Below, in pieces: positions 1 to 64,000 of a stretch of DNA of 64,000 nt (position 1 is its first letter; every line of letters starts with the position of its first letter). The DNA comes from Brachybacterium halotolerans. Lineage in GTDB: Bacteria; Actinomycetota; Actinomycetes; Actinomycetales; Dermabacteraceae. A model generated the notes under the pieces. The model searched no databases. It saw nothing but the letters and a program-made list of their open reading frames with translations, and was not told the origin of the DNA. The position numbers and the translations under genes are program-made. The DNA is taken from NCBI RefSeq assembly GCF_016623465.1, contig NZ_JAEDAJ010000006.1, positions 1 to 64,000 of the forward strand. Direction: 5' to 3'.

Positions 1-26
1 CCCGACGGGCGACTCGTGCAGACGGA

Positions 27-662
27 TCAGAACGCGGGGTTCTGCGCCTTCTTGGCCTTGCTGCGGCCGACGAAGAACAGGATCACGCCGACCACGAGGA
101 GGAGGAAGCCGAACCCGGCGACGAAGATGCCGCCGATGATGCCGCCCACCCCTCCGACCAGTCCCGCGCCCGACACGGGCGGAGCCACCATGACCTCGGT
201 CGGGGAGTCGCAGGTGATGGTGTACTCCTGCGTCGACTTCGCCGTGAAGGAGCCGAAGGACTCCCAGTCGGCGCCGGCGGCGGTCACCTTGCTCTTCTGA
301 TCGGCGGTGTCGGTGGCGGGCGCGGTGCCGTCGGCCCCGACGATGGTGCAGCTGGGAGCCGTCTCGCCCTCGTGGGCGTAGGCCTGCATGTCCTTGCCGG
401 CCTCGAGCTGCACGGTGGCCTCGCCGTTGAAGACCGTGCTGTTGTCCGAGACATCGTTCGCGACGCCGACGACCTTGACGATCGCGACGACGAACACGAC
501 GATCCCCACCAGACACAGCACCAGACCGACGATCAGCATGATCAGCCCGGCGCGCTTCATGCCCTTGCCGGGGACCTTGCCGTTCGGGACGGGATAGGAA
601 GCGGGAGCCCCGGGAGCGCCCTGCGGGCTGCCGGGGTACTGGGGCTGGGCGGGCATGCTCAC
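27..662 (-). CDS. Membrane protein with Pro/Gly-rich N terminus
   Basis: About 211 residues. The N terminus is a Pro/Gln/Gly-rich cytoplasmic stretch, followed by one transmembrane helix (LIMLIVGLVLCLVGIVVFVV), an extracytoplasmic region of about 90 residues with two cysteines, and a second Gly-rich transmembrane helix ending in a basic tail (GRSKAKKAQ). The GTG start at 662 is preferred because AAGGAG lies six bases upstream; an ATG at 695 would extend the protein by 11 residues but would place that ribosome site inside the gene. Function is not recognised. The two-helix layout resembles small actinobacterial membrane proteins of unknown role. Confidence 0.7.
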   Translation of the reverse strand: MSMPAQPQYPGSPQGAPGAPASYPVPNGKVPGKGMKRAGLIMLIVGLVLCLVGIVVFVVAIVKVVGVANDVSDNSTVFNGEATVQLEAGKDMQAYAHEGETAPSCTIVGADGTAPATDTADQKSKVTAAGADWESFGSFTAKSTQEYTITCDSPTEVMVAPPVSGAGLVGGVGGIIGGIFVAGFGFLLLVVGVILFFVGRSKAKKAQNPAF

Positions 663-744
663 GGGGTTCTCCTTCATCGACATGGTGCGATTCACACGAT
701 ATCGGAAAGGACCAGCTCACATCCCGTGCTGGACCAGGTTCTGG

Positions 745-1287
745 TCAGGACTGCCCGTCGCCCATCCACGGCAGGTCGTCGTCGTGGCCCACCACGCACA
801 GCGGGACCACCACGATGGGCCGCACCTGCTTGTGGGAGAGCTGGGTGGCGACGGAGCCGTTGATGAACTCGCGCATGGAGTCCCGCAGGCCCGGCTTCCG
901 GGTGCCCAGGACGAACATGAGGGCGTCGACGTCCTCGGCGACCTCGTGCAGCTCGACCGTCGGGGTGCCGCGGCGCGGCACGGCCGTCCAGCTCACGCCG
1001 GTCGAGCCCACGCCCTCCTCGATGACCTTCGTGAGGTCGTCGGGGAAGAAGGGCTCGTCGATCTCCGCGGCGAGGCCCGCCGCGTACAGGGAGCCCTGCG
1101 GGGTCTCGCCGAGGGCGAGCATCGTCGATTCGACGTACACGCAGGTGAGGGTCGCGTGGAAGGCTTTCGCGTACTGCGCGGCGGTCTGGATCACCGTCCG
1201 CGATCTCTCGTCGACCACTCCGACCACGATCTGTCGGGCTTCGCCGCTGCGGGGCGCGTCTCCGGACTGCTCGGGGGCTGCGTTCAC
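745..1287 (-). CDS. Universal stress protein (UspA family)
   Basis: 180 residues with one Usp fold: a hydrophobic first strand (QIVVGVVDE), a middle region with VYVE, and a C-terminal nucleotide-loop-like segment (LGTRKPGLRDSMREFINGS) followed by PIVVVPL. The loop resembles the ATP-binding G-x2-G-x9-G(S/T) pattern, but the spacing is G-x4-G-x10-GS, so ATP binding is uncertain. The GTG start at 1287 has GGAAGGAAG about nine bases upstream. It is divergent from the YigZ gene. Such proteins bind nucleotides in the cytoplasm and are usually induced in stationary phase or stress. Confidence 0.8.
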   Translation of the reverse strand: MNAAPEQSGDAPRSGEARQIVVGVVDERSRTVIQTAAQYAKAFHATLTCVYVESTMLALGETPQGSLYAAGLAAEIDEPFFPDDLTKVIEEGVGSTGVSWTAVPRRGTPTVELHEVAEDVDALMFVLGTRKPGLRDSMREFINGSVATQLSHKQVRPIVVVPLCVVGHDDDLPWMGDGQS

Positions 1288-1503
1288 GACGGACCACTTC
1301 CTTCCGGCGCCTGCGGGGCGACCCCGCAGGATCTGACGGTCGACACCGGCATCCTCGCCGGTGACCCCATTGTGCCCCTCACCGGGCACGGATGGGGGAG
1401 GTCGAAGGTCCCGGCCCGCAGGAGGAACCGCGATTCGCCGCGGAAAGTCCGGCACGGACCCGGCCCCGCGAGACCGGATCGGCGGGATCCGTAGACTGCC
1501 GGG

Positions 1504-2256
1504 ATGGACCGCGAGGAGATGCCGACGGAGGGCTCTCCCCCGTCCGACGGGCCGTCGCCGGCCGGGGCCGCACCGACCGCGATCCGCACGCTTCCGGGGC
1601 CGGTCGAGGGCGAGCTGATCGAGAAGAAGTCGCGCTTCCTCGCGCAGCTGCACCCGGTCTCCTCGACCGACGAGGCCGACGCCCTGCTGCGCGCGGCCCG
1701 CGCCGCGCATCCCGGCGCCCGCCACCACTGCTCCGCGCTCGTGCTCTCCGAACAGGCCACGGGCGCCGGTCCCGTGCAGCGCTCGAACGACGACGGCGAA
1801 CCCTCGGGCACCGCCGGCATGCCGATCCTGCAGGCGCTCCTGCACGCGGGCCTCACCGACACCCTCGCGATCGTGGTGCGCTGGTTCGGCGGCGTGAAGC
1901 TCGGGGCGGGCGGCCTGGTCCGCGCCTACACCGCGGCCGTCGAGACGGCTCTCGCCGACGCCCCGCTCCTCCAGCGCGTCCCGCGCAGCGAGGTCGCCCT
2001 CGAGGTGCCCTTCACCGACGTCGGCCTCGCGGAGAACGCCGTGCGCCACTGGGCCGACGTCCGCGGCGAGGGCGGCGCCGACGTGCACGCGACCCAGTAC
2101 GACGAGGACGGCGCCCGCCTGCGCCTGCTCATCGACCCCGCGCTCGCGGACGACCTCGCCCAGGACGTCGCCTCCTGGTCCCAGGGCCGCTTCACCCCGC
2201 ACGAGACCGGCCGCCGCAGCGTCGACGTCCCCGCCCCTCCTTCGACGCCCCGGTGA
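1504..2256 (+). CDS. YigZ/IMPACT family protein
   Basis: 250 residues. After a Pro-rich lead of about 33 residues comes the conserved UPF0029 N-terminal domain: EKKSRFLAQLHPV, HHCSALVL, then SNDDGEPSGTAGMPIL and VVRWFGGVKLGAGGLVRAY, the family hallmark. The C-terminal half (from about residue 160) matches the DUF1949 type. IMPACT/YigZ proteins are linked to translation control in eukaryotes; the bacterial role is not settled. It is a single gene; its 3' end holds GGTGAA repeats near the PHO-like region of the next gene. Confidence 0.88.
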   Translation: MDREEMPTEGSPPSDGPSPAGAAPTAIRTLPGPVEGELIEKKSRFLAQLHPVSSTDEADALLRAARAAHPGARHHCSALVLSEQATGAGPVQRSNDDGEPSGTAGMPILQALLHAGLTDTLAIVVRWFGGVKLGAGGLVRAYTAAVETALADAPLLQRVPRSEVALEVPFTDVGLAENAVRHWADVRGEGGADVHATQYDEDGARLRLLIDPALADDLAQDVASWSQGRFTPHETGRRSVDVPAPPSTPR

Positions 2257-2369
2257 AAGCGGTGAACGGGAGGCGACGGCGAACCGGACATTCCTCGCCC
2301 CCTGCAATGCCAGGTCACCCCCACCTCCTGTGACTTCGCGTACAGGCAGGCACGAACGCCCAGGAGCCG

Positions 2370-2391
2370 GGTGAACGGAAGGTGAACGGCT
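2370..2391. promoter_or_regulatory. PHO-box-like direct repeat upstream of pit
   Basis: GGTGAAC occurs at 2370-2376 and again at 2381-2387, an offset of exactly 11 bases. On the other strand this reads as two GTTCACC units 11 bases apart, the arrangement of Streptomyces PhoP-binding PHO boxes. It lies about 50 bases before the PiT start. Two further GGTGAA units at 2252 and 2261 are spaced nine bases apart and fit less well. PhoP control of phosphate transport is inferred. Confidence 0.6.
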
Positions 2392-2438
2392 CCGGGGAGA
2401 ACTGGCACCCCTCTCCGCCCCGGGCGCACACTGGCCGC

Positions 2439-3767
2439 ATGACAGGTGACATCGTCATCCTCGCCCTGCTCATCATCACGGCAGTGGCCTTCGACTTCAC
2501 GAACGGCTTCCACGACACCGGCAATGCGATGGCGACGTCCATCGCCACCGGTGCGCTCAAGCCGAAGACCGCCGTCACGCTCTCAGCGATCCTGAACGTG
2601 ATCGGCGGTTTCCTGTCCGTGGAGGTGGCGGTCACCGTCACCACCTCGGTGCTGAAGATCCAGGACACCGACACCGGAGCGCTGATCACGGGCCTCGACG
2701 CGGAGACGGCGATGTTCATCATCTTCGCCGGGCTCGTCGGCGGCATCCTGTGGAACCTCGCGACCTGGCTCTTCGGCATCCCCTCCAGCTCCTCCCATGC
2801 GCTCTTCGGCGGCCTCATCGGCGCCGGCCTCGCGGCCCTGGGCACCGTGGGCATCAACTGGGAGGGACTGATGATTAAGGTCATCATCCCGGCCCTCCTC
2901 TCCCCCTTCATCGCCGGCGCGATCGCCGCGACGGCCGCCTGGCTGGTCTTCCGCGTCACCGCGAACGTGCGCGAGGAGCGCCGTGAGAAGGGCTTCCGCT
3001 ACGGCCAGATCGCCACCGCCTCGCTGGTCTCCCTCGCCCACGGCACGGGCGACGCGCAGAAGACGATGGGCGTCATCGCCCTGGGTCTCATCGCCCACGG
3101 CACCCTCTCCGACCAGGAGATCATCGACAACGGCCTGCCGCCGTGGATCATCATCGTGTGCGCCGGCGCGATCGCCCTGGGCACCTACATGGGCGGCTGG
3201 CGCGTCATCCGCACCCTCGGCAAGGGCCTCGTCGAGCTCGACTCCCCGCAGGGCATGGCCGCCGAGGCGTCCTCCGCGGCGATCATCCTGACCTCGAGCC
3301 ACCTGGGCATGGCACTGTCCACCACCCACGTGGCCACCGGCTCGATCGTCGGCTCCGGCGTCGGCCGTCCCGGCGCCCAGGTCCGCTGGGGCGTCGCCGG
3401 GCGCATGGCCGTCGGCTGGCTGCTGACGCTGCCCGCGGCGGCCGTCGTCGGCGCGATCACCTACTTCATCGGCCACCTCGTGGGCGGGGTCGGCGGCGCC
3501 TTCCTCGTCTTCGCGATCCTGCTGGCCGTCGGCGGGTACATCTACTATCGCTCGCAGCTGCAGAAGGTGGACGCCGGCAACGTCAACGACGAGTGGGACG
3601 AGGGCGCCGAGGCCCCCTCCGCCCTCACTCCCGAGGCCGGCTACGTGCTCGAGACGCCGGCCGAGGAGGTCCGCGCCGCGTCCTCCGCGGCGCCCGCACC
3701 CGCTCCCGCGGCAACGCCCGCGACGACGAAGGTCCCCGTGTCCACGCCGAGCAGGAAGGACTCCTGA
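2439..3767 (+). CDS. pit: PiT-family inorganic phosphate permease
   Basis: 442 residues, multi-pass membrane protein. The two signature PHO4 repeats are present: FDFTNGFHDTGNAMATS near residue 13 and SLAHGTGDAQKTMGVIAL near residue 193. The family imports phosphate, often as a metal-phosphate complex, by proton or cation symport. The ATG at 2439 opens directly into the first helix; an ATG 57 bases upstream would add a non-hydrophobic lead. The last 60 residues are a cytoplasmic Ala/Pro-rich tail. One base separates it from the next small membrane gene. No PhoU/DUF47 partner gene is adjacent, which is unusual. Expression is probably set by the PHO-like repeat upstream. Confidence 0.9.
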   Translation: MTGDIVILALLIITAVAFDFTNGFHDTGNAMATSIATGALKPKTAVTLSAILNVIGGFLSVEVAVTVTTSVLKIQDTDTGALITGLDAETAMFIIFAGLVGGILWNLATWLFGIPSSSSHALFGGLIGAGLAALGTVGINWEGLMIKVIIPALLSPFIAGAIAATAAWLVFRVTANVREERREKGFRYGQIATASLVSLAHGTGDAQKTMGVIALGLIAHGTLSDQEIIDNGLPPWIIIVCAGAIALGTYMGGWRVIRTLGKGLVELDSPQGMAAEASSAAIILTSSHLGMALSTTHVATGSIVGSGVGRPGAQVRWGVAGRMAVGWLLTLPAAAVVGAITYFIGHLVGGVGGAFLVFAILLAVGGYIYYRSQLQKVDAGNVNDEWDEGAEAPSALTPEAGYVLETPAEEVRAASSAAPAPAPAATPATTKVPVSTPSRKDS

Positions 3768-3768
3768 G

Positions 3769-4053
3769 ATGTCCGCAGAATTCATCGAGATCATCACCGG
3801 CACGCTCAAGGTGCTCGGCGTCGGCCTGCTGCTCGGCGCAGGACTGCCCCTGCTCTTCTCGATCGGGATGAAGTTGCAGGACCGCGGCCAGGGCGGCGAG
3901 GAGCGCGACGGCACCGTGATCGCCGCGAAACCCGTGGCGCGAGTGGGCGCCTGGGCCATCTTCGCCGTGGTCGCGCTCGTCATCCTCTACGGTCTGCTGT
4001 TCATCACGAAGGGCAGCCTCGACCACTACCTTGGTATCCAGCTGCCCCTCTGA
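3769..4053 (+). CDS. Small two-helix membrane protein, PiT partner
   Basis: 94 residues with two predicted transmembrane helices (GTLKVLGVGLLLGAGLPLLF and IFAVVALVILYGLLFIT) joined by a charged loop. It starts one base after the PiT stop, so it is almost certainly co-translated. I recognise it as a type of short protein encoded directly after pit genes in actinobacteria, but know of no assigned function. An accessory role in phosphate transport is inferred from context only. Confidence 0.8.
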   Translation: MSAEFIEIITGTLKVLGVGLLLGAGLPLLFSIGMKLQDRGQGGEERDGTVIAAKPVARVGAWAIFAVVALVILYGLLFITKGSLDHYLGIQLPL

Positions 4054-4083
4054 GGGCTTGCGAGATCGAGGGGCACAGGACTG

Positions 4084-5088
4084 ATGAACAATCCGCTGAG
4101 CATGATCCTGAACTGGCTGCGCGTCGGCTATCCCGACGGCGTGCCGCCGAAGGACTTCTACCCGCTGCTCGCCCTCCTCACGCACAACCTGAGCGAGGAG
4201 GAGCTGGAGCGGATCATCCATGATCTCCAGCGCGAGAACCCCGAGGGCGACGTCACCCAGGAGGACGTCCGCGGGGCGATCGGCCGCGTGACCTCGGCAC
4301 CGGTCACGGAGGACCACACCCGCGAGGTCGCCGAGCGCCTCGCCGACGCAGGGTGGCCCGTCGACGAGGAGTCCGCCGAGGTCGCGCGTGCCGTCGCGGC
4401 CGACGGCGGGGTCGAGCGCGTGGACCACAGCCGTCGCGGCGTGCAGGTGGACGCCGCCGAGTCCGACGCCGCTGATGGCACCCGCGAGACCGACGCGGCC
4501 GACGGCGAGAGCGCTCCGCGCTGGACCGCCGAGCCGGCAGACGGCTCCGCGACGATCGCACCCCGAACGAGCGCACCGCAGGCCGCCGACGCCTCGGCGT
4601 CCACGACGCAGGACTCGACCGCACCGGACGACTCGACGGTGCCTGAGGACGCGACGGCCCCTTCGGACGCGGCACCGCTCGCTGACACGGGAGCACTCGC
4701 CGACTCGGCAGCACCGGCAGACGCCGCGGCCGCATCGAGCGCGTCGTCGACCCCTGTGACCTCGGCCCCCGCCTCCGACCTGCCGCCCGCGCCGTCCTCG
4801 AGCACGGTCCAGAGGATCCTCGACTGGCTCTCCGCCGGCTACCCGGCGGGCATTCCGGCGACCGACCGCCTGCCGCTGCTCGCGCTGCTGCGCCGCCAGC
4901 TCACGGACGACGAGGCCCGGGAGATCGCCTCGCACCTCGTGGACGAGGCGGGGCACCGCATCGTCGACCCGACGGATGCCGGCGTCGCGATCACGCGCTA
5001 CACCAACGATCTGCCCACCGAGCAGGAGATGCGCCGCGTCGCCGAGCACCTCGCCGTGCAGGGCTGGCCGCTGGGCGAAAGGCGCTGA
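4084..5088 (+). CDS. Tandem DUF3349 protein with long linker
   Basis: 334 residues. Two copies of the same domain: residues 1-105 (ILNWLRVGYPDGVPPKDFYP, then LLALLTHNLSEEELE) and residues 240-334 (ILDWLSAGYPAGIPATDRLP, then LLALLRRQLTDDEARE), each ending in a helix with AxxGWPx. This is the DUF3349 fold known as single-domain proteins in mycobacteria. The roughly 130-residue linker is acidic and rich in Ala, Ser, Thr and Asp, so probably disordered. It follows the PiT gene pair by 30 bases and may belong to that operon. No function is known. Confidence 0.85.
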   Translation: MNNPLSMILNWLRVGYPDGVPPKDFYPLLALLTHNLSEEELERIIHDLQRENPEGDVTQEDVRGAIGRVTSAPVTEDHTREVAERLADAGWPVDEESAEVARAVAADGGVERVDHSRRGVQVDAAESDAADGTRETDAADGESAPRWTAEPADGSATIAPRTSAPQAADASASTTQDSTAPDDSTVPEDATAPSDAAPLADTGALADSAAPADAAAASSASSTPVTSAPASDLPPAPSSSTVQRILDWLSAGYPAGIPATDRLPLLALLRRQLTDDEAREIASHLVDEAGHRIVDPTDAGVAITRYTNDLPTEQEMRRVAEHLAVQGWPLGERR

Positions 5089-5168
5089 CCGCGCCTCGAG
5101 CACTGTCCCGCGTGCCGCGTGGCGACCCACGCACCCCGCGGCGAGCGCCCGACTCGCCCCGACATGCA

Positions 5169-5202
5169 CGAGCGCCCGATGCCTTGCGGCATCGGGCGCT
5201 CG
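5169..5202. terminator. Bidirectional terminator hairpin
   Basis: A perfect 15-base stem (CGAGCGCCCGATGCC, 5169-5183) with a four-base loop and its exact complement at 5188-5202. It lies between the convergent DUF3349 and GlsB genes, so it can end transcripts from both sides. No T-tract, as is common at high GC. Confidence 0.8.
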
Positions 5203-5260
5203 TCGTTCCGGCGCGGGGTCGGGATGCTCCGCCGGGTCCCGTCATCGGGACCGGGCGGTG

Positions 5261-5545
5261 TCAGGCGCGGTTCTTGGTGACCAGCCCGTAGATGACCATC
5301 ACGATGATCGCGCCGACCACGGACAGCAGGATCGTGCCGATGCTCCACGGGTTGTTCATGATCCCGCTGATGCCGTCGCCGCCGAAGAGGCTGCCGATGA
5401 ATCCGCCGACGATCGCGCCGATGACACCGAGGATGATGGTCATCCCGATGCCCATGGCCTGCTTGCCGGGCAGGATCGCGCGAGCGATGAGGCCGATGAT
5501 GGCTCCGATGATGATCCAGGAGATGATGAGTCCGATGAGACCCAT
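5261..5545 (-). CDS. GlsB/YeaQ/YmgE stress membrane protein
   Basis: 94 residues. Gly-rich three-helix membrane protein: WIIIGAIIGLIARAILPGKQ, then MGIGMTIILGVIGAIVGGFIG, and a last helix ending IYGLVTKNRA. The LARxILPGKQxMG pattern is the hallmark of the transglycosylase-associated (GlsB/YeaQ) family found in general stress responses. AAGGGAAAGGAG precedes the ATG. It is divergent from the large synthetase, sharing a 167-base intergenic region. Confidence 0.9.
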   Translation of the reverse strand: MGLIGLIISWIIIGAIIGLIARAILPGKQAMGIGMTIILGVIGAIVGGFIGSLFGGDGISGIMNNPWSIGTILLSVVGAIIVMVIYGLVTKNRA

Positions 5546-5666
5546 GGGGAAGCTCCTTTCCCTTCGGTCCGCGGGTGCGGACCATGTACGTCACACGATC
5601 TCACATCCCGGGCCCGACGCCGCGCGCCGCGTCCCGTCCGCGCGACGGTGATCCGCTGTTCACCTG

Positions 5667-5680
5667 CTGGTCATGACCAG
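5667..5680. promoter_or_regulatory. Perfect 14-base palindrome upstream of Pls-like gene
   Basis: CTGGTCATGACCAG is its own reverse complement and sits 33 bases before the synthetase start. The TGGT...ACCA core resembles operators of FadR-subfamily GntR regulators. No such regulator gene is adjacent, so the binding protein is unknown. Confidence 0.5.
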
Positions 5681-5712
5681 TACGGTTCTCTCACGTCGCT
5701 TCCGCGATCCGC

Positions 5713-8700
5713 GTGTCCATGGCGGACAATCATGCTGTGACAGCCCCAGAGCCCGCGCTCCTCGCCGGGGACCGCTCCCCCGCGCCCCGCACCCTCGTCG
5801 ACGTCTTCCGCGCGTCCGTCGCCGCCCATGGTGACGCCCTCGCGATCGACACGGGCCTCGAGCCCCTCACCTACTCGCAGCTGGACGCCGCCGCGACCGA
5901 GCTCGCGGGCCGCCTCGCCGCGATCGGCGTGGGCCCCGGCTCCCGCGTGGGCGTGCGCATCACCTCCGGCACCCCCGACCTGTACATCGCGATCATCGGC
6001 ACGCTGCTCGCGGGCGCCGCCTACGTCCCCGTGGACGCCGAGGACCCCGACGAGCGCGCTCGCGTGGTCTTCGAGGAGTCGGCCGTCGCCGCGGTGCTCG
6101 GCGACGATCTCGCGCTCACGCCGACGGGGGCTGCCGACGCGCCCTCCGGAGCACCCGACAGCCCCGTCGAGCCCGTCGCCCCCTCCTCCGAGGACGATGC
6201 CTGGATCATCTTCACCTCGGGATCGACCGGCAGGCCCAAGGGCGTGGCCGTCTCCCACCGCAGCGCCGCCGCCTTCGTCGACGCCGAGTCGCGGCTGTTC
6301 CTGCAGGACGCGCCGCTGGGCCCGGGCGACCGCGTGATGGCGGGACTGTCCGTCGCCTTCGACGCGAGCTGCGAGGAGATGTGGCTGGCCTGGGGCCACG
6401 GGGCCTGCCTCGTCCCGGCGCCGCGCTCCCTGGTCCGCTCGGGGGTCGACGTCGGCTCCTGGCTGCTCGCGAACTCCGTCACTATCGTCTCGACCGTCCC
6501 CACCCTGGTCTCGCTGTGGCCGGACTCCTCGCTCGAGGCCGTGCGCCTGCTCATCATGGGCGGTGAGGCCTGCCCGCCCGAGCTCGCCGCGCGCCTCCAG
6601 GCCCCCGGCCGGGAGGTCTGGAACACCTACGGGCCGACGGAGGCGACGGTCGTCGCCTGCGCCGCGCAGCTCGACGGCGCCGACCCGGTGCGCATCGGCC
6701 TCCCTCTGGACGGCTGGGACCTCGCCGTCGTCGACGAGCAGGGCGAGCCGGTCGAGACGGGAGCCACCGGCGAGCTCATCATCGGCGGCGTGGGGCTTGC
6801 CCGCTACCTGGACCCCGTGAAGGACGCCGAGAAGTACGCATCCATGCCCACCCTCGGCTGGGACCGCGCTTACCGTTCCGGGGACCGCGTGGTCAACGAC
6901 CCGGACGGGCTGCTGTTCGCGGGGCGCGCCGACGACCAGATCAAGCTCGGCGGCCGCCGCATCGAGCTCGGCGAGATCGACGACCAGCTGCTGCGCCTGC
7001 CCGGCGTGGTCTCCGCCGCCGCGGCCGTGCGCTCCACGAAGACGGGCAACAAGCTCCTGGTCGGGTACCTGACGGCCGACGCCACCTTCGACGCGGACGC
7101 CGCCCGCGCCCTCCTGCGCGAGCGCATGCCCGCCGCGCTCGTGCCGCGCCTGGCCGTCCTCGAGGACATGCCCACCCGCACCTCCGGGAAGGTCGACCGC
7201 GACGCCCTCCCCTGGCCCCTGCCGTCGGCCCAGGGGTCCGCGCGCGACCTCGAGGGCACCGCCGCCTGGATCGCCGAGATCTGGTCCGACGTGCTGGGCG
7301 CCCGCGCCACCTCGGTGCGCGACGACTTCTTCGACCTCGGCGGCGGCTCGCTCACGGCTGCGCAGGTCGTCGGCCGGCTGCGGGAGATGCACCCGGAGGT
7401 CGCCGTCGCCGACGTCTACGCGCACTCCACGATCGCCTCCCTCGCGGCCGCGCTGGACGCGATGGGCACCTCGAGCGCCCGCAACGAGGACGAGGCGCCT
7501 CCTCTGCGCCGCGGCTTCCAGACCGCCCAGCTGGTCCTGCTGCTGCCGCTGCGGGCGATCGCGGCGCTGCGCTGGCTCACCTGGCTGATGATCGCCTCGA
7601 GCCTAGCCTCCGGCCTGCTCGGCGTCGCCTGGGCGCCGCCCCTTCCTCTCGCCGTGCTCCTCCCGGCGGCCATCGTGCTCCTCGTGCCTCCCGTGCGGAT
7701 GACCCTCGCCGCCCTGCTCGCGCGGCTGCTGCTCGCCGGGATCCGACGGCCCGGCGCCCACCGGCGCGGAGGCCTCGCGCACCTGCGCCTGTGGTGCGCC
7801 GAGCGCCTCCAGGAGGAGCTCGTGGCGCTCGGTCTGGCGGGCGCCCCCTGGGTCCCGTACTACGCGCGCCTGCTCGGGGCGCGGATCGGGCGCGACGCGG
7901 ATCTGCACGCGCTGCCGCCGGTCACCGGCCTGCTGCACATCGGCGCCGGCGCCTCCGTCGAGCCGGAGGTCGACCTCGCGGGCACCTGGATCGACGGCGA
8001 CACGCTGCACATCGGCGCGGTGCGCATCGGCAAGCGCGCCCGCGTCGGCGCCCGCAGCACGCTGGGACCCGGCGCGCACGTGGGCAGGGACGCGGAGATC
8101 GCTCCGGGATCGGCCGTGCTCGGCGACGTCCCCGCTGGCGAGTTCTGGTCGGGCTCCCCCGCGCGTCGGAAGGCCCGCGCGCGCGGTCCCTGGTCGAGCG
8201 AGCACCCGCACCGCGGGCCGCTCTGGCAGGGCGTGTACGCGCTGGTCGCCCTGGTGATCGCGGCCCTGCCCGCCGTGGCCGTCGTCGCGGGCGCCGCAGT
8301 GGCTCTCCCCGCGATCGCCTCCGCGCCGACCTTCGACGCAGCGGTCCTCGCGGCGCTGCCCTGGCTGCCGCTGTCCGCACTCGTCGGCTACCTCGTGCTG
8401 ATCCTGTTGGTGCTGGCCCTCACCCGGCTGTTCGCGCTCGGCATCCGTCCCGGCCACCACCCCGTGCGCTCCCTGCCGGGCGTGCAGATCTGGGGGACGC
8501 TGCGCCTGGTCGACGAGGCCCGCAGCTGGCTGTTCCCCCTCTACTCGGGTGCGCTCACCCCGCTCTGGCTGCGCGCCCTCGGGGCGCGCGTGGGCAAGGG
8601 CGTCGAGGCCTCGACCGTGCTGCTCATCCCGAGCCTCGTGCAGGTCAGCGACCACGCCTTCCTGGCCGACGACACCATGGTGGGCCCCTACGAGCTCGGC

Positions 8701-9615
8701 GGCGGGTGGATCCGCGTGGAGCGGGTGAAGGTCGGCAAGCGCGCCTTCGTGGGCAACTCCGGCATGCTCGCCCCGGGACGCAAGGTCCCCAAGAAGTCCC
8801 TGGTCGCGGTGCTCTCGGCCGCGCCCCGTCGGACCTCGGCGAAGGCCGGCGGCTCCTGGATGGGCAGCCCGCCGCGGCGGCTGCGCCGCGCCGGGAGCGA
8901 GGCCGACGAGTCCCGCACGTACGCGCCCTCCCGCAGGCTGCGGATCTTCCGCGGGATCGTCGAGACCTGCCGGATCCTGCCGATGATGCTGGCCGTGGTG
9001 CTGTGGGCCGCGGTCGGCGCGACCCTGCTGATCCTCGTGGCCCGGCACGGGCTCGGCGCCGCCGTGCTGCTGGGCGGGCCGGTGCTGCTGGCCGGCTCGG
9101 TCGCCGCCGCAGTGGTGTCCGTGGCCGCGAAGTGGCTGATCGTCGGCCGGCATCACGAGGGCGAGCACGGGCTGTGGACGTCGTTCGTGTGGCGCAATGA
9201 GCTTGCCGACACCTTCACCGAGGTGCTGGCCGCACCGTGGTTCGCGCGCGCCACGACCGGTACGCTCGCCCTGAACTGGTGGCTGCGCGCGCTCGGCGCC
9301 CGCATCGGCCGCGGCGTCTGGTGCGAGTCGTACTGGCTGCCCGAGACCGACCTCGTCGAGCTCGGCGACGGCGCGACCGTGAACCGCGGCTGCGTGGTGC
9401 AGACCCACCTGTTCCACGACCGCGTGCTCAGCATGGACACGGTCGTGCTGGCCGAGGGCGCGACCCTCGGCCCCGGCAGCGTGATCCTCCCAGCGGCGCG
9501 GATCGACCGGCATGCGACCGTGGGCCCGGTGTCCCTGGTGATGCGCGGCGAGAGCGTGCCCGCGGGGACGCGCTGGCAGGGCAATCCGATCGGACCGTGG
9601 GAGGACGACGCATGA
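5713..9615 (+). CDS. Pls/PosA-type single-module synthetase
   Basis: 1300 residues, close to the length of epsilon-poly-L-lysine synthetase. Order: adenylation domain (about 20-500; FTSGSTGRPKG, D217 of the FDAS motif, NTYGPTE at 304-310, GRRIELGEID, K493), carrier domain (DDFFDLGGGS, S546 as phosphopantetheine site), then three membrane blocks (from about 600, 840 and 1090) alternating with three left-handed beta-helix hexapeptide domains (about 716-820, 955-1045, 1193-1296). This is the Pls layout, in which the tandem C-terminal domains link amino-acid monomers at side-chain amines. There is no condensation or thioesterase domain of normal NRPS type. My reading of the specificity residues is D-A-E-S-I-G-T-V-V-K, with an acidic residue in the pocket, suggesting a basic monomer such as lysine (inference). 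ATG starts at 5713 and 5719 (Met1 and Met3) are both possible. Confidence 0.85.
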   Translation: MSMADNHAVTAPEPALLAGDRSPAPRTLVDVFRASVAAHGDALAIDTGLEPLTYSQLDAAATELAGRLAAIGVGPGSRVGVRITSGTPDLYIAIIGTLLAGAAYVPVDAEDPDERARVVFEESAVAAVLGDDLALTPTGAADAPSGAPDSPVEPVAPSSEDDAWIIFTSGSTGRPKGVAVSHRSAAAFVDAESRLFLQDAPLGPGDRVMAGLSVAFDASCEEMWLAWGHGACLVPAPRSLVRSGVDVGSWLLANSVTIVSTVPTLVSLWPDSSLEAVRLLIMGGEACPPELAARLQAPGREVWNTYGPTEATVVACAAQLDGADPVRIGLPLDGWDLAVVDEQGEPVETGATGELIIGGVGLARYLDPVKDAEKYASMPTLGWDRAYRSGDRVVNDPDGLLFAGRADDQIKLGGRRIELGEIDDQLLRLPGVVSAAAAVRSTKTGNKLLVGYLTADATFDADAARALLRERMPAALVPRLAVLEDMPTRTSGKVDRDALPWPLPSAQGSARDLEGTAAWIAEIWSDVLGARATSVRDDFFDLGGGSLTAAQVVGRLREMHPEVAVADVYAHSTIASLAAALDAMGTSSARNEDEAPPLRRGFQTAQLVLLLPLRAIAALRWLTWLMIASSLASGLLGVAWAPPLPLAVLLPAAIVLLVPPVRMTLAALLARLLLAGIRRPGAHRRGGLAHLRLWCAERLQEELVALGLAGAPWVPYYARLLGARIGRDADLHALPPVTGLLHIGAGASVEPEVDLAGTWIDGDTLHIGAVRIGKRARVGARSTLGPGAHVGRDAEIAPGSAVLGDVPAGEFWSGSPARRKARARGPWSSEHPHRGPLWQGVYALVALVIAALPAVAVVAGAAVALPAIASAPTFDAAVLAALPWLPLSALVGYLVLILLVLALTRLFALGIRPGHHPVRSLPGVQIWGTLRLVDEARSWLFPLYSGALTPLWLRALGARVGKGVEASTVLLIPSLVQVSDHAFLADDTMVGPYELGGGWIRVERVKVGKRAFVGNSGMLAPGRKVPKKSLVAVLSAAPRRTSAKAGGSWMGSPPRRLRRAGSEADESRTYAPSRRLRIFRGIVETCRILPMMLAVVLWAAVGATLLILVARHGLGAAVLLGGPVLLAGSVAAAVVSVAAKWLIVGRHHEGEHGLWTSFVWRNELADTFTEVLAAPWFARATTGTLALNWWLRALGARIGRGVWCESYWLPETDLVELGDGATVNRGCVVQTHLFHDRVLSMDTVVLAEGATLGPGSVILPAARIDRHATVGPVSLVMRGESVPAGTRWQGNPIGPWEDDA

Positions 9616-9643
9616 AGGGACGCAGCGTGAAGGGATTCGGCGC

Positions 9644-10975
9644 ATGAGGGAGCACGGCGCGCACGCGCACGACGGCGACGGCGCGGACCCCTACGTCCCG
9701 GGGCACGGCGACCGCTCCTTCGGAGTCGAGCACTACGACCTCGAACTCGTCTACAAGGTCGACACCAACCGGCTCGAGGGCGAGGCGACGCTGCACTGCC
9801 GCGCCCTCGCGGAGGCGGACTCGATCCATCTGGACCTGTACGGTCTGAGCGCCCAGAAGGTGCAGGTCGACGGGCGCGCCGTGAAGACCACCCACCGCTC
9901 CGGCACGCTCACCGTGCGCACGCCGATCGCCGCGGACCAGAAGTTCGTGCTGCGGGTGAAGTACTCCGGCACGCCGCGCCCGGTGCCCTCGCGGGTGCTC
10001 GGCGCGACCGGCTGGGAGGAGCTGACCGACGGCGTCATCGTCTCCGCGCAGCCCCACGGCGCGCCCTCGTGGTTCCCCTGCAACGACCGGCCCGACGACA
10101 AGGCGACCTACACGCTGCGCCTCGGCGCCCCGCCGGACTACTGGGTCGCCGCCGCGGGCGAGCTCGAGGGCACGCGTCGCCGCAGCGCGGTCACCACGTG
10201 GACCTACCAGCAGCGCGTGCCCATGGCCACGTACCTGGCCACGGTGCAGATCGGCCGCTACTCCCCCGTCGACATCGCCCGCGCCGACGTGCCCGTGCGC
10301 ACCCTCGTCCCGCTGGGCACGACCCCGGACGACCTGCTCGGCTCCTTCGCCCGCCAGGGCGAGATGCTCACCTTCTTCGCCGAGCTCTTCGGGCCCTACC
10401 CGTTCGCCTCGTACACGGCGGTGATCACCGAGGACGACCTCGAGATCCCGCTCGAGTCGCAGGGCCTCTCGACCTTCGGCGCGAACCTCGTGGACACCGA
10501 CTGGGAGTCGGTGCGCCTGATCGCCCATGAGCTCTCCCACCAGTGGTTCGGCAACGCCGTCACCCTGTCCGCGTGGAAGGACATCTGGCTGCACGAGGGC
10601 TTCGCGTGCTACTGCGAGTGGCTGTGGGCCGAGCGCTCCGGCGTCTCCAGCGTGCAGGCCGAGGTCGAGAAGCACCACGCCCTGCTCGCCGAGCTCCCCC
10701 AGGACCTGCTGCTCACCGATCCCGGGCCCGAGCTCATGTTCGACGACCGGGTCTACAAGCGCGGCGCCCTCACCGTGCACGCCCTGCGGATGCGCGTGGG
10801 CGACGGCGCGTTCTTCGCGCTCCTCCGCTCCTTCCTCACCGAGCACACCGGCGGGAACGTCACCACCGCGATGCTGCTCGAGCACGCGGAGCGCGAGAGC
10901 GGACAGGAGCTCGGGGACCTCGCCGGGGCGTGGCTCGAGTCGCTGCCGCTGCCGGAGTGCCCGCGACCGGCCTGA
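9644..10975 (+). CDS. M1 family zinc aminopeptidase
   Basis: 443 residues. Zinc site HELSH at 295-299 plus the third ligand E318 in LHEGFACYCEWLW (HExxH-x18-E), with the upstream substrate-binding region in FAELFGPYPFASYTAVI and exopeptidase-like residues before it. It lacks the C-terminal ERAP-like domain, as in short actinobacterial M1 enzymes. The start is linked to the synthetase: an 11-codon ORF (9612-9647) begins within the synthetase stop as ATGA and ends at this gene's own ATGA, which suggests translational coupling. Possible role in trimming peptides or a polymer made by the synthetase, but this is inference; it could equally be housekeeping. Confidence 0.87.
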   Translation: MREHGAHAHDGDGADPYVPGHGDRSFGVEHYDLELVYKVDTNRLEGEATLHCRALAEADSIHLDLYGLSAQKVQVDGRAVKTTHRSGTLTVRTPIAADQKFVLRVKYSGTPRPVPSRVLGATGWEELTDGVIVSAQPHGAPSWFPCNDRPDDKATYTLRLGAPPDYWVAAAGELEGTRRRSAVTTWTYQQRVPMATYLATVQIGRYSPVDIARADVPVRTLVPLGTTPDDLLGSFARQGEMLTFFAELFGPYPFASYTAVITEDDLEIPLESQGLSTFGANLVDTDWESVRLIAHELSHQWFGNAVTLSAWKDIWLHEGFACYCEWLWAERSGVSSVQAEVEKHHALLAELPQDLLLTDPGPELMFDDRVYKRGALTVHALRMRVGDGAFFALLRSFLTEHTGGNVTTAMLLEHAERESGQELGDLAGAWLESLPLPECPRPA

Positions 10976-10987
10976 TCCCACGCGGAC

Positions 10988-11023
10988 GTGCGTCGGGCCG
11001 ACGGGGCGCCTCGGGCGACGCAC
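10988..11023. terminator. Candidate bidirectional terminator
   Basis: GTGCGTCG (10988-10995) pairs with CGACGCAC (11016-11023) around a 20-base GC-rich loop, between the convergent M1 peptidase and phosphopantetheinyl transferase genes. The stem is only eight pairs, so support is moderate. Confidence 0.4.
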
Positions 11024-11030
11024 CGCGGCA

Positions 11031-11555
11031 TCACAGCCGCGCGCAGGCGATCACGTGCCCCGGCGGAGCCGGCAGGTCCTCGATGTCGAAGTCGGCGAGC
11101 GCGATCGTGGGCATCGCGCGGGCGAGCCCGACGCCGAGCGCCTTGAGAACCGCCTCTTTGCCCGCCCACAGGCGCGCGCGATCCTCCGGCGTCCGATCGA
11201 GCCCGCGCTCGCTGGGGTGCAGCACGAGGTCGGGCGACCACAGCCGGTCGACGGCGGCGACGGACTCGATGTCGACCCCCACGGGGCCCTCACGTCGCAC
11301 GGCCGTGACCAGATGCGCGCCGGAGCGGGAGATGCTCACGGGGATATCGGACGCGGCACCGATGCGGGCCCAGGGCCGGCCGTGCGCCGAGGAGCCGCAT
11401 CGCGGGCAGTGCCGACCGGTGCGCACCGCCGCCTCCTCCACGCCGCAGGTCTCGGCGATGCGCGCGCGCAGGATCGCATCGGCGTCGTCCTCGGCGCGAT
11501 GCAGGGTGACGAGCGGGGACTCGTGACGGTGCTGGTGGGCGGCGGGAGCGGTCAT
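11031..11555 (-). CDS. Sfp-type 4'-phosphopantetheinyl transferase
   Basis: 174 residues. Conserved transferase motifs: GVDIES for metal binding and LWAGKEAVLKALG, the W-x-x-K-E-A-x-x-K signature. An upstream ISRSGAHLVTAV segment matches the P-fold strand seen in the family. It moves phosphopantetheine from CoA to a serine of carrier domains. It is short for an Sfp type. Convergent with the M1 peptidase and less than 1.5 kb from the only carrier domain in the window (S546 of the Pls-like protein), so that protein is its likely substrate. A CPRCG cysteine pair near residue 50 is an added feature. Confidence 0.85.
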   Translation of the reverse strand: MTAPAAHQHRHESPLVTLHRAEDDADAILRARIAETCGVEEAAVRTGRHCPRCGSSAHGRPWARIGAASDIPVSISRSGAHLVTAVRREGPVGVDIESVAAVDRLWSPDLVLHPSERGLDRTPEDRARLWAGKEAVLKALGVGLARAMPTIALADFDIEDLPAPPGHVIACARL

Positions 11556-11578
11556 GGCCGCCCCAGAATACGGGCCGC

Positions 11579-11902
11579 TCAGATGTCGTCCTCGCCCGCG
11601 GGGCCGCCCTCGTTCTCCCAGTTCTCCAGGCGGGTGACGGTGCGCGGGTTGAACTTCTGGCGCACGCCGTAGCCCACGCCGGCATGCTCGTCCACGGGCA
11701 GCAGCTCGACGCCGAACTCCGCGAAGGCGCGGTGCAGCAGGTCGCTCTCCTCCGCCGTGGCGAGGATCCGTCCCTGCTCGATGGCGCGCAGCCTCTCGAG
11801 GTCGATGTCGGTGTGCTCGGCGAGATCGGCGAGCGAGACCTGGGCGAGAGCCCGAGCCGCACGGGCCAGATCCGCAGTGATCAGGGCCTCTTGCGTGTTC
11901 AT
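11579..11902 (-). CDS. XRE-family HTH regulator
   Basis: 107 residues. N-terminal helix-turn-helix (about 8-65: LARAARALAQVSLADLAEHT, then LERLRAIEQGRILATAEESD), then a short strand EFGVELLPVDEHAGVGYGVRQKF and an acidic tail. The C-terminal piece resembles a motif that often follows XRE domains in small repressors. ATG at 11902 is chosen because codons upstream are non-conserved, although GGGAGG lies a long 14 bases away. Its target is unknown; it lies between the transferase and nrdF. Confidence 0.75.
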   Translation of the reverse strand: MNTQEALITADLARAARALAQVSLADLAEHTDIDLERLRAIEQGRILATAEESDLLHRAFAEFGVELLPVDEHAGVGYGVRQKFNPRTVTRLENWENEGGPAGEDDI

Positions 11903-11953
11903 GGCACCACTGTGGACCTCCCGCGCGCAAAGCACCAGTGCCCATGATGCGAA

Positions 11954-11988
11954 AGGCCCGGCCCGCAGAAGGCTGCAGGTCCGGGCCT
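11954..11988 (-). terminator. Terminator after nrdF
   Basis: AGGCCCGG (11954-11961) pairs with CCGGGCCT (11981-11988), with an inner GCAG/CTGC extension. On the minus strand the stem is followed by TTTC, downstream of the nrdF stop at 12039. Confidence 0.65.
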
Positions 11989-12038
11989 CGCGTGCGCGCC
12001 GTCGGCGGGGATCCCCGGCGACGTGCGCGGTCAGCGGA

Positions 12039-15229
<3,191 letters not shown>

Positions 15230-15320
15230 CGGACAGAGGCAGCTGCGGGTGAGGGGCTGGGCGGACGCGGGCGAGGTGCCCGCCGTCGGGAGCCCGCCCG
15301 TCGGAATCGGCTGAATCGAC

Positions 15321-15380
15321 GTTGAGTGCTGCGCAACGGTCGTTATGAGCGGTCATAACGACCACTGCGCAGCACTCAAC
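15321..15380. repeat. 60-base near-perfect inverted repeat
   Basis: Arms GTTGAGTGCTGCGCA (15321-15335) and TGCGCAGCACTCAAC (15366-15380) are exact complements; inside them GGTCGTTATGA (15338-15348) and TCATAACGACC (15353-15363) also pair, giving 26 of 28 pairs around a GCGG loop. The composition is lower in GC than the flanks. It lies between the convergent response regulator and symporter genes. It could act as a bidirectional terminator, but the length and sequence look like a repetitive extragenic palindrome. Confidence 0.85.
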
Positions 15381-15493
15381 GGCCTGGGCGGGATCGGGGT
15401 GGGGCGGACCGCACGCGCCCCGCCGCAGCGCGCATGCGCCCCGCCCCAGCACCCGGTTCCCCGTCAGTGCTCGGAGGCCCCCTCCGCCCGGCC

Positions 15494-17080
15494 TCAGTGC
15501 TCGGACCCCTTCTCGGCCCCGGCGCCGGTGAACGCGCGGACCTCCATCTCGGCGGCCTTCACATCGTGCTCGGGCGCGGGCTTGGTGACGAGGGTGCCGA
15601 CGATCCCGAGCAGGAAGCCCAGCGGGATCGAGACGATGCCGGGGTTCGAGAGCGGGAACAGGTCGAAGTCGGCGCCCGGGAACATCGCCTTCTCGTTGCC
15701 GGAGACGGCCGGGGAGAGCACGATCAGGATGAGACAGGCCGCGAGTCCGCCGATCATCGAGAACAGTGCGCCGCCGGTGTTGAACCGTCGCCAGAACAGG
15801 GAGAAGAGGATGGTGGGCAGGTTGGCGCTCGCGGCGACCGCGAAGGCGAGCGCCACCAGGAAGGCGACGTTCTGCCCGAGGGCCACCACGCCGCCCACGA
15901 TCGCGAGGATCCCGATCGCGACGACGGTCCAGCGGGCGATCCTCACCTCGTCGTCCGCGGGGACCTCGCCGCCGCGGATCACGGAGGCGTAGATGTCGTG
16001 CGCGAAGCTCGTGGCCGCCGTGATCGCGAGCCCCGCGACCACCGCGAGGATCGTCGCGAAGGCGATCGCGGAGACCACGGCCATCAGCACGGGCCCGCCG
16101 AGGGCGAGCGCGAGCAGCGGGGCCGCCGCGTTCTCCCCGCCGGGCGTCGCGGGATCACCGAGCACCTCGGGGCCGACGAGGGCCGCGGCGCCGTAGCCGA
16201 GGATCAGGGTGAGCACGTAGAAGATGCCGATGATCCAGATCGCCCAGACCACCGAGCGCCGCGCCTCCTTGCCGCTGGGCACGGTGTAGAAGCGCATGAG
16301 CACATGCGGGAGGCCAGCAGTGCCCAGGACCAGCGCGAGCCCGAGCGACAGGAAGTCCACGGGGTTGGGGTACTTCAGGCCCGGCGTGAGGATCGCCTCG
16401 CCGTCGGGCGACATCGCGATCGCCTGATCGAGCACGGAGGAGAAGTTGAAGCCATAGCGGCCCATGACCATGATCGCGAGGATCGCGACGCCGACGACGA
16501 GCAGCACCGCCTTGATGATCTGCACCCAGGTGGTGCCCTTCATGCCGCCCACGATCACGTAGACGATCATCAGGACGCCCACGACCACCACGGTCAGGGC
16601 CGTCGGCAGCTTGCCCTCGAGCCCCAGCAGCAGGGCGACGAGCCCGCCCGCGCCCGCCATCTGGGCGATGAGGTAGAAGAAGCAGACCGCGAGGGTGGTG
16701 AGCGAGGCCGCCAGACGCACGGGGCGCTGGTTCAGGCGGAAGGAGAGGACGTCGGCCATCGTGAACTTGCCGGTGTTGCGCAGCAGCTCGGCGACCAGCA
16801 GGAGCGCGACGAGCCAGGCGACGAGGAAGCCGATCGAGTAGAGGAAGCCGTCGTAGCCGGCCATGGCGATCGCCCCGCAGATGCCCAGGAAGCTCGCGGC
16901 GCTGAGGTAGTCGCCGGAGATCGCGATGCCGTTCTGCGGTCCGGAGAACGAACGGCTGCCGGCGTAGAACTCGGCGGCGCTCGCCTTCTGACGGGAGACG
17001 CGGAAGACGATGAACAGCGTGAACGCGACGAACAGCCCGAACACGATCATGTTGATGACGGGGTTGATCTCGTGGCTCAT
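15494..17080 (-). CDS. Acetate/monocarboxylate-type sodium:solute symporter
   Basis: 528 residues, 13 or so membrane helices of the SSS family. Marks: AAEFYAGSRSFSGPQNGIAI, DYLSAASFLGICGAIAM, GTTWVQIIKAVLL and LPHVLMRFYTVPSGKEARRS, as in ActP and MctC. These take up short-chain monocarboxylates with Na+. It overlaps the DUF485 gene by ATGA, the usual actP-yjcH pairing, so co-translation is very likely. Substrate (acetate, pyruvate or propionate) cannot be set from sequence. Confidence 0.9.
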   Translation of the reverse strand: MSHEINPVINMIVFGLFVAFTLFIVFRVSRQKASAAEFYAGSRSFSGPQNGIAISGDYLSAASFLGICGAIAMAGYDGFLYSIGFLVAWLVALLLVAELLRNTGKFTMADVLSFRLNQRPVRLAASLTTLAVCFFYLIAQMAGAGGLVALLLGLEGKLPTALTVVVVGVLMIVYVIVGGMKGTTWVQIIKAVLLVVGVAILAIMVMGRYGFNFSSVLDQAIAMSPDGEAILTPGLKYPNPVDFLSLGLALVLGTAGLPHVLMRFYTVPSGKEARRSVVWAIWIIGIFYVLTLILGYGAAALVGPEVLGDPATPGGENAAAPLLALALGGPVLMAVVSAIAFATILAVVAGLAITAATSFAHDIYASVIRGGEVPADDEVRIARWTVVAIGILAIVGGVVALGQNVAFLVALAFAVAASANLPTILFSLFWRRFNTGGALFSMIGGLAACLILIVLSPAVSGNEKAMFPGADFDLFPLSNPGIVSIPLGFLLGIVGTLVTKPAPEHDVKAAEMEVRAFTGAGAEKGSEH

Positions 17081-17505
17081 CGCAGCTCGCCCTCCTGCCC
17101 GCCGGCCGGGCGGGCGGAGTCCTCGAGGATCTCCCCGCTCTCCATCTCGGCGCGGATCGCCTCGGCGTGGGGGTCGTAGCGCTTGTCGGCCCACCAGCGG
17201 TAGAGCATGGTGATCACGAAGGTGGTGATGACCTGGCCGAAGCCGAAGAGCAGGCCCACGGTGATGTTGCCGGCGACCTTGATCGCGAAGAACTCGTGGG
17301 TCCAGCCCGCGAGGATCACGTACAGCAGGTACCAGACCAGGAACAGCACCGTGATCGGCACGATGAAGGTGAGGAACGAGCGGCGCAGCCGCTGGAAGTC
17401 CTCGGACTGCTGGACGGCGAGGCTGCGGGCGCCGACGGAGGAGGGATCTCCGAGCGGGTCGCGGCCCGAGGATCTGGGATCGGGCAGGGATGCGGACTCT
17501 GACAT
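17077..17505 (-). CDS. DUF485 membrane protein, ActP partner
   Basis: 142 residues. After a polar N terminus (about 45 residues) come two helices (FIVPITVLFLVWYLLYVILA and VGLLFGFGQVITTFVITMLY) and YRWWADKRYDP, the DUF485/YjcH pattern. AAGGAG sits six bases before the ATG at 17505. Its stop overlaps the symporter start. The role is a presumed accessory to the symporter. Confidence 0.88.
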   Translation of the reverse strand: MSESASLPDPRSSGRDPLGDPSSVGARSLAVQQSEDFQRLRRSFLTFIVPITVLFLVWYLLYVILAGWTHEFFAIKVAGNITVGLLFGFGQVITTFVITMLYRWWADKRYDPHAEAIRAEMESGEILEDSARPAGGQEGELR

Positions 17506-17567
17506 GCCGGGCTCCTTCGCTCGGACGTGCACAGGGGGATCGCGGGAGGAGACCGCGATGCGCCCAA

Positions 17568-17583
17568 TGTATCGTGCATCACA
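17568..17583. promoter_or_regulatory. CRP/GlxR-like site upstream of DUF485-actP
   Basis: TGTATCGTGCATCACA matches 8 of 10 fixed positions of TGTGA-N6-TCACA. It lies about 63 bases before the start at 17505. cAMP-receptor regulation of acetate uptake is established in other actinobacteria; here it is inferred. Confidence 0.4.
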
Positions 17584-17624
17584 CCCACGACGCCGTAGGA
17601 GCCGCCGTTGTCGCCCGCACGCGG

Positions 17625-17660
17625 GCGACCGGGCCCCGCGGCATCGCGAGGCCCGGTCGC
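17625..17660 (-). terminator. Terminator after MHS transporter
   Basis: GCGACCGGGCC (17625-17635) pairs exactly with GGCCCGGTCGC (17650-17660), with a CGCGG/CGCGA inner stem in the loop. It is 27 bases past the transporter stop at 17687. Confidence 0.7.
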
Positions 17661-17686
17661 TCGTCGCGGCGTCAGCTCGTCGTGAC

Positions 17687-19090
17687 TCAGCTCGCCGCGG
17701 CGGTCATCCGGTGGTCGTGCTCCTCGTCGGAAAGACGCAGGGCGTCGGTCTCCTTCAGCAAGTCCCGGCCGCGGGTCTCGGGCACCAGGAAGGTCGCGCC
17801 GGTGGTGATGGCGGCGAGGGTCGCCATGTAGACGGCGAGCACGATCCAGTTGCTGTCGGTCCAGGCGAGCAGCGCCGCGCCGAGCACACCCGCCAGCCCT
17901 CCAGCGAGGACGGCGGAGATCTCGCGAGCCATCGCCACGCCCAGGTAGCGGTGCCGGGCCCCGAACATCTCGGGGAGCAGGGAGCACTGCGGGCCGAGCA
18001 TCGAGTTCACGGCGACGCCGATGCCGATGGCGATCACGGCGATCGCCACGGCCTCGGTCCCCACGGACAGCAGGTACCAGGCGGGGAACGTGTACAGGAG
18101 CATGAACACGGCGCCGAAGCGGTAGACGGGCACGCGCCCGAAGCGATCGGAGAGGTGGCCGGTGAGGGGCACCGAGAAGATCCCGATGAGGCTGCCGAGT
18201 GTCACGCCCCAGGCGACGGTGCCCTTGTCCAGTCCGATCGTCGCGGAGGTCACGAAGGCCAGGGCGAGCGACTGGAACATGTAGCTGCCGCCGTTCTCGG
18301 CCATGCGCAGGCCGATGCCGACGACGACCCCCGGCCGCCCGGTCGTGAAGATCTCGCGGATCGGGTGGTCGGCGATCTGCTCGTGCTCCTCCAGCTGGAC
18401 GAAGGTGGGGGTCTCGCGCAGCCGCGCCCGGATGAACAGGGCGATGAGGATCAGCACGAAGGAGGCCAGGAACGGCAGCCGCCAGCCGTACGACAGGAAG
18501 GCGTCCTCGGGCATCAGCAGGGTGAGCAGGGAGAAGACGAGCCCGGCGAGCAGCGTCCCTGCCTGGATGCCGATGAACGGGAGGGCGGAGAAGAAGCCGC
18601 GCCGACGCACGGGGGCGTACTCGGCCATGAGCACGGTCGCGCCGGCCTGCTCGGCGCCCGCGCCGAAGCCCTGCAGCAGGCGCAGGATCACCAGCAGGAT
18701 CGGGGCGACGTAGCCCGCGGAGTGGAAGGTGGGGAGCACACCGATCAGGGTCGAGGCGCCGCCCATCAGCAGCACCGTGATCACGAGGATGGTCTTGCGG
18801 CCCACCTTGTCGCCGAGTGCGCCGAAGAAGAGGCCGCCGAAGGGGCGGGCCACGAAGCCGACCCCGTAGATCCCGAAGGCGGCGACGGTGTTCATCGCGG
18901 CGTTGCCCTCGGGGAAGAACAGGGTGTTGAACACCAGGGCCGTCATCAGTCCGTACATCGCGAAGTCGAAGTACTCCATCGCGCTGCCGATGGACGAGGA
19001 GAGCGTGGCGCGGCGCAGGTTCGCGGCGTACTCGGCCTCGGGCATGTCCTGGGCGCCCTCGGGGCGGGCGGAGCGTGGCGTCGAGCTCAT
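17687..19090 (-). CDS. MFS transporter, metabolite:H+ symporter type
   Basis: 467 residues, 12 helices. The MHS family marks are SSSIGSAMEYFDFAMYGLM near residue 31, ARPFGGLFFGALGDKVGRK, and RLLQGFGAGAEQAGATVLMAEYAP. The family transports carboxylates and related metabolites with protons. CGAAGGAGATGCC precedes the ATG. It is placed just after the IclR gene (same strand) with an IclR-type operator between them, so it likely imports the substrate of the neighbouring dehydrogenases. Confidence 0.9.
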   Translation of the reverse strand: MSSTPRSARPEGAQDMPEAEYAANLRRATLSSSIGSAMEYFDFAMYGLMTALVFNTLFFPEGNAAMNTVAAFGIYGVGFVARPFGGLFFGALGDKVGRKTILVITVLLMGGASTLIGVLPTFHSAGYVAPILLVILRLLQGFGAGAEQAGATVLMAEYAPVRRRGFFSALPFIGIQAGTLLAGLVFSLLTLLMPEDAFLSYGWRLPFLASFVLILIALFIRARLRETPTFVQLEEHEQIADHPIREIFTTGRPGVVVGIGLRMAENGGSYMFQSLALAFVTSATIGLDKGTVAWGVTLGSLIGIFSVPLTGHLSDRFGRVPVYRFGAVFMLLYTFPAWYLLSVGTEAVAIAVIAIGIGVAVNSMLGPQCSLLPEMFGARHRYLGVAMAREISAVLAGGLAGVLGAALLAWTDSNWIVLAVYMATLAAITTGATFLVPETRGRDLLKETDALRLSDEEHDHRMTAAAS

Positions 19091-19190
19091 GGCATCTCCT
19101 TCGATGCGGGGCGAGGCGGCCCGAGCGGGCCGGACCGGGCGCGGCCGACGGGGCCGGCCGATGGCCCTACTGTACTCATTCGCGAACGCA

Positions 19191-19206
19191 GTGCAACCCG
19201 TTGAAC
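19191..19206. promoter_or_regulatory. IclR-type operator box, copy 1
   Basis: On the minus strand this reads GTTCAACGGGTTGCAC, that is GTTCAA-N4-TTG-N-AC, matching the box at 21286. It lies about 100 bases before the MHS transporter start, between it and the IclR stop. Confidence 0.6.
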
Positions 19207-19215
19207 GCTCAGATC

Positions 19216-20076
19216 TCAGGGGCGGCGCGAGAGGGGGTTGGTGAGCGCGTCGGCCAGCGTCAGCAGCGCGGCGCCGAGCTCGTCGACCACGGCGTCGCCG
19301 GCCTCGGAGGCGGCGAGCGCGACGCCCACGGCCATGCGCGGATCACCGGGCTGCCAGGGCTCGAGCGGGACGGCGACGCCGTGGATGCCGGGGAAGGACT
19401 CGCCGCGGTCGATCGCGAAACCGCGCTCGCGGCCCGCGCCGATCTTCGCGCGCACGGCCTCGGGGCTGGTCACCGACTCCTCGGTGGTGGGCGCGAAGTC
19501 GGCGGCAGCGAGCACCGTGTCCACCTCGGCGTCGTCCATGGCGAGCAGCATGGCGTTGCCGACCGCGCAGTGGATGAGCGGCAGTCGGGAGCCGAGCGGC
19601 GTGCCCAGGCGCTGGCGGCGCCCCTCGTGCCGGGCGAGGTAGAGGGCGTCGGGCGCGTCCAGCATCGCGATCTGGACGACGTGCCCACGCAGCACCGGAT
19701 CGCCCTCCACGGCGGCGAAGAACTCGCGGACCTGGTTGAACTGGGAGGCGAAGGCGCCGCCCAGCTCGGCGGTGCGGATGCCGAGCCGGTACCCGCTCTC
19801 GACCCGATCGATCATGCCCTCGTTCTCGAGCGCCTGGCAGATGTTGGACGCCGAGGACTTCGCCATGCCGACCTCGCGCGCGAGCTCGGAGAGCGTGAGC
19901 GGCCCGCGCGCCCGCTCCAGCGCCCCGAGGATCCGCAGGGAGCGGGTGACGGCGGGCGAGGGGTCGCGGGGCTCGCCCGATGCGCGCTCGGGCGCGGGCG
20001 CGGGCTCGGCCGACGCGCGCTCGGGCTCGGCCGACGGGCTCGCAGGACGGGTGGTCTTCGTGCTCTGGGGCGCCAC
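19216..20076 (-). CDS. IclR-family transcriptional regulator
   Basis: About 286 residues from GTG at 20076, which has AAGGGGAG just upstream. An alternative GTG at 20157 would add 27 residues. The first 45 residues are Ala/Pro/Glu rich and probably disordered. Winged HTH: RILGALERARGPLTLSELAR, then EVGMAKSSASNICQALEN. The IclR effector domain runs to the end, including GFAIDRGESFPGIHGVAVPL. Follows the 2-hydroxyacid dehydrogenase gene. It probably controls the two operator boxes at 19191 and 21286. Confidence 0.88.
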   Translation of the reverse strand: MAPQSTKTTRPASPSAEPERASAEPAPAPERASGEPRDPSPAVTRSLRILGALERARGPLTLSELAREVGMAKSSASNICQALENEGMIDRVESGYRLGIRTAELGGAFASQFNQVREFFAAVEGDPVLRGHVVQIAMLDAPDALYLARHEGRRQRLGTPLGSRLPLIHCAVGNAMLLAMDDAEVDTVLAAADFAPTTEESVTSPEAVRAKIGAGRERGFAIDRGESFPGIHGVAVPLEPWQPGDPRMAVGVALAASEAGDAVVDELGAALLTLADALTNPLSRRP

Positions 20077-20157
20077 GGCGCTCCCCTTCCCTGCGCGGTC
20101 GGCGCGGCGGGCGCCGCGCGGGGCGCGCGCCCCCGTCGGCCCGTCGCGCCGCCGCAC

Positions 20158-21240
20158 TCAGTAGAACTCGACGGTGTCCACGGCGTTGCGCAGCGGGCGT
20201 CCGTCGAGGTGGCGGGCGAGGTTGTCCACGAACAGCCGCACGATCCTCTCCTCCTCGCGGGTGTCGAGGGCGGCGGTGTGCGGGCTGACCAGGACATGGG
20301 GATGATCCCACAGAGGGCTCGCCGCGGGCAGCGGCTCGGTCGCGAAGACGTCGAGCGCGGCGAAGCCGATGCGGCCGTCCTCGAGGGCGCGCAGCAGGGC
20401 GGGCTCGTCGACGACGGTGCCGCGACCGACGTTCACGAGGATCGTCCCCGGGCGCGCCTTCGCGAGCACGTCCTCGCGCACGAGGCCCTCGGTCGCGTCG
20501 GTGCCGGGGAGGGTGAGCACGACGGCGTCGGCGCGGGCGACGGCGTCGGCGAGGTCGTCGATCGGCACGAGCTCGTCGACGCCCTTGACCGCCTGGCCGC
20601 TGCGGGTCGTGCCGAGCACGTGGGCGCCGAGCGCGCTGAAGCGCGCCGCGCAGGCCTTCCCGATGCCGCCGAGACCGACGACGAGCACGGTCATCTCGTC
20701 GAGGTGCCGCATCTCCCAGCGCTCGCTCCACTCATGCTCGCGCTGCTGGGCGAGCAGGCGCGGGAGGGACTTCGCGCCGGCGAGCACCCCGAGCACGGCG
20801 AACTCGGCGAGCGGCGCGCCGTGGACGCCGGCGGTGGTCGTGAAGGCGATGCGCTCGAGGTCCTCGGAGGCGAGTCCGGCGGCGCGCACCTGGGAGCCGC
20901 CGCCCGCGGCCATCGTCTGCACCCAGCGCAGACGCGGGTTCGCGCGGACGGTGCGTGCGAGGGCCGAGGGGTCGACGTCGGGCAGCGAGAAGAGCACGTC
21001 GGCGGAGTCAACCATCTGCTCGAAGGCGGCCTGCTGCGCGGGCGTGCGCACGCGCTCCGGGTCGCCCGACCAGTCGGCGGGTCCGCGACGCGGGCGGTAG
21101 AGCGCGTGGTCGCGGATCACCTCGGCGCGCGGCTCGCTGCGCTCGATGAGCGCGCAGAGGTCCTCGGGGAGGTCGACGGCGACCACGACGCGCGTGCGTC
21201 CTTCGGGCGTCTCGCGGTCGGCGGGAGGGGTCTGGCTCAT
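20158..21240 (-). CDS. D-isomer-specific 2-hydroxyacid dehydrogenase
   Basis: 360 residues. NAD(P)-binding Rossmann centre VGLGGIGKACAARFSALGA, then the catalytic residues of the family: Arg in NVGRGTVVDEPAL, Glu in DVFATEPLP and His in VSPHTAALD. This family interconverts 2-oxo and D-2-hydroxy acids. GAAGGAGCTCCC precedes the ATG. It is the first gene of a minus-strand unit with the IclR regulator and is divergent from the 3-hydroxyisobutyrate-type dehydrogenase. The exact substrate is unknown. Confidence 0.9.
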   Translation of the reverse strand: MSQTPPADRETPEGRTRVVVAVDLPEDLCALIERSEPRAEVIRDHALYRPRRGPADWSGDPERVRTPAQQAAFEQMVDSADVLFSLPDVDPSALARTVRANPRLRWVQTMAAGGGSQVRAAGLASEDLERIAFTTTAGVHGAPLAEFAVLGVLAGAKSLPRLLAQQREHEWSERWEMRHLDEMTVLVVGLGGIGKACAARFSALGAHVLGTTRSGQAVKGVDELVPIDDLADAVARADAVVLTLPGTDATEGLVREDVLAKARPGTILVNVGRGTVVDEPALLRALEDGRIGFAALDVFATEPLPAASPLWDHPHVLVSPHTAALDTREEERIVRLFVDNLARHLDGRPLRNAVDTVEFY

Positions 21241-21285
21241 GGGAGCTCCTTCGCTCGGATGGGAGGCAGGACCACCCTAACTCGT

Positions 21286-21301
21286 GTTCAATATGTTGGA
21301 C
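21286..21301. promoter_or_regulatory. IclR-type operator box, copy 2
   Basis: GTTCAATATGTTGGAC, within the wider palindrome GTGTTCAATATGTTGGACAC (21284-21303), sits midway in the 99-base region between two divergent dehydrogenase genes. Shares GTTCAA-N4-TTG-N-AC with the box at 19191. Confidence 0.65.
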
Positions 21302-21339
21302 ACCGTTCCCTGTGTTGCGCGACAGGTTAGAGTCGGGCC

Positions 21340-22338
21340 ATGAGCACTGACGACGACGTCCGCCCCGATCCCGCTCGCCTCGTCGCGACCGCTCACGGCG
21401 CGGAGAACGCGAAACACTCGAAGGACGCGGAGGACTCGCCCACCGAGCCCTCGACGGCCCCCGGACCCGGCTCCCCGCGCGTGGGCGTGCTCGGACTGGG
21501 ATCCATGGGACTGCCGATGGCCGAGCACCTGCTGCGCGCCCACGGCTCCCTCACCGTCCACTCCCGCACGCCGAAGCCGCAGCTCACCGCGCAGGGAGCA
21601 CGGTGGGCCCAGACCCCGCGCGAGCTCGCCGAGGCGGTCGACGCGATCCTCGTGATGCTCCCCGATCTGCCGGATCTCGAGCCGCTGCTGGGCGGAGAGG
21701 ACGGCCTGCTCGCCTCCGCCGGCGAGCTGCTGCTGATGATCGGCTCGACCTCCTCCTCCGTGCAGGTGCGAGAGCTCGGCGAGCGCCTGGCCGCGGAGAG
21801 CGGCGGCCGCGTGCGCGTGGTCGACTGCCCGGTCTCCGGGGGCGAGGACGGCGCGCAGGCGGGCACGCTCGCCATCATGCTGGGCGGCGCCGAGGACGAC
21901 GCCGCCGAGGCCGCCCGCCTGCTCGCGCCCTGCGGGAACCCGGTGCGCCTGGGACCGCTCGGGGCGGGCGAGGTCGCGAAGTCCTGCAACCAGATGATCG
22001 TCAGCGCCACCGCGCTCGCCCTCGGCGAGGTGACCGTGCTCGCCGAGCGCAGCGGCCTCGACCTGGGCACCCTCTTCGAGCTGCTGCAGGGCGGCTACGC
22101 GGGCTCGAACCTCATGGCCTCGCGCCGCGAGAAGTTCGTGACCGGGGACGACTCCCCCTCCGGCGTCGCGAAGTACATGGTCAAGGATCTGCGCTTCGCC
22201 GGCGAGATCGCCGAGGCGACGGGCACCCACGGCGCGCTCCTCCCCGCCCTGCGTGCGGCGTTCGACGAGCTCGTCGAGGCGGGCCTGGGCGACCGCGACC
22301 TCGCGGCCACACGGCGCTTCACCGAGCAGCGGGGCTGA
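21340..22338 (+). CDS. 3-hydroxyisobutyrate dehydrogenase-type oxidoreductase
   Basis: 332 residues. After a lead of about 48 polar residues comes VGVLGLGSMGLPMAEHLL (NAD-binding Gly motif), then CPVSGGEDGAQAGTLAIMLG for substrate contact, and GAGEVAKSCNQMIV with the catalytic lysine of the G-x-x-K-x-x-N motif. Enzymes of this class oxidise beta-hydroxyacids such as 3-hydroxyisobutyrate, tartronate semialdehyde or sulfolactaldehyde. It shares a divergent, IclR-box-bearing promoter region with the D-2-hydroxyacid dehydrogenase, so it belongs to the same small-acid pathway. The start at 21340 is close to a TAGAGT -10-like hexamer at 21328, so the transcript may be leaderless. Confidence 0.9.
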   Translation: MSTDDDVRPDPARLVATAHGAENAKHSKDAEDSPTEPSTAPGPGSPRVGVLGLGSMGLPMAEHLLRAHGSLTVHSRTPKPQLTAQGARWAQTPRELAEAVDAILVMLPDLPDLEPLLGGEDGLLASAGELLLMIGSTSSSVQVRELGERLAAESGGRVRVVDCPVSGGEDGAQAGTLAIMLGGAEDDAAEAARLLAPCGNPVRLGPLGAGEVAKSCNQMIVSATALALGEVTVLAERSGLDLGTLFELLQGGYAGSNLMASRREKFVTGDDSPSGVAKYMVKDLRFAGEIAEATGTHGALLPALRAAFDELVEAGLGDRDLAATRRFTEQRG

Positions 22339-22362
22339 ACGCGCCGTTGCGCTCCTCGCTCC

Positions 22363-23054
22363 TCACGCGTCGGCCCCACCCTCCCCGTCGATCTTCTCGA
22401 GCAGCAGCCGCGCCTGCCTGCGGGACTCGTCCTGCTCCGCGTCCAGGTACGGGCGGACCGGGTCCGCGATGTCGGCCGGCAGCACATCCGGAGGGAGCCT
22501 GCGCAGGCGCCGCATGATGTGCGCCGCGACGGCGGGTCCTCGAGCTCGCGGAGGGCGAGGTCCAAAAGCTCCAGATGACGGCACGAGACCTTCCGGGCGA
22601 TCAGCCATTCGAGGATCGGCGCCCGCCCCTCCCCCAGCTCGCGGTCACCGGCCAGGCGTGCCATCTCGACCCGATCGTCCGGGTCCGCCGGGGACGAGTG
22701 GCACGACGCCAGGACCGTGGAGCCCTGCAGGTCGACCTGGTGGGCGGGCGGATGGGAGTCCAGGTAGCGCACGGCCAGTCCGAACGTCTCCTCGTGCGGC
22801 GCGTCCGGGGTGACCAGCGAACGTGCGACCGCGTCCAGCAGCTGGGCCCGGTCGCGCGGCTGTGCGAGCCGGGTCTTCGCGTCGACGTTCTCGTACCAGT
22901 CCAGCAGCGTGGGGATCAGCTCAGGATAGCGCACGCTCTCGTTCGATGTCTGCGAGATCGTGAGGACCGGGGCGCCGCTCCGACGCGCGGCCCGGCGGAG
23001 ATCCCTGTTGAGAGCGGCGAACGCTCGATCGCGCGCGGATCCGCCGAAGGGCAC
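22363..23054 (-). pseudogene. Frameshifted gene of unknown function
   Basis: The reading frame from GTG 23054 (GGGGAGG seven bases upstream) runs with good coding character to about 22536 (ending LELLDLALRELEDP), then coding continues in another frame (AHIMRRLRRLPPDVLPADIA) to the stop at 22363. Adding one C to the CCC run near 22534-22536 would join both parts into a single protein of about 230 residues. So either a true one-base deletion or a sequencing error in a homopolymer. The joined product looks all-helical, without signal peptide or known motif. Follows the membrane protein at 23097. Confidence 0.65.
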
Positions 23055-23096
23055 CGCATGACCTCCCCGTCGTCGAGGCGCTCCGGACGGCGCCGG

Positions 23097-23624
23097 TCAC
23101 GATGGTGGCACATCGCGCGCACCATCGGGCGCCCCGTTCTCCTCGAGCACCGTCCATGGACGGGTCCCCACCTCGGACCTCTCCCAGACCGGCAGCAGCT
23201 GCTCCTTCTCCCAGCGTCGCTCGATCGCGCGCAGGTCTCGCAGCCACGCCGGATAGATCCACGGGCGGAGCAGATTCGTGCGACCGGGCATCGACACCCG
23301 GGGGATTCCCGATCCGATCATGAGCACTGCGATGACGGCCAGGGCGAGCAGACCGCCCCCGAGCGCGACCACGGCAGAGAGGTTCTGCGAACCGACGCCG
23401 AGAGCCTGAATCAGTCCGGAGAGCCCCGCGATCAGCAGCCAGATCCCGAGGACCGGCCACCACACGAGGAAGAACAGCTCCGCATCGACCGTCGGCCGGG
23501 GGTCCCATGCGGTCCACCTGCGCACCCAGAACCGCGAGCGGGGTGTGCGCCCGCGACGCATCCAGATGCACGTCCCGACGAGCGCGGCTCCCACGAGCGC
23601 GGCGAAGGTGCTGAGGTCCGGCAT
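23097..23624 (-). CDS. Membrane protein of unknown function
   Basis: 175 residues with three hydrophobic helices (LSTFAALVGAALVGTCIWM, LFFLVWWPVLGIWLLIAGLS, VVALGGGLLALAVIAVLMIG) and a C-terminal cytoplasmic region with many Trp and charged residues (RPWIYPAWLRDLRAIERRW). No family recognised. Stops 42 bases before the start of the frameshifted gene, so the two probably form a pair. ATG at 23624 taken; an in-frame GTG two codons upstream is also possible. Confidence 0.65.
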   Translation of the reverse strand: MPDLSTFAALVGAALVGTCIWMRRGRTPRSRFWVRRWTAWDPRPTVDAELFFLVWWPVLGIWLLIAGLSGLIQALGVGSQNLSAVVALGGGLLALAVIAVLMIGSGIPRVSMPGRTNLLRPWIYPAWLRDLRAIERRWEKEQLLPVWERSEVGTRPWTVLEENGAPDGARDVPPS

Positions 23625-23694
23625 GCACACACGGTGGCACGGCGGCCACGCACCGACGCCCGGGCCGCGCACCGATGCCGGTCCCCGCACGCAC

Positions 23695-23730
23695 GGACGG
23701 GCGGGCCTCCCTCAGGAGACCCGCCCGTCC
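23695..23730 (-). terminator. Terminator after nrdE
   Basis: GGACGGGCGGG (23695-23705) pairs exactly with CCCGCCCGTCC (23720-23730). It lies 58 bases beyond the nrdE stop at 23788. Confidence 0.7.
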
Positions 23731-23787
23731 TGGCCCGTCGGCCGTCCGGAGACGGCGCCTGGGGCTCCGATCAGAGCTCGCGGAGCG

Positions 23788-25920
23788 TCACAGCATGCAG
23801 CTGACGCAGCCCTCGACCTCGGTGCCCTCGATCGCCATCTGCCGCAGGCGGATGTAGTAGAGGGTCTTGATGCCCTTGCGCCATGCGTAGATCTGCGCCT
23901 TGTTGACGTCGCGCGTGGTGGCGGTGTCGGGGAAGAAGAGCGTGAGGCTCAGGCCCTGGTCCACGTGCTTGGTGGCCTCGGCGTAGGTGTCCACGATCTT
24001 CTCGTAGCCGATCTCGTACGCGTCCTGGTAGTACTCCAGGTTGTCGTTCGTCATGAACGGCGCCGGGTAGTAGACGCGGCCGATCTTCCCCTCCTTGCGG
24101 ATCTCGATCTTGGAGACGATCGGGTGGATCGACGAGGTCGAGTGGTTGATGTAGGAGATCGACCCGGTCGGCGGGACCGCCTGCAGGTACGCGTTGTACA
24201 TGCCGTGGGCCTTCACGTCCTCGCGCAGCTGCTTCCAGTCGTCCTGGCTGGGCAGGTGCACGTTCGAGTTCGCGAACAGCTCGCGGACCTTCGCGGTGCG
24301 CGGCTCCCACACCTCATCGGTGTACTTGTCGAAGTACTCTCCGGTCCCGTACTTCGAGTTCTCGAAGTCGTAGAACGTCTCGCCGAGCTCCTTGGCGAGC
24401 CCCATGGAGGCCTTGATGGCCTGGTAGGTGACCGCGTAGAAGTACATGTTCGTGAAGTCCAGGCCCTCGTCGGACCCGTAGTAGATGCCCTCGCGCGCCA
24501 GGTAGCCGTGGAGATTCATCTGCCCCAGGCCGATCGCGTGGGACTTGCGGTTGCCCTCCGCGATCGTGGGCACGGACTCGATGTCCGAGGTGTCCGAGAC
24601 CGCCGTCAGCGCGCGGATCGCGGTGCTGATCGTGCGCTCGAAGTCCGGGGAGTCCATCGCCTTGGCGATGTTCAGCGACCCCAGGTTGCAGGAGATGTCG
24701 CGACCCATCTCGTCGTAGGTAAGGTCGTTGTTCATGTGCGACGGGGTCGCGACCTGCAGGATCTCCGAGCACAGGTTCGAGTGGGTGACCTTGCCGGCGA
24801 TCGGGTTCGCCCTGTTCACCGTGTCCTCGAACATGATGTACGGGTAGCCGGACTCGAACTGGATCTCCGCGAGGGTCTGGAAGAAGTCGCGGGCCTTGAT
24901 CTTCTTCTTCGCGATCCGCGGGTTGTCGACCATGTCGCGGTAGTTCTCGGAGATCGACACATCCGCGTACGGCTTGCCGTACTCGCGCTCCACGTCGTAC
25001 GGGGAGAACAGGTACATCGGCTCGTTGTTCTTCGCGAGCTCGAAGGTGATGTCGGGGATCACGACACCCAGCGAGAGGGTCTTGATGCGGATCTTCTCGT
25101 CCGCGTTCTCGCGCTTGGTGTCCAGGAACCGCATGATGTCCGGGTGGTGCGCGTGGAGGTACACCGCGCCCGCGCCCTGACGCGCACCGAGCTGGTTCGC
25201 GTAGGAGAAGGAGTCCTCGAGCAGCTTCATCACGGGGATGACGCCGCTGGACTGGTTCTCGATGTGCTTGATCGGCGCACCGTACTCGCGCAGGTTCGAC
25301 AGCAGCAGGGCGACGCCGCCGCCGCGCTTGGACAGCTGCAGCGCGGAGTTGATGCCGCGGCCGATGGACTCCATGTTGTCCTCCATGCGCAGCAGGAAGC
25401 ACGAGACGAGCTCGCCGCGCTGGGCCTTCCCGGCGTTGAGGAACGTGGGGGTCGCGGGCTGGAAGCGGCCGTCGAGCACCTCGTCGACGATCCGACGGGC
25501 CAGCTCCTCGTCACCGCGGGCGAGGGTCAGGGCCACCATGACCACGCGGTCCTCGAAGCGCTCGAGGTACCGCTTGCCGTCGAAGGTCTTCAGCGTGTAC
25601 GAGGTGTAGTACTTGAAGGCGCCCAGGAACGTCGGGAAGCGGAACTTCTTCGCGAAGGCCTGCTCCGACAGCTCCTCGACGAAATCGAAGGAGTACTGGT
25701 CCAGCACCTCGGCCTCGTAGTACTCGTTCTCGACGAGGTAGTCGATCTTCTCCCGCAGGGAGTGGAAGAACACCGTGTTGGGGTTCACGTGCTGCAGGAA
25801 GTACTCACGGGCGGCGAGACGATCCTTGTCGAACTGGATCTTCCCGTCAGCCCCGTAGAGGTTCAGCATCGCGTTCAGCGCGTGATAGTCGAGGGACTTG
25901 TGATGCTCCACCGAAGGCAT
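23788..25920 (-). CDS. nrdE: Class Ib ribonucleotide reductase, alpha subunit
   Basis: 710 residues, large catalytic subunit that reduces ribonucleoside diphosphates. Marks: the first active-site Cys in [40 protein letters not shown] with the thiyl-radical Cys, [18 protein letters not shown], and the redox tail EGCVSCML, which is recharged by NrdH. ATG at 25920 taken; earlier in-frame TTG codons overlapping nrdI are possible. It begins within a few bases of the nrdI stop (25926), so nrdHIE is one unit. nrdF lies about 11 kb away. Confidence 0.96.
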
Positions 25921-25925
25921 CTCGG

Positions 25926-26324
25926 TCAGTGTCGCCAAAACTCTTCCAATCCGTCGTGGACCTGCTGCACGTCTCGCGGCGTGCCCAACAGCTCGAACCT
26001 GTACATGTGCGGGACCCGGCACTTCGCCGAGATGATCTCGCCGGCCAGGCCGTAGGCCTCGCCGAAATTCGTGTTCCCCGCGGTGATGACTCCCCGGATC
26101 AGATCCCGGTTGCGTTCGTCGTTGAGGAACTTGATGACCTGCTTCGGGACTGCTCCGCGTCCGTTGCCGCCGCCATAGGTCGGCACCATCAGCACGTACT
26201 CCTCGTCCATGACGAGCGGATCCTCCGTGCGATGGAGTGGGATCCTGCTGGCCGGCATGTCCAGCTTCTGCACGAAGCGATGGGTGTTGCCGGACACGGA
26301 GGAGAAGTAGACGAGGGTTCCCAT
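25926..26324 (-). CDS. nrdI: NrdI flavodoxin-like protein
   Basis: 132 residues. Family marks: [18 protein letters not shown] at the N terminus (FMN phosphate loop) and [33 protein letters not shown]. NrdI supplies oxidant for assembling the manganese-tyrosyl radical cofactor of NrdF. ATG at 26324 with GGAGGTGA eight bases upstream; a GTG three codons before it lies inside that site and is unlikely. Second gene of nrdHIE. Confidence 0.94.
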
Positions 26325-26353
26325 CCTCCTCACCTCCGCATGATCGGGAGCGC

Positions 26354-26611
26354 TCAGATGGCTGCGGCGCGGGCGCCCTCGGCGCCGGCGGCCGCAACGG
26401 CCTTGATCTTGTCGGGGCGGAAGCCCGACCAGTGGTCCTCACCGGCGACCACGACGGGCGCCTGCACGTAGCCCATCGACTTCACGTGGGCGAGCGCCTC
26501 GGCGTCCTCGGTGATGTCGACGACGTCGTAGTCGACGCCCGACTTGGTGAGGGCGCGCTTGGTCGCGTCGCACTGGACGCACATGGGCTTCGAGTACACG
26601 GTGATGGCCAT
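26354..26611 (-). CDS. nrdH: NrdH glutaredoxin-like electron donor
   Basis: 85 residues. Redox motif CVQC near residue 11 ([16 protein letters not shown]) and the C-terminal WSGFRPDKI, typical of NrdH, which donates electrons to NrdE and is itself reduced by thioredoxin reductase. ATG at 26611 follows GAAAGG. First gene of the nrdHIE operon; the NrdR-like boxes lie about 170-220 bases upstream. Confidence 0.95.
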
Positions 26612-26780
26612 CGGGCGATGCCTTTCTCGGTGGGGATCGTGTCGCCGGGGCCCGAGCTGCGGGATCCGGTGTGCGAAGGAGGGTGTGTGGGGCGGGGATC
26701 GAAGGGTGTTCGACGAGGTCGTCGAGGGGTTCTCGCGGCCTGCCGAGCGGTGCCCTGCGGGATCCGCGCCGACCTCTCCA

Positions 26781-26796
26781 ACACTACACCTAGTGG
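26781..26796. promoter_or_regulatory. NrdR-box-like site 1
   Basis: ACACTACACCTAGTGG matches 12 of 16 positions of the NrdR consensus ACACWATATATWGTGT, including the ACAC and TAGTG arms. NrdR is the ATP/dATP-sensing repressor of ribonucleotide reductase genes. Confidence 0.65.
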
Positions 26797-26812
26797 TGCC
26801 CCGACGTCTGCA

Positions 26813-26828
26813 CCACAAGATGTACTGA
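26813..26828. promoter_or_regulatory. NrdR-box-like site 2
   Basis: CCACAAGATGTACTGA matches 11 of 16 consensus positions. Its centre is 32 bases from that of site 1, about three helical turns, as is usual for paired NrdR boxes. Confidence 0.55.
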
Positions 26829-26840
26829 ACTACAAGACTG

Positions 26841-26849
26841 TTATCCACA
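26841..26849. promoter_or_regulatory. Perfect DnaA box and cluster in nrdH upstream region
   Basis: TTATCCACA, the consensus DnaA box, 12 bases from NrdR-like site 2. Weaker relatives lie beyond it: TGTGGACAG at 26920, TGTGGACGG at 26867 and TCATCCACA at 27084. Confidence 0.55.
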
Positions 26850-27371
26850 ATCCGATGGTGACGGACTGTGGACGGACGTGGGTCAGCTGGGGACGAACGC
26901 GCATCGTCTGCGCGGATGCTGTGGACAGCGCTGTGGAACGCCCCGATACGCCCCGTCGGACGGTGGATGACGACTCCCCCGGGGACCCGGCGAACAGTGG
27001 TGCGCGCCCCGAAAATCCGTGTCGGATCGGCGTGTCGTCGGCGTGTCGTGCAGCGCCGGGGCGAGGGCTCCCACGAGAGCTCGTCATCCACAGTCGGACG
27101 CCCGCTCGGCGTGTCGTCAGAACGTCGCCGGCCGAGCACTCCGGCCCCGCGCGACCGAGCGCTCACGGGACGGATCGACGCCCGGTCCCGCCGAGGGTCG
27201 ATGAGCACTCCGGGGCATGGTCCGGGCGGTCCCCGGACCGACAGCGAGCGGTGCCGGACGACGTGCGGCCCTGTTGGGTGCGCGCGCACGGCTCTGGGAG
27301 GCGCGGCTCGACGTGAGGGTGCGGCTCGACCCCGGAACACGCGCACTTCGTTCAGGTGCGCGGAGCGCCGT
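26850..27371. other. Non-coding stretch upstream of nrdH
   Basis: About 520 bases between the nrdH control sites and the next gene. I see no gene with a ribosome site or protein-like composition on either strand; the open frames here read as shadows. It holds the degenerate DnaA-like boxes listed above and nothing else that I can support. Confidence 0.5.
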
Positions 27372-29027
27372 TCAGGAGCGCGGGGGCTCCTCGCCCTCCG
27401 TCGCCGCGTCCTTCGCGGCATCATCGGCCGCGGCCGCCCAGGCATCGCCGTCCGCCGGCTCGGCGCGATCGGTGTCGACGGCGGCCTGGTGCGGGTCGTC
27501 GTCCCGGGACGCTGCGGTCCCGGCACTCGTCGCCTGCGGCTGCGCGGACCGCGCCGCCTCGAGCTGGTCGGCGGCCGAGGAGAGGTCCTCGGTCGGCGCC
27601 GCGGGCGGGATCTCGCCGGTGCCGGGCACCGGGGTCAGCGGACCGATCCGCACGGAGGTGCTCTCGGCCGACGGCGCGGCGGAGTCCTCGTCCGATGCGG
27701 TCGACCCGGCTGCGGCCTCCGATCCGTCCGACTCCGCCACGGAGTCGGCGACGTCGTCGGCACCAGCATCGGCATCGGCGTCGTCGGCATCCTCCGCCGC
27801 ACTGGTGTCCTCGGTCGCGCCGGCGTCCTCCGCCTGCTCCGAGACCTCCGTCCGGTCCGAGGCCTCCGCCTGGTCCGGGGCCTCCTCCTCGGGATCCGCC
27901 TCGAGGGATCGGCCGTCGGCCTGGACGAGGGTCTTCAGGACCTCGCGCAGGATCTCGACCTGGGCGAGGGCCTCGGCGGCGCCGGCGTGGGGCTCCTTGC
28001 CCTTGTCGACGAACTCGTGGAAGGCCTCCCACATGGACTCGGCCGCGCCGAGGTCGGAGGAGCGGGAGGTGACGACCACACGGCCGTGCTCCTTCTCGCG
28101 CAGGGAGCTGCGGGAGCGGGAGTCCACGAACGACGGCGGCTCGAGCGCGAGGTCGATCCGCTTGCGCGCCGAGAGCACCTCGTAGGTCTCCGAGTACTCG
28201 GGGGCGAAGGGGAGATAGTGCCAGACCAGGCGCACGGGAGCGCCGTCCTCGAGCTCCCCCAGCAGCTCGAGCGAGCCGGGGATGACGCCCTTGGGCCAGT
28301 GACGCACGGCGGTGAGCTCGGTGAGCGGACCGTAGATGCGCTCGGTGATGGCGAGCTGGTGGGCGATGCCCGTGAGCAGTCCCTTCACGTAGAGGTCGCG
28401 ATCGCGCTGGGTCGCGCCCTCCCCCGCGCCGGCGACGACCGCCTCCTGCAGGGTCTTGCGACGCTCCTGGCGCTTCTCAGACGGCAGGTCGTAGGCGGAC
28501 GCGGTCACGTGCGCGCGACCGAACAGAGGACCGGAGGCGGGCATCAGCACCTCGTGGTCGATCATGCGCACGTCGCGCGCGCGGATGTTCTCGACGACCT
28601 CGTCGAGCACCTCGTCGTACTGCTGCGGGTAGGCCATCATCACCAGGCGTCGGCCCACGAGCCGCTCGAAGTCGCTGATCCTGGCGACCTCCTGGGCCGA
28701 GTACCCCAGCGGGGGCTCGACGAGCACGGGGATCCCGCGGCGCAGCAGCAGGAGGAGATCCTCGACGTGCAGGCCGTCGGTCGCGAGGACCGCCGCGTCG
28801 AGGGCGACGTCCTTCGCGCGCACGGCGGCGACGAGATCGGCGACGGTCTCGAAGCGATGCTCCTCCTCGACGCCCCAGACGTCGGCCGATTCGCGCCGAC
28901 GCCGCGGCGAGTGGTCCACGAGAGCGGTCACCGCGAAGCGGTCCCAGCGGCGGCGCAGCACGGGCAGATGCACGGCCTGCGCCATCGTTCCGGCACCGAT
29001 GACGGCGATGTTCAGGATCCTCGGCAT
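27372..29027 (-). CDS. Gfo/Idh/MocA-like protein with acidic tail, catalytic Lys missing
   Basis: 551 residues. The first 340 or so have the Gfo/Idh/MocA fold: nucleotide-binding VIGAGTMAQAVHLPVL, then the usual EKP position, here LVEPPLGYSA, so the catalytic lysine is replaced by Pro. Residues from about 375 to the end form a low-complexity tail of Asp, Glu, Ala, Ser and Thr, probably disordered. Family members are NAD(P)-dependent sugar or alcohol dehydrogenases; the missing lysine suggests a scaffolding, regulatory or altered activity. Divergent from an acyltransferase. Confidence 0.78.
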   Translation of the reverse strand: MPRILNIAVIGAGTMAQAVHLPVLRRRWDRFAVTALVDHSPRRRRESADVWGVEEEHRFETVADLVAAVRAKDVALDAAVLATDGLHVEDLLLLLRRGIPVLVEPPLGYSAQEVARISDFERLVGRRLVMMAYPQQYDEVLDEVVENIRARDVRMIDHEVLMPASGPLFGRAHVTASAYDLPSEKRQERRKTLQEAVVAGAGEGATQRDRDLYVKGLLTGIAHQLAITERIYGPLTELTAVRHWPKGVIPGSLELLGELEDGAPVRLVWHYLPFAPEYSETYEVLSARKRIDLALEPPSFVDSRSRSSLREKEHGRVVVTSRSSDLGAAESMWEAFHEFVDKGKEPHAGAAEALAQVEILREVLKTLVQADGRSLEADPEEEAPDQAEASDRTEVSEQAEDAGATEDTSAAEDADDADADAGADDVADSVAESDGSEAAAGSTASDEDSAAPSAESTSVRIGPLTPVPGTGEIPPAAPTEDLSSAADQLEAARSAQPQATSAGTAASRDDDPHQAAVDTDRAEPADGDAWAAAADDAAKDAATEGEEPPRS

Positions 29028-29273
29028 GCGGGCGGTTCTCCTCGCGGGATGAGCGGGACGGGCAGGTCAGGGGTGGAGCGGGCCGGCCGGGAACCGGAGC
29101 GTGCACGGGCGCGCGCGGGCATGCGCGAGGTGCTCGGGCTCCGCGTCCACGGCCGTCGGCACGTGCCGCTGTTCTACCACAGCGCGCTGATCCGGACCCT
29201 CGCGCGTCTCGCGCGGCGAGGGCGCGGACACAGGGTGTGGGAGGCACGACCGCGCGCCGCTATCGTGGTGCCC

Positions 29274-29960
29274 GTGCCGTTCCTCTACACGCTCACCCGT
29301 CCGGTCCTGGGGCCCATGTTCACCGCCTACTGGCGCCCCCGCATCACCGGGCTCGAGAACATCCCGCGCACCGGTGCGTTCCTGCTGGCCTCCAACCATC
29401 TGGCCAACGTGGACAGCTTCATCATCCCCGTGGTGTCCCCGCGCATGGTCCGATTCGTCTCCAAGGACGTGTTCTGGAAGAACGGCGGCCTCAAGGGCCG
29501 CATCCAGAAGTGGTTCATGAACTCCGTGGGCACCGTGCCGCTGGACCGCGAGGCCCTGAGCTCCGGCCGGGGCGCGCTCGACGCCGCCCTGGACGTGCTG
29601 AAGGCCGGCGAGGGCTTCGGCATCTACCCCGAGGGCTCCCGCAGTCGCGACGGGCTGCTGCACAAGGGCCAGCCGGGCGCGGCCTGGCTCGCCCTCGAGT
29701 CCGGCGCCCCCGTCATCCCGCTGGGCCTGGCAGGCACGCAGAACCTGTTCCTGAAGGGACGGAAGATGCCCACCCGGTACCGTCCCGACATGCGCTTCGG
29801 GGCGCCGATCGATCTCTCGGACCTGCCGACGGACCTGAGCGCGGGCGCCCGCCGGCGCCTGGCCACCGATCGGATCATGACCGAGATCCAGCGGCTCTCC
29901 GGCCAGGAGTGGGCCCCGGGCGCGCAGCCCCGCGGCGCGGGGACCGGCGCGAGCGCATAG
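29274..29960 (+). CDS. 1-acyl-sn-glycerol-3-phosphate acyltransferase
   Basis: 228 residues. PlsC motifs: SNHLANVDSF (H-x4-D catalytic pair), KDVFWKNGG, YPEGSRSRDG (the substrate-binding EGxRS), and GAPVIPLGLAGTQ. Makes phosphatidic acid from lysophosphatidic acid at the membrane. GTG at 29274 chosen; in-frame GTGs at 29265 and 29268 are equally possible and no strong ribosome site is present. The next gene, a stress protein, starts 33 bases on. Confidence 0.85.
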   Translation: MPFLYTLTRPVLGPMFTAYWRPRITGLENIPRTGAFLLASNHLANVDSFIIPVVSPRMVRFVSKDVFWKNGGLKGRIQKWFMNSVGTVPLDREALSSGRGALDAALDVLKAGEGFGIYPEGSRSRDGLLHKGQPGAAWLALESGAPVIPLGLAGTQNLFLKGRKMPTRYRPDMRFGAPIDLSDLPTDLSAGARRRLATDRIMTEIQRLSGQEWAPGAQPRGAGTGASA

Positions 29961-29993
29961 GATCGTTCTCCCCGCCCGACACAGGAGGTCAAC

Positions 29994-30377
29994 GTGGCAG
30001 TGGTGGTCGGCTTCATCCCCACCCCGGTGGGATTCGACGCGCTGGACACGGCGCGCACCGCGGCCGAGGAGCGCGGCGGCCCGCTGATCGTGCTCAACGT
30101 GGTCAGGCAGGGCGACGAGCAGGATCCCCGCCACGCCAGCGAGGGTGACCTCGACGCGGCGGCAGACCGCCTGCGCGGCTCGGCCGTGCGGGTCGACATC
30201 CGTCAGGAGAGCAGCGAGGACGACATCGCCGACGTCCTGCTGGACACCGTCGAGCGAGAGAAGGCCGAGCTGCTGGTGATCGGTCTGCGTCGCGAGCGCG
30301 ACGTCGCCCGGCATCTCCTGGGCGTGACCCCGCAGAAGCTGCTGCTCTCCGCCCCCTGCGACGTGCTCGTCGTCTGA
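29994..30377 (+). CDS. Small universal stress protein
   Basis: 127 residues, a single Usp domain: VVVGFIPTPVGFDALDTA, LIVLNVV, then AELLVIGLRRERDVARHLLG and APCDVLVV. The loop after LLVIG lacks the second conserved glycine of the ATP-binding motif. AGGAGGTCAAC leads the GTG. Downstream of the acyltransferase; possibly co-transcribed. It is a separate, shorter member of the Usp family from the 745-1287 gene. Confidence 0.82.
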   Translation: MAVVVGFIPTPVGFDALDTARTAAEERGGPLIVLNVVRQGDEQDPRHASEGDLDAAADRLRGSAVRVDIRQESSEDDIADVLLDTVEREKAELLVIGLRRERDVARHLLGVTPQKLLLSAPCDVLVV

Positions 30378-30466
30378 GGGCGCTCCCCTCTCCCCGACCG
30401 CGTCGCACCCCGGGCCCGGCACCGACGTCCGGCACCGGACACAGCCCGGCACCGGACCCGGACACA

Positions 30467-30504
30467 GCGAGGCCCGGACCCGATCGCTCGGGTCCGGGCC
30501 TCGC
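30467..30504. terminator. Bidirectional terminator
   Basis: A perfect 17-base stem (GCGAGGCCCGGACCCGA, 30467-30483) with a TCGC loop and its exact complement at 30488-30504, between the convergent stress protein and catalase genes. Confidence 0.82.
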
Positions 30505-30539
30505 CCGTGCGGCGGCGTGCGCTCACGCCGCCGAAGGGA

Positions 30540-32051
30540 TCACTCGGAGCGCGGATCCGCGCCGGGGACCTGGTCGCCGGCGTTCTCGCGCACGGCCTTC
30601 TCGATCCGCTCGCCGACCTCCTGGTCGATGTTCTTCCAGTACTGGAAGGCGTTCGAGAGGACCGGCTCGATCACGGTGGCGAGAGCGCCGGAGACCGTCT
30701 CGATGAGGCGCTCGCGCTCGCCCTCGTCCATGACCTCGCGGACCAGCGTGTGGGCCTGGCCGAAGTCGTCGTCATCGGAGCGCAGGGTGTAGGCCTGGCG
30801 CACCAGGGTGCCGTCGGACTCCCAGCCGTTGTCGACCGGGCCCTGGGCGTCCTGGTACGAGCGACCGAACGAGTTCGGGGAGTACACCGGGGCGTTGCCG
30901 CTGTGGAAGAACTCCATCGAGCCCTCCTTGTCGTAGGAGTTGGTCTCCACGACAGGACGGTTCACGGGCAGCTGGTTGAAGTTGGTGCCCAGGCGGTTGC
31001 GCTGCGCGTCCGGGTAGGAGAACACGCGGCCCAGCAGCATCTTGTCGGGCGAGACGCCGGTGCCGGGCACGAGGTTCGAGGGGCTGAAGGCGGCCTGCTC
31101 GACCTGCGCGAAGTGGTTGACCGGGTTCTGGTTCAGCGTGAAGCGGCCGACAGGGATGCGCGGGTAGTCCTTCTTCGACCAGGTCTTCGTGAGGTCGAAG
31201 GGGTTGAAGCGGTAGGTCTTCGCGTCCTCGTAGGGCATGACCTGCACCTCGAGCCTCCAGGACGGGAAGTCGCCGTTCGAGATCGACTCGAAGAGGTCGC
31301 GGCGGTGGTAGTCGCCGTCCAGGCCCGCCAGCTCGTCGGCCTCGTCGTTGGTCAGGAACTCCACGCCCTGCTCGGTGAGGAAGTGGTACTTGACCCAGAA
31401 CTTCTCGCCGGCCTCGTTGACCCACAGGTAGGTGTGGGAGGAGTAGCCGTTCATGTGGCGCCAGGTCTTGGGCAGGCCGCGGTCGCCCATGAGGTAGGAG
31501 ACCTGGTGGGCGCTCTCCGGGGAGAGTGTCCAGAAGTCCCACTGCATCGTGTTGTCGCGCAGGCCGGAGTCCGGGGTGCGCTTCTGGGAGTGGATGAAGT
31601 CGGGGAACTTCATGGGATCGCGGACGAAGAACACCGGGGTGTTGTTCCCGACGATGTCGAAGTTGCCCTCCTGCGTGTAGAACTTCAGCGCGAAGCCGCG
31701 CACGTCACGCCAGGTGTCGGGAGAGCCGAGCTCGCCGGCGACGGTCGAGAACCGCGCGAGCATCGGGGTCTTGGCGCCCTTCTGGAAGAGGCCGGCCTTC
31801 GTGTACTGCGAGACGTCCTCGGTGATCTCGAGCTCGCCGAAGGCGCCGGAGCCCTTGGCGTGCGGGCTGCGCTCCGGGATGCGCTCGCGGTCGAAGCGGG
31901 CGAGCTTCTCGACGAGGGCGACGTCGTGGAGCATCAGGGGGCCGTCGGGGCCGACGGAGAGGGAGTTGGCATCGCTCTCGCGCGGGGCGCCGTTCTCGGC
32001 GGTCGAGGGGATGGTCGGCGTGGTGTCGCCGGTGGGGTCGAACGTGGTCAC
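30540..32051 (-). CDS. katA: Clade-type monofunctional heme catalase
   Basis: 503 residues. The catalytic His lies in [20 protein letters not shown] (about 54-73), the Asn in [18 protein letters not shown] and the proximal heme Tyr in [14 protein letters not shown]. Dismutates hydrogen peroxide in the cytoplasm. It follows a Fur-family regulator, an arrangement like furA-kat in other actinobacteria. The hairpin at 32104 lies between the two, so their transcripts may differ in amount. Confidence 0.95.
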
Positions 32052-32103
32052 GATCTCTCCTTCTCGGGGCGAGCCCCGGCAGCGGTCGCCGGGACGTTGG
32101 GGT

Positions 32104-32133
32104 CCCGCACCGCTCGGGCGAGAGCGGTGCGGG
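32104..32133 (-). terminator. Hairpin between fur and katA
   Basis: Twelve perfect pairs: CCCGCACCGCTC (32104-32115) and GAGCGGTGCGGG (32122-32133), with a six-base loop. No T-tract. It could attenuate read-through from fur or mark a processing site. Confidence 0.55.
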
Positions 32134-32199
32134 GGTTCGCAGTTCTTCGCAGTGTTCGACGGATGTCGCTGGGATCGACGGAACTCGGATCAGCAGATC

Positions 32200-32664
32200 T
32201 CAGCCGGCCTCGGCGCCGCTCGGGACCGTGGTCCCGGGAGACGCCGATGCCGTGCGGCATGCGGAGCACACGCCGCGGAAAAGCACCTCCGCGACCTCGA
32301 TCTCGAAGCCGTGGTCGTGGGAGGGCGTCAGGCACGGCGCCTCGCCGATCGTGCAGGGCACGTCCTCGAGGCGACCGCACACCCGGCACACCATGTGGTG
32401 GTGGTTGTCATGCCGGTGGATCTCGTAACGGGCGGCGCTGCGGGCACCGGTGGCGACGCGGCGCAGCAGGCCCGCATCGGTGAGCGCGTGCAGCACGTCA
32501 TAGACGGCCTGCCGGGACACCGTGCCGAGTCGTTCGCGCACCGCGGCGGCGATGTCATCCGCCTCGGCATGCTGACACTCGGCGACGACCGCGAGCGTCG
32601 CCAGCCGCGGAGCGGTGACGCGAAGACCTGCGGAGCGCAGGTCCTCAGCCAGATCGGTCGTCAT
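32200..32664 (-). CDS. Fur/PerR-family regulator of catalase
   Basis: 154 residues. Winged HTH (about 1-85: DLRSAGLRVTAPRLATLAVV, then SRQAVYDVLHALTDAGLLRRV) and the metal-binding half with HRHDNHHHMVCRVCG and a second CSAC pair, i.e. two CxxC zinc sites. By context with katA, it is a peroxide-sensing FurA/PerR type; which metal it senses cannot be told from sequence. GGAG-CC precedes the ATG. A palindrome 20 bases upstream is probably its own operator. Confidence 0.88.
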   Translation of the reverse strand: MTTDLAEDLRSAGLRVTAPRLATLAVVAECQHAEADDIAAAVRERLGTVSRQAVYDVLHALTDAGLLRRVATGARSAARYEIHRHDNHHHMVCRVCGRLEDVPCTIGEAPCLTPSHDHGFEIEVAEVLFRGVCSACRTASASPGTTVPSGAEAG

Positions 32665-32683
32665 GGCTCCAGGCTACTACGTT

Positions 32684-32702
32684 TTCTGGACCAGATCCAG
32701 AA
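32684..32702. promoter_or_regulatory. Probable FurA/PerR operator
   Basis: TTCTGGA-CCAGA-TCCAGAA: seven-base perfect inverted repeat with a five-base spacer, 20 bases before the fur start. The location favours autoregulation; which protein binds is inferred. Confidence 0.55.
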
Positions 32703-32756
32703 GATGACTCCGTCAAACCTGCGCCACGCACGAACGCCGAATATTTTCTGACACAC

Positions 32757-32789
32757 CGCGACCCGATCGCCATCTGCGATCGGGTCGCG
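32757..32789. terminator. Terminator hairpin
   Basis: CGCGACCCGATCGC (32757-32770) pairs exactly with GCGATCGGGTCGCG (32776-32789) across a five-base loop. It lies downstream of the small secreted protein (stop 32823) and upstream of the fur promoter. Confidence 0.75.
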
Positions 32790-32822
32790 GTCGTCATGCG
32801 TGCGAGTGTCGAAGCGGCCGGG

Positions 32823-33092
32823 TCACTTCCCCGGCTGACGGCAGATCCACGGGAACGCAGGAGCGATCCAGCAGATCACTGCCTCCTGGTGCAGCGAATC
32901 GGACGCGGCGACACCACCCTCGAGGGCGCGTTCGCGGGGTGTCTGGACCTCCTGCCCGTCACCGGCGATGACGGCGCCCTGGGACTCGGCAGCGGATGCC
33001 GCGCCCGGGAGAGCGAAGGCACCGAGGCAGAGCGCGGCGGCGGCGAGCAGAGCGGAAGCAGGGCGGGAGAAGGTACGAAGTGAACGGGACAT
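32823..33092 (-). CDS. Small secreted cysteine-containing protein
   Basis: 89 residues. Sec signal peptide of about 34 residues (positive RSLRTFSRPA, hydrophobic ALLAAAALCLGAFALPGAA, ASA-AES cleavage). The mature part, about 55 residues, ends in a hydrophobic cysteine pair, ICWIAPAFPWICRQPGK (C-x9-C), which could form a disulfide loop. GAGGAG lies seven bases before the ATG. Function unrecognised. It is divergent from a sensor histidine kinase. Confidence 0.7.
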   Translation of the reverse strand: MSRSLRTFSRPASALLAAAALCLGAFALPGAASAAESQGAVIAGDGQEVQTPRERALEGGVAASDSLHQEAVICWIAPAFPWICRQPGK

Positions 33093-33232
33093 GGCAAGGC
33101 TCCTCAGCAGATCAACCGGGTGGACGGGCCGTCATCGACCCTGCGACCATGGCTCACCTGCCATCTGAGCACCGCACTCGGTTCCTGACACAGGAGGAGC
33201 CGCGATCGTGCTCGCACACTACGCTGAGCACG

Positions 33233-34471
33233 ATGCGCTCCCAGGGACCCCTTGAGACACGAAGCGTCGAGTCGACGGTGAAGACCGGAGGACTCCACGC
33301 CCTGTGGACGCGCGCCCTCAACGGGTTGTTCCGGCCTTCGGGCGAGATCTCGGGATCGCTGCGCATCAGCGCCGGAGCGACCGCCGCGATCACCCTCTTC
33401 CTGGCGGCCCTCATCGTTCCCTCGACGTTCCCCTACGGCACGCCCTCTGCACTCATGGGGATCGGTCTGAGCCTTGCCGGCGGCCTCGCGCTGGTCCGTC
33501 CCGTCGCCGGAGGTGTTCTGACCGGCATCGTGCTCAGCCTCGCACTGATCGATCCGGGCTCGACCCCCGGGCTCGGGGTGCTCGTCTCGCCGATCTCACT
33601 CGCGACCTGCGCGGGTGCTGGGCGCCTGCTCCCGGCGATCGCGATCGGGGTGTGGCACACGGGCGTCATCACGATCGCCTCGGAACGCACTGCGCATACC
33701 AACGCCGAGCTGTTCGCCAACGCGCTCGTGTGGATCTTCCTGCTCGCGGCCGCGTATCTGCTGGGGGCCATGTGGCGCTCGATGATCGTCCATGTTGCCG
33801 CCGAGCGCGCCCGCCATGCCTTCGACCTGGCTGAGCAGCGCCGCGCCATCGCCCGCGACCTGCACGACACAGGAGTCCGGGCGATCACCGAGGTCATCCT
33901 GCTCGCCGAGACCGCGCAGCACGCCGATGGCGTCTCCGCCGCGGAAGCAGAGGCTTTCGCGAGGATCTCACGCACCGCCCGCCTCTCGACCGATGAACTG
34001 CGCAGCCTCATGGAGTCGCTGCGCACGGACGTGCCGGCCGACGGCGCCACGGATCCCACGACCTACGGCGTCACGGTCCACGCCGCGAGCTGGGACGACG
34101 CGCTCCAGGCCGCGCGCGACCGCCTGCTTGCCGCCGATTTCACCGTGAATCTCAGCTCGGAGTCCGATGCGCCGGTGCCGCCCTCGGCCTCCCCCGTGCT
34201 CTCGCGCTGTCTGTGGGAGGTCGTGGCCAACGTGATCCGCCATGCCGACAGCGAGTACCCCGTCGCGATCATGTCCGCGGCCATGTCGGATGGTGTGGAA
34301 CTGCTGGTCCGCAATACGATCGACCACGACCCCGTCGTCCGTGTGGACGGCGGCGACGGCCTTCGGGGCCTCCGAGAACAGCTCGAGGCCGTCGGCGGAG
34401 CCATCGAGACCCAGCGCGACGGCGACACCTTCCTCACTCGCATCCAGCTCCCCACCGATACCGGCCGTTGA
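33233..34471 (+). CDS. Sensor histidine kinase
   Basis: 412 residues. Six or so hydrophobic helices in the first 180 residues (GATAAITLFLAALIVPSTFP, GVLTGIVLSLALIDPGSTPG, ALVWIFLLAAAYLLGAMW), then an H box RAIARDLHDTGVRAITEVIL (HisKA_3) and ATP-binding N and G boxes (CLWEVVANVIRHAD, GDGLRGLREQ). It partners the response regulator at 34521. No ribosome site precedes ATG 33233; AGGAGGAG at 33192-33199 instead serves a 15-codon ORF (GTG 33208 to TGA 33255) that overlaps the start, hinting at a leader peptide. Confidence 0.83.
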   Translation: MRSQGPLETRSVESTVKTGGLHALWTRALNGLFRPSGEISGSLRISAGATAAITLFLAALIVPSTFPYGTPSALMGIGLSLAGGLALVRPVAGGVLTGIVLSLALIDPGSTPGLGVLVSPISLATCAGAGRLLPAIAIGVWHTGVITIASERTAHTNAELFANALVWIFLLAAAYLLGAMWRSMIVHVAAERARHAFDLAEQRRAIARDLHDTGVRAITEVILLAETAQHADGVSAAEAEAFARISRTARLSTDELRSLMESLRTDVPADGATDPTTYGVTVHAASWDDALQAARDRLLAADFTVNLSSESDAPVPPSASPVLSRCLWEVVANVIRHADSEYPVAIMSAAMSDGVELLVRNTIDHDPVVRVDGGDGLRGLREQLEAVGGAIETQRDGDTFLTRIQLPTDTGR

Positions 34472-34520
34472 CGGCCCGACCGGCCTTCGCGCCACATCGC
34501 CCCGAGAGGACGACGCCCCT

Positions 34521-35342
34521 ATGATCACCGTGCTGATCTGCGACGACGACCCCATCGTCCGCACCGCGCTCGAGGGCTACCTCGCCCGGGAGGACGACGT
34601 GCACGTGGAGCGGTCGGTCGACAGCGCGGAGGCGGCTCTCGACGCCCTGGACACGGCGTCGCCCGACGTCGTGCTCATGGACCTGGTGCTGCCGGGGATG
34701 GACGGCATCGCCGCGACGCGTCGGATCAGTGCCCGCCCCGGCGCGCCCGCCGTCATGGTGCTCACGACCTTCGGCACCGAGGAGCAGGTCGCGGCGGCGA
34801 TCGGCGCGGGCGCCGTGGGCTTCCTGCTGAAGTCGACGACCGCTGCGGCCCTCGCCGCCGCCGTGCGCGCGGCGGCAGTGCGCGCAGGCACCGTGATCAC
34901 CCCGGAACTCGCCGCGCACCTCGCCCAGACGGCGTCGAAGGAGACCGGCGACGGATCCATCGCCCCGCAGGCCAGCGCGGAGCGCTCCCCCTCCCCCACG
35001 ACTCACTCGGAGGGTGGCACCTCACCGGACGCCGCCGGCGGCTCGATGCCGCTCCCCGTCGCGTCGCCGCCGTCACCGACGGCGGCGAACGCCGACGGGC
35101 AGCGGGAGGCGGACGCCGCCGCGGCCCGCTTCGCCCTCACCGACCGTGAGCGGGACGTCCTCGAGCTTGTCTGCGAAGCGGAGTCCAACGCACGCATCGC
35201 CGAGCGCCTGAGCCTCTCCGAGTCCACGGTGAAGTCGCACGTCGGCTCCCTGATGACGAAGCTCGACTGCTCCTCGCGTCTGCAGGTCGCCGTGCGCGCT
35301 TTCGAGCTCGGCCTCGTCTCCGCGCCGAACCGGCGGCAGTGA
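34521..35342 (+). CDS. NarL/FixJ-family response regulator
   Basis: 273 residues. Receiver (about 1-120: LICDDDPIVRTALEGYL, phospho-Asp in DVVLMDLVLPGMDG, FLLKSTTAAA), an unusual Ser/Pro/Ala-rich linker of about 75 residues, and a LuxR-type HTH (LTDRERDVLELVCEAESNA, then RLSLSESTVKSHVGSLMTKL). The long linker is atypical. Starts 49 bases after the kinase stop; GAGAGGA upstream. Confidence 0.9.
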   Translation: MITVLICDDDPIVRTALEGYLAREDDVHVERSVDSAEAALDALDTASPDVVLMDLVLPGMDGIAATRRISARPGAPAVMVLTTFGTEEQVAAAIGAGAVGFLLKSTTAAALAAAVRAAAVRAGTVITPELAAHLAQTASKETGDGSIAPQASAERSPSPTTHSEGGTSPDAAGGSMPLPVASPPSPTAANADGQREADAAAARFALTDRERDVLELVCEAESNARIAERLSLSESTVKSHVGSLMTKLDCSSRLQVAVRAFELGLVSAPNRRQ

Positions 35343-35465
35343 GCGGGCGGCCCCGGGACCGGGACCGGGACCGGAAGCAGACCATGGTCACCGGACGGCC
35401 GGGTCACCCGACGGGCGCCCACGATCCGAGGTCGGACACCGATGACCACAGGAAGGACGAGAGCG

Positions 35466-36212
35466 ATGGATGACGCGTCACAGAGCGAGGACCGGAGGGT
35501 CCTGGCCATCACGGGCGGTTCGCGAGGGATCGGCGCAGCGGTGGCCGAGTCGGCGGCACGGGCGGGGTGGGACGTCCTCATCGGATACCGCTCCGATTCG
35601 CAGGCGGCACAGGACCTGTGCATCCGATTGCGCGAGGCCGGCGGCATCGCCCAGATCGAGCGCGTGGACGTCACCGACGCCGAGGCCCTGCAGGGCTTCC
35701 TCGATCGAGCAGAGCGCATGGGAACCCTGGGAGGAGTGGTCGCGTCCGCCGGCGCCGTCTCCGCCGTCGGACCGCTGGTGGATCTCGACCCCGAGGCGAT
35801 ACGACGGGATCTCGAGGTGAACCTGCTCGGAGCGGTCCTCACGGTACGGGCCGCGATCCCCGCACTGACGGAGTCCAAGGGCTCGATCGTGCTGATCAGC
35901 TCCGCGGCGTCCACGATCGGCAGCCCGGGTGCCTACGTGCACTACGCCGCCGCGAAGGCGGGGGTCGACGCGCTCACGGTGGGCCTGTCCAAGGAGCTCG
36001 CACCGCGCGGGATCCGCGTGAACTGCGTCCAGCCGGGCACGGTGTGGACCGACTTCCATCAGGACCCCGACCGCCCGGCGAAGGTGGCCCCGTCGGTGCC
36101 CTGGGGCCGCGCGGGGTACCCCGAGGAGATCGCACCCGCCGTTCTCCATCTGCTCTCCGACGACGCGGGCTACACCACGGGTGCCGCCATCAGGGTGGCA
36201 GGTGGGATGTGA
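35466..36212 (+). CDS. Short-chain dehydrogenase/reductase
   Basis: 248 residues. Classical SDR: cofactor loop TGGSRGIGAAVA, NNAG-equivalent VVASAGAVSAVG, catalytic Ser in VLISSAAS and YxxxK in YVHYAAAKAG, then VNCVQPGTVWTDFH. Resembles 3-oxoacyl reductase-like oxidoreductases; substrate unknown. ATG at 35466 has AGGAAGGA eight bases upstream, better than ATG at 35442. Confidence 0.88.
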   Translation: MDDASQSEDRRVLAITGGSRGIGAAVAESAARAGWDVLIGYRSDSQAAQDLCIRLREAGGIAQIERVDVTDAEALQGFLDRAERMGTLGGVVASAGAVSAVGPLVDLDPEAIRRDLEVNLLGAVLTVRAAIPALTESKGSIVLISSAASTIGSPGAYVHYAAAKAGVDALTVGLSKELAPRGIRVNCVQPGTVWTDFHQDPDRPAKVAPSVPWGRAGYPEEIAPAVLHLLSDDAGYTTGAAIRVAGGM

Positions 36213-36256
36213 GGTCCCTGCCGCGGGCGTCGGAAGCGAGGGCGCTCGCCGCGATA

Positions 36257-36277
36257 GAGGGCCGGTCGCGGCCCCTC
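36257..36277. terminator. Weak bidirectional terminator candidate
   Basis: GAGGGCC (36257-36263) and GGCCCCTC (36270-36277) pair with one bulged base, between the SDR and GNAT genes. It overlaps the GNAT stop. Confidence 0.3.
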
Positions 36278-36788
36278 AGATGCCGAAGGGCTCCGCGTAG
36301 CGGACGACTCCCGTCGGCAGAGGCCCCGCATCGTCGAGAGCCGTCACCATCAACGCGTCCGCGGGCACGTCGATGCTCAGCCGGATGCCCTGGGGGATCG
36401 CCGGCTCGAACCCGAACCGCGGGTAGTAGCCGGGATGACCGAGCACCACCACGAACCGCTCGCCCAGAGCCCCCGCGGCGTGGAGCAGCGCGCCGATCAC
36501 GGCGGCTCCCGCACCGCGACGCTGGGCTCCGGGAAGCACTGCGCACGGGGCGAGGCACAGGGCGGGGACGTCCCCTATGTGACATCGCGTCAACAATGCG
36601 TGCGCCACGACCCGTGCATCCGGTGCGCACGCGACGTACGACAGACCCGGGACCCATGCCGGGTCCGTGCGCAGCCTGTCGACGAGATCGGCCTCGTCCG
36701 ACGTCTCGAATGCGGACCGGATCACCATCCGCACGGCTTCGACGTCGCCCGGCTCCTCAGGGCGCACCAGCCATTCGCACTCGGTCAT
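36276..36788 (-). CDS. GNAT family N-acetyltransferase
   Basis: 170 residues. YhbS-type: N-terminal RPEEPGDVEAVRMVIRSAF, acetyl-CoA loop AVLPGAQRRGAGAAVIGALL, then VVVLGHPGYYPRFGFEPA and C-terminal DVPADALMVTAL. It transfers acetyl groups to an unknown acceptor. A GTG one codon upstream is possible. Confidence 0.85.
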   Translation of the reverse strand: MTECEWLVRPEEPGDVEAVRMVIRSAFETSDEADLVDRLRTDPAWVPGLSYVACAPDARVVAHALLTRCHIGDVPALCLAPCAVLPGAQRRGAGAAVIGALLHAAGALGERFVVVLGHPGYYPRFGFEPAIPQGIRLSIDVPADALMVTALDDAGPLPTGVVRYAEPFGI

Positions 36789-36791
36789 CAC

Positions 36792-37015
36792 CCGGTGACC
36801 CTACCCGCACCAGCCCCGCACGCGCGCGCCGCCGTGGTGCCCGCCCTGTCCGCCGCCCCGACTTCAACGCGGGCGCGAAGCCCCAGCGCCAGCGCCATGA
36901 CACAGGGTGCGTTCGACACGCGGACGTCTCCGTCACAGAGATCGGCGGAGCCTCGGAACCTTACTCTTGTCGCACGAGCGGGACGATCGATGCTGAGGAT
37001 GTCGCGGAGATCAGA
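36792..37015. other. Gene-free 224-base stretch
   Basis: No supported gene or RNA. The sequence becomes less GC rich towards 37000, where the Tat-protein gene ends. Confidence 0.5.
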
Positions 37016-37615
37016 TCAGGACGTGACGAGATTCGAGGGGCCGCGCCGCACTGAGTAAGCCTGGCCGTTCCAGGTCGCTCGACGCAGTGAGTAGATCGTC
37101 ACCGGGTCAATACAGCTGGCAGCAGTCCGTACAGCCTGGAACCCGATCACGCCATTGACGCGATACCGCCGCCTCTGCGAGTCATAGGTCCAAGCACCTG
37201 AGTACGTCGTCGTGTATGCCGTGTACCCCGTTATCGCAGGAGCAGTCGAATCGACAGTCGGCACGCTCCACGTCGTCGACCCTGTACTCGTTCGTGTCCA
37301 CGTCAGAGTTCCGAACGACGTCGAGAAGTAGATTGTGAAGCGGGCACCAGTAGGCGTTGAACCGCTGGGCACGTCATCCATCCAAAACCCGAACGTCGGG
37401 TAAGCAGAAGTTTCGCCCAAACCCAATGTTTGAGTGGTGGTAGTCCCGCTCGTCGAGCAGTTCGATGTGATGTTCGTGCTTCCCGAGACTGCGGGTGCAG
37501 ACGCAGCCAAAGCCGGGGCTGCCACGGACGTCAACGCGACAGGCGTTGCCCACGCGGCCCCCTTCAGCAGTGCGCGTCGACCAGACCCCGGCCGCTCGCC
37601 CTCTCGATCCTGCAT
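37016..37615 (-). CDS. Tat-exported Ser/Thr-rich protein
   Basis: 199 residues. Twin-arginine signal GSGRRALLKGAAWATPVALT (about 11-30) ending at PALAASA. The mature part is rich in Ser, Thr and Tyr, with two cysteines (NCSTSG and SCIDPV) and no recognised domain; many beta-strand-like runs suggest an exported or surface protein. No such family known to me. The gene is visibly lower in GC than its neighbours (34 of 60 bases in a row at 37201), suggesting a different history. Confidence 0.72.
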   Translation of the reverse strand: MQDREGERPGSGRRALLKGAAWATPVALTSVAAPALAASAPAVSGSTNITSNCSTSGTTTTQTLGLGETSAYPTFGFWMDDVPSGSTPTGARFTIYFSTSFGTLTWTRTSTGSTTWSVPTVDSTAPAITGYTAYTTTYSGAWTYDSQRRRYRVNGVIGFQAVRTAASCIDPVTIYSLRRATWNGQAYSVRRGPSNLVTS

Positions 37616-37888
37616 CCCTATCCCCCATCGCTCTCGAGCCTACGCGAGTCGTCATACTCCAGGAATTACCCGAAGTGCGCAAGGTGCGCTCGCGGGATCC
37701 TGACCTTGAGTTCCCTTCCTGAGACCAGCCACGAAACCGCCGTGTCGGCGCTCCTGACGGCCGCCAGAGGCACGCAATGCCACGGGACACCGCAACGCGA
37801 TCGTGACCCCAAGCCCCGAGACATCTCCACCCACCCCTGGCACGGTGGGTAGCCAACCCGGTTGCCGAATCCCACGACAGGAGTCCGC

Positions 37889-38290
37889 ATGGCAATCGTC
37901 CGACGTGCACTCGCCTCGACAGCCGCTCTCGCCGCCGCCGCCACCTTCGCCGCTTGCAGCGGACCCGAAGGCGAGCAGGTCGTGAAGGCAGCGCCACCCG
38001 ACCACTACCTGCACGCACAAGACTACGAGAACGCGATCACCAACGCCGGCGCAACATGTGACTGGCGGATGGACCCAGAGGAGGAGTACACCGTGGCCAC
38101 CTGCGGACGGAACCTTTCCCTCATCGTCGCCGACAAACAGGATGTCCTCGACAACTGGTCGAAGACTCTGGAGGAGCAGCTCGGTCACGGGATCATGGCG
38201 CGAGGCGACGACTTCCTGGCGGTCACCTCGAAGATCGAGCTTTCCAGGTACGTCGACCAGGCGCTGGGCAGTGAGTCCGTGGCGTTCTGA
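37889..38290 (+). CDS. Small lipoprotein
   Basis: 133 residues. Lipoprotein signal peptide ending in the lipobox AACSGPEG (TFAAC, lipid Cys near residue 23), mature protein with cysteines in ATCDWRM and VATCGRN that could form a disulfide. No known domain. GACAGGAG precedes the ATG at 37889. Divergent from the Tat-exported gene with about 270 bases between. The lipoprotein assignment is firm; function is not. Confidence 0.75.
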   Translation: MAIVRRALASTAALAAAATFAACSGPEGEQVVKAAPPDHYLHAQDYENAITNAGATCDWRMDPEEEYTVATCGRNLSLIVADKQDVLDNWSKTLEEQLGHGIMARGDDFLAVTSKIELSRYVDQALGSESVAF

Positions 38291-38521
38291 CCCCTGAACC
38301 CCGCGCGGACCGCTGCGCCCGCCCTACTGGGTCGCGTCAACCAGCTGGAAGCGTGAGGAAGCGCATCCGCGTCAACCTACGCAACCCAGGACAGGGGCCA
38401 GCGCAGCGAGGTACGTGCCATAGCTGGACGGCTAGCGCTCGATGTGGACGATCTCTTCCGTGTCCGCTGCGTCGTTTCCCGGCCATTTTCCGACCCTGGG
38501 CGCGATTTCAGGGCGAACGGA

Positions 38522-38561
38522 AACGGCCCCTCGCCAGCGACGTGGCTGGTGAGGCGCCGTT
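38522..38561 (-). terminator. Terminator after tRNA-Thr
   Basis: AACGGCCCCTCGCCAGC (38522-38538) pairs with GCTGGTGAGGCGCCGTT (38545-38561) apart from two mismatches. Minus-strand exit is followed by TCCGTT, just after the tRNA 3' end. Confidence 0.7.
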
Positions 38562-38564
38562 CTC

Positions 38565-38640
38565 TGGAGCCGCCTGCCGGAATCGAACCGGCGACCTATT
38601 CATTACGAGTGAATCGCTCTACCGACTGAGCTAAGGCGGC
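38565..38640 (-). tRNA. tRNA-Thr(CGT)
   Basis: Minus strand cloverleaf: acceptor GCCGCCT/AGGCGGC, D arm with GCTCAGTCGGTAGAGC, anticodon stem ATTCA/TGAAT around loop CTCGTAA (anticodon CGT), and T arm GCCGG-TTCGATT-CCGGC. CCA is encoded at the 3' end (38565-38567). Confidence 0.95.
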
Positions 38641-38746
38641 GCGCCCGCCGAGCACTGCGGACCTGGCTACTCTACGAGAACTCGACCGAGGGGTGCAAAG
38701 CGGAGCGGTGAGCGACGCACCACACTGCCGTCTCGAGCTCGTCCAC

Positions 38747-38801
38747 CGTCAGCAAGCAGGTCAGACCTCGTCAGCAGATGAGGCCTCGTCAGCAGGTCAG
38801 G
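38747..38801. repeat. Three imperfect 18-base repeats at TAP hydrolase stop
   Basis: CCTCGTCAGCAGATGAGG and CCTCGTCAGCAGGTCAGG are adjacent; a third, longer copy with CGTCAGCAAGCAGGTCAG lies before them. The repeat covers the end of the peptidase gene, so each copy holds a similar C-terminal code and a TGA (minus strand). Looks like small tandem duplication. Confidence 0.6.
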
Positions 38802-40462
38802 CCCTTCTGCGGCGACGTGCCGTCCACCAGGTACGCGTCCACGGCATCCTCGACGCAGCCGCCGCTGCGTCCGTAGGCGGTGTGGCCGTCCCCGTCGAAG
38901 GTGATGAGCGTCGAGTTGTCGAGCTGGGAGTCGAGGTTCTTCGCCCACGCGTACGGGGTCGCCGGGTCACGGGTCGTGCCGACCACGACGATCTGGTCGC
39001 TCCCCTTCGCGTGGACCTCGGCGGGCTCGCGCAGCGGCTTGACGGGCCAGGTGTCGCACATGGCCTGGGAGTAGTCGGTCATCCCTGCAGCCGGGTACTC
39101 CTCCAGCAGCCGGGCGCTCTCCTGCTTCTGCCAGTCCAGGGAGGCGACGCCGGGGTGGTCCAGGCAGTTCACGGCGTTGATCGCGTACAGGTCGTTGCCC
39201 TTGTAGCTGCCGTCGTCCTGGCGGCCGGCGGAGAGGTCGGCGAGCGCGAGCAGGGTCGAGCCGTCGCCGTCGGAGGCGTTGCTGAGCGCCTGCACGCCCA
39301 GGCTCCAGTACTCGTCGCTGTACATCATCATCTGCACGCCGGCGGTCGCGAGCGCACCGGTGAGCGGCCGGTCGGGGTCCTTGGTGCTGATCGGGTCGTC
39401 GGAGATCGAGTCGAGGAGGGCGGTGAGCTCCTTCGTGGCCTCCTCGGGCGTGGAGCCCGTGAGCGGGCAGTCGTCGCGCGCGATGCAGAACTTCGCGAAC
39501 TGCTCGGTGGCCTGCTGGAAGCCCTTCGCCTGGCCCTCGACGATCTGGTCGCCGGTGAGGCTCGGATCCATGACGCCGTCGAGCACGAAGCGGCCCACGC
39601 GGTCCGGGTAGAGGTCGGCGTAGGTCGCCCCCAGGTAGGTGCCGTAGGAGAAGCCCAGGTAGTTCAGGGAGTCGTCGCCGACAGCCGACCGCAGCACGTC
39701 CATGTCCCGCGCGGCGGAATAGGTGTCGAGGTACGGAAGCAGATCGCCGGAATCCTTCTCGCAGGCGTCGGAGATCTTCTGCATCCAGTCCAGGGACTTC
39801 TGCAGCCCCTCGGGCGTGCCGCCGTCGTAGGTGTCCGCGCGGTACTCGTCGGTCTGCGAGTCGTCGAGGCACTCGATGCCCTCGGAGCGGGACACGCCCC
39901 GGGGGTCGAAGCTGATGAGGTCGTAGTTCTCGCGGACTTTCTGGCTGAACAGGTAGTCCGCGCTCTGGGCGAGGAAGTCGACGCCCGAGCCGCCGGGGCC
40001 GCCCGGGTTCGTCAGCAGCGACCCCTTCGCCTCGCCGGTCGCCGGCAGGCGCACGAGCGAGATCTCGACATCGCCCGCGCTCGGGTCGTCCCAGGCCTTG
40101 GGGACCTTCACGGTCGAGCACTGCAGGCCCTGCACGGCGGCCTCGTCGAGCACGTCCTGCCCGCAGCCCTCCCAGACGGCGTCCTGGTCGTAGAAGTCGG
40201 CGTAGGCGGAGTCCTCCGCGGGGTCCGACGGCAGGTCCTGCGCGTGGGACGTGCCGAGCTCGGCGAGCGCAGTGTTCGAGTCGGCCGTGCCACCCGACCC
40301 CAAGGCGCCGTCGCTCGAAGCGCCCGAGTCCGAGGCGCCCGAGCGCCCGTCGGCCCCGTCCTCTCCCCCGTCCAGCAGGCTGCATCCGGAGACCAGGAGG
40401 GCCGTCGCGGCGGCGCCGGCGAGAATGCGCAGGGCGCCTCGGCGCGATCGGGTGCGCTGCAT
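38789..40462 (-). CDS. Exported TAP-type alpha/beta hydrolase
   Basis: 557 residues. Lipoprotein signal with LLVSGCSL lipobox, then a Ser/Asp/Gly-rich linker, then the tripeptidyl aminopeptidase-type hydrolase: NPGGPGGSG oxyanion region, nucleophile GFSYGTYLG, Asp in GTTRDPATPYAWA and His in GDGHTAYGRSG. It cleaves short peptides outside the membrane, by family. AGGAG precedes ATG 40462 by seven bases; a longer ATG start at 40501 is less likely. Confidence 0.87.
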   Translation of the reverse strand: MQRTRSRRGALRILAGAAATALLVSGCSLLDGGEDGADGRSGASDSGASSDGALGSGGTADSNTALAELGTSHAQDLPSDPAEDSAYADFYDQDAVWEGCGQDVLDEAAVQGLQCSTVKVPKAWDDPSAGDVEISLVRLPATGEAKGSLLTNPGGPGGSGVDFLAQSADYLFSQKVRENYDLISFDPRGVSRSEGIECLDDSQTDEYRADTYDGGTPEGLQKSLDWMQKISDACEKDSGDLLPYLDTYSAARDMDVLRSAVGDDSLNYLGFSYGTYLGATYADLYPDRVGRFVLDGVMDPSLTGDQIVEGQAKGFQQATEQFAKFCIARDDCPLTGSTPEEATKELTALLDSISDDPISTKDPDRPLTGALATAGVQMMMYSDEYWSLGVQALSNASDGDGSTLLALADLSAGRQDDGSYKGNDLYAINAVNCLDHPGVASLDWQKQESARLLEEYPAAGMTDYSQAMCDTWPVKPLREPAEVHAKGSDQIVVVGTTRDPATPYAWAKNLDSQLDNSTLITFDGDGHTAYGRSGGCVEDAVDAYLVDGTSPQKGLTC

Positions 40463-40555
40463 GGGGAAGCTCCTGGGGTGGGGTGCGGGGTGCCCGCCCA
40501 TCCTAGGGGCGGCGGGTCGCCGGGGCCCGTTCAGACGGGCCGGTCGGACACGGGG

Positions 40556-41353
40556 TCAGCCGATCTCGCGACGGGCCCAGCGCACACCGCCGGCGACGAG
40601 CGGGATGAGGATCAGCAGGACGATCGCGCCGATCGCGGAGACGGTCACGTCGCCGCGGGCGAGGGTGTCCGCGGAGCTCGTGAGGTCGACGTAGCGCATG
40701 ACCTCGGCGACGGTCTCCGAGCCGAGGACGGCCACCATGGAGGTCGCGACGGTCACCACGAAGGGCAGCACGACCGAGATGACCATCGCCAGCGCGGTGC
40801 CCTGCAGCAGAGCCGCGCACGCGGCGGCGAACAGGGTGCCCAGCAGCAGCTCGAGACCGGTGCTGCGCAGCGTGCTGCCGACGTTCTCGAACGTGGACCC
40901 GTCGCCCGAGATGCCGCCCACGAGCGAGGCGAGGCCCAGGGCGGCGCCGAGGCCGATCGCGGTGACGACGAGCGCGATGATCAGCGCGGCGACGATCTTG
41001 GACAGCAGCACGCCGGTGCGTCGCGGGCGCTGGAGGAAGGTCTGCTGGATCGCGCCGGGCCACTCCCCGACCACGGTGAGCACCGTGAGCACGGGCAGGA
41101 CGACGCCGAGGACGAGGCCGACGGCGATGATCCCGCCGTAGGCGATCACCGGCGAATCCTCGAGGAGCAGCGGCTGCAGGGTGGTCGAGAGCAGGGCCAT
41201 GCCGAGCACGGCGACGGCGCTGACGATGAGCAGGATGCGCATGGCCAGGGTGTCGAGCACCTGGCGCAGGTCCAGCAGCGGTCGGAAGGTGCCGGGGCCG
41301 GAGGCGCCGGCGGAGGTGCCGGTGGTGGCGAGCGCAGAGGATGCGGTGGTCAT
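40556..41353 (-). CDS. ABC transporter permease
   Basis: 265 residues, six hydrophobic helices (ILLIVSAVAVLGMALLSTTL, IIAVGLVLGVVLPVLTVLTV, IGAIVLLILIPLVAGGV and others) with a cytoplasmic N terminus. ABC-2 type permease: EWPGAIQQTFLQRPRRTGVL after the second helix is typical. Begins two bases after the ATPase stop, so one transporter; direction (export or antibiotic resistance) is unknown. Confidence 0.85.
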   Translation of the reverse strand: MTTASSALATTGTSAGASGPGTFRPLLDLRQVLDTLAMRILLIVSAVAVLGMALLSTTLQPLLLEDSPVIAYGGIIAVGLVLGVVLPVLTVLTVVGEWPGAIQQTFLQRPRRTGVLLSKIVAALIIALVVTAIGLGAALGLASLVGGISGDGSTFENVGSTLRSTGLELLLGTLFAAACAALLQGTALAMVISVVLPFVVTVATSMVAVLGSETVAEVMRYVDLTSSADTLARGDVTVSAIGAIVLLILIPLVAGGVRWARREIG

Positions 41354-41355
41354 GA

Positions 41356-42369
41356 TCAGGCCTCCTGGGAGGTGGTCGGTGCGGCGGCTGTGGAGGTCGC
41401 CGGGGCGGGGCGGGGCGCCTGGCCGTCCTCGGTGAGGGAGAAGAAGACGTCCTCGAGGGAGCCGTCGCTCAGACGCTGCAGCTCGGTGAGGACGAGGCCG
41501 TGCTCGAGGGCCAGCCGGCCGACGTCGGCCGGCTCGAGGGCGAGGGTGAAGGAGCCGTCGCTGCCGTGGCTGGCGCCGACGCCGCTGGCCTCGACCGCCC
41601 GGCCCAGGGCCTCGGGGTCGAGGGCCGCGACGCGGGTGCCGCCCTGGGCGGTGACGTCCTCGAGGCTGCCCTCGGCGACGAGCCGTCCGTGGGCGATCAT
41701 CGCGACGCGGTCCACGGTGGCCTGCACCTCGGCGAGCTGGTGGCTCGAGAGCAGCACGGTGCCGCCGGCGTCGGCGAAGGAGCGCAGGAGCCGGCGCATC
41801 CAGCGGATGCCCTCGGGGTCCAGGCCGTTCGCGGGCTCGTCGAGGATGAGCGCGGCGGGGTCGCCGATGAGGGCGACGCCGATGCCGAGCCGCTGCCGCA
41901 TGCCGTAGGAGTACCCACGCACGCGCTTGCGGCCGGCCCCGGACAGGCCCACCATCTCCAGGACCTCGTCGGCGCGGGAGGCGGGCATGCCGCAGGTGCG
42001 GGCCGCCAGGCGCAGGGTCTCCAGCCCGGTGCGGCCGGGGTGCAGGGTGCGCGCGTCGAGCATGACGCCGATGACGCGGCCGGGCTGCGGGATCGTGCGG
42101 AAGGACATGCCGCCCACGAGCGCAGTGCCCGAGTCGGCCTCGGCGAGACCGGTGAGGATCCGCAGGGTCGTGGACTTCCCGGCGCCGTTCGGGCCGAGGA
42201 AGCCGGTCACCGTGCCGGGCTCGCACAGCAGGTCGAGGCCGTCGACGGCCGTCTGCTCTCCGTAGGTCTTGCGCAGGGACTCGATGCGCAGGTCGACGCT
42301 CGCGTCGCTCCGACGGGTCCCTGCGGGCCCGGTGGCGCGGGCCTCGGTGGGGGTGCTGGTGGTGGTCAT
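41356..42369 (-). CDS. ABC transporter ATP-binding protein
   Basis: 337 residues. Walker A GPNGAGKST, signature GYSYGMRQRLGIG, Walker B ALILDEPANGLDPEG and H loop LLSSHQLAEV. A C-terminal extension of about 90 residues (ending APTTSQEA) is not part of the core. Pairs with the permease next door. Divergent from the histidine kinase at 42536, a layout of cell-envelope-stress ABC/two-component sets. Confidence 0.92.
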   Translation of the reverse strand: MTTTSTPTEARATGPAGTRRSDASVDLRIESLRKTYGEQTAVDGLDLLCEPGTVTGFLGPNGAGKSTTLRILTGLAEADSGTALVGGMSFRTIPQPGRVIGVMLDARTLHPGRTGLETLRLAARTCGMPASRADEVLEMVGLSGAGRKRVRGYSYGMRQRLGIGVALIGDPAALILDEPANGLDPEGIRWMRRLLRSFADAGGTVLLSSHQLAEVQATVDRVAMIAHGRLVAEGSLEDVTAQGGTRVAALDPEALGRAVEASGVGASHGSDGSFTLALEPADVGRLALEHGLVLTELQRLSDGSLEDVFFSLTEDGQAPRPAPATSTAAAPTTSQEA

Positions 42370-42535
42370 GGCTCCACCCTGTCGGCAGAGGGGTCGGGCG
42401 CGGATCCTCCCGCGGGTCCGACGGCGACCGACTTTGGTCGCCTCGCACCCCCGTGCGGGGTCGGCCGAAGGTACGGCTTCACGGTGCCTGCCCCGGTCCC
42501 GCCCCTGGTTACAGTTGCCCGATGGAGGAGTGCGG

Positions 42536-43732
42536 ATGAAGCGGCGGGCGGCATCGGATGAGCGCGCCGCGCGCGGGGCCAGGACCGGGGGCCGCGACCA
42601 CGACGGCACCGGGTGGGTCGAGCGTGCCTGGGTGGATGTCGTGCTCGTCGTCGCCGTGCTCGCCGAGGCGGTCGCGCGCGCCGTCTGGCACGTGCCCTTC
42701 AGCCACGGCGACGACCCGGTCGCGATCGGCATCGGAGTGCTGGCCGGCCTCGCCCTCCTCGCGCGGCGCCGCACCTGGCGCTGGCTGCTGCCGCTCGTGC
42801 TCGTGGTCAACGTGCTGGGCGCCTCCCAGGTGGTGCTCGCGATCGCCTCCTTCGCGCTCGCAGGCCGCCTGCGCGGACGCTGGCAGCCCCTCGGGGCGAT
42901 GGCCCTCGCGGTGCTCACGGGCGTGCTCCCCCACCTCGCGAACCCGCTGCGTCCCGCGGTGGCGGGCGCGCTGGTGAGCGGTCTGGTCGCGGCGATCGCG
43001 GCGGTGGCCGGGATGTACCTGCGCGCTCGCGCCGACCTGCTCGCGGAGCTCACGGCGCGCGCTGAGGAGGCCGAGCACCGCCGGTCGACGGCCGAGCAGG
43101 ACGCCCGACGGGCCGAGCGCACGCGCATCGCCCGGGAGATGCACGACATCGTCGCCCACAAGATCTCGCTGGTCGCACTGCAGGCCGGTGCGCTCGAGGT
43201 GAACCAGAACCTCGAGCGCGAGGAGGTCTCGCGCTCGGCCGGGCTGATCCGCCAGACAGCGGCCGACGCCCTCTCCGAGCTGCGCGAGGTGCTGGGCGTG
43301 CTGCGCGGCGAGGAGGAGGTCGCCCCGCTGAACCCGCAGCCCACCTGGGAGGACGTGCGCCGCCTCGTGGAGTCGACGAAGGAGGCCGGGGTGCAAGTCG
43401 AGCTGTTCGACTTCATCGACGACCCGGTCCCCGACGCCCTCGCTCGCACCGCCTACCGGGTGGTGCAGGAGGGGCTGACGAACATCCACAAGCACGCGCG
43501 GCACACACGGGCGCGGATCGCGCTGATCGGCGAGCCGGGCGACGACCTGCTCATCGAGATCAGTAATGTGCTCCCGAAGGGGTTCACGACGGATCTGCCC
43601 GGGGCGCGGATGGGTCTCTCGGGCATCGAGACGCGGGTGACGCATGCCGGCGGCACGATCACGTCGGGCCCCACGGACGACGGACGTTTCGAGGTGAAGG
43701 CGGTGATCCCGTGGCCGAATCCGCAGGGATGA
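42536..43732 (+). CDS. Sensor histidine kinase (HisKA_3)
   Basis: 398 residues. Several helices in the first 170 residues (VVLVVAVLAEAVARAVW, LVLVVNVLGASQVVLAIASF, GALVSGLVAAIAAVAGMYL), coiled coil, H box TRIAREMHDIVAHKISLVA, N box VVQEGLTNIHKHARHTR and G motif GARMGLSGIETR. GGAGG lies seven bases before the ATG. The kinase is likely specific to the response regulator overlapping its end. Confidence 0.92.
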   Translation: MKRRAASDERAARGARTGGRDHDGTGWVERAWVDVVLVVAVLAEAVARAVWHVPFSHGDDPVAIGIGVLAGLALLARRRTWRWLLPLVLVVNVLGASQVVLAIASFALAGRLRGRWQPLGAMALAVLTGVLPHLANPLRPAVAGALVSGLVAAIAAVAGMYLRARADLLAELTARAEEAEHRRSTAEQDARRAERTRIAREMHDIVAHKISLVALQAGALEVNQNLEREEVSRSAGLIRQTAADALSELREVLGVLRGEEEVAPLNPQPTWEDVRRLVESTKEAGVQVELFDFIDDPVPDALARTAYRVVQEGLTNIHKHARHTRARIALIGEPGDDLLIEISNVLPKGFTTDLPGARMGLSGIETRVTHAGGTITSGPTDDGRFEVKAVIPWPNPQG

Positions 43733-44424
43733 ACGAGAGCCCGGCGGGCACCGGGGTGAAGAGGATCGCCCTGGTCGATGACGACTCCCTGGTGAGGGCG
43801 GGGCTCGCGATGATCCTGGGCGCGGATCCGGGCATCGAGGTCGTCGGCGAGGGGTCCGACGGCAACCAGGCGGTCACGCTCGTGCAGAAGCACCGGCCCG
43901 ACGTGCTGCTGATGGACGTGCGCATGCCGGGTATGGACGGCATCGCCGCGACCCGCGCGGTGTGCGCCCAGTCGGAGCCGCCGAAGATCATCATGCTCAC
44001 GACCTTCGACATGGACGAGTACGTCTTCGAGGCCCTCGAGGCCGGGGCCAGCGGCTTCCTGCTCAAGGACACTCCCCCGCAGGACCTGATCCGCGCCGTG
44101 CACGTGGTCGCCCAGGGGGACGCGATGCTCGCTCCCACCGTCACCCGGCGCATGCTCTCGCACTTCTCGCAGTCCAATCCCGGGACGCGCAGCGCCGAGC
44201 ACGATGGCCTGGATCAGCTCACCGAGCGCGAGACCGAGGTGCTGGGGGCCGTCGGCGCCGGACTGTCGAACGCGCAGATCGGCGAGCGGCTGTTCATGAG
44301 CGAGGCCACCGTGAAGGCGCACGTGTCGAAGATCTTCGCGAAGCTCGACTGCTCGAACCGCGTCCAGATCGCGATCATCGCCCACGAGGCCGGGCTCAGC
44401 GACGGCCTCGACGCCCCCGACTGA
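43711..44424 (+). CDS. NarL/FixJ-family response regulator
   Basis: 237 residues from GTG 43711, or 231 from ATG 43729, which forms ATGA with the kinase stop. Receiver (IALVDDDSLVRAGLAMIL, Asp in DVLLMDVRMPGMDG, LLKDTPPQD) and LuxR HTH (LTERETEVLGAVGAGLSNA, then MSEATVKAHVSKIFAKLDC). Divergent from the ABC transporter genes, which it may control. Confidence 0.92.
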   Translation: MAESAGMNESPAGTGVKRIALVDDDSLVRAGLAMILGADPGIEVVGEGSDGNQAVTLVQKHRPDVLLMDVRMPGMDGIAATRAVCAQSEPPKIIMLTTFDMDEYVFEALEAGASGFLLKDTPPQDLIRAVHVVAQGDAMLAPTVTRRMLSHFSQSNPGTRSAEHDGLDQLTERETEVLGAVGAGLSNAQIGERLFMSEATVKAHVSKIFAKLDCSNRVQIAIIAHEAGLSDGLDAPD

Positions 44425-44477
44425 GGGCGTCGACAGCGGGCGTCAGCAGAGAGCGTCGACCGCGAGGGCCGACGGGC

Positions 44478-44849
44478 TCAGCCCCAGCCGAGCTCGTGCA
44501 GACGCGACTCGGAGAGCCCGAACAGATGGCCGAGCTCATGGAGCACGGTCACCCGGATCTCGGCGACGAGCGCCTCGCGGCTCGCGCTCACGCGCTGCAG
44601 GGGTCCGCGGAAGATGAGGATCCGATCGGGCTCGATGTAGCTGTCGAAGACGCTGCGCTGGTCCAGCGGGATGCCGTGGTAGATGCCCAGCAGCTCGGTG
44701 GCCTGGTGCCCGTCGCGCGCGGGATCGGGCTCCTCCTCGATGAGGATGACGACGTTCGACTCGGCGATCAGGCGCGCGGTCTCGTCCGGGAGCGAGTCGA
44801 GGGCGTCGTCGACGGCCTCCTCGAAGTCCTCGCGACTGATGGCGATCAT
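44478..44849 (-). CDS. Small HExxH metallopeptidase-family protein
   Basis: 123 residues. Zinc motif HELGHLFGLSESRLHELGWG in the last quarter (HExxH with a third His/Glu). Belongs to the DUF1025/zincin-like small bacterial metallopeptidase family; substrates are unknown. It overlaps the previous gene's stop by ATGA, the last of a three-gene unit (LLM oxidoreductase, reductase, this). Confidence 0.85.
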   Translation of the reverse strand: MIAISREDFEEAVDDALDSLPDETARLIAESNVVILIEEEPDPARDGHQATELLGIYHGIPLDQRSVFDSYIEPDRILIFRGPLQRVSASREALVAEIRVTVLHELGHLFGLSESRLHELGWG

Positions 44850-45595
44850 GCGTCCATCGAACCATTGCCGCCCGCGGCGGGCTCGAGGGCGGCGGGCTCG
44901 AGCGCGGCGAGGACCTCGCGACCGCGCTCGGTGCGGGGGAACTCCTCGATGATGCGCGCGAGGCCCTCCCGGTCGGTGGCCGCGCCGAAGGCGCCCGCGA
45001 AGGGCTGCAGCCGCACGCCGCTGCGCAGGTCTCCGATCACGAGCGGATCGAAGCCGAGGGCGTCGATCAGGCGGGCCGCCCTGTCGGCGTCGTCCGGGGC
45101 GCCCGCGATCGCGATCGCGAGGCGATCGGGGTCCCCGGCGGGGAGAGCCCTCTCGTCGAGGTCGTGGTAGCCCATGTGGTTCAGCGCCTTCACGACGCGG
45201 GCCCCCGCCAGATGCTCCTGCACGAGCTCGCTCGTGGACGCCGCCGGTCCGCCGAGCTCCTCGCTCGCGCCGTCGGTCTCCCACCAGTGGTTCATCGCGT
45301 CGATCACGAGCGTGCCGCGCAGCGCCTCCACCGGCAGTTCGCGGAACCTGCCCAGCGGCAGGGCGAGGATCACGGCGTCCGCCTCGCGAGCGGCCTCCTC
45401 GGGGCGCACCGCACGCGCACCGGGGGCGAGCACCGAGGTGATCAGGGCGATCGCCGCCGGGTCCCCGGATCCGGAGATCAGCACCTCGTACCCCGCCTCG
45501 AGCGCGCGGCGGGCGAGGACCGTGCCCACCTTCCCCGCGCCGAGGATCCCGAGGGTGCGGATCGGCGCGGAGGAGCCTGCGCTATCCCCGCTCAT
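44846..45595 (-). CDS. F420-dependent NADP reductase-like protein
   Basis: 249 residues. N-terminal NADP-binding TLGILGAGKVGTVLARRAL, then DAVILALPLGRFRELP, IDAMNHWWETDG and VKALNHMGYHDLDERAL, matching the NADPH:F420 oxidoreductase superfamily (F420_oxidored). The protein reduces F420 or is a related NAD(P) enzyme. ATGA overlaps link it to both neighbours; with an LLM flavin enzyme upstream, F420 use is plausible but unproven. Confidence 0.78.
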   Translation of the reverse strand: MSGDSAGSSAPIRTLGILGAGKVGTVLARRALEAGYEVLISGSGDPAAIALITSVLAPGARAVRPEEAAREADAVILALPLGRFRELPVEALRGTLVIDAMNHWWETDGASEELGGPAASTSELVQEHLAGARVVKALNHMGYHDLDERALPAGDPDRLAIAIAGAPDDADRAARLIDALGFDPLVIGDLRSGVRLQPFAGAFGAATDREGLARIIEEFPRTERGREVLAALEPAALEPAAGGNGSMDA

Positions 45596-46656
45596 GACGC
45601 CGTGTCCTCGCCGGAGCGCTCGGAGTCGGCGAGCATCTCGCGGACCATCGGCACGACCTGCGAGCCGTAGAGCTCGACGGACTGGCGACGCAGCGAGGGC
45701 AGGTTCTGACCCGCGGTGTAGATGAAGTCGAAGCGCTGGACGTCCAGGGCGCGGATATTGCGCACCATCTTCTCGGCGACCGTGCGGGGAGACCCCACGT
45801 ACAGCGCGCCGTGCTCGACCTCCTGGAGGAAGTGCTCCTTGGTCATGGCAGGCCAGCCGCGCTCCGCGCCGAGGCGGGCGTTGTGCGCCCGGTACGCCGG
45901 CCAGTACTCCTCGAGGGCCTGCTCGTCCGTGGCGGCGATGTGCCCGTGGGAGTGCATGCCGACCCGCTGGCGCGCCACCCCGAGCTGGTCGGCAGCGCGG
46001 TGGAAGAGGTCCACGTACGGGGCGAAGCGCTGGGGCTCGCCGCCGATGATCGCGAGCATGAGCGGCAGGCCGTGGGCGGCGGCGCGCACGACGGACTGCG
46101 GGGAGCCGCCCACGCCGATCCAGGTGGGGATGCCGCCCTCGTGGTCGGTGCGCGGATAGACCTGCGCATCCTGCAGTCCGGGACGCGTGCTCCCGGACCA
46201 GGTGACGGGCTGCTCCTTCATGAGCTCGATCCACATGCCGAGCTTCTCCTCGAAGAGCACCTCGTAGTCCTCCAGGGAGTACCCGAACAGCGGAAAGGAC
46301 TCCGTGAAGGACCCGCGGCCCAGGATGACCTCGGCGCGACCGTCGGAGAGGGCGTCGACGGTGGCGAAGCGCTGGTAGACGCGCACGGGATCGTCGGAGC
46401 TGAGGACCGTGACGGCGCTCGAGAGATGGATGCCCTGGGTGCGCGTGGCGAGGCCGGCGAGAAGGGTCTCCGGGGCGGAGATCGCGTAGTCGTCGCGGTG
46501 GTGCTCGCCGACGGCGAAGACGTCGAGCCCCGTCTGGTCCGCGACGATCCCCTCCTCGAGGACGTGCCGGAGCGACGCGGCCTCTCCGAGGGGCCGTCCC
46601 TTCTCGTCGACCATGACGTCCCCGAAGGTGTCGACGCCGAGCGTGATCCGGTCCAT
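45592..46656 (-). CDS. LLM-class flavin-dependent oxidoreductase
   Basis: 354 residues. Bacterial luciferase-like fold: TLGVDTFGDVMVD at the start, DVFAVGEHHRDDY, HLSSAVTVLSSDDPVRVYQRFATVDALSDGR, and a C-terminal EVEHGALYVGSPRTVAEKMV. Reduced flavin or F420 is the cofactor. GAGGAGGAG precedes the ATG. First gene of the unit, with a GTTGAC-AC-GTCAAC operator-like site upstream. Confidence 0.9.
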   Translation of the reverse strand: MDRITLGVDTFGDVMVDEKGRPLGEAASLRHVLEEGIVADQTGLDVFAVGEHHRDDYAISAPETLLAGLATRTQGIHLSSAVTVLSSDDPVRVYQRFATVDALSDGRAEVILGRGSFTESFPLFGYSLEDYEVLFEEKLGMWIELMKEQPVTWSGSTRPGLQDAQVYPRTDHEGGIPTWIGVGGSPQSVVRAAAHGLPLMLAIIGGEPQRFAPYVDLFHRAADQLGVARQRVGMHSHGHIAATDEQALEEYWPAYRAHNARLGAERGWPAMTKEHFLQEVEHGALYVGSPRTVAEKMVRNIRALDVQRFDFIYTAGQNLPSLRRQSVELYGSQVVPMVREMLADSERSGEDTAS

Positions 46657-46701
46657 GTGCTCTCCTCCTCGTGCCGCGGGATCCCAGCATGATGCCGGGT
46701 C

Positions 46702-46715
46702 GTTGACACGTCAAC
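46702..46715. promoter_or_regulatory. Inverted repeat upstream of LLM operon
   Basis: GTTGAC-AC-GTCAAC, six-base perfect arms, 46 bases before the LLM gene. On the minus strand TTGACG with CATGCT 17 bases on resembles -35/-10 boxes. Binding by a MarR or similar factor is only inferred. Confidence 0.4.
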
Positions 46716-46822
46716 TATTTTGCGGGGCCGCTTCTTCCCACGGCGGTCCCGATGTCGCGTACGCCGCATCGACCCGGAAGGCGGTCGCGACCGCCGCGGA
46801 GCGATCGGTATGCTTCCCCCGG

Positions 46823-46895
46823 GCCCCCATCGTCTAGCGGCCCAGGACACTGGCCTTTCACGCCGGCGACACGGGTTCGAATCCCGTTGGGGGTA
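46823..46895 (+). tRNA. tRNA-Glu(TTC)
   Basis: Acceptor GCCCCCA/TGGGGGT, anticodon loop CTTTCAC (anticodon TTC), T arm ACGGG-TTCGAAT-CCCGT. CCA not encoded. Confidence 0.95.
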
Positions 46896-47049
46896 CGACT
46901 GGACGACTCCGGATCCGGGGTCGGGACCACCGCCGCGAACACCGGGAACGGGCACTGCGAGGTGTTTCACAGGCCGAGTGGTCGAGGGCCCTGAAAAGGT
47001 CCGGTAGAGTTGTCCAGGTCGGAAACGCGAGAGCGTGGACGACGAGAAT

Positions 47050-47123
47050 GGCCCTGTAGCTCAGTTGGTTAGAGTGCCGCCCTGTCACGGCGGAGGTCGC
47101 CGGTTCAAGCCCGGTCAGGGTCG
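47050..47123 (+). tRNA. tRNA-Asp(GTC)
   Basis: Acceptor GGCCCTG/CAGGGTC, D arm GCTCAGTTGGTTAGAGT, anticodon loop CTGTCAC (anticodon GTC), T arm GCCGG-TTCAAGC-CCGGT. A TAGAGT -10-like hexamer lies at 47005. Confidence 0.95.
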
Positions 47124-47131
47124 CCCCGCAT

Positions 47132-47165
47132 GAGAGGCCCCGGAGCAGATGCTCCGGGGCCTCTC
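47132..47165 (+). terminator. Terminator after tRNA-Asp
   Basis: GAGAGGCCCCGGAGC (47132-47146) pairs exactly with GCTCCGGGGCCTCTC (47151-47165) across a four-base loop. Confidence 0.8.
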
Positions 47166-47234
47166 GTCGTATGAGGCTGTCGCCCGCCGTCCTCTGCATG
47201 CCCACCGGCGGCGCGCGCGTCCTAGGGTCGAAGG

Positions 47235-48257
47235 ATGAGCACGCACCTCCGGAACCACCGCATCCGCCTCGCTGCGCGCCCGCACGGGGAGCCCACCGGC
47301 GAGGACTACCAGCACGACGTGGTGGACGTCCCGTCCCCCGCCGACGGGCAGGTCCTCCTGCGCACGCGATTCCTCTCCCTCGACCCGTACGTGCGCGGGC
47401 GGATGAGCGACGCCGAGTCCTACGCCGCCCCCATGGAGATCGGGGACGTGATCGTGGGCGCGACCGTGTCGGAGGTCGTCGAGTCCGCCGCCGACGGCTT
47501 CAGCGCCGGCGACACGGTGCTCTCCTACGGCGGCTGGCAGGAGTACAGCGTGGAGGCGGCAGGGGGCCTGCGCCGCCTCGACCCCGCGAGCGCGCCCGTC
47601 ACCACAGCACTCGGCGTGCTGGGGATGCCCGGCTTCACCGCCTACGCCGGGCTGCTCGCGATCGGCAGGCCGCAACCCGGGGAGACCGTGGCCGTGGCCG
47701 CCGCCGCGGGCCCAGTGGGCTCCGCCGTGGGCCAGATCGCGCGGATCCTCGGAGCGCGCGCGGTGGGCATCGCCGGCGGCGAGCGCAAGGTCGAGCGCAT
47801 GCGCGAGCTCGGATTCGACGCCGCGCTGGACCACCGGGCGCCCGACCTCGGCGGCCGCCTCGCCGACGCCGCGCCCGACGGCATCGACGTGTACTTCGAG
47901 AACGTCGGCGGCGCCGTCTGGGACGCCGTGCTCCCCCACCTCAACGAGTTCGCGCGCGTGCCCGTGTGCGGCCTCGCCGCGAGCTACAACGCGACAGCCC
48001 TCCCCGAGGGGCCCGACCGCAGCGGCCAGCTGATGGGAGCGGTGCTGCGCAAGAGCCTCACACTGCGCGGCTTCATCCAGCGCGAGTTCGCGCCCACGAT
48101 GTTCGAGGACTTCCTGCGGGACATGACCGGCTGGGTCGCGAGCGGACAGGTCCACTACCTGGAGGACATCCACGAGGGACTGGACAGCGCCCCCGACGCC
48201 TTCCTGGGGATGCTGCGCGGCGCGAACCTCGGGAAGACGATCGTGCAGATCTCCTGA
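47235..48257 (+). CDS. NADP-dependent MDR oxidoreductase (CurA type)
   Basis: 340 residues. Zinc-free medium-chain fold: RTRFLSLDPYVRGRMSD, NADP loop AAAAGPVGSAVGQIARILGA, DVYFENVGGAVWDAVLPHL, and the end QVHYLEDIHEGLDSAP. Similar to 2-alkenal or curcumin reductases. Stands alone between tRNA-Asp and tRNA-Phe. Confidence 0.9.
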   Translation: MSTHLRNHRIRLAARPHGEPTGEDYQHDVVDVPSPADGQVLLRTRFLSLDPYVRGRMSDAESYAAPMEIGDVIVGATVSEVVESAADGFSAGDTVLSYGGWQEYSVEAAGGLRRLDPASAPVTTALGVLGMPGFTAYAGLLAIGRPQPGETVAVAAAAGPVGSAVGQIARILGARAVGIAGGERKVERMRELGFDAALDHRAPDLGGRLADAAPDGIDVYFENVGGAVWDAVLPHLNEFARVPVCGLAASYNATALPEGPDRSGQLMGAVLRKSLTLRGFIQREFAPTMFEDFLRDMTGWVASGQVHYLEDIHEGLDSAPDAFLGMLRGANLGKTIVQIS

Positions 48258-48353
48258 CGCGCCGCCCCGTGGCATGCCTCTCACCCGCGCCTTCCGGTTG
48301 GGAGCACCGCACGCCGACTGCTAGCCTTGACGTCGGTCGCCCTCGGCGATCAC

Positions 48354-48426
48354 GGCTCTGTAGCTCAGTTGGTAGAGCGTTCGACTGAAAATCGAAAGGT
48401 CACCGGATCGACGCCGGTCGGAGCCA
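48354..48426 (+). tRNA. tRNA-Phe(GAA)
   Basis: Acceptor GGCTCTG/CGGAGCC, D arm GCTCAGTTGGTAGAGC, anticodon loop CTGAAAA (anticodon GAA), T arm ACCGG-ATCGACG-CCGGT. CCA not encoded. Confidence 0.94.
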
Positions 48427-48431
48427 CCGCC

Positions 48432-48463
48432 AGAGGCCCTCATGCACGCGCGTGAGGGCCTCT
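48432..48463 (+). terminator. Terminator after tRNA-Phe
   Basis: AGAGGCCCTCA (48432-48442) pairs exactly with TGAGGGCCTCT (48453-48463), followed by TCTC. Confidence 0.75.
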
Positions 48464-48520
48464 TCTCATGCGCTCCCGCCACCGCAGCTCGACGCCTCCC
48501 GCGCGTGCTGGAATGGCCGG

Positions 48521-49126
48521 GTGACGTACTTCTACCGCCCGTCCGAGGGGCACCGGCTCCCCCACGATCCGTTCAACGCCATCGTGGCACCGCGGCCCAT
48601 CGGGTGGATCGCCACCGTCGACGCGCACCGCGCGAGGAACCTCGCGCCGTACTCGTTCTTCAACGCCCTGAACTACCTGCCCCCGCTGATCGGCTTCTCC
48701 AGCAACGGCTGGAAGGACACCGTGGCCAACTGCGAGGCGACCGGGGAGTTCACCTGGAACCTGGTCTCGCGCGCGCAGGCCGAGCAGATGAACTCCTCCT
48801 CGACCACCGCCGAGGTCGACGAGTTCGACGCCGCGGGCATCGCCGCCGCACCCTCGATCGAGGTCGGGCCCCCACGGGTGGCCGCCTCGCCGGTGAGCTT
48901 CGAGTGCAGGGTCACGCAGATCATCGACCTGCGGACCTCGGCCGGCGGCTCCTCGGGCTCGTGGTTCACCGTCGGGGAGGTCGTGGGCGTGCACCTGGAC
49001 GAATCCGTCCTGGTGGACGGCGTCTTCGACACGGTCGCGGCCGATCCGGTGCTCCGCGGCGGCGGACCCACCGCGTACTTCGGCATCGATCGGGAGCTGC
49101 GCTTCGACATGCGCCGCCCGGACTGA
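48521..49126 (+). CDS. Flavin reductase-like FMN-binding protein
   Basis: 201 residues. Flavin reductase-like fold: PFNAIVAPRPIGWIATVDAH, APYSFFNALNYLPPLIGF, TGEFTWNLVSRAQAEQMN and VVGVHLDESVL. GTG at 48521 chosen because sequence upstream is not conserved in style; an upstream ATG would lie in the tRNA-Phe terminator. Substrate unknown. Convergent with the Mrp operon. Confidence 0.85.
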   Translation: MTYFYRPSEGHRLPHDPFNAIVAPRPIGWIATVDAHRARNLAPYSFFNALNYLPPLIGFSSNGWKDTVANCEATGEFTWNLVSRAQAEQMNSSSTTAEVDEFDAAGIAAAPSIEVGPPRVAASPVSFECRVTQIIDLRTSAGGSSGSWFTVGEVVGVHLDESVLVDGVFDTVAADPVLRGGGPTAYFGIDRELRFDMRRPD

Positions 49127-49151
49127 GCGGGCACCCGGACGGCTCCTGCCC

Positions 49152-49754
49152 TCAGATGCCGTCCTCGTCGCGGCCGCGCCGCTCGACGACGTCCTCGAGC
49201 TCCTTCTCGGTCTCGTCCTCGAGGTCGATGTCGACGTCCAGCGACGTGGGTCCGCTCTCGTCCTCGGGCTCGTCCCAGTTCGAGAGGTTCGAGAGGTCCG
49301 CGTGCTCGTGGGCACCGCCCACCACGTTCTCGGGGAAGCGCTCGGGGGATTCCTCCTCCCCCAGGTGCGGGCCCTGGGACTCGTCGACGAAGCCGTCCTC
49401 GTCGTCGTCCTCGTCGAAGGTCGACGCGAGGCGCGGGGTGAGCTCGTCGATCGTGTAGGCGCTGCCGGAGACGAAGCCGCGGCGGAACGCGGCCCGCCCC
49501 ACCATCGTGCTCGAGACCGTCACGGTGGCCATCTGCGCGAGCATCACCAGCAGCATCGACCCGGCGATCGTCCAGCTCCCTGCGATCAGCGCCGTCCCGG
49601 CGAGGACGAGCAGCAGGCCGACGGTCTGGGGCTTGGAGACGGCGTGCATGCGCCGCAGCACGTCGCTGAAGCGCTCGAGGCCGATCGAAGCGACCAGGGC
49701 GAACAGCGCGCCGAGCGCGATGAGCACCAGTCCGATCACGTCCATCGCGCTCAT
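49152..49754 (-). CDS. mnhG: Mrp antiporter subunit G with acidic tail
   Basis: 200 residues. Three helices (VIGLVLIALGALFALVASIG, GLLLVLAGTALIAGS, and one more) with the MnhG motif LERFSDVLRRMHAVSKPQTVG. After about residue 100 there is a strongly acidic tail (DEDDDEDG, DVDIDLEDETEKE) twice the usual protein length. It overlaps mnhF by ATGA. Part of the multi-subunit Na+/H+ antiporter. Confidence 0.93.
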   Translation of the reverse strand: MSAMDVIGLVLIALGALFALVASIGLERFSDVLRRMHAVSKPQTVGLLLVLAGTALIAGSWTIAGSMLLVMLAQMATVTVSSTMVGRAAFRRGFVSGSAYTIDELTPRLASTFDEDDDEDGFVDESQGPHLGEEESPERFPENVVGGAHEHADLSNLSNWDEPEDESGPTSLDVDIDLEDETEKELEDVVERRGRDEDGI

Positions 49755-50533
49755 CGGCCCTCACCCCCGGAGTCGTCGCCGCTGCCGTCGGATGCGCGGC
49801 CGTCGGTTGCCTGAGCGCTCGACCCGGACTCCTCGGCGAGGTCGTCGGCCTCGTGCACGTCGAGGCCCGAGGCGTGGGACCCGGCGGCCGGACCCGGCAG
49901 GCGCGGTGCCGCTCCTCCCGCGACGTCGTGGGGCCCGACGGGGCGCGCGGAAGCGTGCGGGCCCGGTCCGTCGTCCGTGAACGGGGCGCGGACCGCCGGG
50001 GCCCCGTCGGACTCCGCGTCGGCCCTGCCGCCCCGCTGCGCGCCGTCCGGCTCTGCGCCGGCCAGCTCCTCGCCGTCCGGCTCCGCGCCGTCGAGCTCCG
50101 CACCGTCACCGGCGGCGTCGACCGCCTCCTCGACGGCGCCCTGGGCGTCCGTGCCCTCCGCGTCGGCGGCCTCCGCGCTGGGCGGGTCCGAGGAGAGCGT
50201 GTCCGACTGCAGCGCGTCGGGGTCCTCCGGCGGGCGGGCCACGCCGGACCTGACCCGGTCGCGGGAGACGAAGCGGGCGACGGCGAGCGTGCCGACGAAG
50301 GCGAGCGCGGTCAGCCCGAGCATCGGCGCCACCCCGTAGCTCGTCCCCGTCGCCGCCGTGTACAGGGCCATCCCCGCGACCACCAGGACGATGAGCATGT
50401 CAGAGGCGACGGCGCGGTCCAGGATCGTCGGGCCGACGATCATCCGGTGCACGGCCGGCAGCGCGGCGAGCGCGAGGACCCCCGCGATCACCATCAGCAC
50501 CACGTCGAGCGCGTCCGCGTTCCCGGCGATCAT
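49751..50533 (-). CDS. mnhF: Mrp antiporter subunit F with very long tail
   Basis: 260 residues, where the family is usually about 90. Three helices in the first 90 (VVLMVIAGVLALAALPAVHR, ASDMLIVLVVAGMALYTA, APMLGLTALAFVGTLAVARF) hold the GPTILDRAVASD family motif. The remaining 170 residues are Ala/Asp/Glu/Gly/Pro rich and low complexity, so a tail has been added. ATGA overlaps with neighbours. Confidence 0.9.
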   Translation of the reverse strand: MIAGNADALDVVLMVIAGVLALAALPAVHRMIVGPTILDRAVASDMLIVLVVAGMALYTAATGTSYGVAPMLGLTALAFVGTLAVARFVSRDRVRSGVARPPEDPDALQSDTLSSDPPSAEAADAEGTDAQGAVEEAVDAAGDGAELDGAEPDGEELAGAEPDGAQRGGRADAESDGAPAVRAPFTDDGPGPHASARPVGPHDVAGGAAPRLPGPAAGSHASGLDVHEADDLAEESGSSAQATDGRASDGSGDDSGGEGR

Positions 50534-51066
50534 CGCAGCCCCGCCCCCTCGAGCACCTCGCCGCGGGCGAGTGCCCGCAGCAGGCGCAGCTCCTGGCGCC
50601 GGGCCCGCTCGCGCGCCTGCTCGGCGCCCTCCTCGTCGCCCACGCCGATGACGTGCAGGAACAGGGTCCCCGTGGCGCGCTGCGCCTCGACGACCACGGA
50701 ACCGGGGATCAGCGTGGACAGCGCGGCGGTGAAGGTGAGGAACAGGTCGGAGCGCGAGGCGAGCTCGACGGCGATCACGGCCGTGGGCGGCTCCGGCCCG
50801 GGCCGCACCGCCCACCAGGCGATCTGCACCGCCGAGACGGTCATGTCCCACAGGAACCGCGCCACCAGCCACACGAAGGCGAGCGGCCGCAGCGTCACCT
50901 CGCGCGCCATCGACGGCAGCGGGAAGAGCACGTAGACGAGCACGGCCACGACCAGGCCGCCCAGCACGTCGGACGCCGAGAAGCCGCCCCACAGCAGGCA
51001 CCAGAACACGGTCGCGACCAGCAGGCCCAGCCAGCGGCTCGGCAGTTCGCGCAGCATCCCCCTCAT
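50530..51066 (-). CDS. mnhE: Mrp antiporter subunit E
   Basis: 178 residues. Helices GLLVATVFWCLLWGGFSASD, GLVVAVLVYVLFPLPSM and the conserved TVSAVQIAWWAVRPG with TFTAALSTLIPGSVVVE, as in MnhE. ATG at 51066 overlaps the MnhD stop; a second ATG three codons later is possible. Confidence 0.93.
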   Translation of the reverse strand: MRGMLRELPSRWLGLLVATVFWCLLWGGFSASDVLGGLVVAVLVYVLFPLPSMAREVTLRPLAFVWLVARFLWDMTVSAVQIAWWAVRPGPEPPTAVIAVELASRSDLFLTFTAALSTLIPGSVVVEAQRATGTLFLHVIGVGDEEGAEQARERARRQELRLLRALARGEVLEGAGLR

Positions 51067-52631
51067 CGCTCCTCCACCCGCGTGCCGTCGTCGCCGATGC
51101 GCCAGGCGAGCTGGTCGGCCGCATCGTCGCCGAGCACCGCGCTCACGTAGGGGCTGCGGTCCAGCACCGAGCGGGCCGCCTCGTCGGTGAAATGCATGAG
51201 CGGTCCCGCGAGCACGGTCAGCAGCAGCGAGACCACGACGAGCGCCCCGGTCGCGCCGTACATGAGGGCCGGCACCCTCTCGCCGTCCTTCTCGATGTCC
51301 GCGCCCTGCGGCGCCTTCTGCCAGAACGCGCGGTTCCAGATCTTCGCGATCGCGTACAGCGTGAGCAGGCTCGTCAGCACGCTGATCACGACGAGGATCC
51401 ACGAGGCCGTGTTGCCGCGCTCGATGCCGGCCTCCACGAGGCCCACCTTGCCCAGGAACCCGGAGAAGGGCGGGATGCCCGAGAGGTTCATCGCGGGCAC
51501 GAAGAAGATGACTGCGAGCAGCGGGGCGGCCTTCGCGAGCCCTCCCAGGCGCCCCAGGTTCGTGGTGCCGGCGCGGTGCTCGATGAGCCCGGCGGCCAGG
51601 AACAGCGTCGACTGCACGGTGATGTGATGGGCGACGTAGTAGATGGTCGAGGCGATCGCGAGGCGGGTGGTGACGCCGATGCCGAAGAGCATGAAGCCCA
51701 TGTGCGAGACCAGGGTGAAGGACAGGACGCGCTTGAGATCGGTCTGCGCGACCGCGCCCAGGATCCCGATCACGAGGCTCGCCCCGGCGGCCGCGAGCAG
51801 CAGGGTCTCCAGCTGCGAGGCCGGGAACAGCAGGGTCTCGAGCCGGATGATCGCGTAGATGCCCACCTTCGTGAGCAGTCCCGCGAACACGGCCGTGACC
51901 GGTGCGGGCGCGGTCGGGTACGAGTCGGGCAGCCACGCGCTCAGCGGGAAGATCGCGGCCTTGATCGCGAAGGCGACCAGCAGCATCAGCTCGAGCCCCA
52001 TGCGCGTGGAGTCCGGCAGCTGGTCCAGGCGCACGGCGAGCTCGGCCAGGTTCACCGTGCCCACGGCCGCGTACACCGCGGCGATGCCCGCCAGGAAGAT
52101 CACCGAGCTCAGCAGCGAGACGATCACGTAGGTGGTCGCGGCGCGGATGCGGCTCGCGGACCCGCCCAGGGTGAGCAGCACGTAGCTCGCGGCCAGCAGG
52201 ATCTCGAAGCTCACGTAGAGGTTGAACAGGTCCCCCGCGAGGAACGCGTTGGAGACGCCGGCGACCAGCACCAGGTAGGTCGGATGGTAGATCGCGACAG
52301 GCGTGCGCTCGGTGTTCTCGCTGACGGACTGCGCGCTCGAGTACACGAGAACGGCGAGGGTCACGACGCTCGAGACGACGAGCATGAGGGCCGTCAGCCT
52401 GTCGGCCACCAGCACGATCCCGAGCCGCGGGGTCCAGCTCGCGATCTGCAGCACGAGCGTGCCGTCGACCGTGACCCGGTAGCCGATGGCGAGGGCGACC
52501 GCGAGGATCGCGACCAGGGTCGTCGTGGAGACCGCGCGCTGCAGCGCCGCGTGGTGGCGCAGGATCAGCGTGAACGCGGCGCCGCCGAGCGGCAGCACCA
52601 CAGGCAGGGCGAGGAGCAGGGCGACGCTCAT
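51063..52631 (-). CDS. mnhD: Mrp antiporter subunit D
   Basis: 522 residues, about 14 helices. Proton-channel subunit related to NuoM/NuoN: ALTVLVYSSAQS-like N half, LLASYVLLTLGGS, KAAIFPLSAWLPDSYPTAPA with the conserved Lys and Pro, VAQTDLKRVLSFTLVSHMGF. C-terminal cytoplasmic region. ATGA overlaps mnhE. Confidence 0.94.
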   Translation of the reverse strand: MSVALLLALPVVLPLGGAAFTLILRHHAALQRAVSTTTLVAILAVALAIGYRVTVDGTLVLQIASWTPRLGIVLVADRLTALMLVVSSVVTLAVLVYSSAQSVSENTERTPVAIYHPTYLVLVAGVSNAFLAGDLFNLYVSFEILLAASYVLLTLGGSASRIRAATTYVIVSLLSSVIFLAGIAAVYAAVGTVNLAELAVRLDQLPDSTRMGLELMLLVAFAIKAAIFPLSAWLPDSYPTAPAPVTAVFAGLLTKVGIYAIIRLETLLFPASQLETLLLAAAGASLVIGILGAVAQTDLKRVLSFTLVSHMGFMLFGIGVTTRLAIASTIYYVAHHITVQSTLFLAAGLIEHRAGTTNLGRLGGLAKAAPLLAVIFFVPAMNLSGIPPFSGFLGKVGLVEAGIERGNTASWILVVISVLTSLLTLYAIAKIWNRAFWQKAPQGADIEKDGERVPALMYGATGALVVVSLLLTVLAGPLMHFTDEAARSVLDRSPYVSAVLGDDAADQLAWRIGDDGTRVEER

Positions 52632-53272
52632 GCGCGGTCCTCCTGGTCCTCGGTCGGTTCTCCGGAATGCTCTCCAGACTGCTCTCCGGACTGCTCTGCG
52701 GGCTGGTCCTCGGGCCCGTCCTCGGGCTGGTCCTCGGCCTCGTCGGCCTCCGTGTAGTCCTGGGGCACGTCCTGGTCGCCCGTGAGGTCCTCTCCCAGCG
52801 GGTTCTCCTCCTCCTCGGGGGCGCGCAGGCCCTGCGACGCCTTGAGGGCGCCGCGCCGGGCGTCCTCGTCGAGGGCGTCGGCCCAGCCCACCTCGATGCC
52901 CTGCCCGGTGCGGGCGCGGGAGCGGCGCAGCACGCGGCGGTCCTCGACGTCGTCGGGCACCTCGTCATGGCCGAACAGCTGCCAGGCCCGGTAGGCCAGC
53001 GCCATCACGAACGCGGTCACCCCCAGGGTGATGACGATCGCCGTGAGCACCATCGCGAAGGGCAGCGGGTCGGTCATCCGCTCCGGATCGTCGGTCCCCT
53101 CGAAGGGGGGCGAGCCCCACGGGCCCGCGGCGAGGATGAACAGGAGGTTCACCCCGTTGCCGAGCAGCACGAAGCCCAGGATGATGCGGGTCAGCGTGCG
53201 CTCGAGCACGAGGTAGACGCCGCAGGCGATGAGGACGCCGGCGGTGAGGACGAGGGCGAGGCTCACGGTCAT
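52628..53272 (-). CDS. mnhC: Mrp antiporter subunit C with acidic tail
   Basis: 214 residues. NuoK-like three-helix domain (ALVLTAGVLIACGVYLVLE, IILGFVLLGNGVNLLFILA, LPFAMVLTAIVITLGVTAF) of about 115 residues, then a cytoplasmic extension rich in Glu/Asp and Pro. Overlaps both neighbours by ATGA. The tail is about 100 residues longer than usual. Confidence 0.93.
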   Translation of the reverse strand: MTVSLALVLTAGVLIACGVYLVLERTLTRIILGFVLLGNGVNLLFILAAGPWGSPPFEGTDDPERMTDPLPFAMVLTAIVITLGVTAFVMALAYRAWQLFGHDEVPDDVEDRRVLRRSRARTGQGIEVGWADALDEDARRGALKASQGLRAPEEEENPLGEDLTGDQDVPQDYTEADEAEDQPEDGPEDQPAEQSGEQSGEHSGEPTEDQEDRA

Positions 53273-56208
53273 CCGTCCTCCGCCTCCTGGTGCAGATCGA
53301 TCTGGGAGCCCAGGCTGCGCAGGATGTCGAGGACCACCCCGATCACCACGAGGTACACCCCGATGTCGAACAGCAGCGCCGTGGGCAGGTGCACCTCGCC
53401 GAGCACGGGCATATGGATCACGGGCGTCGCGGTCGAGAACACGCTGCCGCCGAAGGCGACGGGCACCACGCCGGCGAGCACGGCCGTGGCCATGCCGACG
53501 CCCAGCACGAGGCCCGCCTGGACGGGAGCGGCCTCGGAGAGCTCGTAGCGGCCGCCCGCGATGTAGCGCAGGGTCAGCGCGATGCCCGCGACCAGCCCGC
53601 CCGCGAAGCCGCCGCCGGGATGGTTGTGCCCGGCCATCAGCAGGTACACCGAGAACATCATCATCAGCGGGAACGACAGCCGGGTGACGACCTCGAGGAC
53701 CACCATGCGCCGCTGCGGGGCCAGGGTGCGCCCGGCCGAGAGCCACGTGCGCCAGCGGTTGCCGGCCACGTCCTCGGGCCGGGTGTCGAACTCCAGGAGG
53801 TTGCGCGGCAGCTCCTCGTCGACCCGCCGGTTCCAGATGGTCCGGCCGGACCCCAGGCTGCTCACGCGCGAGATCGCCTGCTCGCGGCGGGTCACGAAGA
53901 TCAGGGAGGCGACGCCCGTGGCGACCACGAGCAGCACGGAGATCTCGCCGAAGGTGTCCCACACGCGGGCGTCCACGAGGGTCACGTTGACGACGTTGTG
54001 GCCGCCGCCGATCGTGTACGCGGCCTCGATGAGGTCCTTGCCCAGCGGCGACTGGGTGCGCGCGGCCGCGGCGTAGACGGCGACGCCGCACATGGCGGCG
54101 GCGGTGCCGATCGCGATCGCCCAGCGCACCCAGCGGTCCAGGTCCAGCGGCCGGCGCGAGAAGTACACGGGCAGGCGGCGCAGGGCGAGCACCAGCACGA
54201 CCGTCATCATCGTCTCCACGAGCACCTGCGTCATGGCGACGTCCGGCGCACCGGCGAGCAGGAAGTACACGGCCACGACGTACCCGGTGACGGTGATGAG
54301 GAAGACCGCGCGCAGGCGCCGACGGGCCCGGGCCGCGCCGATCGCGGCGACGGCCGCGACCACGAGCAGCAGGATCTCGACGGGGGTCACGAAGGGCACG
54401 AGGTTGTCCGGCACCGGGTTCTGCCAGATCAGGATGGGGGCGGCGAGCGCGATCGTCACCACGAGCATCGTGCCCAGGGTGAAGGGGAGCGAGCCCCTCT
54501 GGTAGAGCGGGGTGACGAGGATGGCGAGGCCGTCGACCGCGCGCATGATCGCGCGGAAGCCGCGCTCGGCGTCGAGCAGCACCCCGATCCGGTGCTCGCT
54601 CCAGCGCTGCGGGGAGACGGCGCGCTGGAGGCGCTCGAGCGGGCGCGCGAGGACGACGAGGACGGCGCCGAGTCCGAGGGCGAGAGCGCTGAGCGCGAGC
54701 GGCACGCCCACGTGCGGGAGCATTGTGAGGTGCACTGCCCCGTGCTCCGCGTGCTCCCCCAGCGCGGGGACCGTCTCGGAGAAGCCGCGGAGCACCTGCT
54801 CGAACGGATGGCTCGCGAGCGGCAGGGCCAGTCCGGCGACGACGATCACCGCGGGCGGCGCCCAGAAGCCCCAGGGGATCCGCACGGCCCGCACGGGCGG
54901 CGCGCCGCCGGCCCGGCCGAAGGCGCCGACGACGAAGCGCCAGGAGTACGCGACGGTGAGGATCGAGCCCGCGACCAGGGCGATCAGCAGCGCCCTCTGG
55001 CCGGTCCCGCCCTCCCAGAGCGCCGTGAAGATGGCCTCCTTGGCGACGAAGCCCAGCAGCGGCGGGACCGCCGCCATGGAGGCCGCGGAGAGCACGCCGA
55101 TCACGGCGACCACGGGCGCGACCCGCCAGACCCCTGAGAGCATGCGCAGGTCACGGGTGCCGAACTTCTTGTCGATGATGCCGACGACCATGAACAGCGG
55201 CGCCTTGAAGGCGGCGTGGGCGATCAGCATCGCCGTCGCGGCGAGGGCCGCATCGGGCGTGGCGAGGCCCGCGACGGCCATCAGGAAGCCGAGCTGGGAG
55301 ACCGTCCCGTAGGCCAGCAGCAGCTTGATGTCGGTCTGGCGCAGGGCGCGCCACCCGCCCAGCAGCATCGTCGCCGCGCCGAGCACCGCGATCACCGTCC
55401 CCACGGAGGGGACGTGCGCGATCGCCGGGTCGAGCCGCAGCACCATGTAGACGCCCGCCTTCACCATCGCCGCCGCATGCAGGTAGGCGGAGACGGGCGT
55501 GGGGGCGGCCATCGCCCCGGGAAGCCAGAAGTGCGTGGGGATCAGCGCCGACTTGCTCGCGGCCCCAGCGGTGATCAGCAGCAGGGCGGTCACGAGGAAC
55601 GCATCGGGAGCATGCCACATGGGGTCCGCGACGATCCCGGCGAGGCTCAGCGTGCCCGCGCGCTCGCCGAGCATGAGCAGGCCGACGAACATCGCGAGGC
55701 CGCCGGCGGTCGTCGAGATCAGCGCGTTGATCGCGGCGCGGCGCGAGGCCTGCTTCTCGGCGTAGTGGCCGATGAGCAGGTACGAGAAGATCGTGGTGAG
55801 CTCCCAGAAGACGAACATCACCATGACGTCGTCGGCCAGGACCAGTCCCACCATCGCCCCGGCGAAGGCGGTGAGCACGCCCGCGAAGCGTCCCAGCCCC
55901 GGCTCCGTGTCCTTGAAGTAGCGGGCGCAGTAGAGCAGCACGAGGGTGCCGACCCCCGTGGCCAGCAGCGCCATCACCCAGCTGAGCGTGTCGAGCCGGA
56001 AGGTCAGGGAGATCCCGAGCTGCGGGATCCAGGGGACGGACTCGACGCGGGGCTCCTCGGCGAGGTGCGCCGGGGACATGCTCGCGAGCCAGACGGCGCT
56101 GAGCGCCGGGACCACGGCCAGCGGGTAGAACGCGTTGCGCCCGATCGCGCGCACCGCAACCGGGCCCAGGAGGGCGGCTGCGAGGTGGGCGATGAGCACA
56201 AGGAGCAC
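53269..56208 (-). CDS. mnhA: Mrp antiporter subunit A fused to B
   Basis: 979 residues, about 20 helices. MnhA/NuoL-like N half: TFRLDTLSWVMALLATGVG, DDVMVMFVFWELTTIFSYLL, KSALIPTHFWLPGAMAAPTP; C-terminal part (from about 760) carries MnhB-like helices and YLLMAGHNHPGGGFAGGLVAG. No separate mnhB gene. GTG at 56208 with GGAG close upstream. First gene of the operon mnhA-C-D-E-F-G. Confidence 0.95.
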   Translation of the reverse strand: MLLVLIAHLAAALLGPVAVRAIGRNAFYPLAVVPALSAVWLASMSPAHLAEEPRVESVPWIPQLGISLTFRLDTLSWVMALLATGVGTLVLLYCARYFKDTEPGLGRFAGVLTAFAGAMVGLVLADDVMVMFVFWELTTIFSYLLIGHYAEKQASRRAAINALISTTAGGLAMFVGLLMLGERAGTLSLAGIVADPMWHAPDAFLVTALLLITAGAASKSALIPTHFWLPGAMAAPTPVSAYLHAAAMVKAGVYMVLRLDPAIAHVPSVGTVIAVLGAATMLLGGWRALRQTDIKLLLAYGTVSQLGFLMAVAGLATPDAALAATAMLIAHAAFKAPLFMVVGIIDKKFGTRDLRMLSGVWRVAPVVAVIGVLSAASMAAVPPLLGFVAKEAIFTALWEGGTGQRALLIALVAGSILTVAYSWRFVVGAFGRAGGAPPVRAVRIPWGFWAPPAVIVVAGLALPLASHPFEQVLRGFSETVPALGEHAEHGAVHLTMLPHVGVPLALSALALGLGAVLVVLARPLERLQRAVSPQRWSEHRIGVLLDAERGFRAIMRAVDGLAILVTPLYQRGSLPFTLGTMLVVTIALAAPILIWQNPVPDNLVPFVTPVEILLLVVAAVAAIGAARARRRLRAVFLITVTGYVVAVYFLLAGAPDVAMTQVLVETMMTVVLVLALRRLPVYFSRRPLDLDRWVRWAIAIGTAAAMCGVAVYAAAARTQSPLGKDLIEAAYTIGGGHNVVNVTLVDARVWDTFGEISVLLVVATGVASLIFVTRREQAISRVSSLGSGRTIWNRRVDEELPRNLLEFDTRPEDVAGNRWRTWLSAGRTLAPQRRMVVLEVVTRLSFPLMMMFSVYLLMAGHNHPGGGFAGGLVAGIALTLRYIAGGRYELSEAAPVQAGLVLGVGMATAVLAGVVPVAFGGSVFSTATPVIHMPVLGEVHLPTALLFDIGVYLVVIGVVLDILRSLGSQIDLHQEAEDG

Positions 56209-56356
56209 ACGCTCTCCGTCCGTGGTGGGGGCGGGGGATCATGAACATTTTATCTGCTCGCCCTGGGGCGGCGCTGGGCCTTCGGATGTCGGGCATCTTG
56301 CACCGATCCGCCGACGGATCGGGAATACGGCGCGGCGCGCGCCCTAGAGTGCTCCC

Positions 56357-57823
56357 ATGGCCTCCCCCACCGCCGGGTCCGACTCCCCCGGGCCGTCCGG
56401 GCCCGCCTCCTCCGCGCACTCCCCTGCGCACTCGTCCCCCGCCTCCCCCGCGCGCGGGGGACGCCGGGCGAAGGTCTCCTTCGCTCTCTGGGACGGCGGC
56501 ATGTCCGCCTTCAGCTCCGTGATCCTCACCTTCGTGTTCGCGACCTACGTGACGAACGCGGTCGCGACCGAGGGCGCCGTGGGCGCGGACGCCCTGAAGG
56601 CCGCCCAGGACCACGGCTCCCAGGTCCTCACGTCATGGCAGGCTGTGGGCGCGGTCGCGATCGCTCTGCTCGCGCCGCTGCTGGGGAACCTCGCCGACTC
56701 CGGCGGAGCCCGCAACACCCTGCTGCGCGTGACGACCCTCGCGACCGTGGTGACCGTGGCGCTGATGCCGCTGATCGCCCGGGACCCGGCCTTCCTCACC
56801 CTGGGCGCGGCGCTGATCGCCCTGGGGGTGGTGTTCTCCGAGCTCGCCGGGGTGTTCGTGAACTCCGTGCTGCCGGAGATCTCGACGCCCGCGGACCGCG
56901 GCCGCGTCTCGGGCACCGCATGGGCGGTCGGCTACTGGGGATCGATCGTCTGCCTGGGCCTGGTCCTCGTGCTGTTCGTGATGCCGGGGACGGGGATCCT
57001 CGGGATCACCGGGGACGAGGGCTGGAACCTGCGGGCGATCCCGGTGTTCGTCGCCGTCTGGATCCTGCTGGGCACCCTCCCGCTCATGCTGTGGGCGCCG
57101 CGGCACCATGGGAGGGCCGAGCTCGAGGGCCGGATCCCGGCCGCCGCCCGCTGGACCCCGTGGCAGGGCTACGCGACCATCGTGCGCCGCGTGGTCCGGG
57201 CCTTCCGCGAGGAGCCCGTGACCCTCGCCTACCTCGTCGCCTCCGCGATCTACCGGGACGGCCTCGGCGCGGTCTTCTCCGTGGCCGGTGTCCTCGCGGC
57301 CAACGCCTACGGCTTCTCGACCGTGCAGGTGATCGTGTTCGGGATCGCCGCGAACCTCGTCGCCGGGATCGGCGTCTTCGTGGGCGGCCGGATCGACGAC
57401 CGCGCGGGCTCGCGGGCCGTGATCATCGCGGGCTGCGCGGCGATCGTGGTGCTGGGCCTGGTGGTCCTCGCGATCGACGCGCCGATCGTGTTCTGGGTCG
57501 CGGGGCTCGCGATCTGCCTCTTCGTCGGCCCCGTGCAGTCCTCCTCGCGGAACCTGCTCACGCGGCTCTCGGCGCCCGGGCACGAGACGGAGAACTTCGG
57601 CCTCTACGCGACCACCGGACGCGCGCTCGGCTTCCTCGGCACCGCGGCGTTCTCGCTCACCGTGTGGCTGTTCCACGACACCCGCATGGGGATCCTCGGG
57701 ATCATCGTCGTGATCGCGCTCGGTCTGATCGCCTTCGTGCCGATCCGGCTCGGTGCGGCGGGGCGCGCGGGCGACCTCGCGCCGGCCGCTCAGCCGTCGA
57801 CGAGCGTGACCTCGAAGGAGTAG
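56357..57823 (+). CDS. MFS transporter, Atg22/UMF1-like
   Basis: 488 residues. After a 35-residue Pro/Ser head come 12 helices; FALWDGGMSAFSSVILTFVFA at the start and GPVQSSSRNLLTRLSAPG are typical of the vacuole-effluxer-like UMF1 group. Substrate unknown. Convergent with the GntR gene, whose stop overlaps by 34 bases. Confidence 0.88.
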   Translation: MASPTAGSDSPGPSGPASSAHSPAHSSPASPARGGRRAKVSFALWDGGMSAFSSVILTFVFATYVTNAVATEGAVGADALKAAQDHGSQVLTSWQAVGAVAIALLAPLLGNLADSGGARNTLLRVTTLATVVTVALMPLIARDPAFLTLGAALIALGVVFSELAGVFVNSVLPEISTPADRGRVSGTAWAVGYWGSIVCLGLVLVLFVMPGTGILGITGDEGWNLRAIPVFVAVWILLGTLPLMLWAPRHHGRAELEGRIPAAARWTPWQGYATIVRRVVRAFREEPVTLAYLVASAIYRDGLGAVFSVAGVLAANAYGFSTVQVIVFGIAANLVAGIGVFVGGRIDDRAGSRAVIIAGCAAIVVLGLVVLAIDAPIVFWVAGLAICLFVGPVQSSSRNLLTRLSAPGHETENFGLYATTGRALGFLGTAAFSLTVWLFHDTRMGILGIIVVIALGLIAFVPIRLGAAGRAGDLAPAAQPSTSVTSKE

Positions 57824-58545
57824 CGCGAGGCGCGGTAGACGTGGTGGCCGTACTCGATGACGGCGCCGTCGTTCGCGAAGGACTTGCGGTCCATGGTCAG
57901 CAGCGCCGCCCCGACGGTCTCCCCCAGCAGGGCCGCGTTCTCCTCGTCGGCCGTGATCGCGCCGATCCTCTGATGGCCCACGGCCGTGGCGATCCCGCGC
58001 TCCCGCAGCGCCGCGTACAGGCCCTTCTCGAGCAGGTCCTCGCGGCTGGGGGCGATGCGCTCGGGCAGGGTGTTGCGCATGACGGCCAGCGGCTCGTCGT
58101 CCGCATAGCGCACGCGCATGAGGTCCAGGACGAGCTCCCCGGTGTCCAGCAGCAGACGCCCCGCCGCCTCGGCCGTCGGCCGTCCGATCCGGTACTCGAG
58201 GACCTCGGTGCGCGGATGCTTGCCCTCGCGCGCGAGGTCGTCGTACAGGGACGTGAGCGCCACCGGACGGTTCACCTGGGACTCGACGACCTGGGTGCCC
58301 ACCCCGCGCTTGCGCACGAGCAGCCCCTTGTCCACGAGCTCCTGGATGCCCTGGCGGACCGTGGGGCGCGAGAGGCCGAGGCGGCCGGCGAGCTGCAGCT
58401 CGTTCTCGATGCGCGAGCCCGGCACCAGGGTGCCCTCGCGGATCGCACCCTCGATGGCCGCGGAGAGCTGGAGGTACAGCGGTGTGGAGGAGCCGCGCTC
58501 GATGGGGATGCTGAGCTCGGTGGGGCGGGCGGGATCCGCGGTCAT
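57790..58545 (-). CDS. GntR-family regulator of the iol cluster
   Basis: 251 residues. N-terminal winged HTH (PLYLQLSAAIEGAIREGTLV, then LQLAGRLGLSRPTVRQGIQ) and a UTRA ligand-binding domain (from about 95; GRPTAEAAGRLLLDTGELVL, YGHHVYRASRYSFEVTLV). Sits at the end of the inositol operon, 129 bases after iolT, with its own operator-like site upstream. Likely iol repressor; effector unproven. Confidence 0.85.
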   Translation of the reverse strand: MTADPARPTELSIPIERGSSTPLYLQLSAAIEGAIREGTLVPGSRIENELQLAGRLGLSRPTVRQGIQELVDKGLLVRKRGVGTQVVESQVNRPVALTSLYDDLAREGKHPRTEVLEYRIGRPTAEAAGRLLLDTGELVLDLMRVRYADDEPLAVMRNTLPERIAPSREDLLEKGLYAALRERGIATAVGHQRIGAITADEENAALLGETVGAALLTMDRKSFANDGAVIEYGHHVYRASRYSFEVTLVDG

Positions 58546-58581
58546 GGACGTCTCCTCCTCGGGCGCGGCTGCGACGCCGCG

Positions 58582-58601
58582 TGTCCGGACAAATGTACAC
58601 A
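58582..58601. promoter_or_regulatory. IolR-like operator between iolT and gntR
   Basis: TGTCCGGACA is a perfect palindrome (58582-58591), and TGTACA follows at 58594-58599. The 10-mer agrees at nine positions with KGWCHTRACA, the motif I recall for Corynebacterium IolR. It lies 37 bases before the gntR start. Confidence 0.5.
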
Positions 58602-58674
58602 GGGGTGCGGCGCCGCGGCGGGGTCGGGGTCGTCCGGGTCCCGGTCCCCGCCGCGGCCTCCGCGTGCCCGCGAG

Positions 58675-60288
58675 TCATTCCCCGTGGGCGGCCTGGTAGC
58701 GCTCCTCGAACTCCTCGAGCGAGACCCCGCGGGTCTCGGGGACGACGCGCCAGTAGAACAGGAAGGCGATGACGTTGATGATCGCGAAGAGCAGGTACGT
58801 CTTCGCGCCGCCGAGCCCGGCCATCATCGAGGGGAACACCGCCGCGACGATGCCGTTGAACAGCCACAGCATGCCCACGGAGATGCCCTGGGCGCCGCCG
58901 CGGATCTTCGCGGGGAAGATCTCCGCGAGCAGCACCCAGGTGACGGTGCCGGCCTGCTTGGCGAAGACGAACAGGGAGACCACCACGAGGATCAGCCACG
59001 GCACGAGCGTGGGGATGGTGTCCGCGATCGACCCGTCGGCGCTCATGTGGGGCTCGACCCCGAAGTGGAAGAGCGCGGCGAGCGCGAACAGGGCGATCGC
59101 GACGCCGAGCTCCTGTGCCATGCCCACGTGCCGGCGGGCGAAGCGGTAGACGACGTACAGCCCGACCGCCGAGCCGACGGCGGAGACGGCGCCCGTGACG
59201 ACGTTCAGGGTGATCGCGTCGGCCGTGGAGAAGCCGGCCGCGCCGAGGATCGTGGGCATGTACCACATGGCCGTGTTGATGCCCGTGAGCTGGTCGAAGA
59301 TCCCCAGCATGATGCCGATGAGGATGAGGCGGCGGGCCCAGCGGCGCCGGAAGCCCTGCCGCAGCGTCCACTCGACCTGCTGCGCCTGCTTCTCCTCGAG
59401 CTCGACCATCTCGACGACCTCGTCGGCGACGTCGTCCTTGGCGGGGTCGCGCAGGGTCTTGAGGGTCTCGATGACCTCGTAGTACTGCTTGTTCGCGGCG
59501 AACCAGCGGGGCGACTCCGGCATCACGCGCATGCCCACCCAGAGCACGATCGCGGGGATCGTGGCGAGCACGAGCATCCACCGCCAGGCCTCGCCGTTGC
59601 CGCTCGAGACCACCACGCCCTCGATGTGCTGGAGCACGTCCCAGGACACGGTCTGCCCCGACCGGTAGGTGCCGGAGGGGTCGTTCTCGACGACGGCCTG
59701 CGGGGCCGAGTGCATGTGGGCGATGACGGCGTTCAGCGAGTAGGCGACGAACTGGCCGAAGACGATCATGAACTGGTCGACCGCCACGAGCGGCCCGCGG
59801 ATCCGCTTGGGCGCGGCCTCGGCGAGGTACAGCGGGACGGTCGAGGAGGCGCCGCCGACGGCCATGCCGAGGATGAAGCGGAAGGGCGCGATCACCGCGA
59901 CGCTCGGGGCGAGCGTGCAGCCCAGCGTGCCGACGACGAACAGGATCGCCAGCAGCATGATCGCCCGGCGACGGCCGATGCGGTCGTTGAGCTGCCCGCC
60001 CAGCAGCGCGCCCGCGGCCGCGCCGAAGGCGAGCAGCGAGGTGACCAGGCCCTCCTCCGCGGCGCTCAGTCCCAGGCCGCCGGCGGCGGTGGGCAGGTGC
60101 ATGTACGGCAGGGCGCCCGCGATGACGCCGGTGTCGTAGCCGAACAGCAGGGAGCCCATGGTCGCGATGGCCGCGATCAGCAGCGGTCCGCGGCGACGGC
60201 CGGAGGCGGAGATCCGCGAGACCAGGGTCGGGATCTCGCCGGTGGACGGGACATGCCCGTCGGGCAGCTCGGAGCGGGGTGAAGACAT
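58675..60288 (-). CDS. iolT: Sugar-porter family inositol transporter
   Basis: 537 residues, 12 helices. Sugar transporter signatures: LFGYDTGVIAGAL, LNDRIGRRRAIMLL, PESPRWFAANKQYYE, FDQLTGINTAMWYMPTIL and the end VPETRGVSLEEFE. Proton-coupled uptake; inositol as substrate rests on the iol neighbours. Starts 73 bases beyond the iolG stop. Confidence 0.88.
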   Translation of the reverse strand: MSSPRSELPDGHVPSTGEIPTLVSRISASGRRRGPLLIAAIATMGSLLFGYDTGVIAGALPYMHLPTAAGGLGLSAAEEGLVTSLLAFGAAAGALLGGQLNDRIGRRRAIMLLAILFVVGTLGCTLAPSVAVIAPFRFILGMAVGGASSTVPLYLAEAAPKRIRGPLVAVDQFMIVFGQFVAYSLNAVIAHMHSAPQAVVENDPSGTYRSGQTVSWDVLQHIEGVVVSSGNGEAWRWMLVLATIPAIVLWVGMRVMPESPRWFAANKQYYEVIETLKTLRDPAKDDVADEVVEMVELEEKQAQQVEWTLRQGFRRRWARRLILIGIMLGIFDQLTGINTAMWYMPTILGAAGFSTADAITLNVVTGAVSAVGSAVGLYVVYRFARRHVGMAQELGVAIALFALAALFHFGVEPHMSADGSIADTIPTLVPWLILVVVSLFVFAKQAGTVTWVLLAEIFPAKIRGGAQGISVGMLWLFNGIVAAVFPSMMAGLGGAKTYLLFAIINVIAFLFYWRVVPETRGVSLEEFEERYQAAHGE

Positions 60289-60361
60289 CGTCGTCCTCCT
60301 GGGACAGATCGGATCGGGCGGGCCCGACGGGGCGCGTCCGGTGGGGCGCGCCCCGTGGGGC

Positions 60362-61408
60362 TCAGGGGCGCTCGCGCGTGTCGACGGGGACGAACCCGTC
60401 CGCGGTCAGCGCCTTCTCGGCGGCCTCGCACGCGGCGGCGGCGAGGTAGCCGTCCCAGGCGCGGGCCGAGCGATCGGCGACGTTGGTGCCGGCGGCGACG
60501 GCCGCGACCCAGGCCTGGACCTCGGCGTCGTACGCGTCGATGAAGCGGGGGCGGAAGTCCCCGGGGATCTCCCCTCCCCACCGCGAGCCCTCGAGGTGGG
60601 TGGTGACGCGGCCGGACTCCTGGCCGATGGTGGCGATGCCCTTCGAGCCCAGCACCTCGGTGCGCACCTCGTAGCCCGAGGCGGTGTTGACGTAGAGCTC
60701 GTCGGTGACGATGCGGCCGGACGCCGTGCGGAACAGCAGCAGCATCGGGTCGTGCTGGCCCTCGTCTGCCCGCGGGCCGGGGACGGGCAGGATCGCCTGC
60801 ACCGCGGTGATCGGCTCGTCGAGGAAGTAGTGGATCGCGTCGACCTCGTGGACAGCGGAGTCGTAGACCATCATCGAGTCGACGAAGCCGGGCAGGGTGG
60901 TCGCGTTGCGGTGCTTGCAGTTCACGATGCTGATCTCGCCGAGCTCGCCCGAGGAGATCGCGTCGTGCAGCTCGGCGTACCCGCGGTCGAAGCGGCGCAT
61001 GAAGCCGAGCGAGAGGTACTGGCCGCCCGAGGCCTGCTCTGCCGCGACCACCTGGTAGGCGTCCTCGGGGTTCATCGCGAGCGGCTTCTCGCAGAGAACG
61101 GGCCTGCCGGCGTCGATGCAGGCGATCGCCTGGTCGCGGTGGAACTTCCCGGGGCTCGCGATGAGCACGGCGTCGACGTCGTCGGCGGCGATGAGCTCCT
61201 CGGGGGTGTCCACGACGCGCGCGCCGGGGACGGTGTCGGCGATCTCCTGGGCCTTGTCCGTGAAGTAGTCGGTCACGACGCTCACGCGCGCGCCCTTGAT
61301 GCGGTCGCGGATGCGGGTGACGTGGTCGGCGCCCATCTGGCCGACGCCGATGACGCCGACGCGGACGTCGGCCGGGAGGGATGCGGAGGTGCTGGGGGTG
61401 GTGCTCAT
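60362..61408 (-). CDS. iolG: myo-Inositol 2-dehydrogenase
   Basis: 348 residues. Gfo/Idh/MocA enzyme: VGVIGVGQMGADHVTRIRD, catalytic Lys in VLCEKPLAMNPED, and YDSAVHEVDAIHYFLDEPI with the conserved Asp and His. Oxidises myo-inositol to 2-keto-inositol. Follows iolB by 72 bases. Unlike the 27372 gene, all catalytic residues are present. Confidence 0.9.
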   Translation of the reverse strand: MSTTPSTSASLPADVRVGVIGVGQMGADHVTRIRDRIKGARVSVVTDYFTDKAQEIADTVPGARVVDTPEELIAADDVDAVLIASPGKFHRDQAIACIDAGRPVLCEKPLAMNPEDAYQVVAAEQASGGQYLSLGFMRRFDRGYAELHDAISSGELGEISIVNCKHRNATTLPGFVDSMMVYDSAVHEVDAIHYFLDEPITAVQAILPVPGPRADEGQHDPMLLLFRTASGRIVTDELYVNTASGYEVRTEVLGSKGIATIGQESGRVTTHLEGSRWGGEIPGDFRPRFIDAYDAEVQAWVAAVAAGTNVADRSARAWDGYLAAAACEAAEKALTADGFVPVDTRERP

Positions 61409-61480
61409 GGGGTCTCTCCTTCGAAACGGGACGGATGGGGGCGGCGCGGGACGGGCCGACGGGAGGCGCGGGACGGGCCG

Positions 61481-62386
61481 TCAGGCCCCGTCGGCGCCCT
61501 CGACGAGGCGCGGGTCGGGGCCGAGCTCGTCCCAGGTGCCGCGCACCCAGGTCTGGTCGGGGCGGTCGGTGATGTTCCAGGCCCGCTCGGCGCCGGGACC
61601 GGCCATCACGTTGAGGTAGTACATGGCGTGGCCGGGCGCCGCGGCGCACGGGCCGTGCCAGCCGTGGGGCACGAGCACGACGTCGCCGCTGCGGACCTCG
61701 ACGAGCACGTCGATCGGACGCTCGGGGTCGCTCGAGGTGGTCTGGTGGTAGCCGAAGCCGGGTCCGCCGTCGGGCGCGTCCTGGATCTCGTAGTAGTAGA
61801 TCTCCTCGAGCTCGGACTCGGGGCGCTCCGGGTCCTCCACCGTCTCGTCGTGCTTGTGGGCGGGGTAGCTCGACCAGTTGCCGCCGGGCGTGATGACCTC
61901 GCAGGCGATGATCGCGTCGCAGTCGTCGAAGGAGCCGACGGTGCCGAAGTTGCGCACCTGACGGGTCATGTTCCCGCCGCCGCGGATCTCCACGGGGACG
62001 TCCTGGGCGGCCACGCGGGCCGCGGGGTGGAAGGAGGTCGCGACCGCGATCGCGAGGGCGAAGCGGCCGCCCTGCTCGCTGCGCACCGTGAGGGTGGACT
62101 CGATGCCCGCGTAGGCCACGTCGGTCGCCGAGGCGAAGACGTCGCTGCGCCCGGCGAGCTCGAACTCGTGGTCGCCGTCGCGGTCGGAGACCTGCACGCT
62201 GCAGGAGCCGCTGAGCGGCACGACCATGATCTCGGTGCGGCCGGTGCCCAGGCGCGCGGAGCCTCCCGGCTCGAGCGCGAGGACGCGCAGTCCGGTGTGG
62301 ACCCAGTCCTCGCGCTCCCCGGGGTCGATGACGGTGTCGTAGGGGGCCTGCGCCGAGGTCCCCGCGGGGATGTGCAGCTCGCTCAT
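61481..62386 (-). CDS. iolB: 5-deoxy-glucuronate isomerase
   Basis: 301 residues. Bicupin: EIMVVPLSGSCSVQVSDRDG, then YPAHKHDETVEDPERPESE with conserved His, and EEIYYYEIQDAPDGGPGFGYHQ, HGWHGPCAAAPGHAMYYLNVMAG. Converts 5-deoxy-glucuronate to 2-deoxy-5-keto-gluconate. GAAAGGGCGAG precedes the ATG at 62386. Confidence 0.93.
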   Translation of the reverse strand: MSELHIPAGTSAQAPYDTVIDPGEREDWVHTGLRVLALEPGGSARLGTGRTEIMVVPLSGSCSVQVSDRDGDHEFELAGRSDVFASATDVAYAGIESTLTVRSEQGGRFALAIAVATSFHPAARVAAQDVPVEIRGGGNMTRQVRNFGTVGSFDDCDAIIACEVITPGGNWSSYPAHKHDETVEDPERPESELEEIYYYEIQDAPDGGPGFGYHQTTSSDPERPIDVLVEVRSGDVVLVPHGWHGPCAAAPGHAMYYLNVMAGPGAERAWNITDRPDQTWVRGTWDELGPDPRLVEGADGA

Positions 62387-62487
62387 GCTCTCGCCCTTTC
62401 GTCGGGGTGGGTGTTCTCGTGTCGATGCTCGTCGATGCCGTGGGCCCGGTTCGACGCCGTGCGCCCGGTGCCGCGGACGGCCGGGCA

Positions 62488-63453
62488 TCAGCGGATCATG
62501 CTCGCGGCGGTGCTCACGGCCCCGCGCACGTCGTCGTCGGCCGGGTAGAGCAGGCTGCGGCCGACGACGAGGCCGCGCACGTTGGGCCGGGCGAGCGCCT
62601 CGCGCCAGGTCGCGTACACCGCCTCCGGATCGGTCGCGCCGGGGTCGCCGCCGAGGATCAGGGTGGGCAGCGTGGTCGCGTCCATGACGCGGGCCATGTC
62701 CGCCACCGCGGGCAGCTTCAGCCACGTGTACGCGCTGGTCGTCCCGAGGCCCTGGGCGACGTGGATGGAGCGGATGACGGCCTCGGGGCTGAGGTCGTTG
62801 ACGACCCTCCCGCCCTGCCGCGAGGACCAGAAGGGCTCGATCATGGCGATGAGCTCGCGCGCGGCGAGCTGGTCGATCGCCTCGGCGCTCCACTTCAGCG
62901 TCTTCGAGGTGCGGTCGTCGTCGAGATCGATGCGGGTGAGCATCTTGCCGCCCGCGAAGCCCGCCCGCGCGATGGACTCGGCGTCGTAGGAGGTGAAGCG
63001 GTCCTCGATCTCCCAGGAGCCGCCCTGCAGCCCGCCGCGGTTCATGGACGCGAACACGACCTTGTCCTCGAGGGCGCCCATCAGCAGGAGGTCCTCGAGC
63101 ACGTCGGCCGTCCCGAGCACGCCGTCGACGCCGGGCACGGCGAGCGCCGTGCGCATGCGGTCGAGCATGTCGGTGCGGCTGGCCATCGCCTCGGAGCGCG
63201 CGCCCACGCCGAGGGCCCCGCGGGCGGGGTGGTCGGCGGCGACGATGAGCATCGAGCCGTCGGTGTCGGCGACGGTGCGCCGTGCGCGGCGCGCGAGCAG
63301 CCGGCCGATCCGGCCCGGGTCCTCGATGCGCACCCGGGTGACGTCCTCGTAGGAGTCGACGAAGGCGTCGTCCCTGGTCCCGGTCGACTCCATGGTCCCG
63401 GTCGACGCCGTGGCCCCGGTCGACGGGGCCCCGCTGGTCGGGTGTGCTGTCAT
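62488..63453 (-). CDS. Cgl0159-type aldolase of the inositol pathway
   Basis: 321 residues. TIM-barrel protein with the Cgl0159-family strands: SMLIVAADHPARGALGVG, LGTADVLEDLLLMGALEDK, LTRIDLDDDRTSKTLKWSA, LILGGDPGATDPEAVYATW. Found in actinobacterial iol clusters beside iolC, likely acting on 2-deoxy-5-keto-gluconate-6-phosphate in place of iolJ. Its start overlaps the iolC stop by ATGA. Confidence 0.82.
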   Translation of the reverse strand: MTAHPTSGAPSTGATASTGTMESTGTRDDAFVDSYEDVTRVRIEDPGRIGRLLARRARRTVADTDGSMLIVAADHPARGALGVGARSEAMASRTDMLDRMRTALAVPGVDGVLGTADVLEDLLLMGALEDKVVFASMNRGGLQGGSWEIEDRFTSYDAESIARAGFAGGKMLTRIDLDDDRTSKTLKWSAEAIDQLAARELIAMIEPFWSSRQGGRVVNDLSPEAVIRSIHVAQGLGTTSAYTWLKLPAVADMARVMDATTLPTLILGGDPGATDPEAVYATWREALARPNVRGLVVGRSLLYPADDDVRGAVSTAASMIR

Positions 63454-64000
63454 CGCTGCGCGTCCTCCCCGAGGCCGCGGGAGCGGATACCCGCGAGCAT
63501 CTGGTCGATGGTCTGGCCGTGGTTGGGGTCCCCGCCGTCCAGCAGCAGGTCGATCTCCTCGGTGGTCGGCATGGCCGTCGAGCACTCGAGGCGGCTGGTG
63601 ACGATCGCGCCGGCCGCGTTGCAGCGGGTGAGGGTCTCGGTGAGCGACTGGCCGCTGAGAAGGCCGTGGCACAGGGATCCGCCGAAGCTGTCGCCGGCGC
63701 CGAGCCCGTTGATCACCTGGATGAGGTTCGGGGCGACCTCGACGCGCTCGTCGCGGGTCTTGCCGAGCACGCCCTTCGGGCCCTGTTTGACGATCGCGAT
63801 CTCGACGCCCGCCTCCAGGAGGGCGTCGGCGGCGCGCTCGGGCTCGGTCTCGCCGACGGCGACCTCGCACTCCTCGCGGTTGCCCACGGCGACCGTCGCG
63901 TGCTGGAGGGCGCGCCGGTACTCCTCGCGCGCCTCCTCCACCGAGGACCAGAACATCGGCCGGTAGTCGAGGTCGAAGACCGTGTGGCGGGTGCGGCCGC
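63450..64000 (-). CDS. iolC: 5-dehydro-2-deoxygluconokinase (partial)
   Basis: The 3' 183 codons only; the 5' end lies past the window. PfkB-family carbohydrate kinase: HTVFDLDYRPMFWSS at the window edge, VAVGNREECEVAVGE, VIKQGPKG-like VKQGPKGVLG and the C-terminal active-site loop NGLGAGDSFGGSLCHGLL with the catalytic Asp. It phosphorylates 2-deoxy-5-keto-gluconate. An internal ATG at 63956 is not the start. Confidence 0.9.
   Translation of the reverse strand, partial: GRTRHTVFDLDYRPMFWSSVEEAREEYRRALQHATVAVGNREECEVAVGETEPERAADALLEAGVEIAIVKQGPKGVLGKTRDERVEVAPNLIQVINGLGAGDSFGGSLCHGLLSGQSLTETLTRCNAAGAIVTSRLECSTAMPTTEEIDLLLDGGDPNHGQTIDQMLAGIRSRGLGEDAQR

Follow-up and report, generated by a model that had tools for sequence, protein, structure and literature searches.

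Background

Epsilon-polylysine is an antimicrobial polymer and an approved food preservative. Genes for its synthetases (Pls) are widespread and often silent outside Streptomyces; for the enzymes of S. albulus and C. variabile it is established that monomers are joined through their side-chain amines and that the product is released outwards. According to published accounts, S. albulus pls shares an operon with pldII, which it overlaps by 4 bp and which encodes the main degradase (PMC4361855), and work on repression treats PldII as a means of self-protection and reports it outside the membrane (PMC9223678). The paper on C. variabile Pls describes epsilon-polylysine production in S. coelicolor and silence both natively and in C. 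glutamicum, and already lists coryneform genera with Pls plus a peptidase (PMC8117764), and another study reported NAPAA clusters in every C. glutamicum strain that it covered (PMC11078359); in our C. glutamicum control genome, TIGR02353 likewise scored above its cut-off. A locus combining Pls with a peptidase is, in short, a well-described type.

A synthetase, a peptidase and a convergent transferase

The window, a 64,000-nucleotide stretch of the Brachybacterium halotolerans genome, carries a pls gene at 5713..9615 (+) and, starting 28 bp behind it in the position of pldII, a gene for an M1 metallopeptidase of 443 aa (9644..10975, +; PF01433 and PF17900). Less expected at such a locus is the gene that adjoins them in convergent orientation, which encodes an Sfp-type phosphopantetheinyl transferase (PPTase) of 174 aa (11031..11555, -; PF01648). 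Judging from sequence comparisons, we consider it highly likely that the three genes specify an epsilon-poly-L-lysine synthetase, a peptidase that degrades its product, and a PPTase dedicated to the synthetase.

The pls frame encodes 1300 residues, opens with GTG at 5713, the earliest start available (the ATG two codons downstream is also usable), and has the codon-position GC content of a real gene (0.76/0.54/0.95). Its product is a member of the Pls/PosA family: TIGR02353 matches residues 605-1293 with 684.3 bits (curated cut-off 423.1), and the adenylation (A) domain is identical to that of epsilon-poly-L-lysine synthetase (PDB 7WEW) at 321 of 488 positions (65.8%), the E-values of 1.9e-205 and 2.1e-191, respectively, excluding chance. 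The A domain occupies residues ~30-500 (5800..7212, +; PF00501, TIGR01733) and is followed by a carrier (thiolation) domain (7267..7455, +; PF00550, 50.7 bits), with the codon for Ser546 at 7348-7350, and by a C-terminal polymerising region (7525..9591, +). Pfam recognises a single AMP-binding domain (residues 32-364) and a single PP-binding domain (residues 519-581, including Ser546), and a Pfam scan at E <= 0.001 found neither a condensation nor a thioesterase domain. Ser546 is conserved in 100 of 101 aligned family rows, the remaining row having a gap, and two Microbacterium loci encode proteins 56-57% identical to this Pls. The initial annotation had described a 1300-residue protein with one A domain, one carrier domain (S546), three membrane/beta-helix blocks and no condensation domain, with an M1 peptidase close behind and an Sfp-type transferase on the opposite strand; all of these elements are borne out by the domain searches, and its comparison of the layout with that of epsilon-poly-L-lysine synthetase agrees with the TIGR02353 score and the A-domain identity to 7WEW.

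That the gene might be nonfunctional or permanently silent in its host is suggested by C. variabile Pls, for which no product was obtained in the native host (PMC8117764). The 1300-aa frame is, however, intact, Ser546 and His1232 are both kept, and the copies in two sister genomes are 94-96% identical, so that we attach very little credence to this view. Nevertheless, since the C. variabile enzyme was silent natively as well as in C. glutamicum, production by a functional locus may stay unseen in culture.

Substrate pocket and expected product

The specificity-conferring residues are D217, A218, E221, S260, I281, G283, T305, V313, V314 and K493, reproducing exactly the string DAESIGTVVK read in the initial annotation, and all ten are shared with 7WEW, as befits its description of an acid-containing, lysine-like pocket. 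The comparison with characterised Pls and PosA enzymes that it had proposed yields 642 bits against 7WEW vs 181 bits against PosA, the ornithine enzyme. Because of the 65.8% A-domain identity and the identical pocket, lysine is the expected monomer, and the product of this putative synthetase is very probably epsilon-poly-L-lysine, which upholds and narrows the earlier reading of a cationic homopolymer. Of the 101 aligned family members, 96 have the same pocket, one has a different pocket, and four are unreadable or partial there.

The different one belongs to a locus from another family (L045) and reads DFEYNGTVTK; moreover, the PosA study describes Pls/PosA-family polymers of other diamino acids and variation in their A-domain pockets (PMC10522769), and both points would fit a relative polymerising ornithine, diaminobutyrate or beta-lysine. 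Against this, the complete agreement with the 7WEW pocket (10/10) includes the Ala at position 2, which the same study ties to the length of lysine, and Met to ornithine (PMC10522769); the PosA score lies far below that for 7WEW; and of the synthetases compared in PMC8117764, the one for lysine has a PldII-type neighbour and the three others lack one. We regard a different diamino acid as very unlikely and set it aside on the identity of the pocket to that of 7WEW. The L045 protein itself (2617-6639 of its contig, from the same order) is 35% identical to the window Pls and probably uses another monomer, as judged from its pocket.

The C-terminal region

Hydrophobic groups at residues ~607-675, 835-914 and 1078-1126 alternate with three beta-helix-like blocks (C1, C2 and C3), which are homologous to one another (hhalign probability 98-99%). 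By hydropathy only, seven hydrophobic segments exceed the threshold, which we counted as agreement with the six transmembrane helices typical of the family. A profile of the region produced weak matches to hexapeptide (left-handed beta-helix) acyltransferases and to gamma-carbonic anhydrases, and a pseudo-threefold model is already in print for PosA (PMC10522769). In the internal repeat alignment, the motif QTHLFHDR (residues 1230-1237; 9400..9423, +) is restricted to C3, and its His1232 is conserved in 100 of the 101 rows, the last having a gap. Since the motif is retained in C3 alone, each pseudo-trimer may possess one active site, in which C3 would supply the single catalytic histidine, His1232 being the candidate.

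The M1 peptidase

The peptidase carries HELSH at residue 295 and has no obvious signal peptide by eye. Its distribution within the host genus coincides exactly with that of Pls: both occur in 16 of 38 genomes, and these are the same 16. Outside the genus, every locus of the 80 best of at least 575 confirmed relatives has an M1 gene downstream of pls in the same orientation (80/80, each scoring at least 557 bits); in this best-80 set its end is a median 1.3 kb past the pls stop, and 1.9-3.5 kb past it in 6 loci. By position and family, it would thus be the PldII-type partner that degrades the polymer. In one genus locus (L036, genome G023), both pls and M1 are broken into two frames apiece, due to either sequencing error or decay; the assembly is listed as 85% complete.

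Linkage of the PPTase within the genus

The PPTase matches PF01648 with 43 bits (cut-off 25), carries the GVDIE and WAGKEAVLKALGVGL motifs, and has D95, E97, E134 and K138, from the Mg and CoA motifs of the ACPS fold, conserved in 31-32 of 32 rows. The source genome encodes two PF01648 proteins; it has two carrier domains, one in Pls and one in a small carrier protein, and its second PPTase is of another type, beyond the reach of the Sfp-type profile. If the PPTase next to pls served some other carrier protein and its position were incidental, the only other carrier found would be this small protein, for which the second PPTase is available.

We surveyed 38 genomes of the host genus, of which 16 have Pls and 22 lack it. 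In 16/16 Pls genomes a PPTase lies beyond M1 on the opposite strand, at a distance of 53-401 bp in 15 and of 5.7 kb in the remaining one (G003), whereas the Pls-lacking genomes have a second PPTase in 6 cases, one PPTase in 14 and none in 2, both incomplete (Fisher p 4.6e-6 for a second PPTase, a test that ignores kinship). By hand count, PPTases and carrier systems are equal in number in 35 of the 38 genomes; the rule is broken by two incomplete ones (G005 and G006) and by G008, which has an extra small carrier and one PPTase only. Two genomes (G043 and G017) have Pls, an NRPS frame of ~3550 residues and three PPTases, one of them beside Pls and one beside the NRPS, which also speaks against an incidental neighbour. 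A tree of 39 PPTases separates six NRPS-linked sequences, as a 100/100 clade, from those linked to Pls, with deeper forks being weak; a seventh NRPS-linked PPTase (L131) has a very long branch, falls in with the Pls-linked sequences, and is either misplaced or divergent. Pls and PPTase distances correlate weakly (r 0.24, Mantel p 0.048; 12 genomes, near-copies removed), as might be expected if the PPTase worked for another carrier.

The survey yielded several further observations. NRPS frames of ~3500 residues with three carriers occur at L126-L130 and L134 (genomes G043, G017, G016, G038, G046 and G018), and in 5 of 6 the frame has its own PPTase alongside on the same contig, the two being on different contigs in G018. 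Genome G028 harbours two more partial TIGR02353 matches (L019 and L021) in addition to its full Pls, and at L043 a frame 24% identical to part of the window Pls (11213-12907, -) is located ~3.4 kb past the pls stop.

Empty sites

The locus is flanked on the left by a gene for a Transgly_assoc (PF04226) membrane protein (5261..5545, -) and on the right by a gene at 12039..13010 (-), which we take to be nrdF, coding for the ribonucleotide reductase small subunit; both are outside the three-gene block, and the nrdF homologue neighbours the block in the genus, being on the PPTase side in 11 of the 15 genus loci with Pls that were retrieved, as in the window. We compared the nrdF neighbourhoods of 8 Pls-lacking genomes, from 9 searched, and found the left-flank gene separated from nrdF by 231-298 bp in 7 of 8, and by 1.5 kb in the other (L138). 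No M1 or PPTase match is present at the nrdF neighbourhood in any of the 8. From these empty sites and flank positions, comparison shows that pls, M1 and PPTase share a single chromosomal site in the genus, which carries either all three or none, and they look like one unit. The nrdF DNA tree, which is poorly resolved, suggests several changes of Pls presence: there are 5 on the best tree, at least 2 of them forced by supported branches, and the Pls label is unclustered (99 of 500 shuffles gave as low a count).

A small HTH gene between the PPTase and nrdF (11579-11935) was considered as a regulator of the locus and rejected: among the genus loci, it precedes the PPTase gene in the window and the latter's near-copies L029 and L039 alone, and its homologues elsewhere sit away from the PPTase. 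In the window, nrdF and nrdE (23788-26442), of a class Ib ribonucleotide reductase, are ~11 kb apart, with transporter and regulatory genes between them.

Linkage beyond the genus

Outside the genus, we used loci of other actinobacteria, the 80 best of at least 575 confirmed relatives from a genome_contigs scan, with near records left out. A profile search covering all six-frame ORFs of 85 loci produced 17 PPTase matches, 16 of them in the 80 loci of that best-80 set and one in L044, and all are convergent and immediately past M1. The profile was iterated and retrained on its own matches, and the late members L114 and L119 rest partly on motifs; in an independent regular-expression scan of the same 85 loci, 10 of 10 motif-bearing ORFs were likewise in position past M1. 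The link is distributed unevenly among orders: within the best 80 of at least 575 relatives, none of the 46 Mycobacteriales loci has it, against 14 of the 28 assigned to other named orders and 2 of the 6 for which no order is given. The 14 of 28 non-mycolate loci that lack it include Nocardioides and Intrasporangiaceae. Of the 16 PPTases from outside the genus, only 6 exceed the Pfam cut-off; another 9 reach 13.6-23.4 bits, L119 having such a sub-threshold ACPS match, and L114 retains the PPTase motifs with no Pfam ACPS match. These low scores may be the reason why the link has gone unremarked.

The evidence for an incidental neighbour can now be weighed as a whole. The PPTase is encoded on the strand opposite to pls, and thus outside its operon, the pairwise distances are weakly correlated, and, within the flanks covered, no PPTase neighbour was detected in 64 of the 80 outside loci (best 80 of at least 575). 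On the other hand, the position is kept in 16/16 genus genomes and in 16 of those best 80 outside loci, and 17/17 profile matches in the 85 loci occupy it. Carrier counts, genus linkage, outside loci and the PPTase tree lead us to set the incidental neighbour aside as unlikely, and there is good evidence, from genomic linkage, for a PPTase dedicated to this Pls as its putative activator. The suggestion of a natural activator in the initial annotation is therefore supported by linkage, carrier and PPTase counts, the PPTase tree and the empty sites.

A few records deserve separate mention. A metagenome-assembled genome labelled Bifidobacterium breve (L094) has a Pls-M1 locus 55% identical to that of the window, possibly as a result of a binning error. 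Pls-family genes are also found on plasmid records H3-H11 (Mycobacterium, Kitasatospora and Rhodococcus), and 32 plasmid-collection records matched. A phage origin of the locus was discarded, as none of 78 pattern matches in viral_contigs encodes a relative.

Proposed mode of action and significance

Our preferred reading of the locus, with a dedicated PPTase, would operate as follows. The PPTase would attach the phosphopantetheine arm to Ser546, after which the A domain, to judge from its identical pocket, would activate L-lysine with ATP and load it onto the arm. The membrane-embedded C-terminal domain would then link lysines via their side-chain amines and export the polymer outwards, and the M1 peptidase, given its position and family, would trim or destroy epsilon-polylysine, probably for self-protection, like Streptomyces PldII.

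More generally, we lean towards the view that pls, a PldII-type peptidase and a private, fast-diverging PPTase make up an all-or-none cassette, Pls needing the PPTase where no general Sfp-type enzyme exists. Such a need could explain silent heterologous pls genes. The terms phosphopantethein and PPTase do not occur in the C. variabile Pls paper (PMC8117764), nor do the passages covered of PMC4361855, PMC13291983, PMC11078359 or PMC4302092 describe a PPTase beside pls, and a literature search, which covered few subscription papers, found no published description of one. While the synthetase itself is one further member of a well-mapped family, knowing the PPTase that activates Pls would provide a concrete missing part for expressing pls elsewhere, and turns the matter into a testable question.

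Comparison with known systems

PosA, the delta-poly-L-ornithine synthetase of Acinetobacter baumannii, belongs to the same protein family and shares the C-terminal region, but has Met where the window Pls has Ala at pocket position 2, with ornithine as substrate, and forms a single-gene operon without peptidase or PPTase (PMC10522769). The Pls of C. variabile and other coryneforms has the same architecture and peptidase neighbour as the window, and the product made in S. coelicolor by the C. variabile enzyme was epsilon-poly-L-lysine (PMC8117764). Streptomyces Pls (7WEW; pls-pldII operon) resembles the window locus in its A-T arrangement with a three-block membrane C-terminus, in the M1-type peptidase behind it, and in an A domain with 65.8% identity and an identical pocket. 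It comes from a different genus, and its genes overlap by 4 bp (PMC4361855) where the window has 28 bp between pls and the peptidase gene; to this arrangement, the window adds a convergent PPTase.
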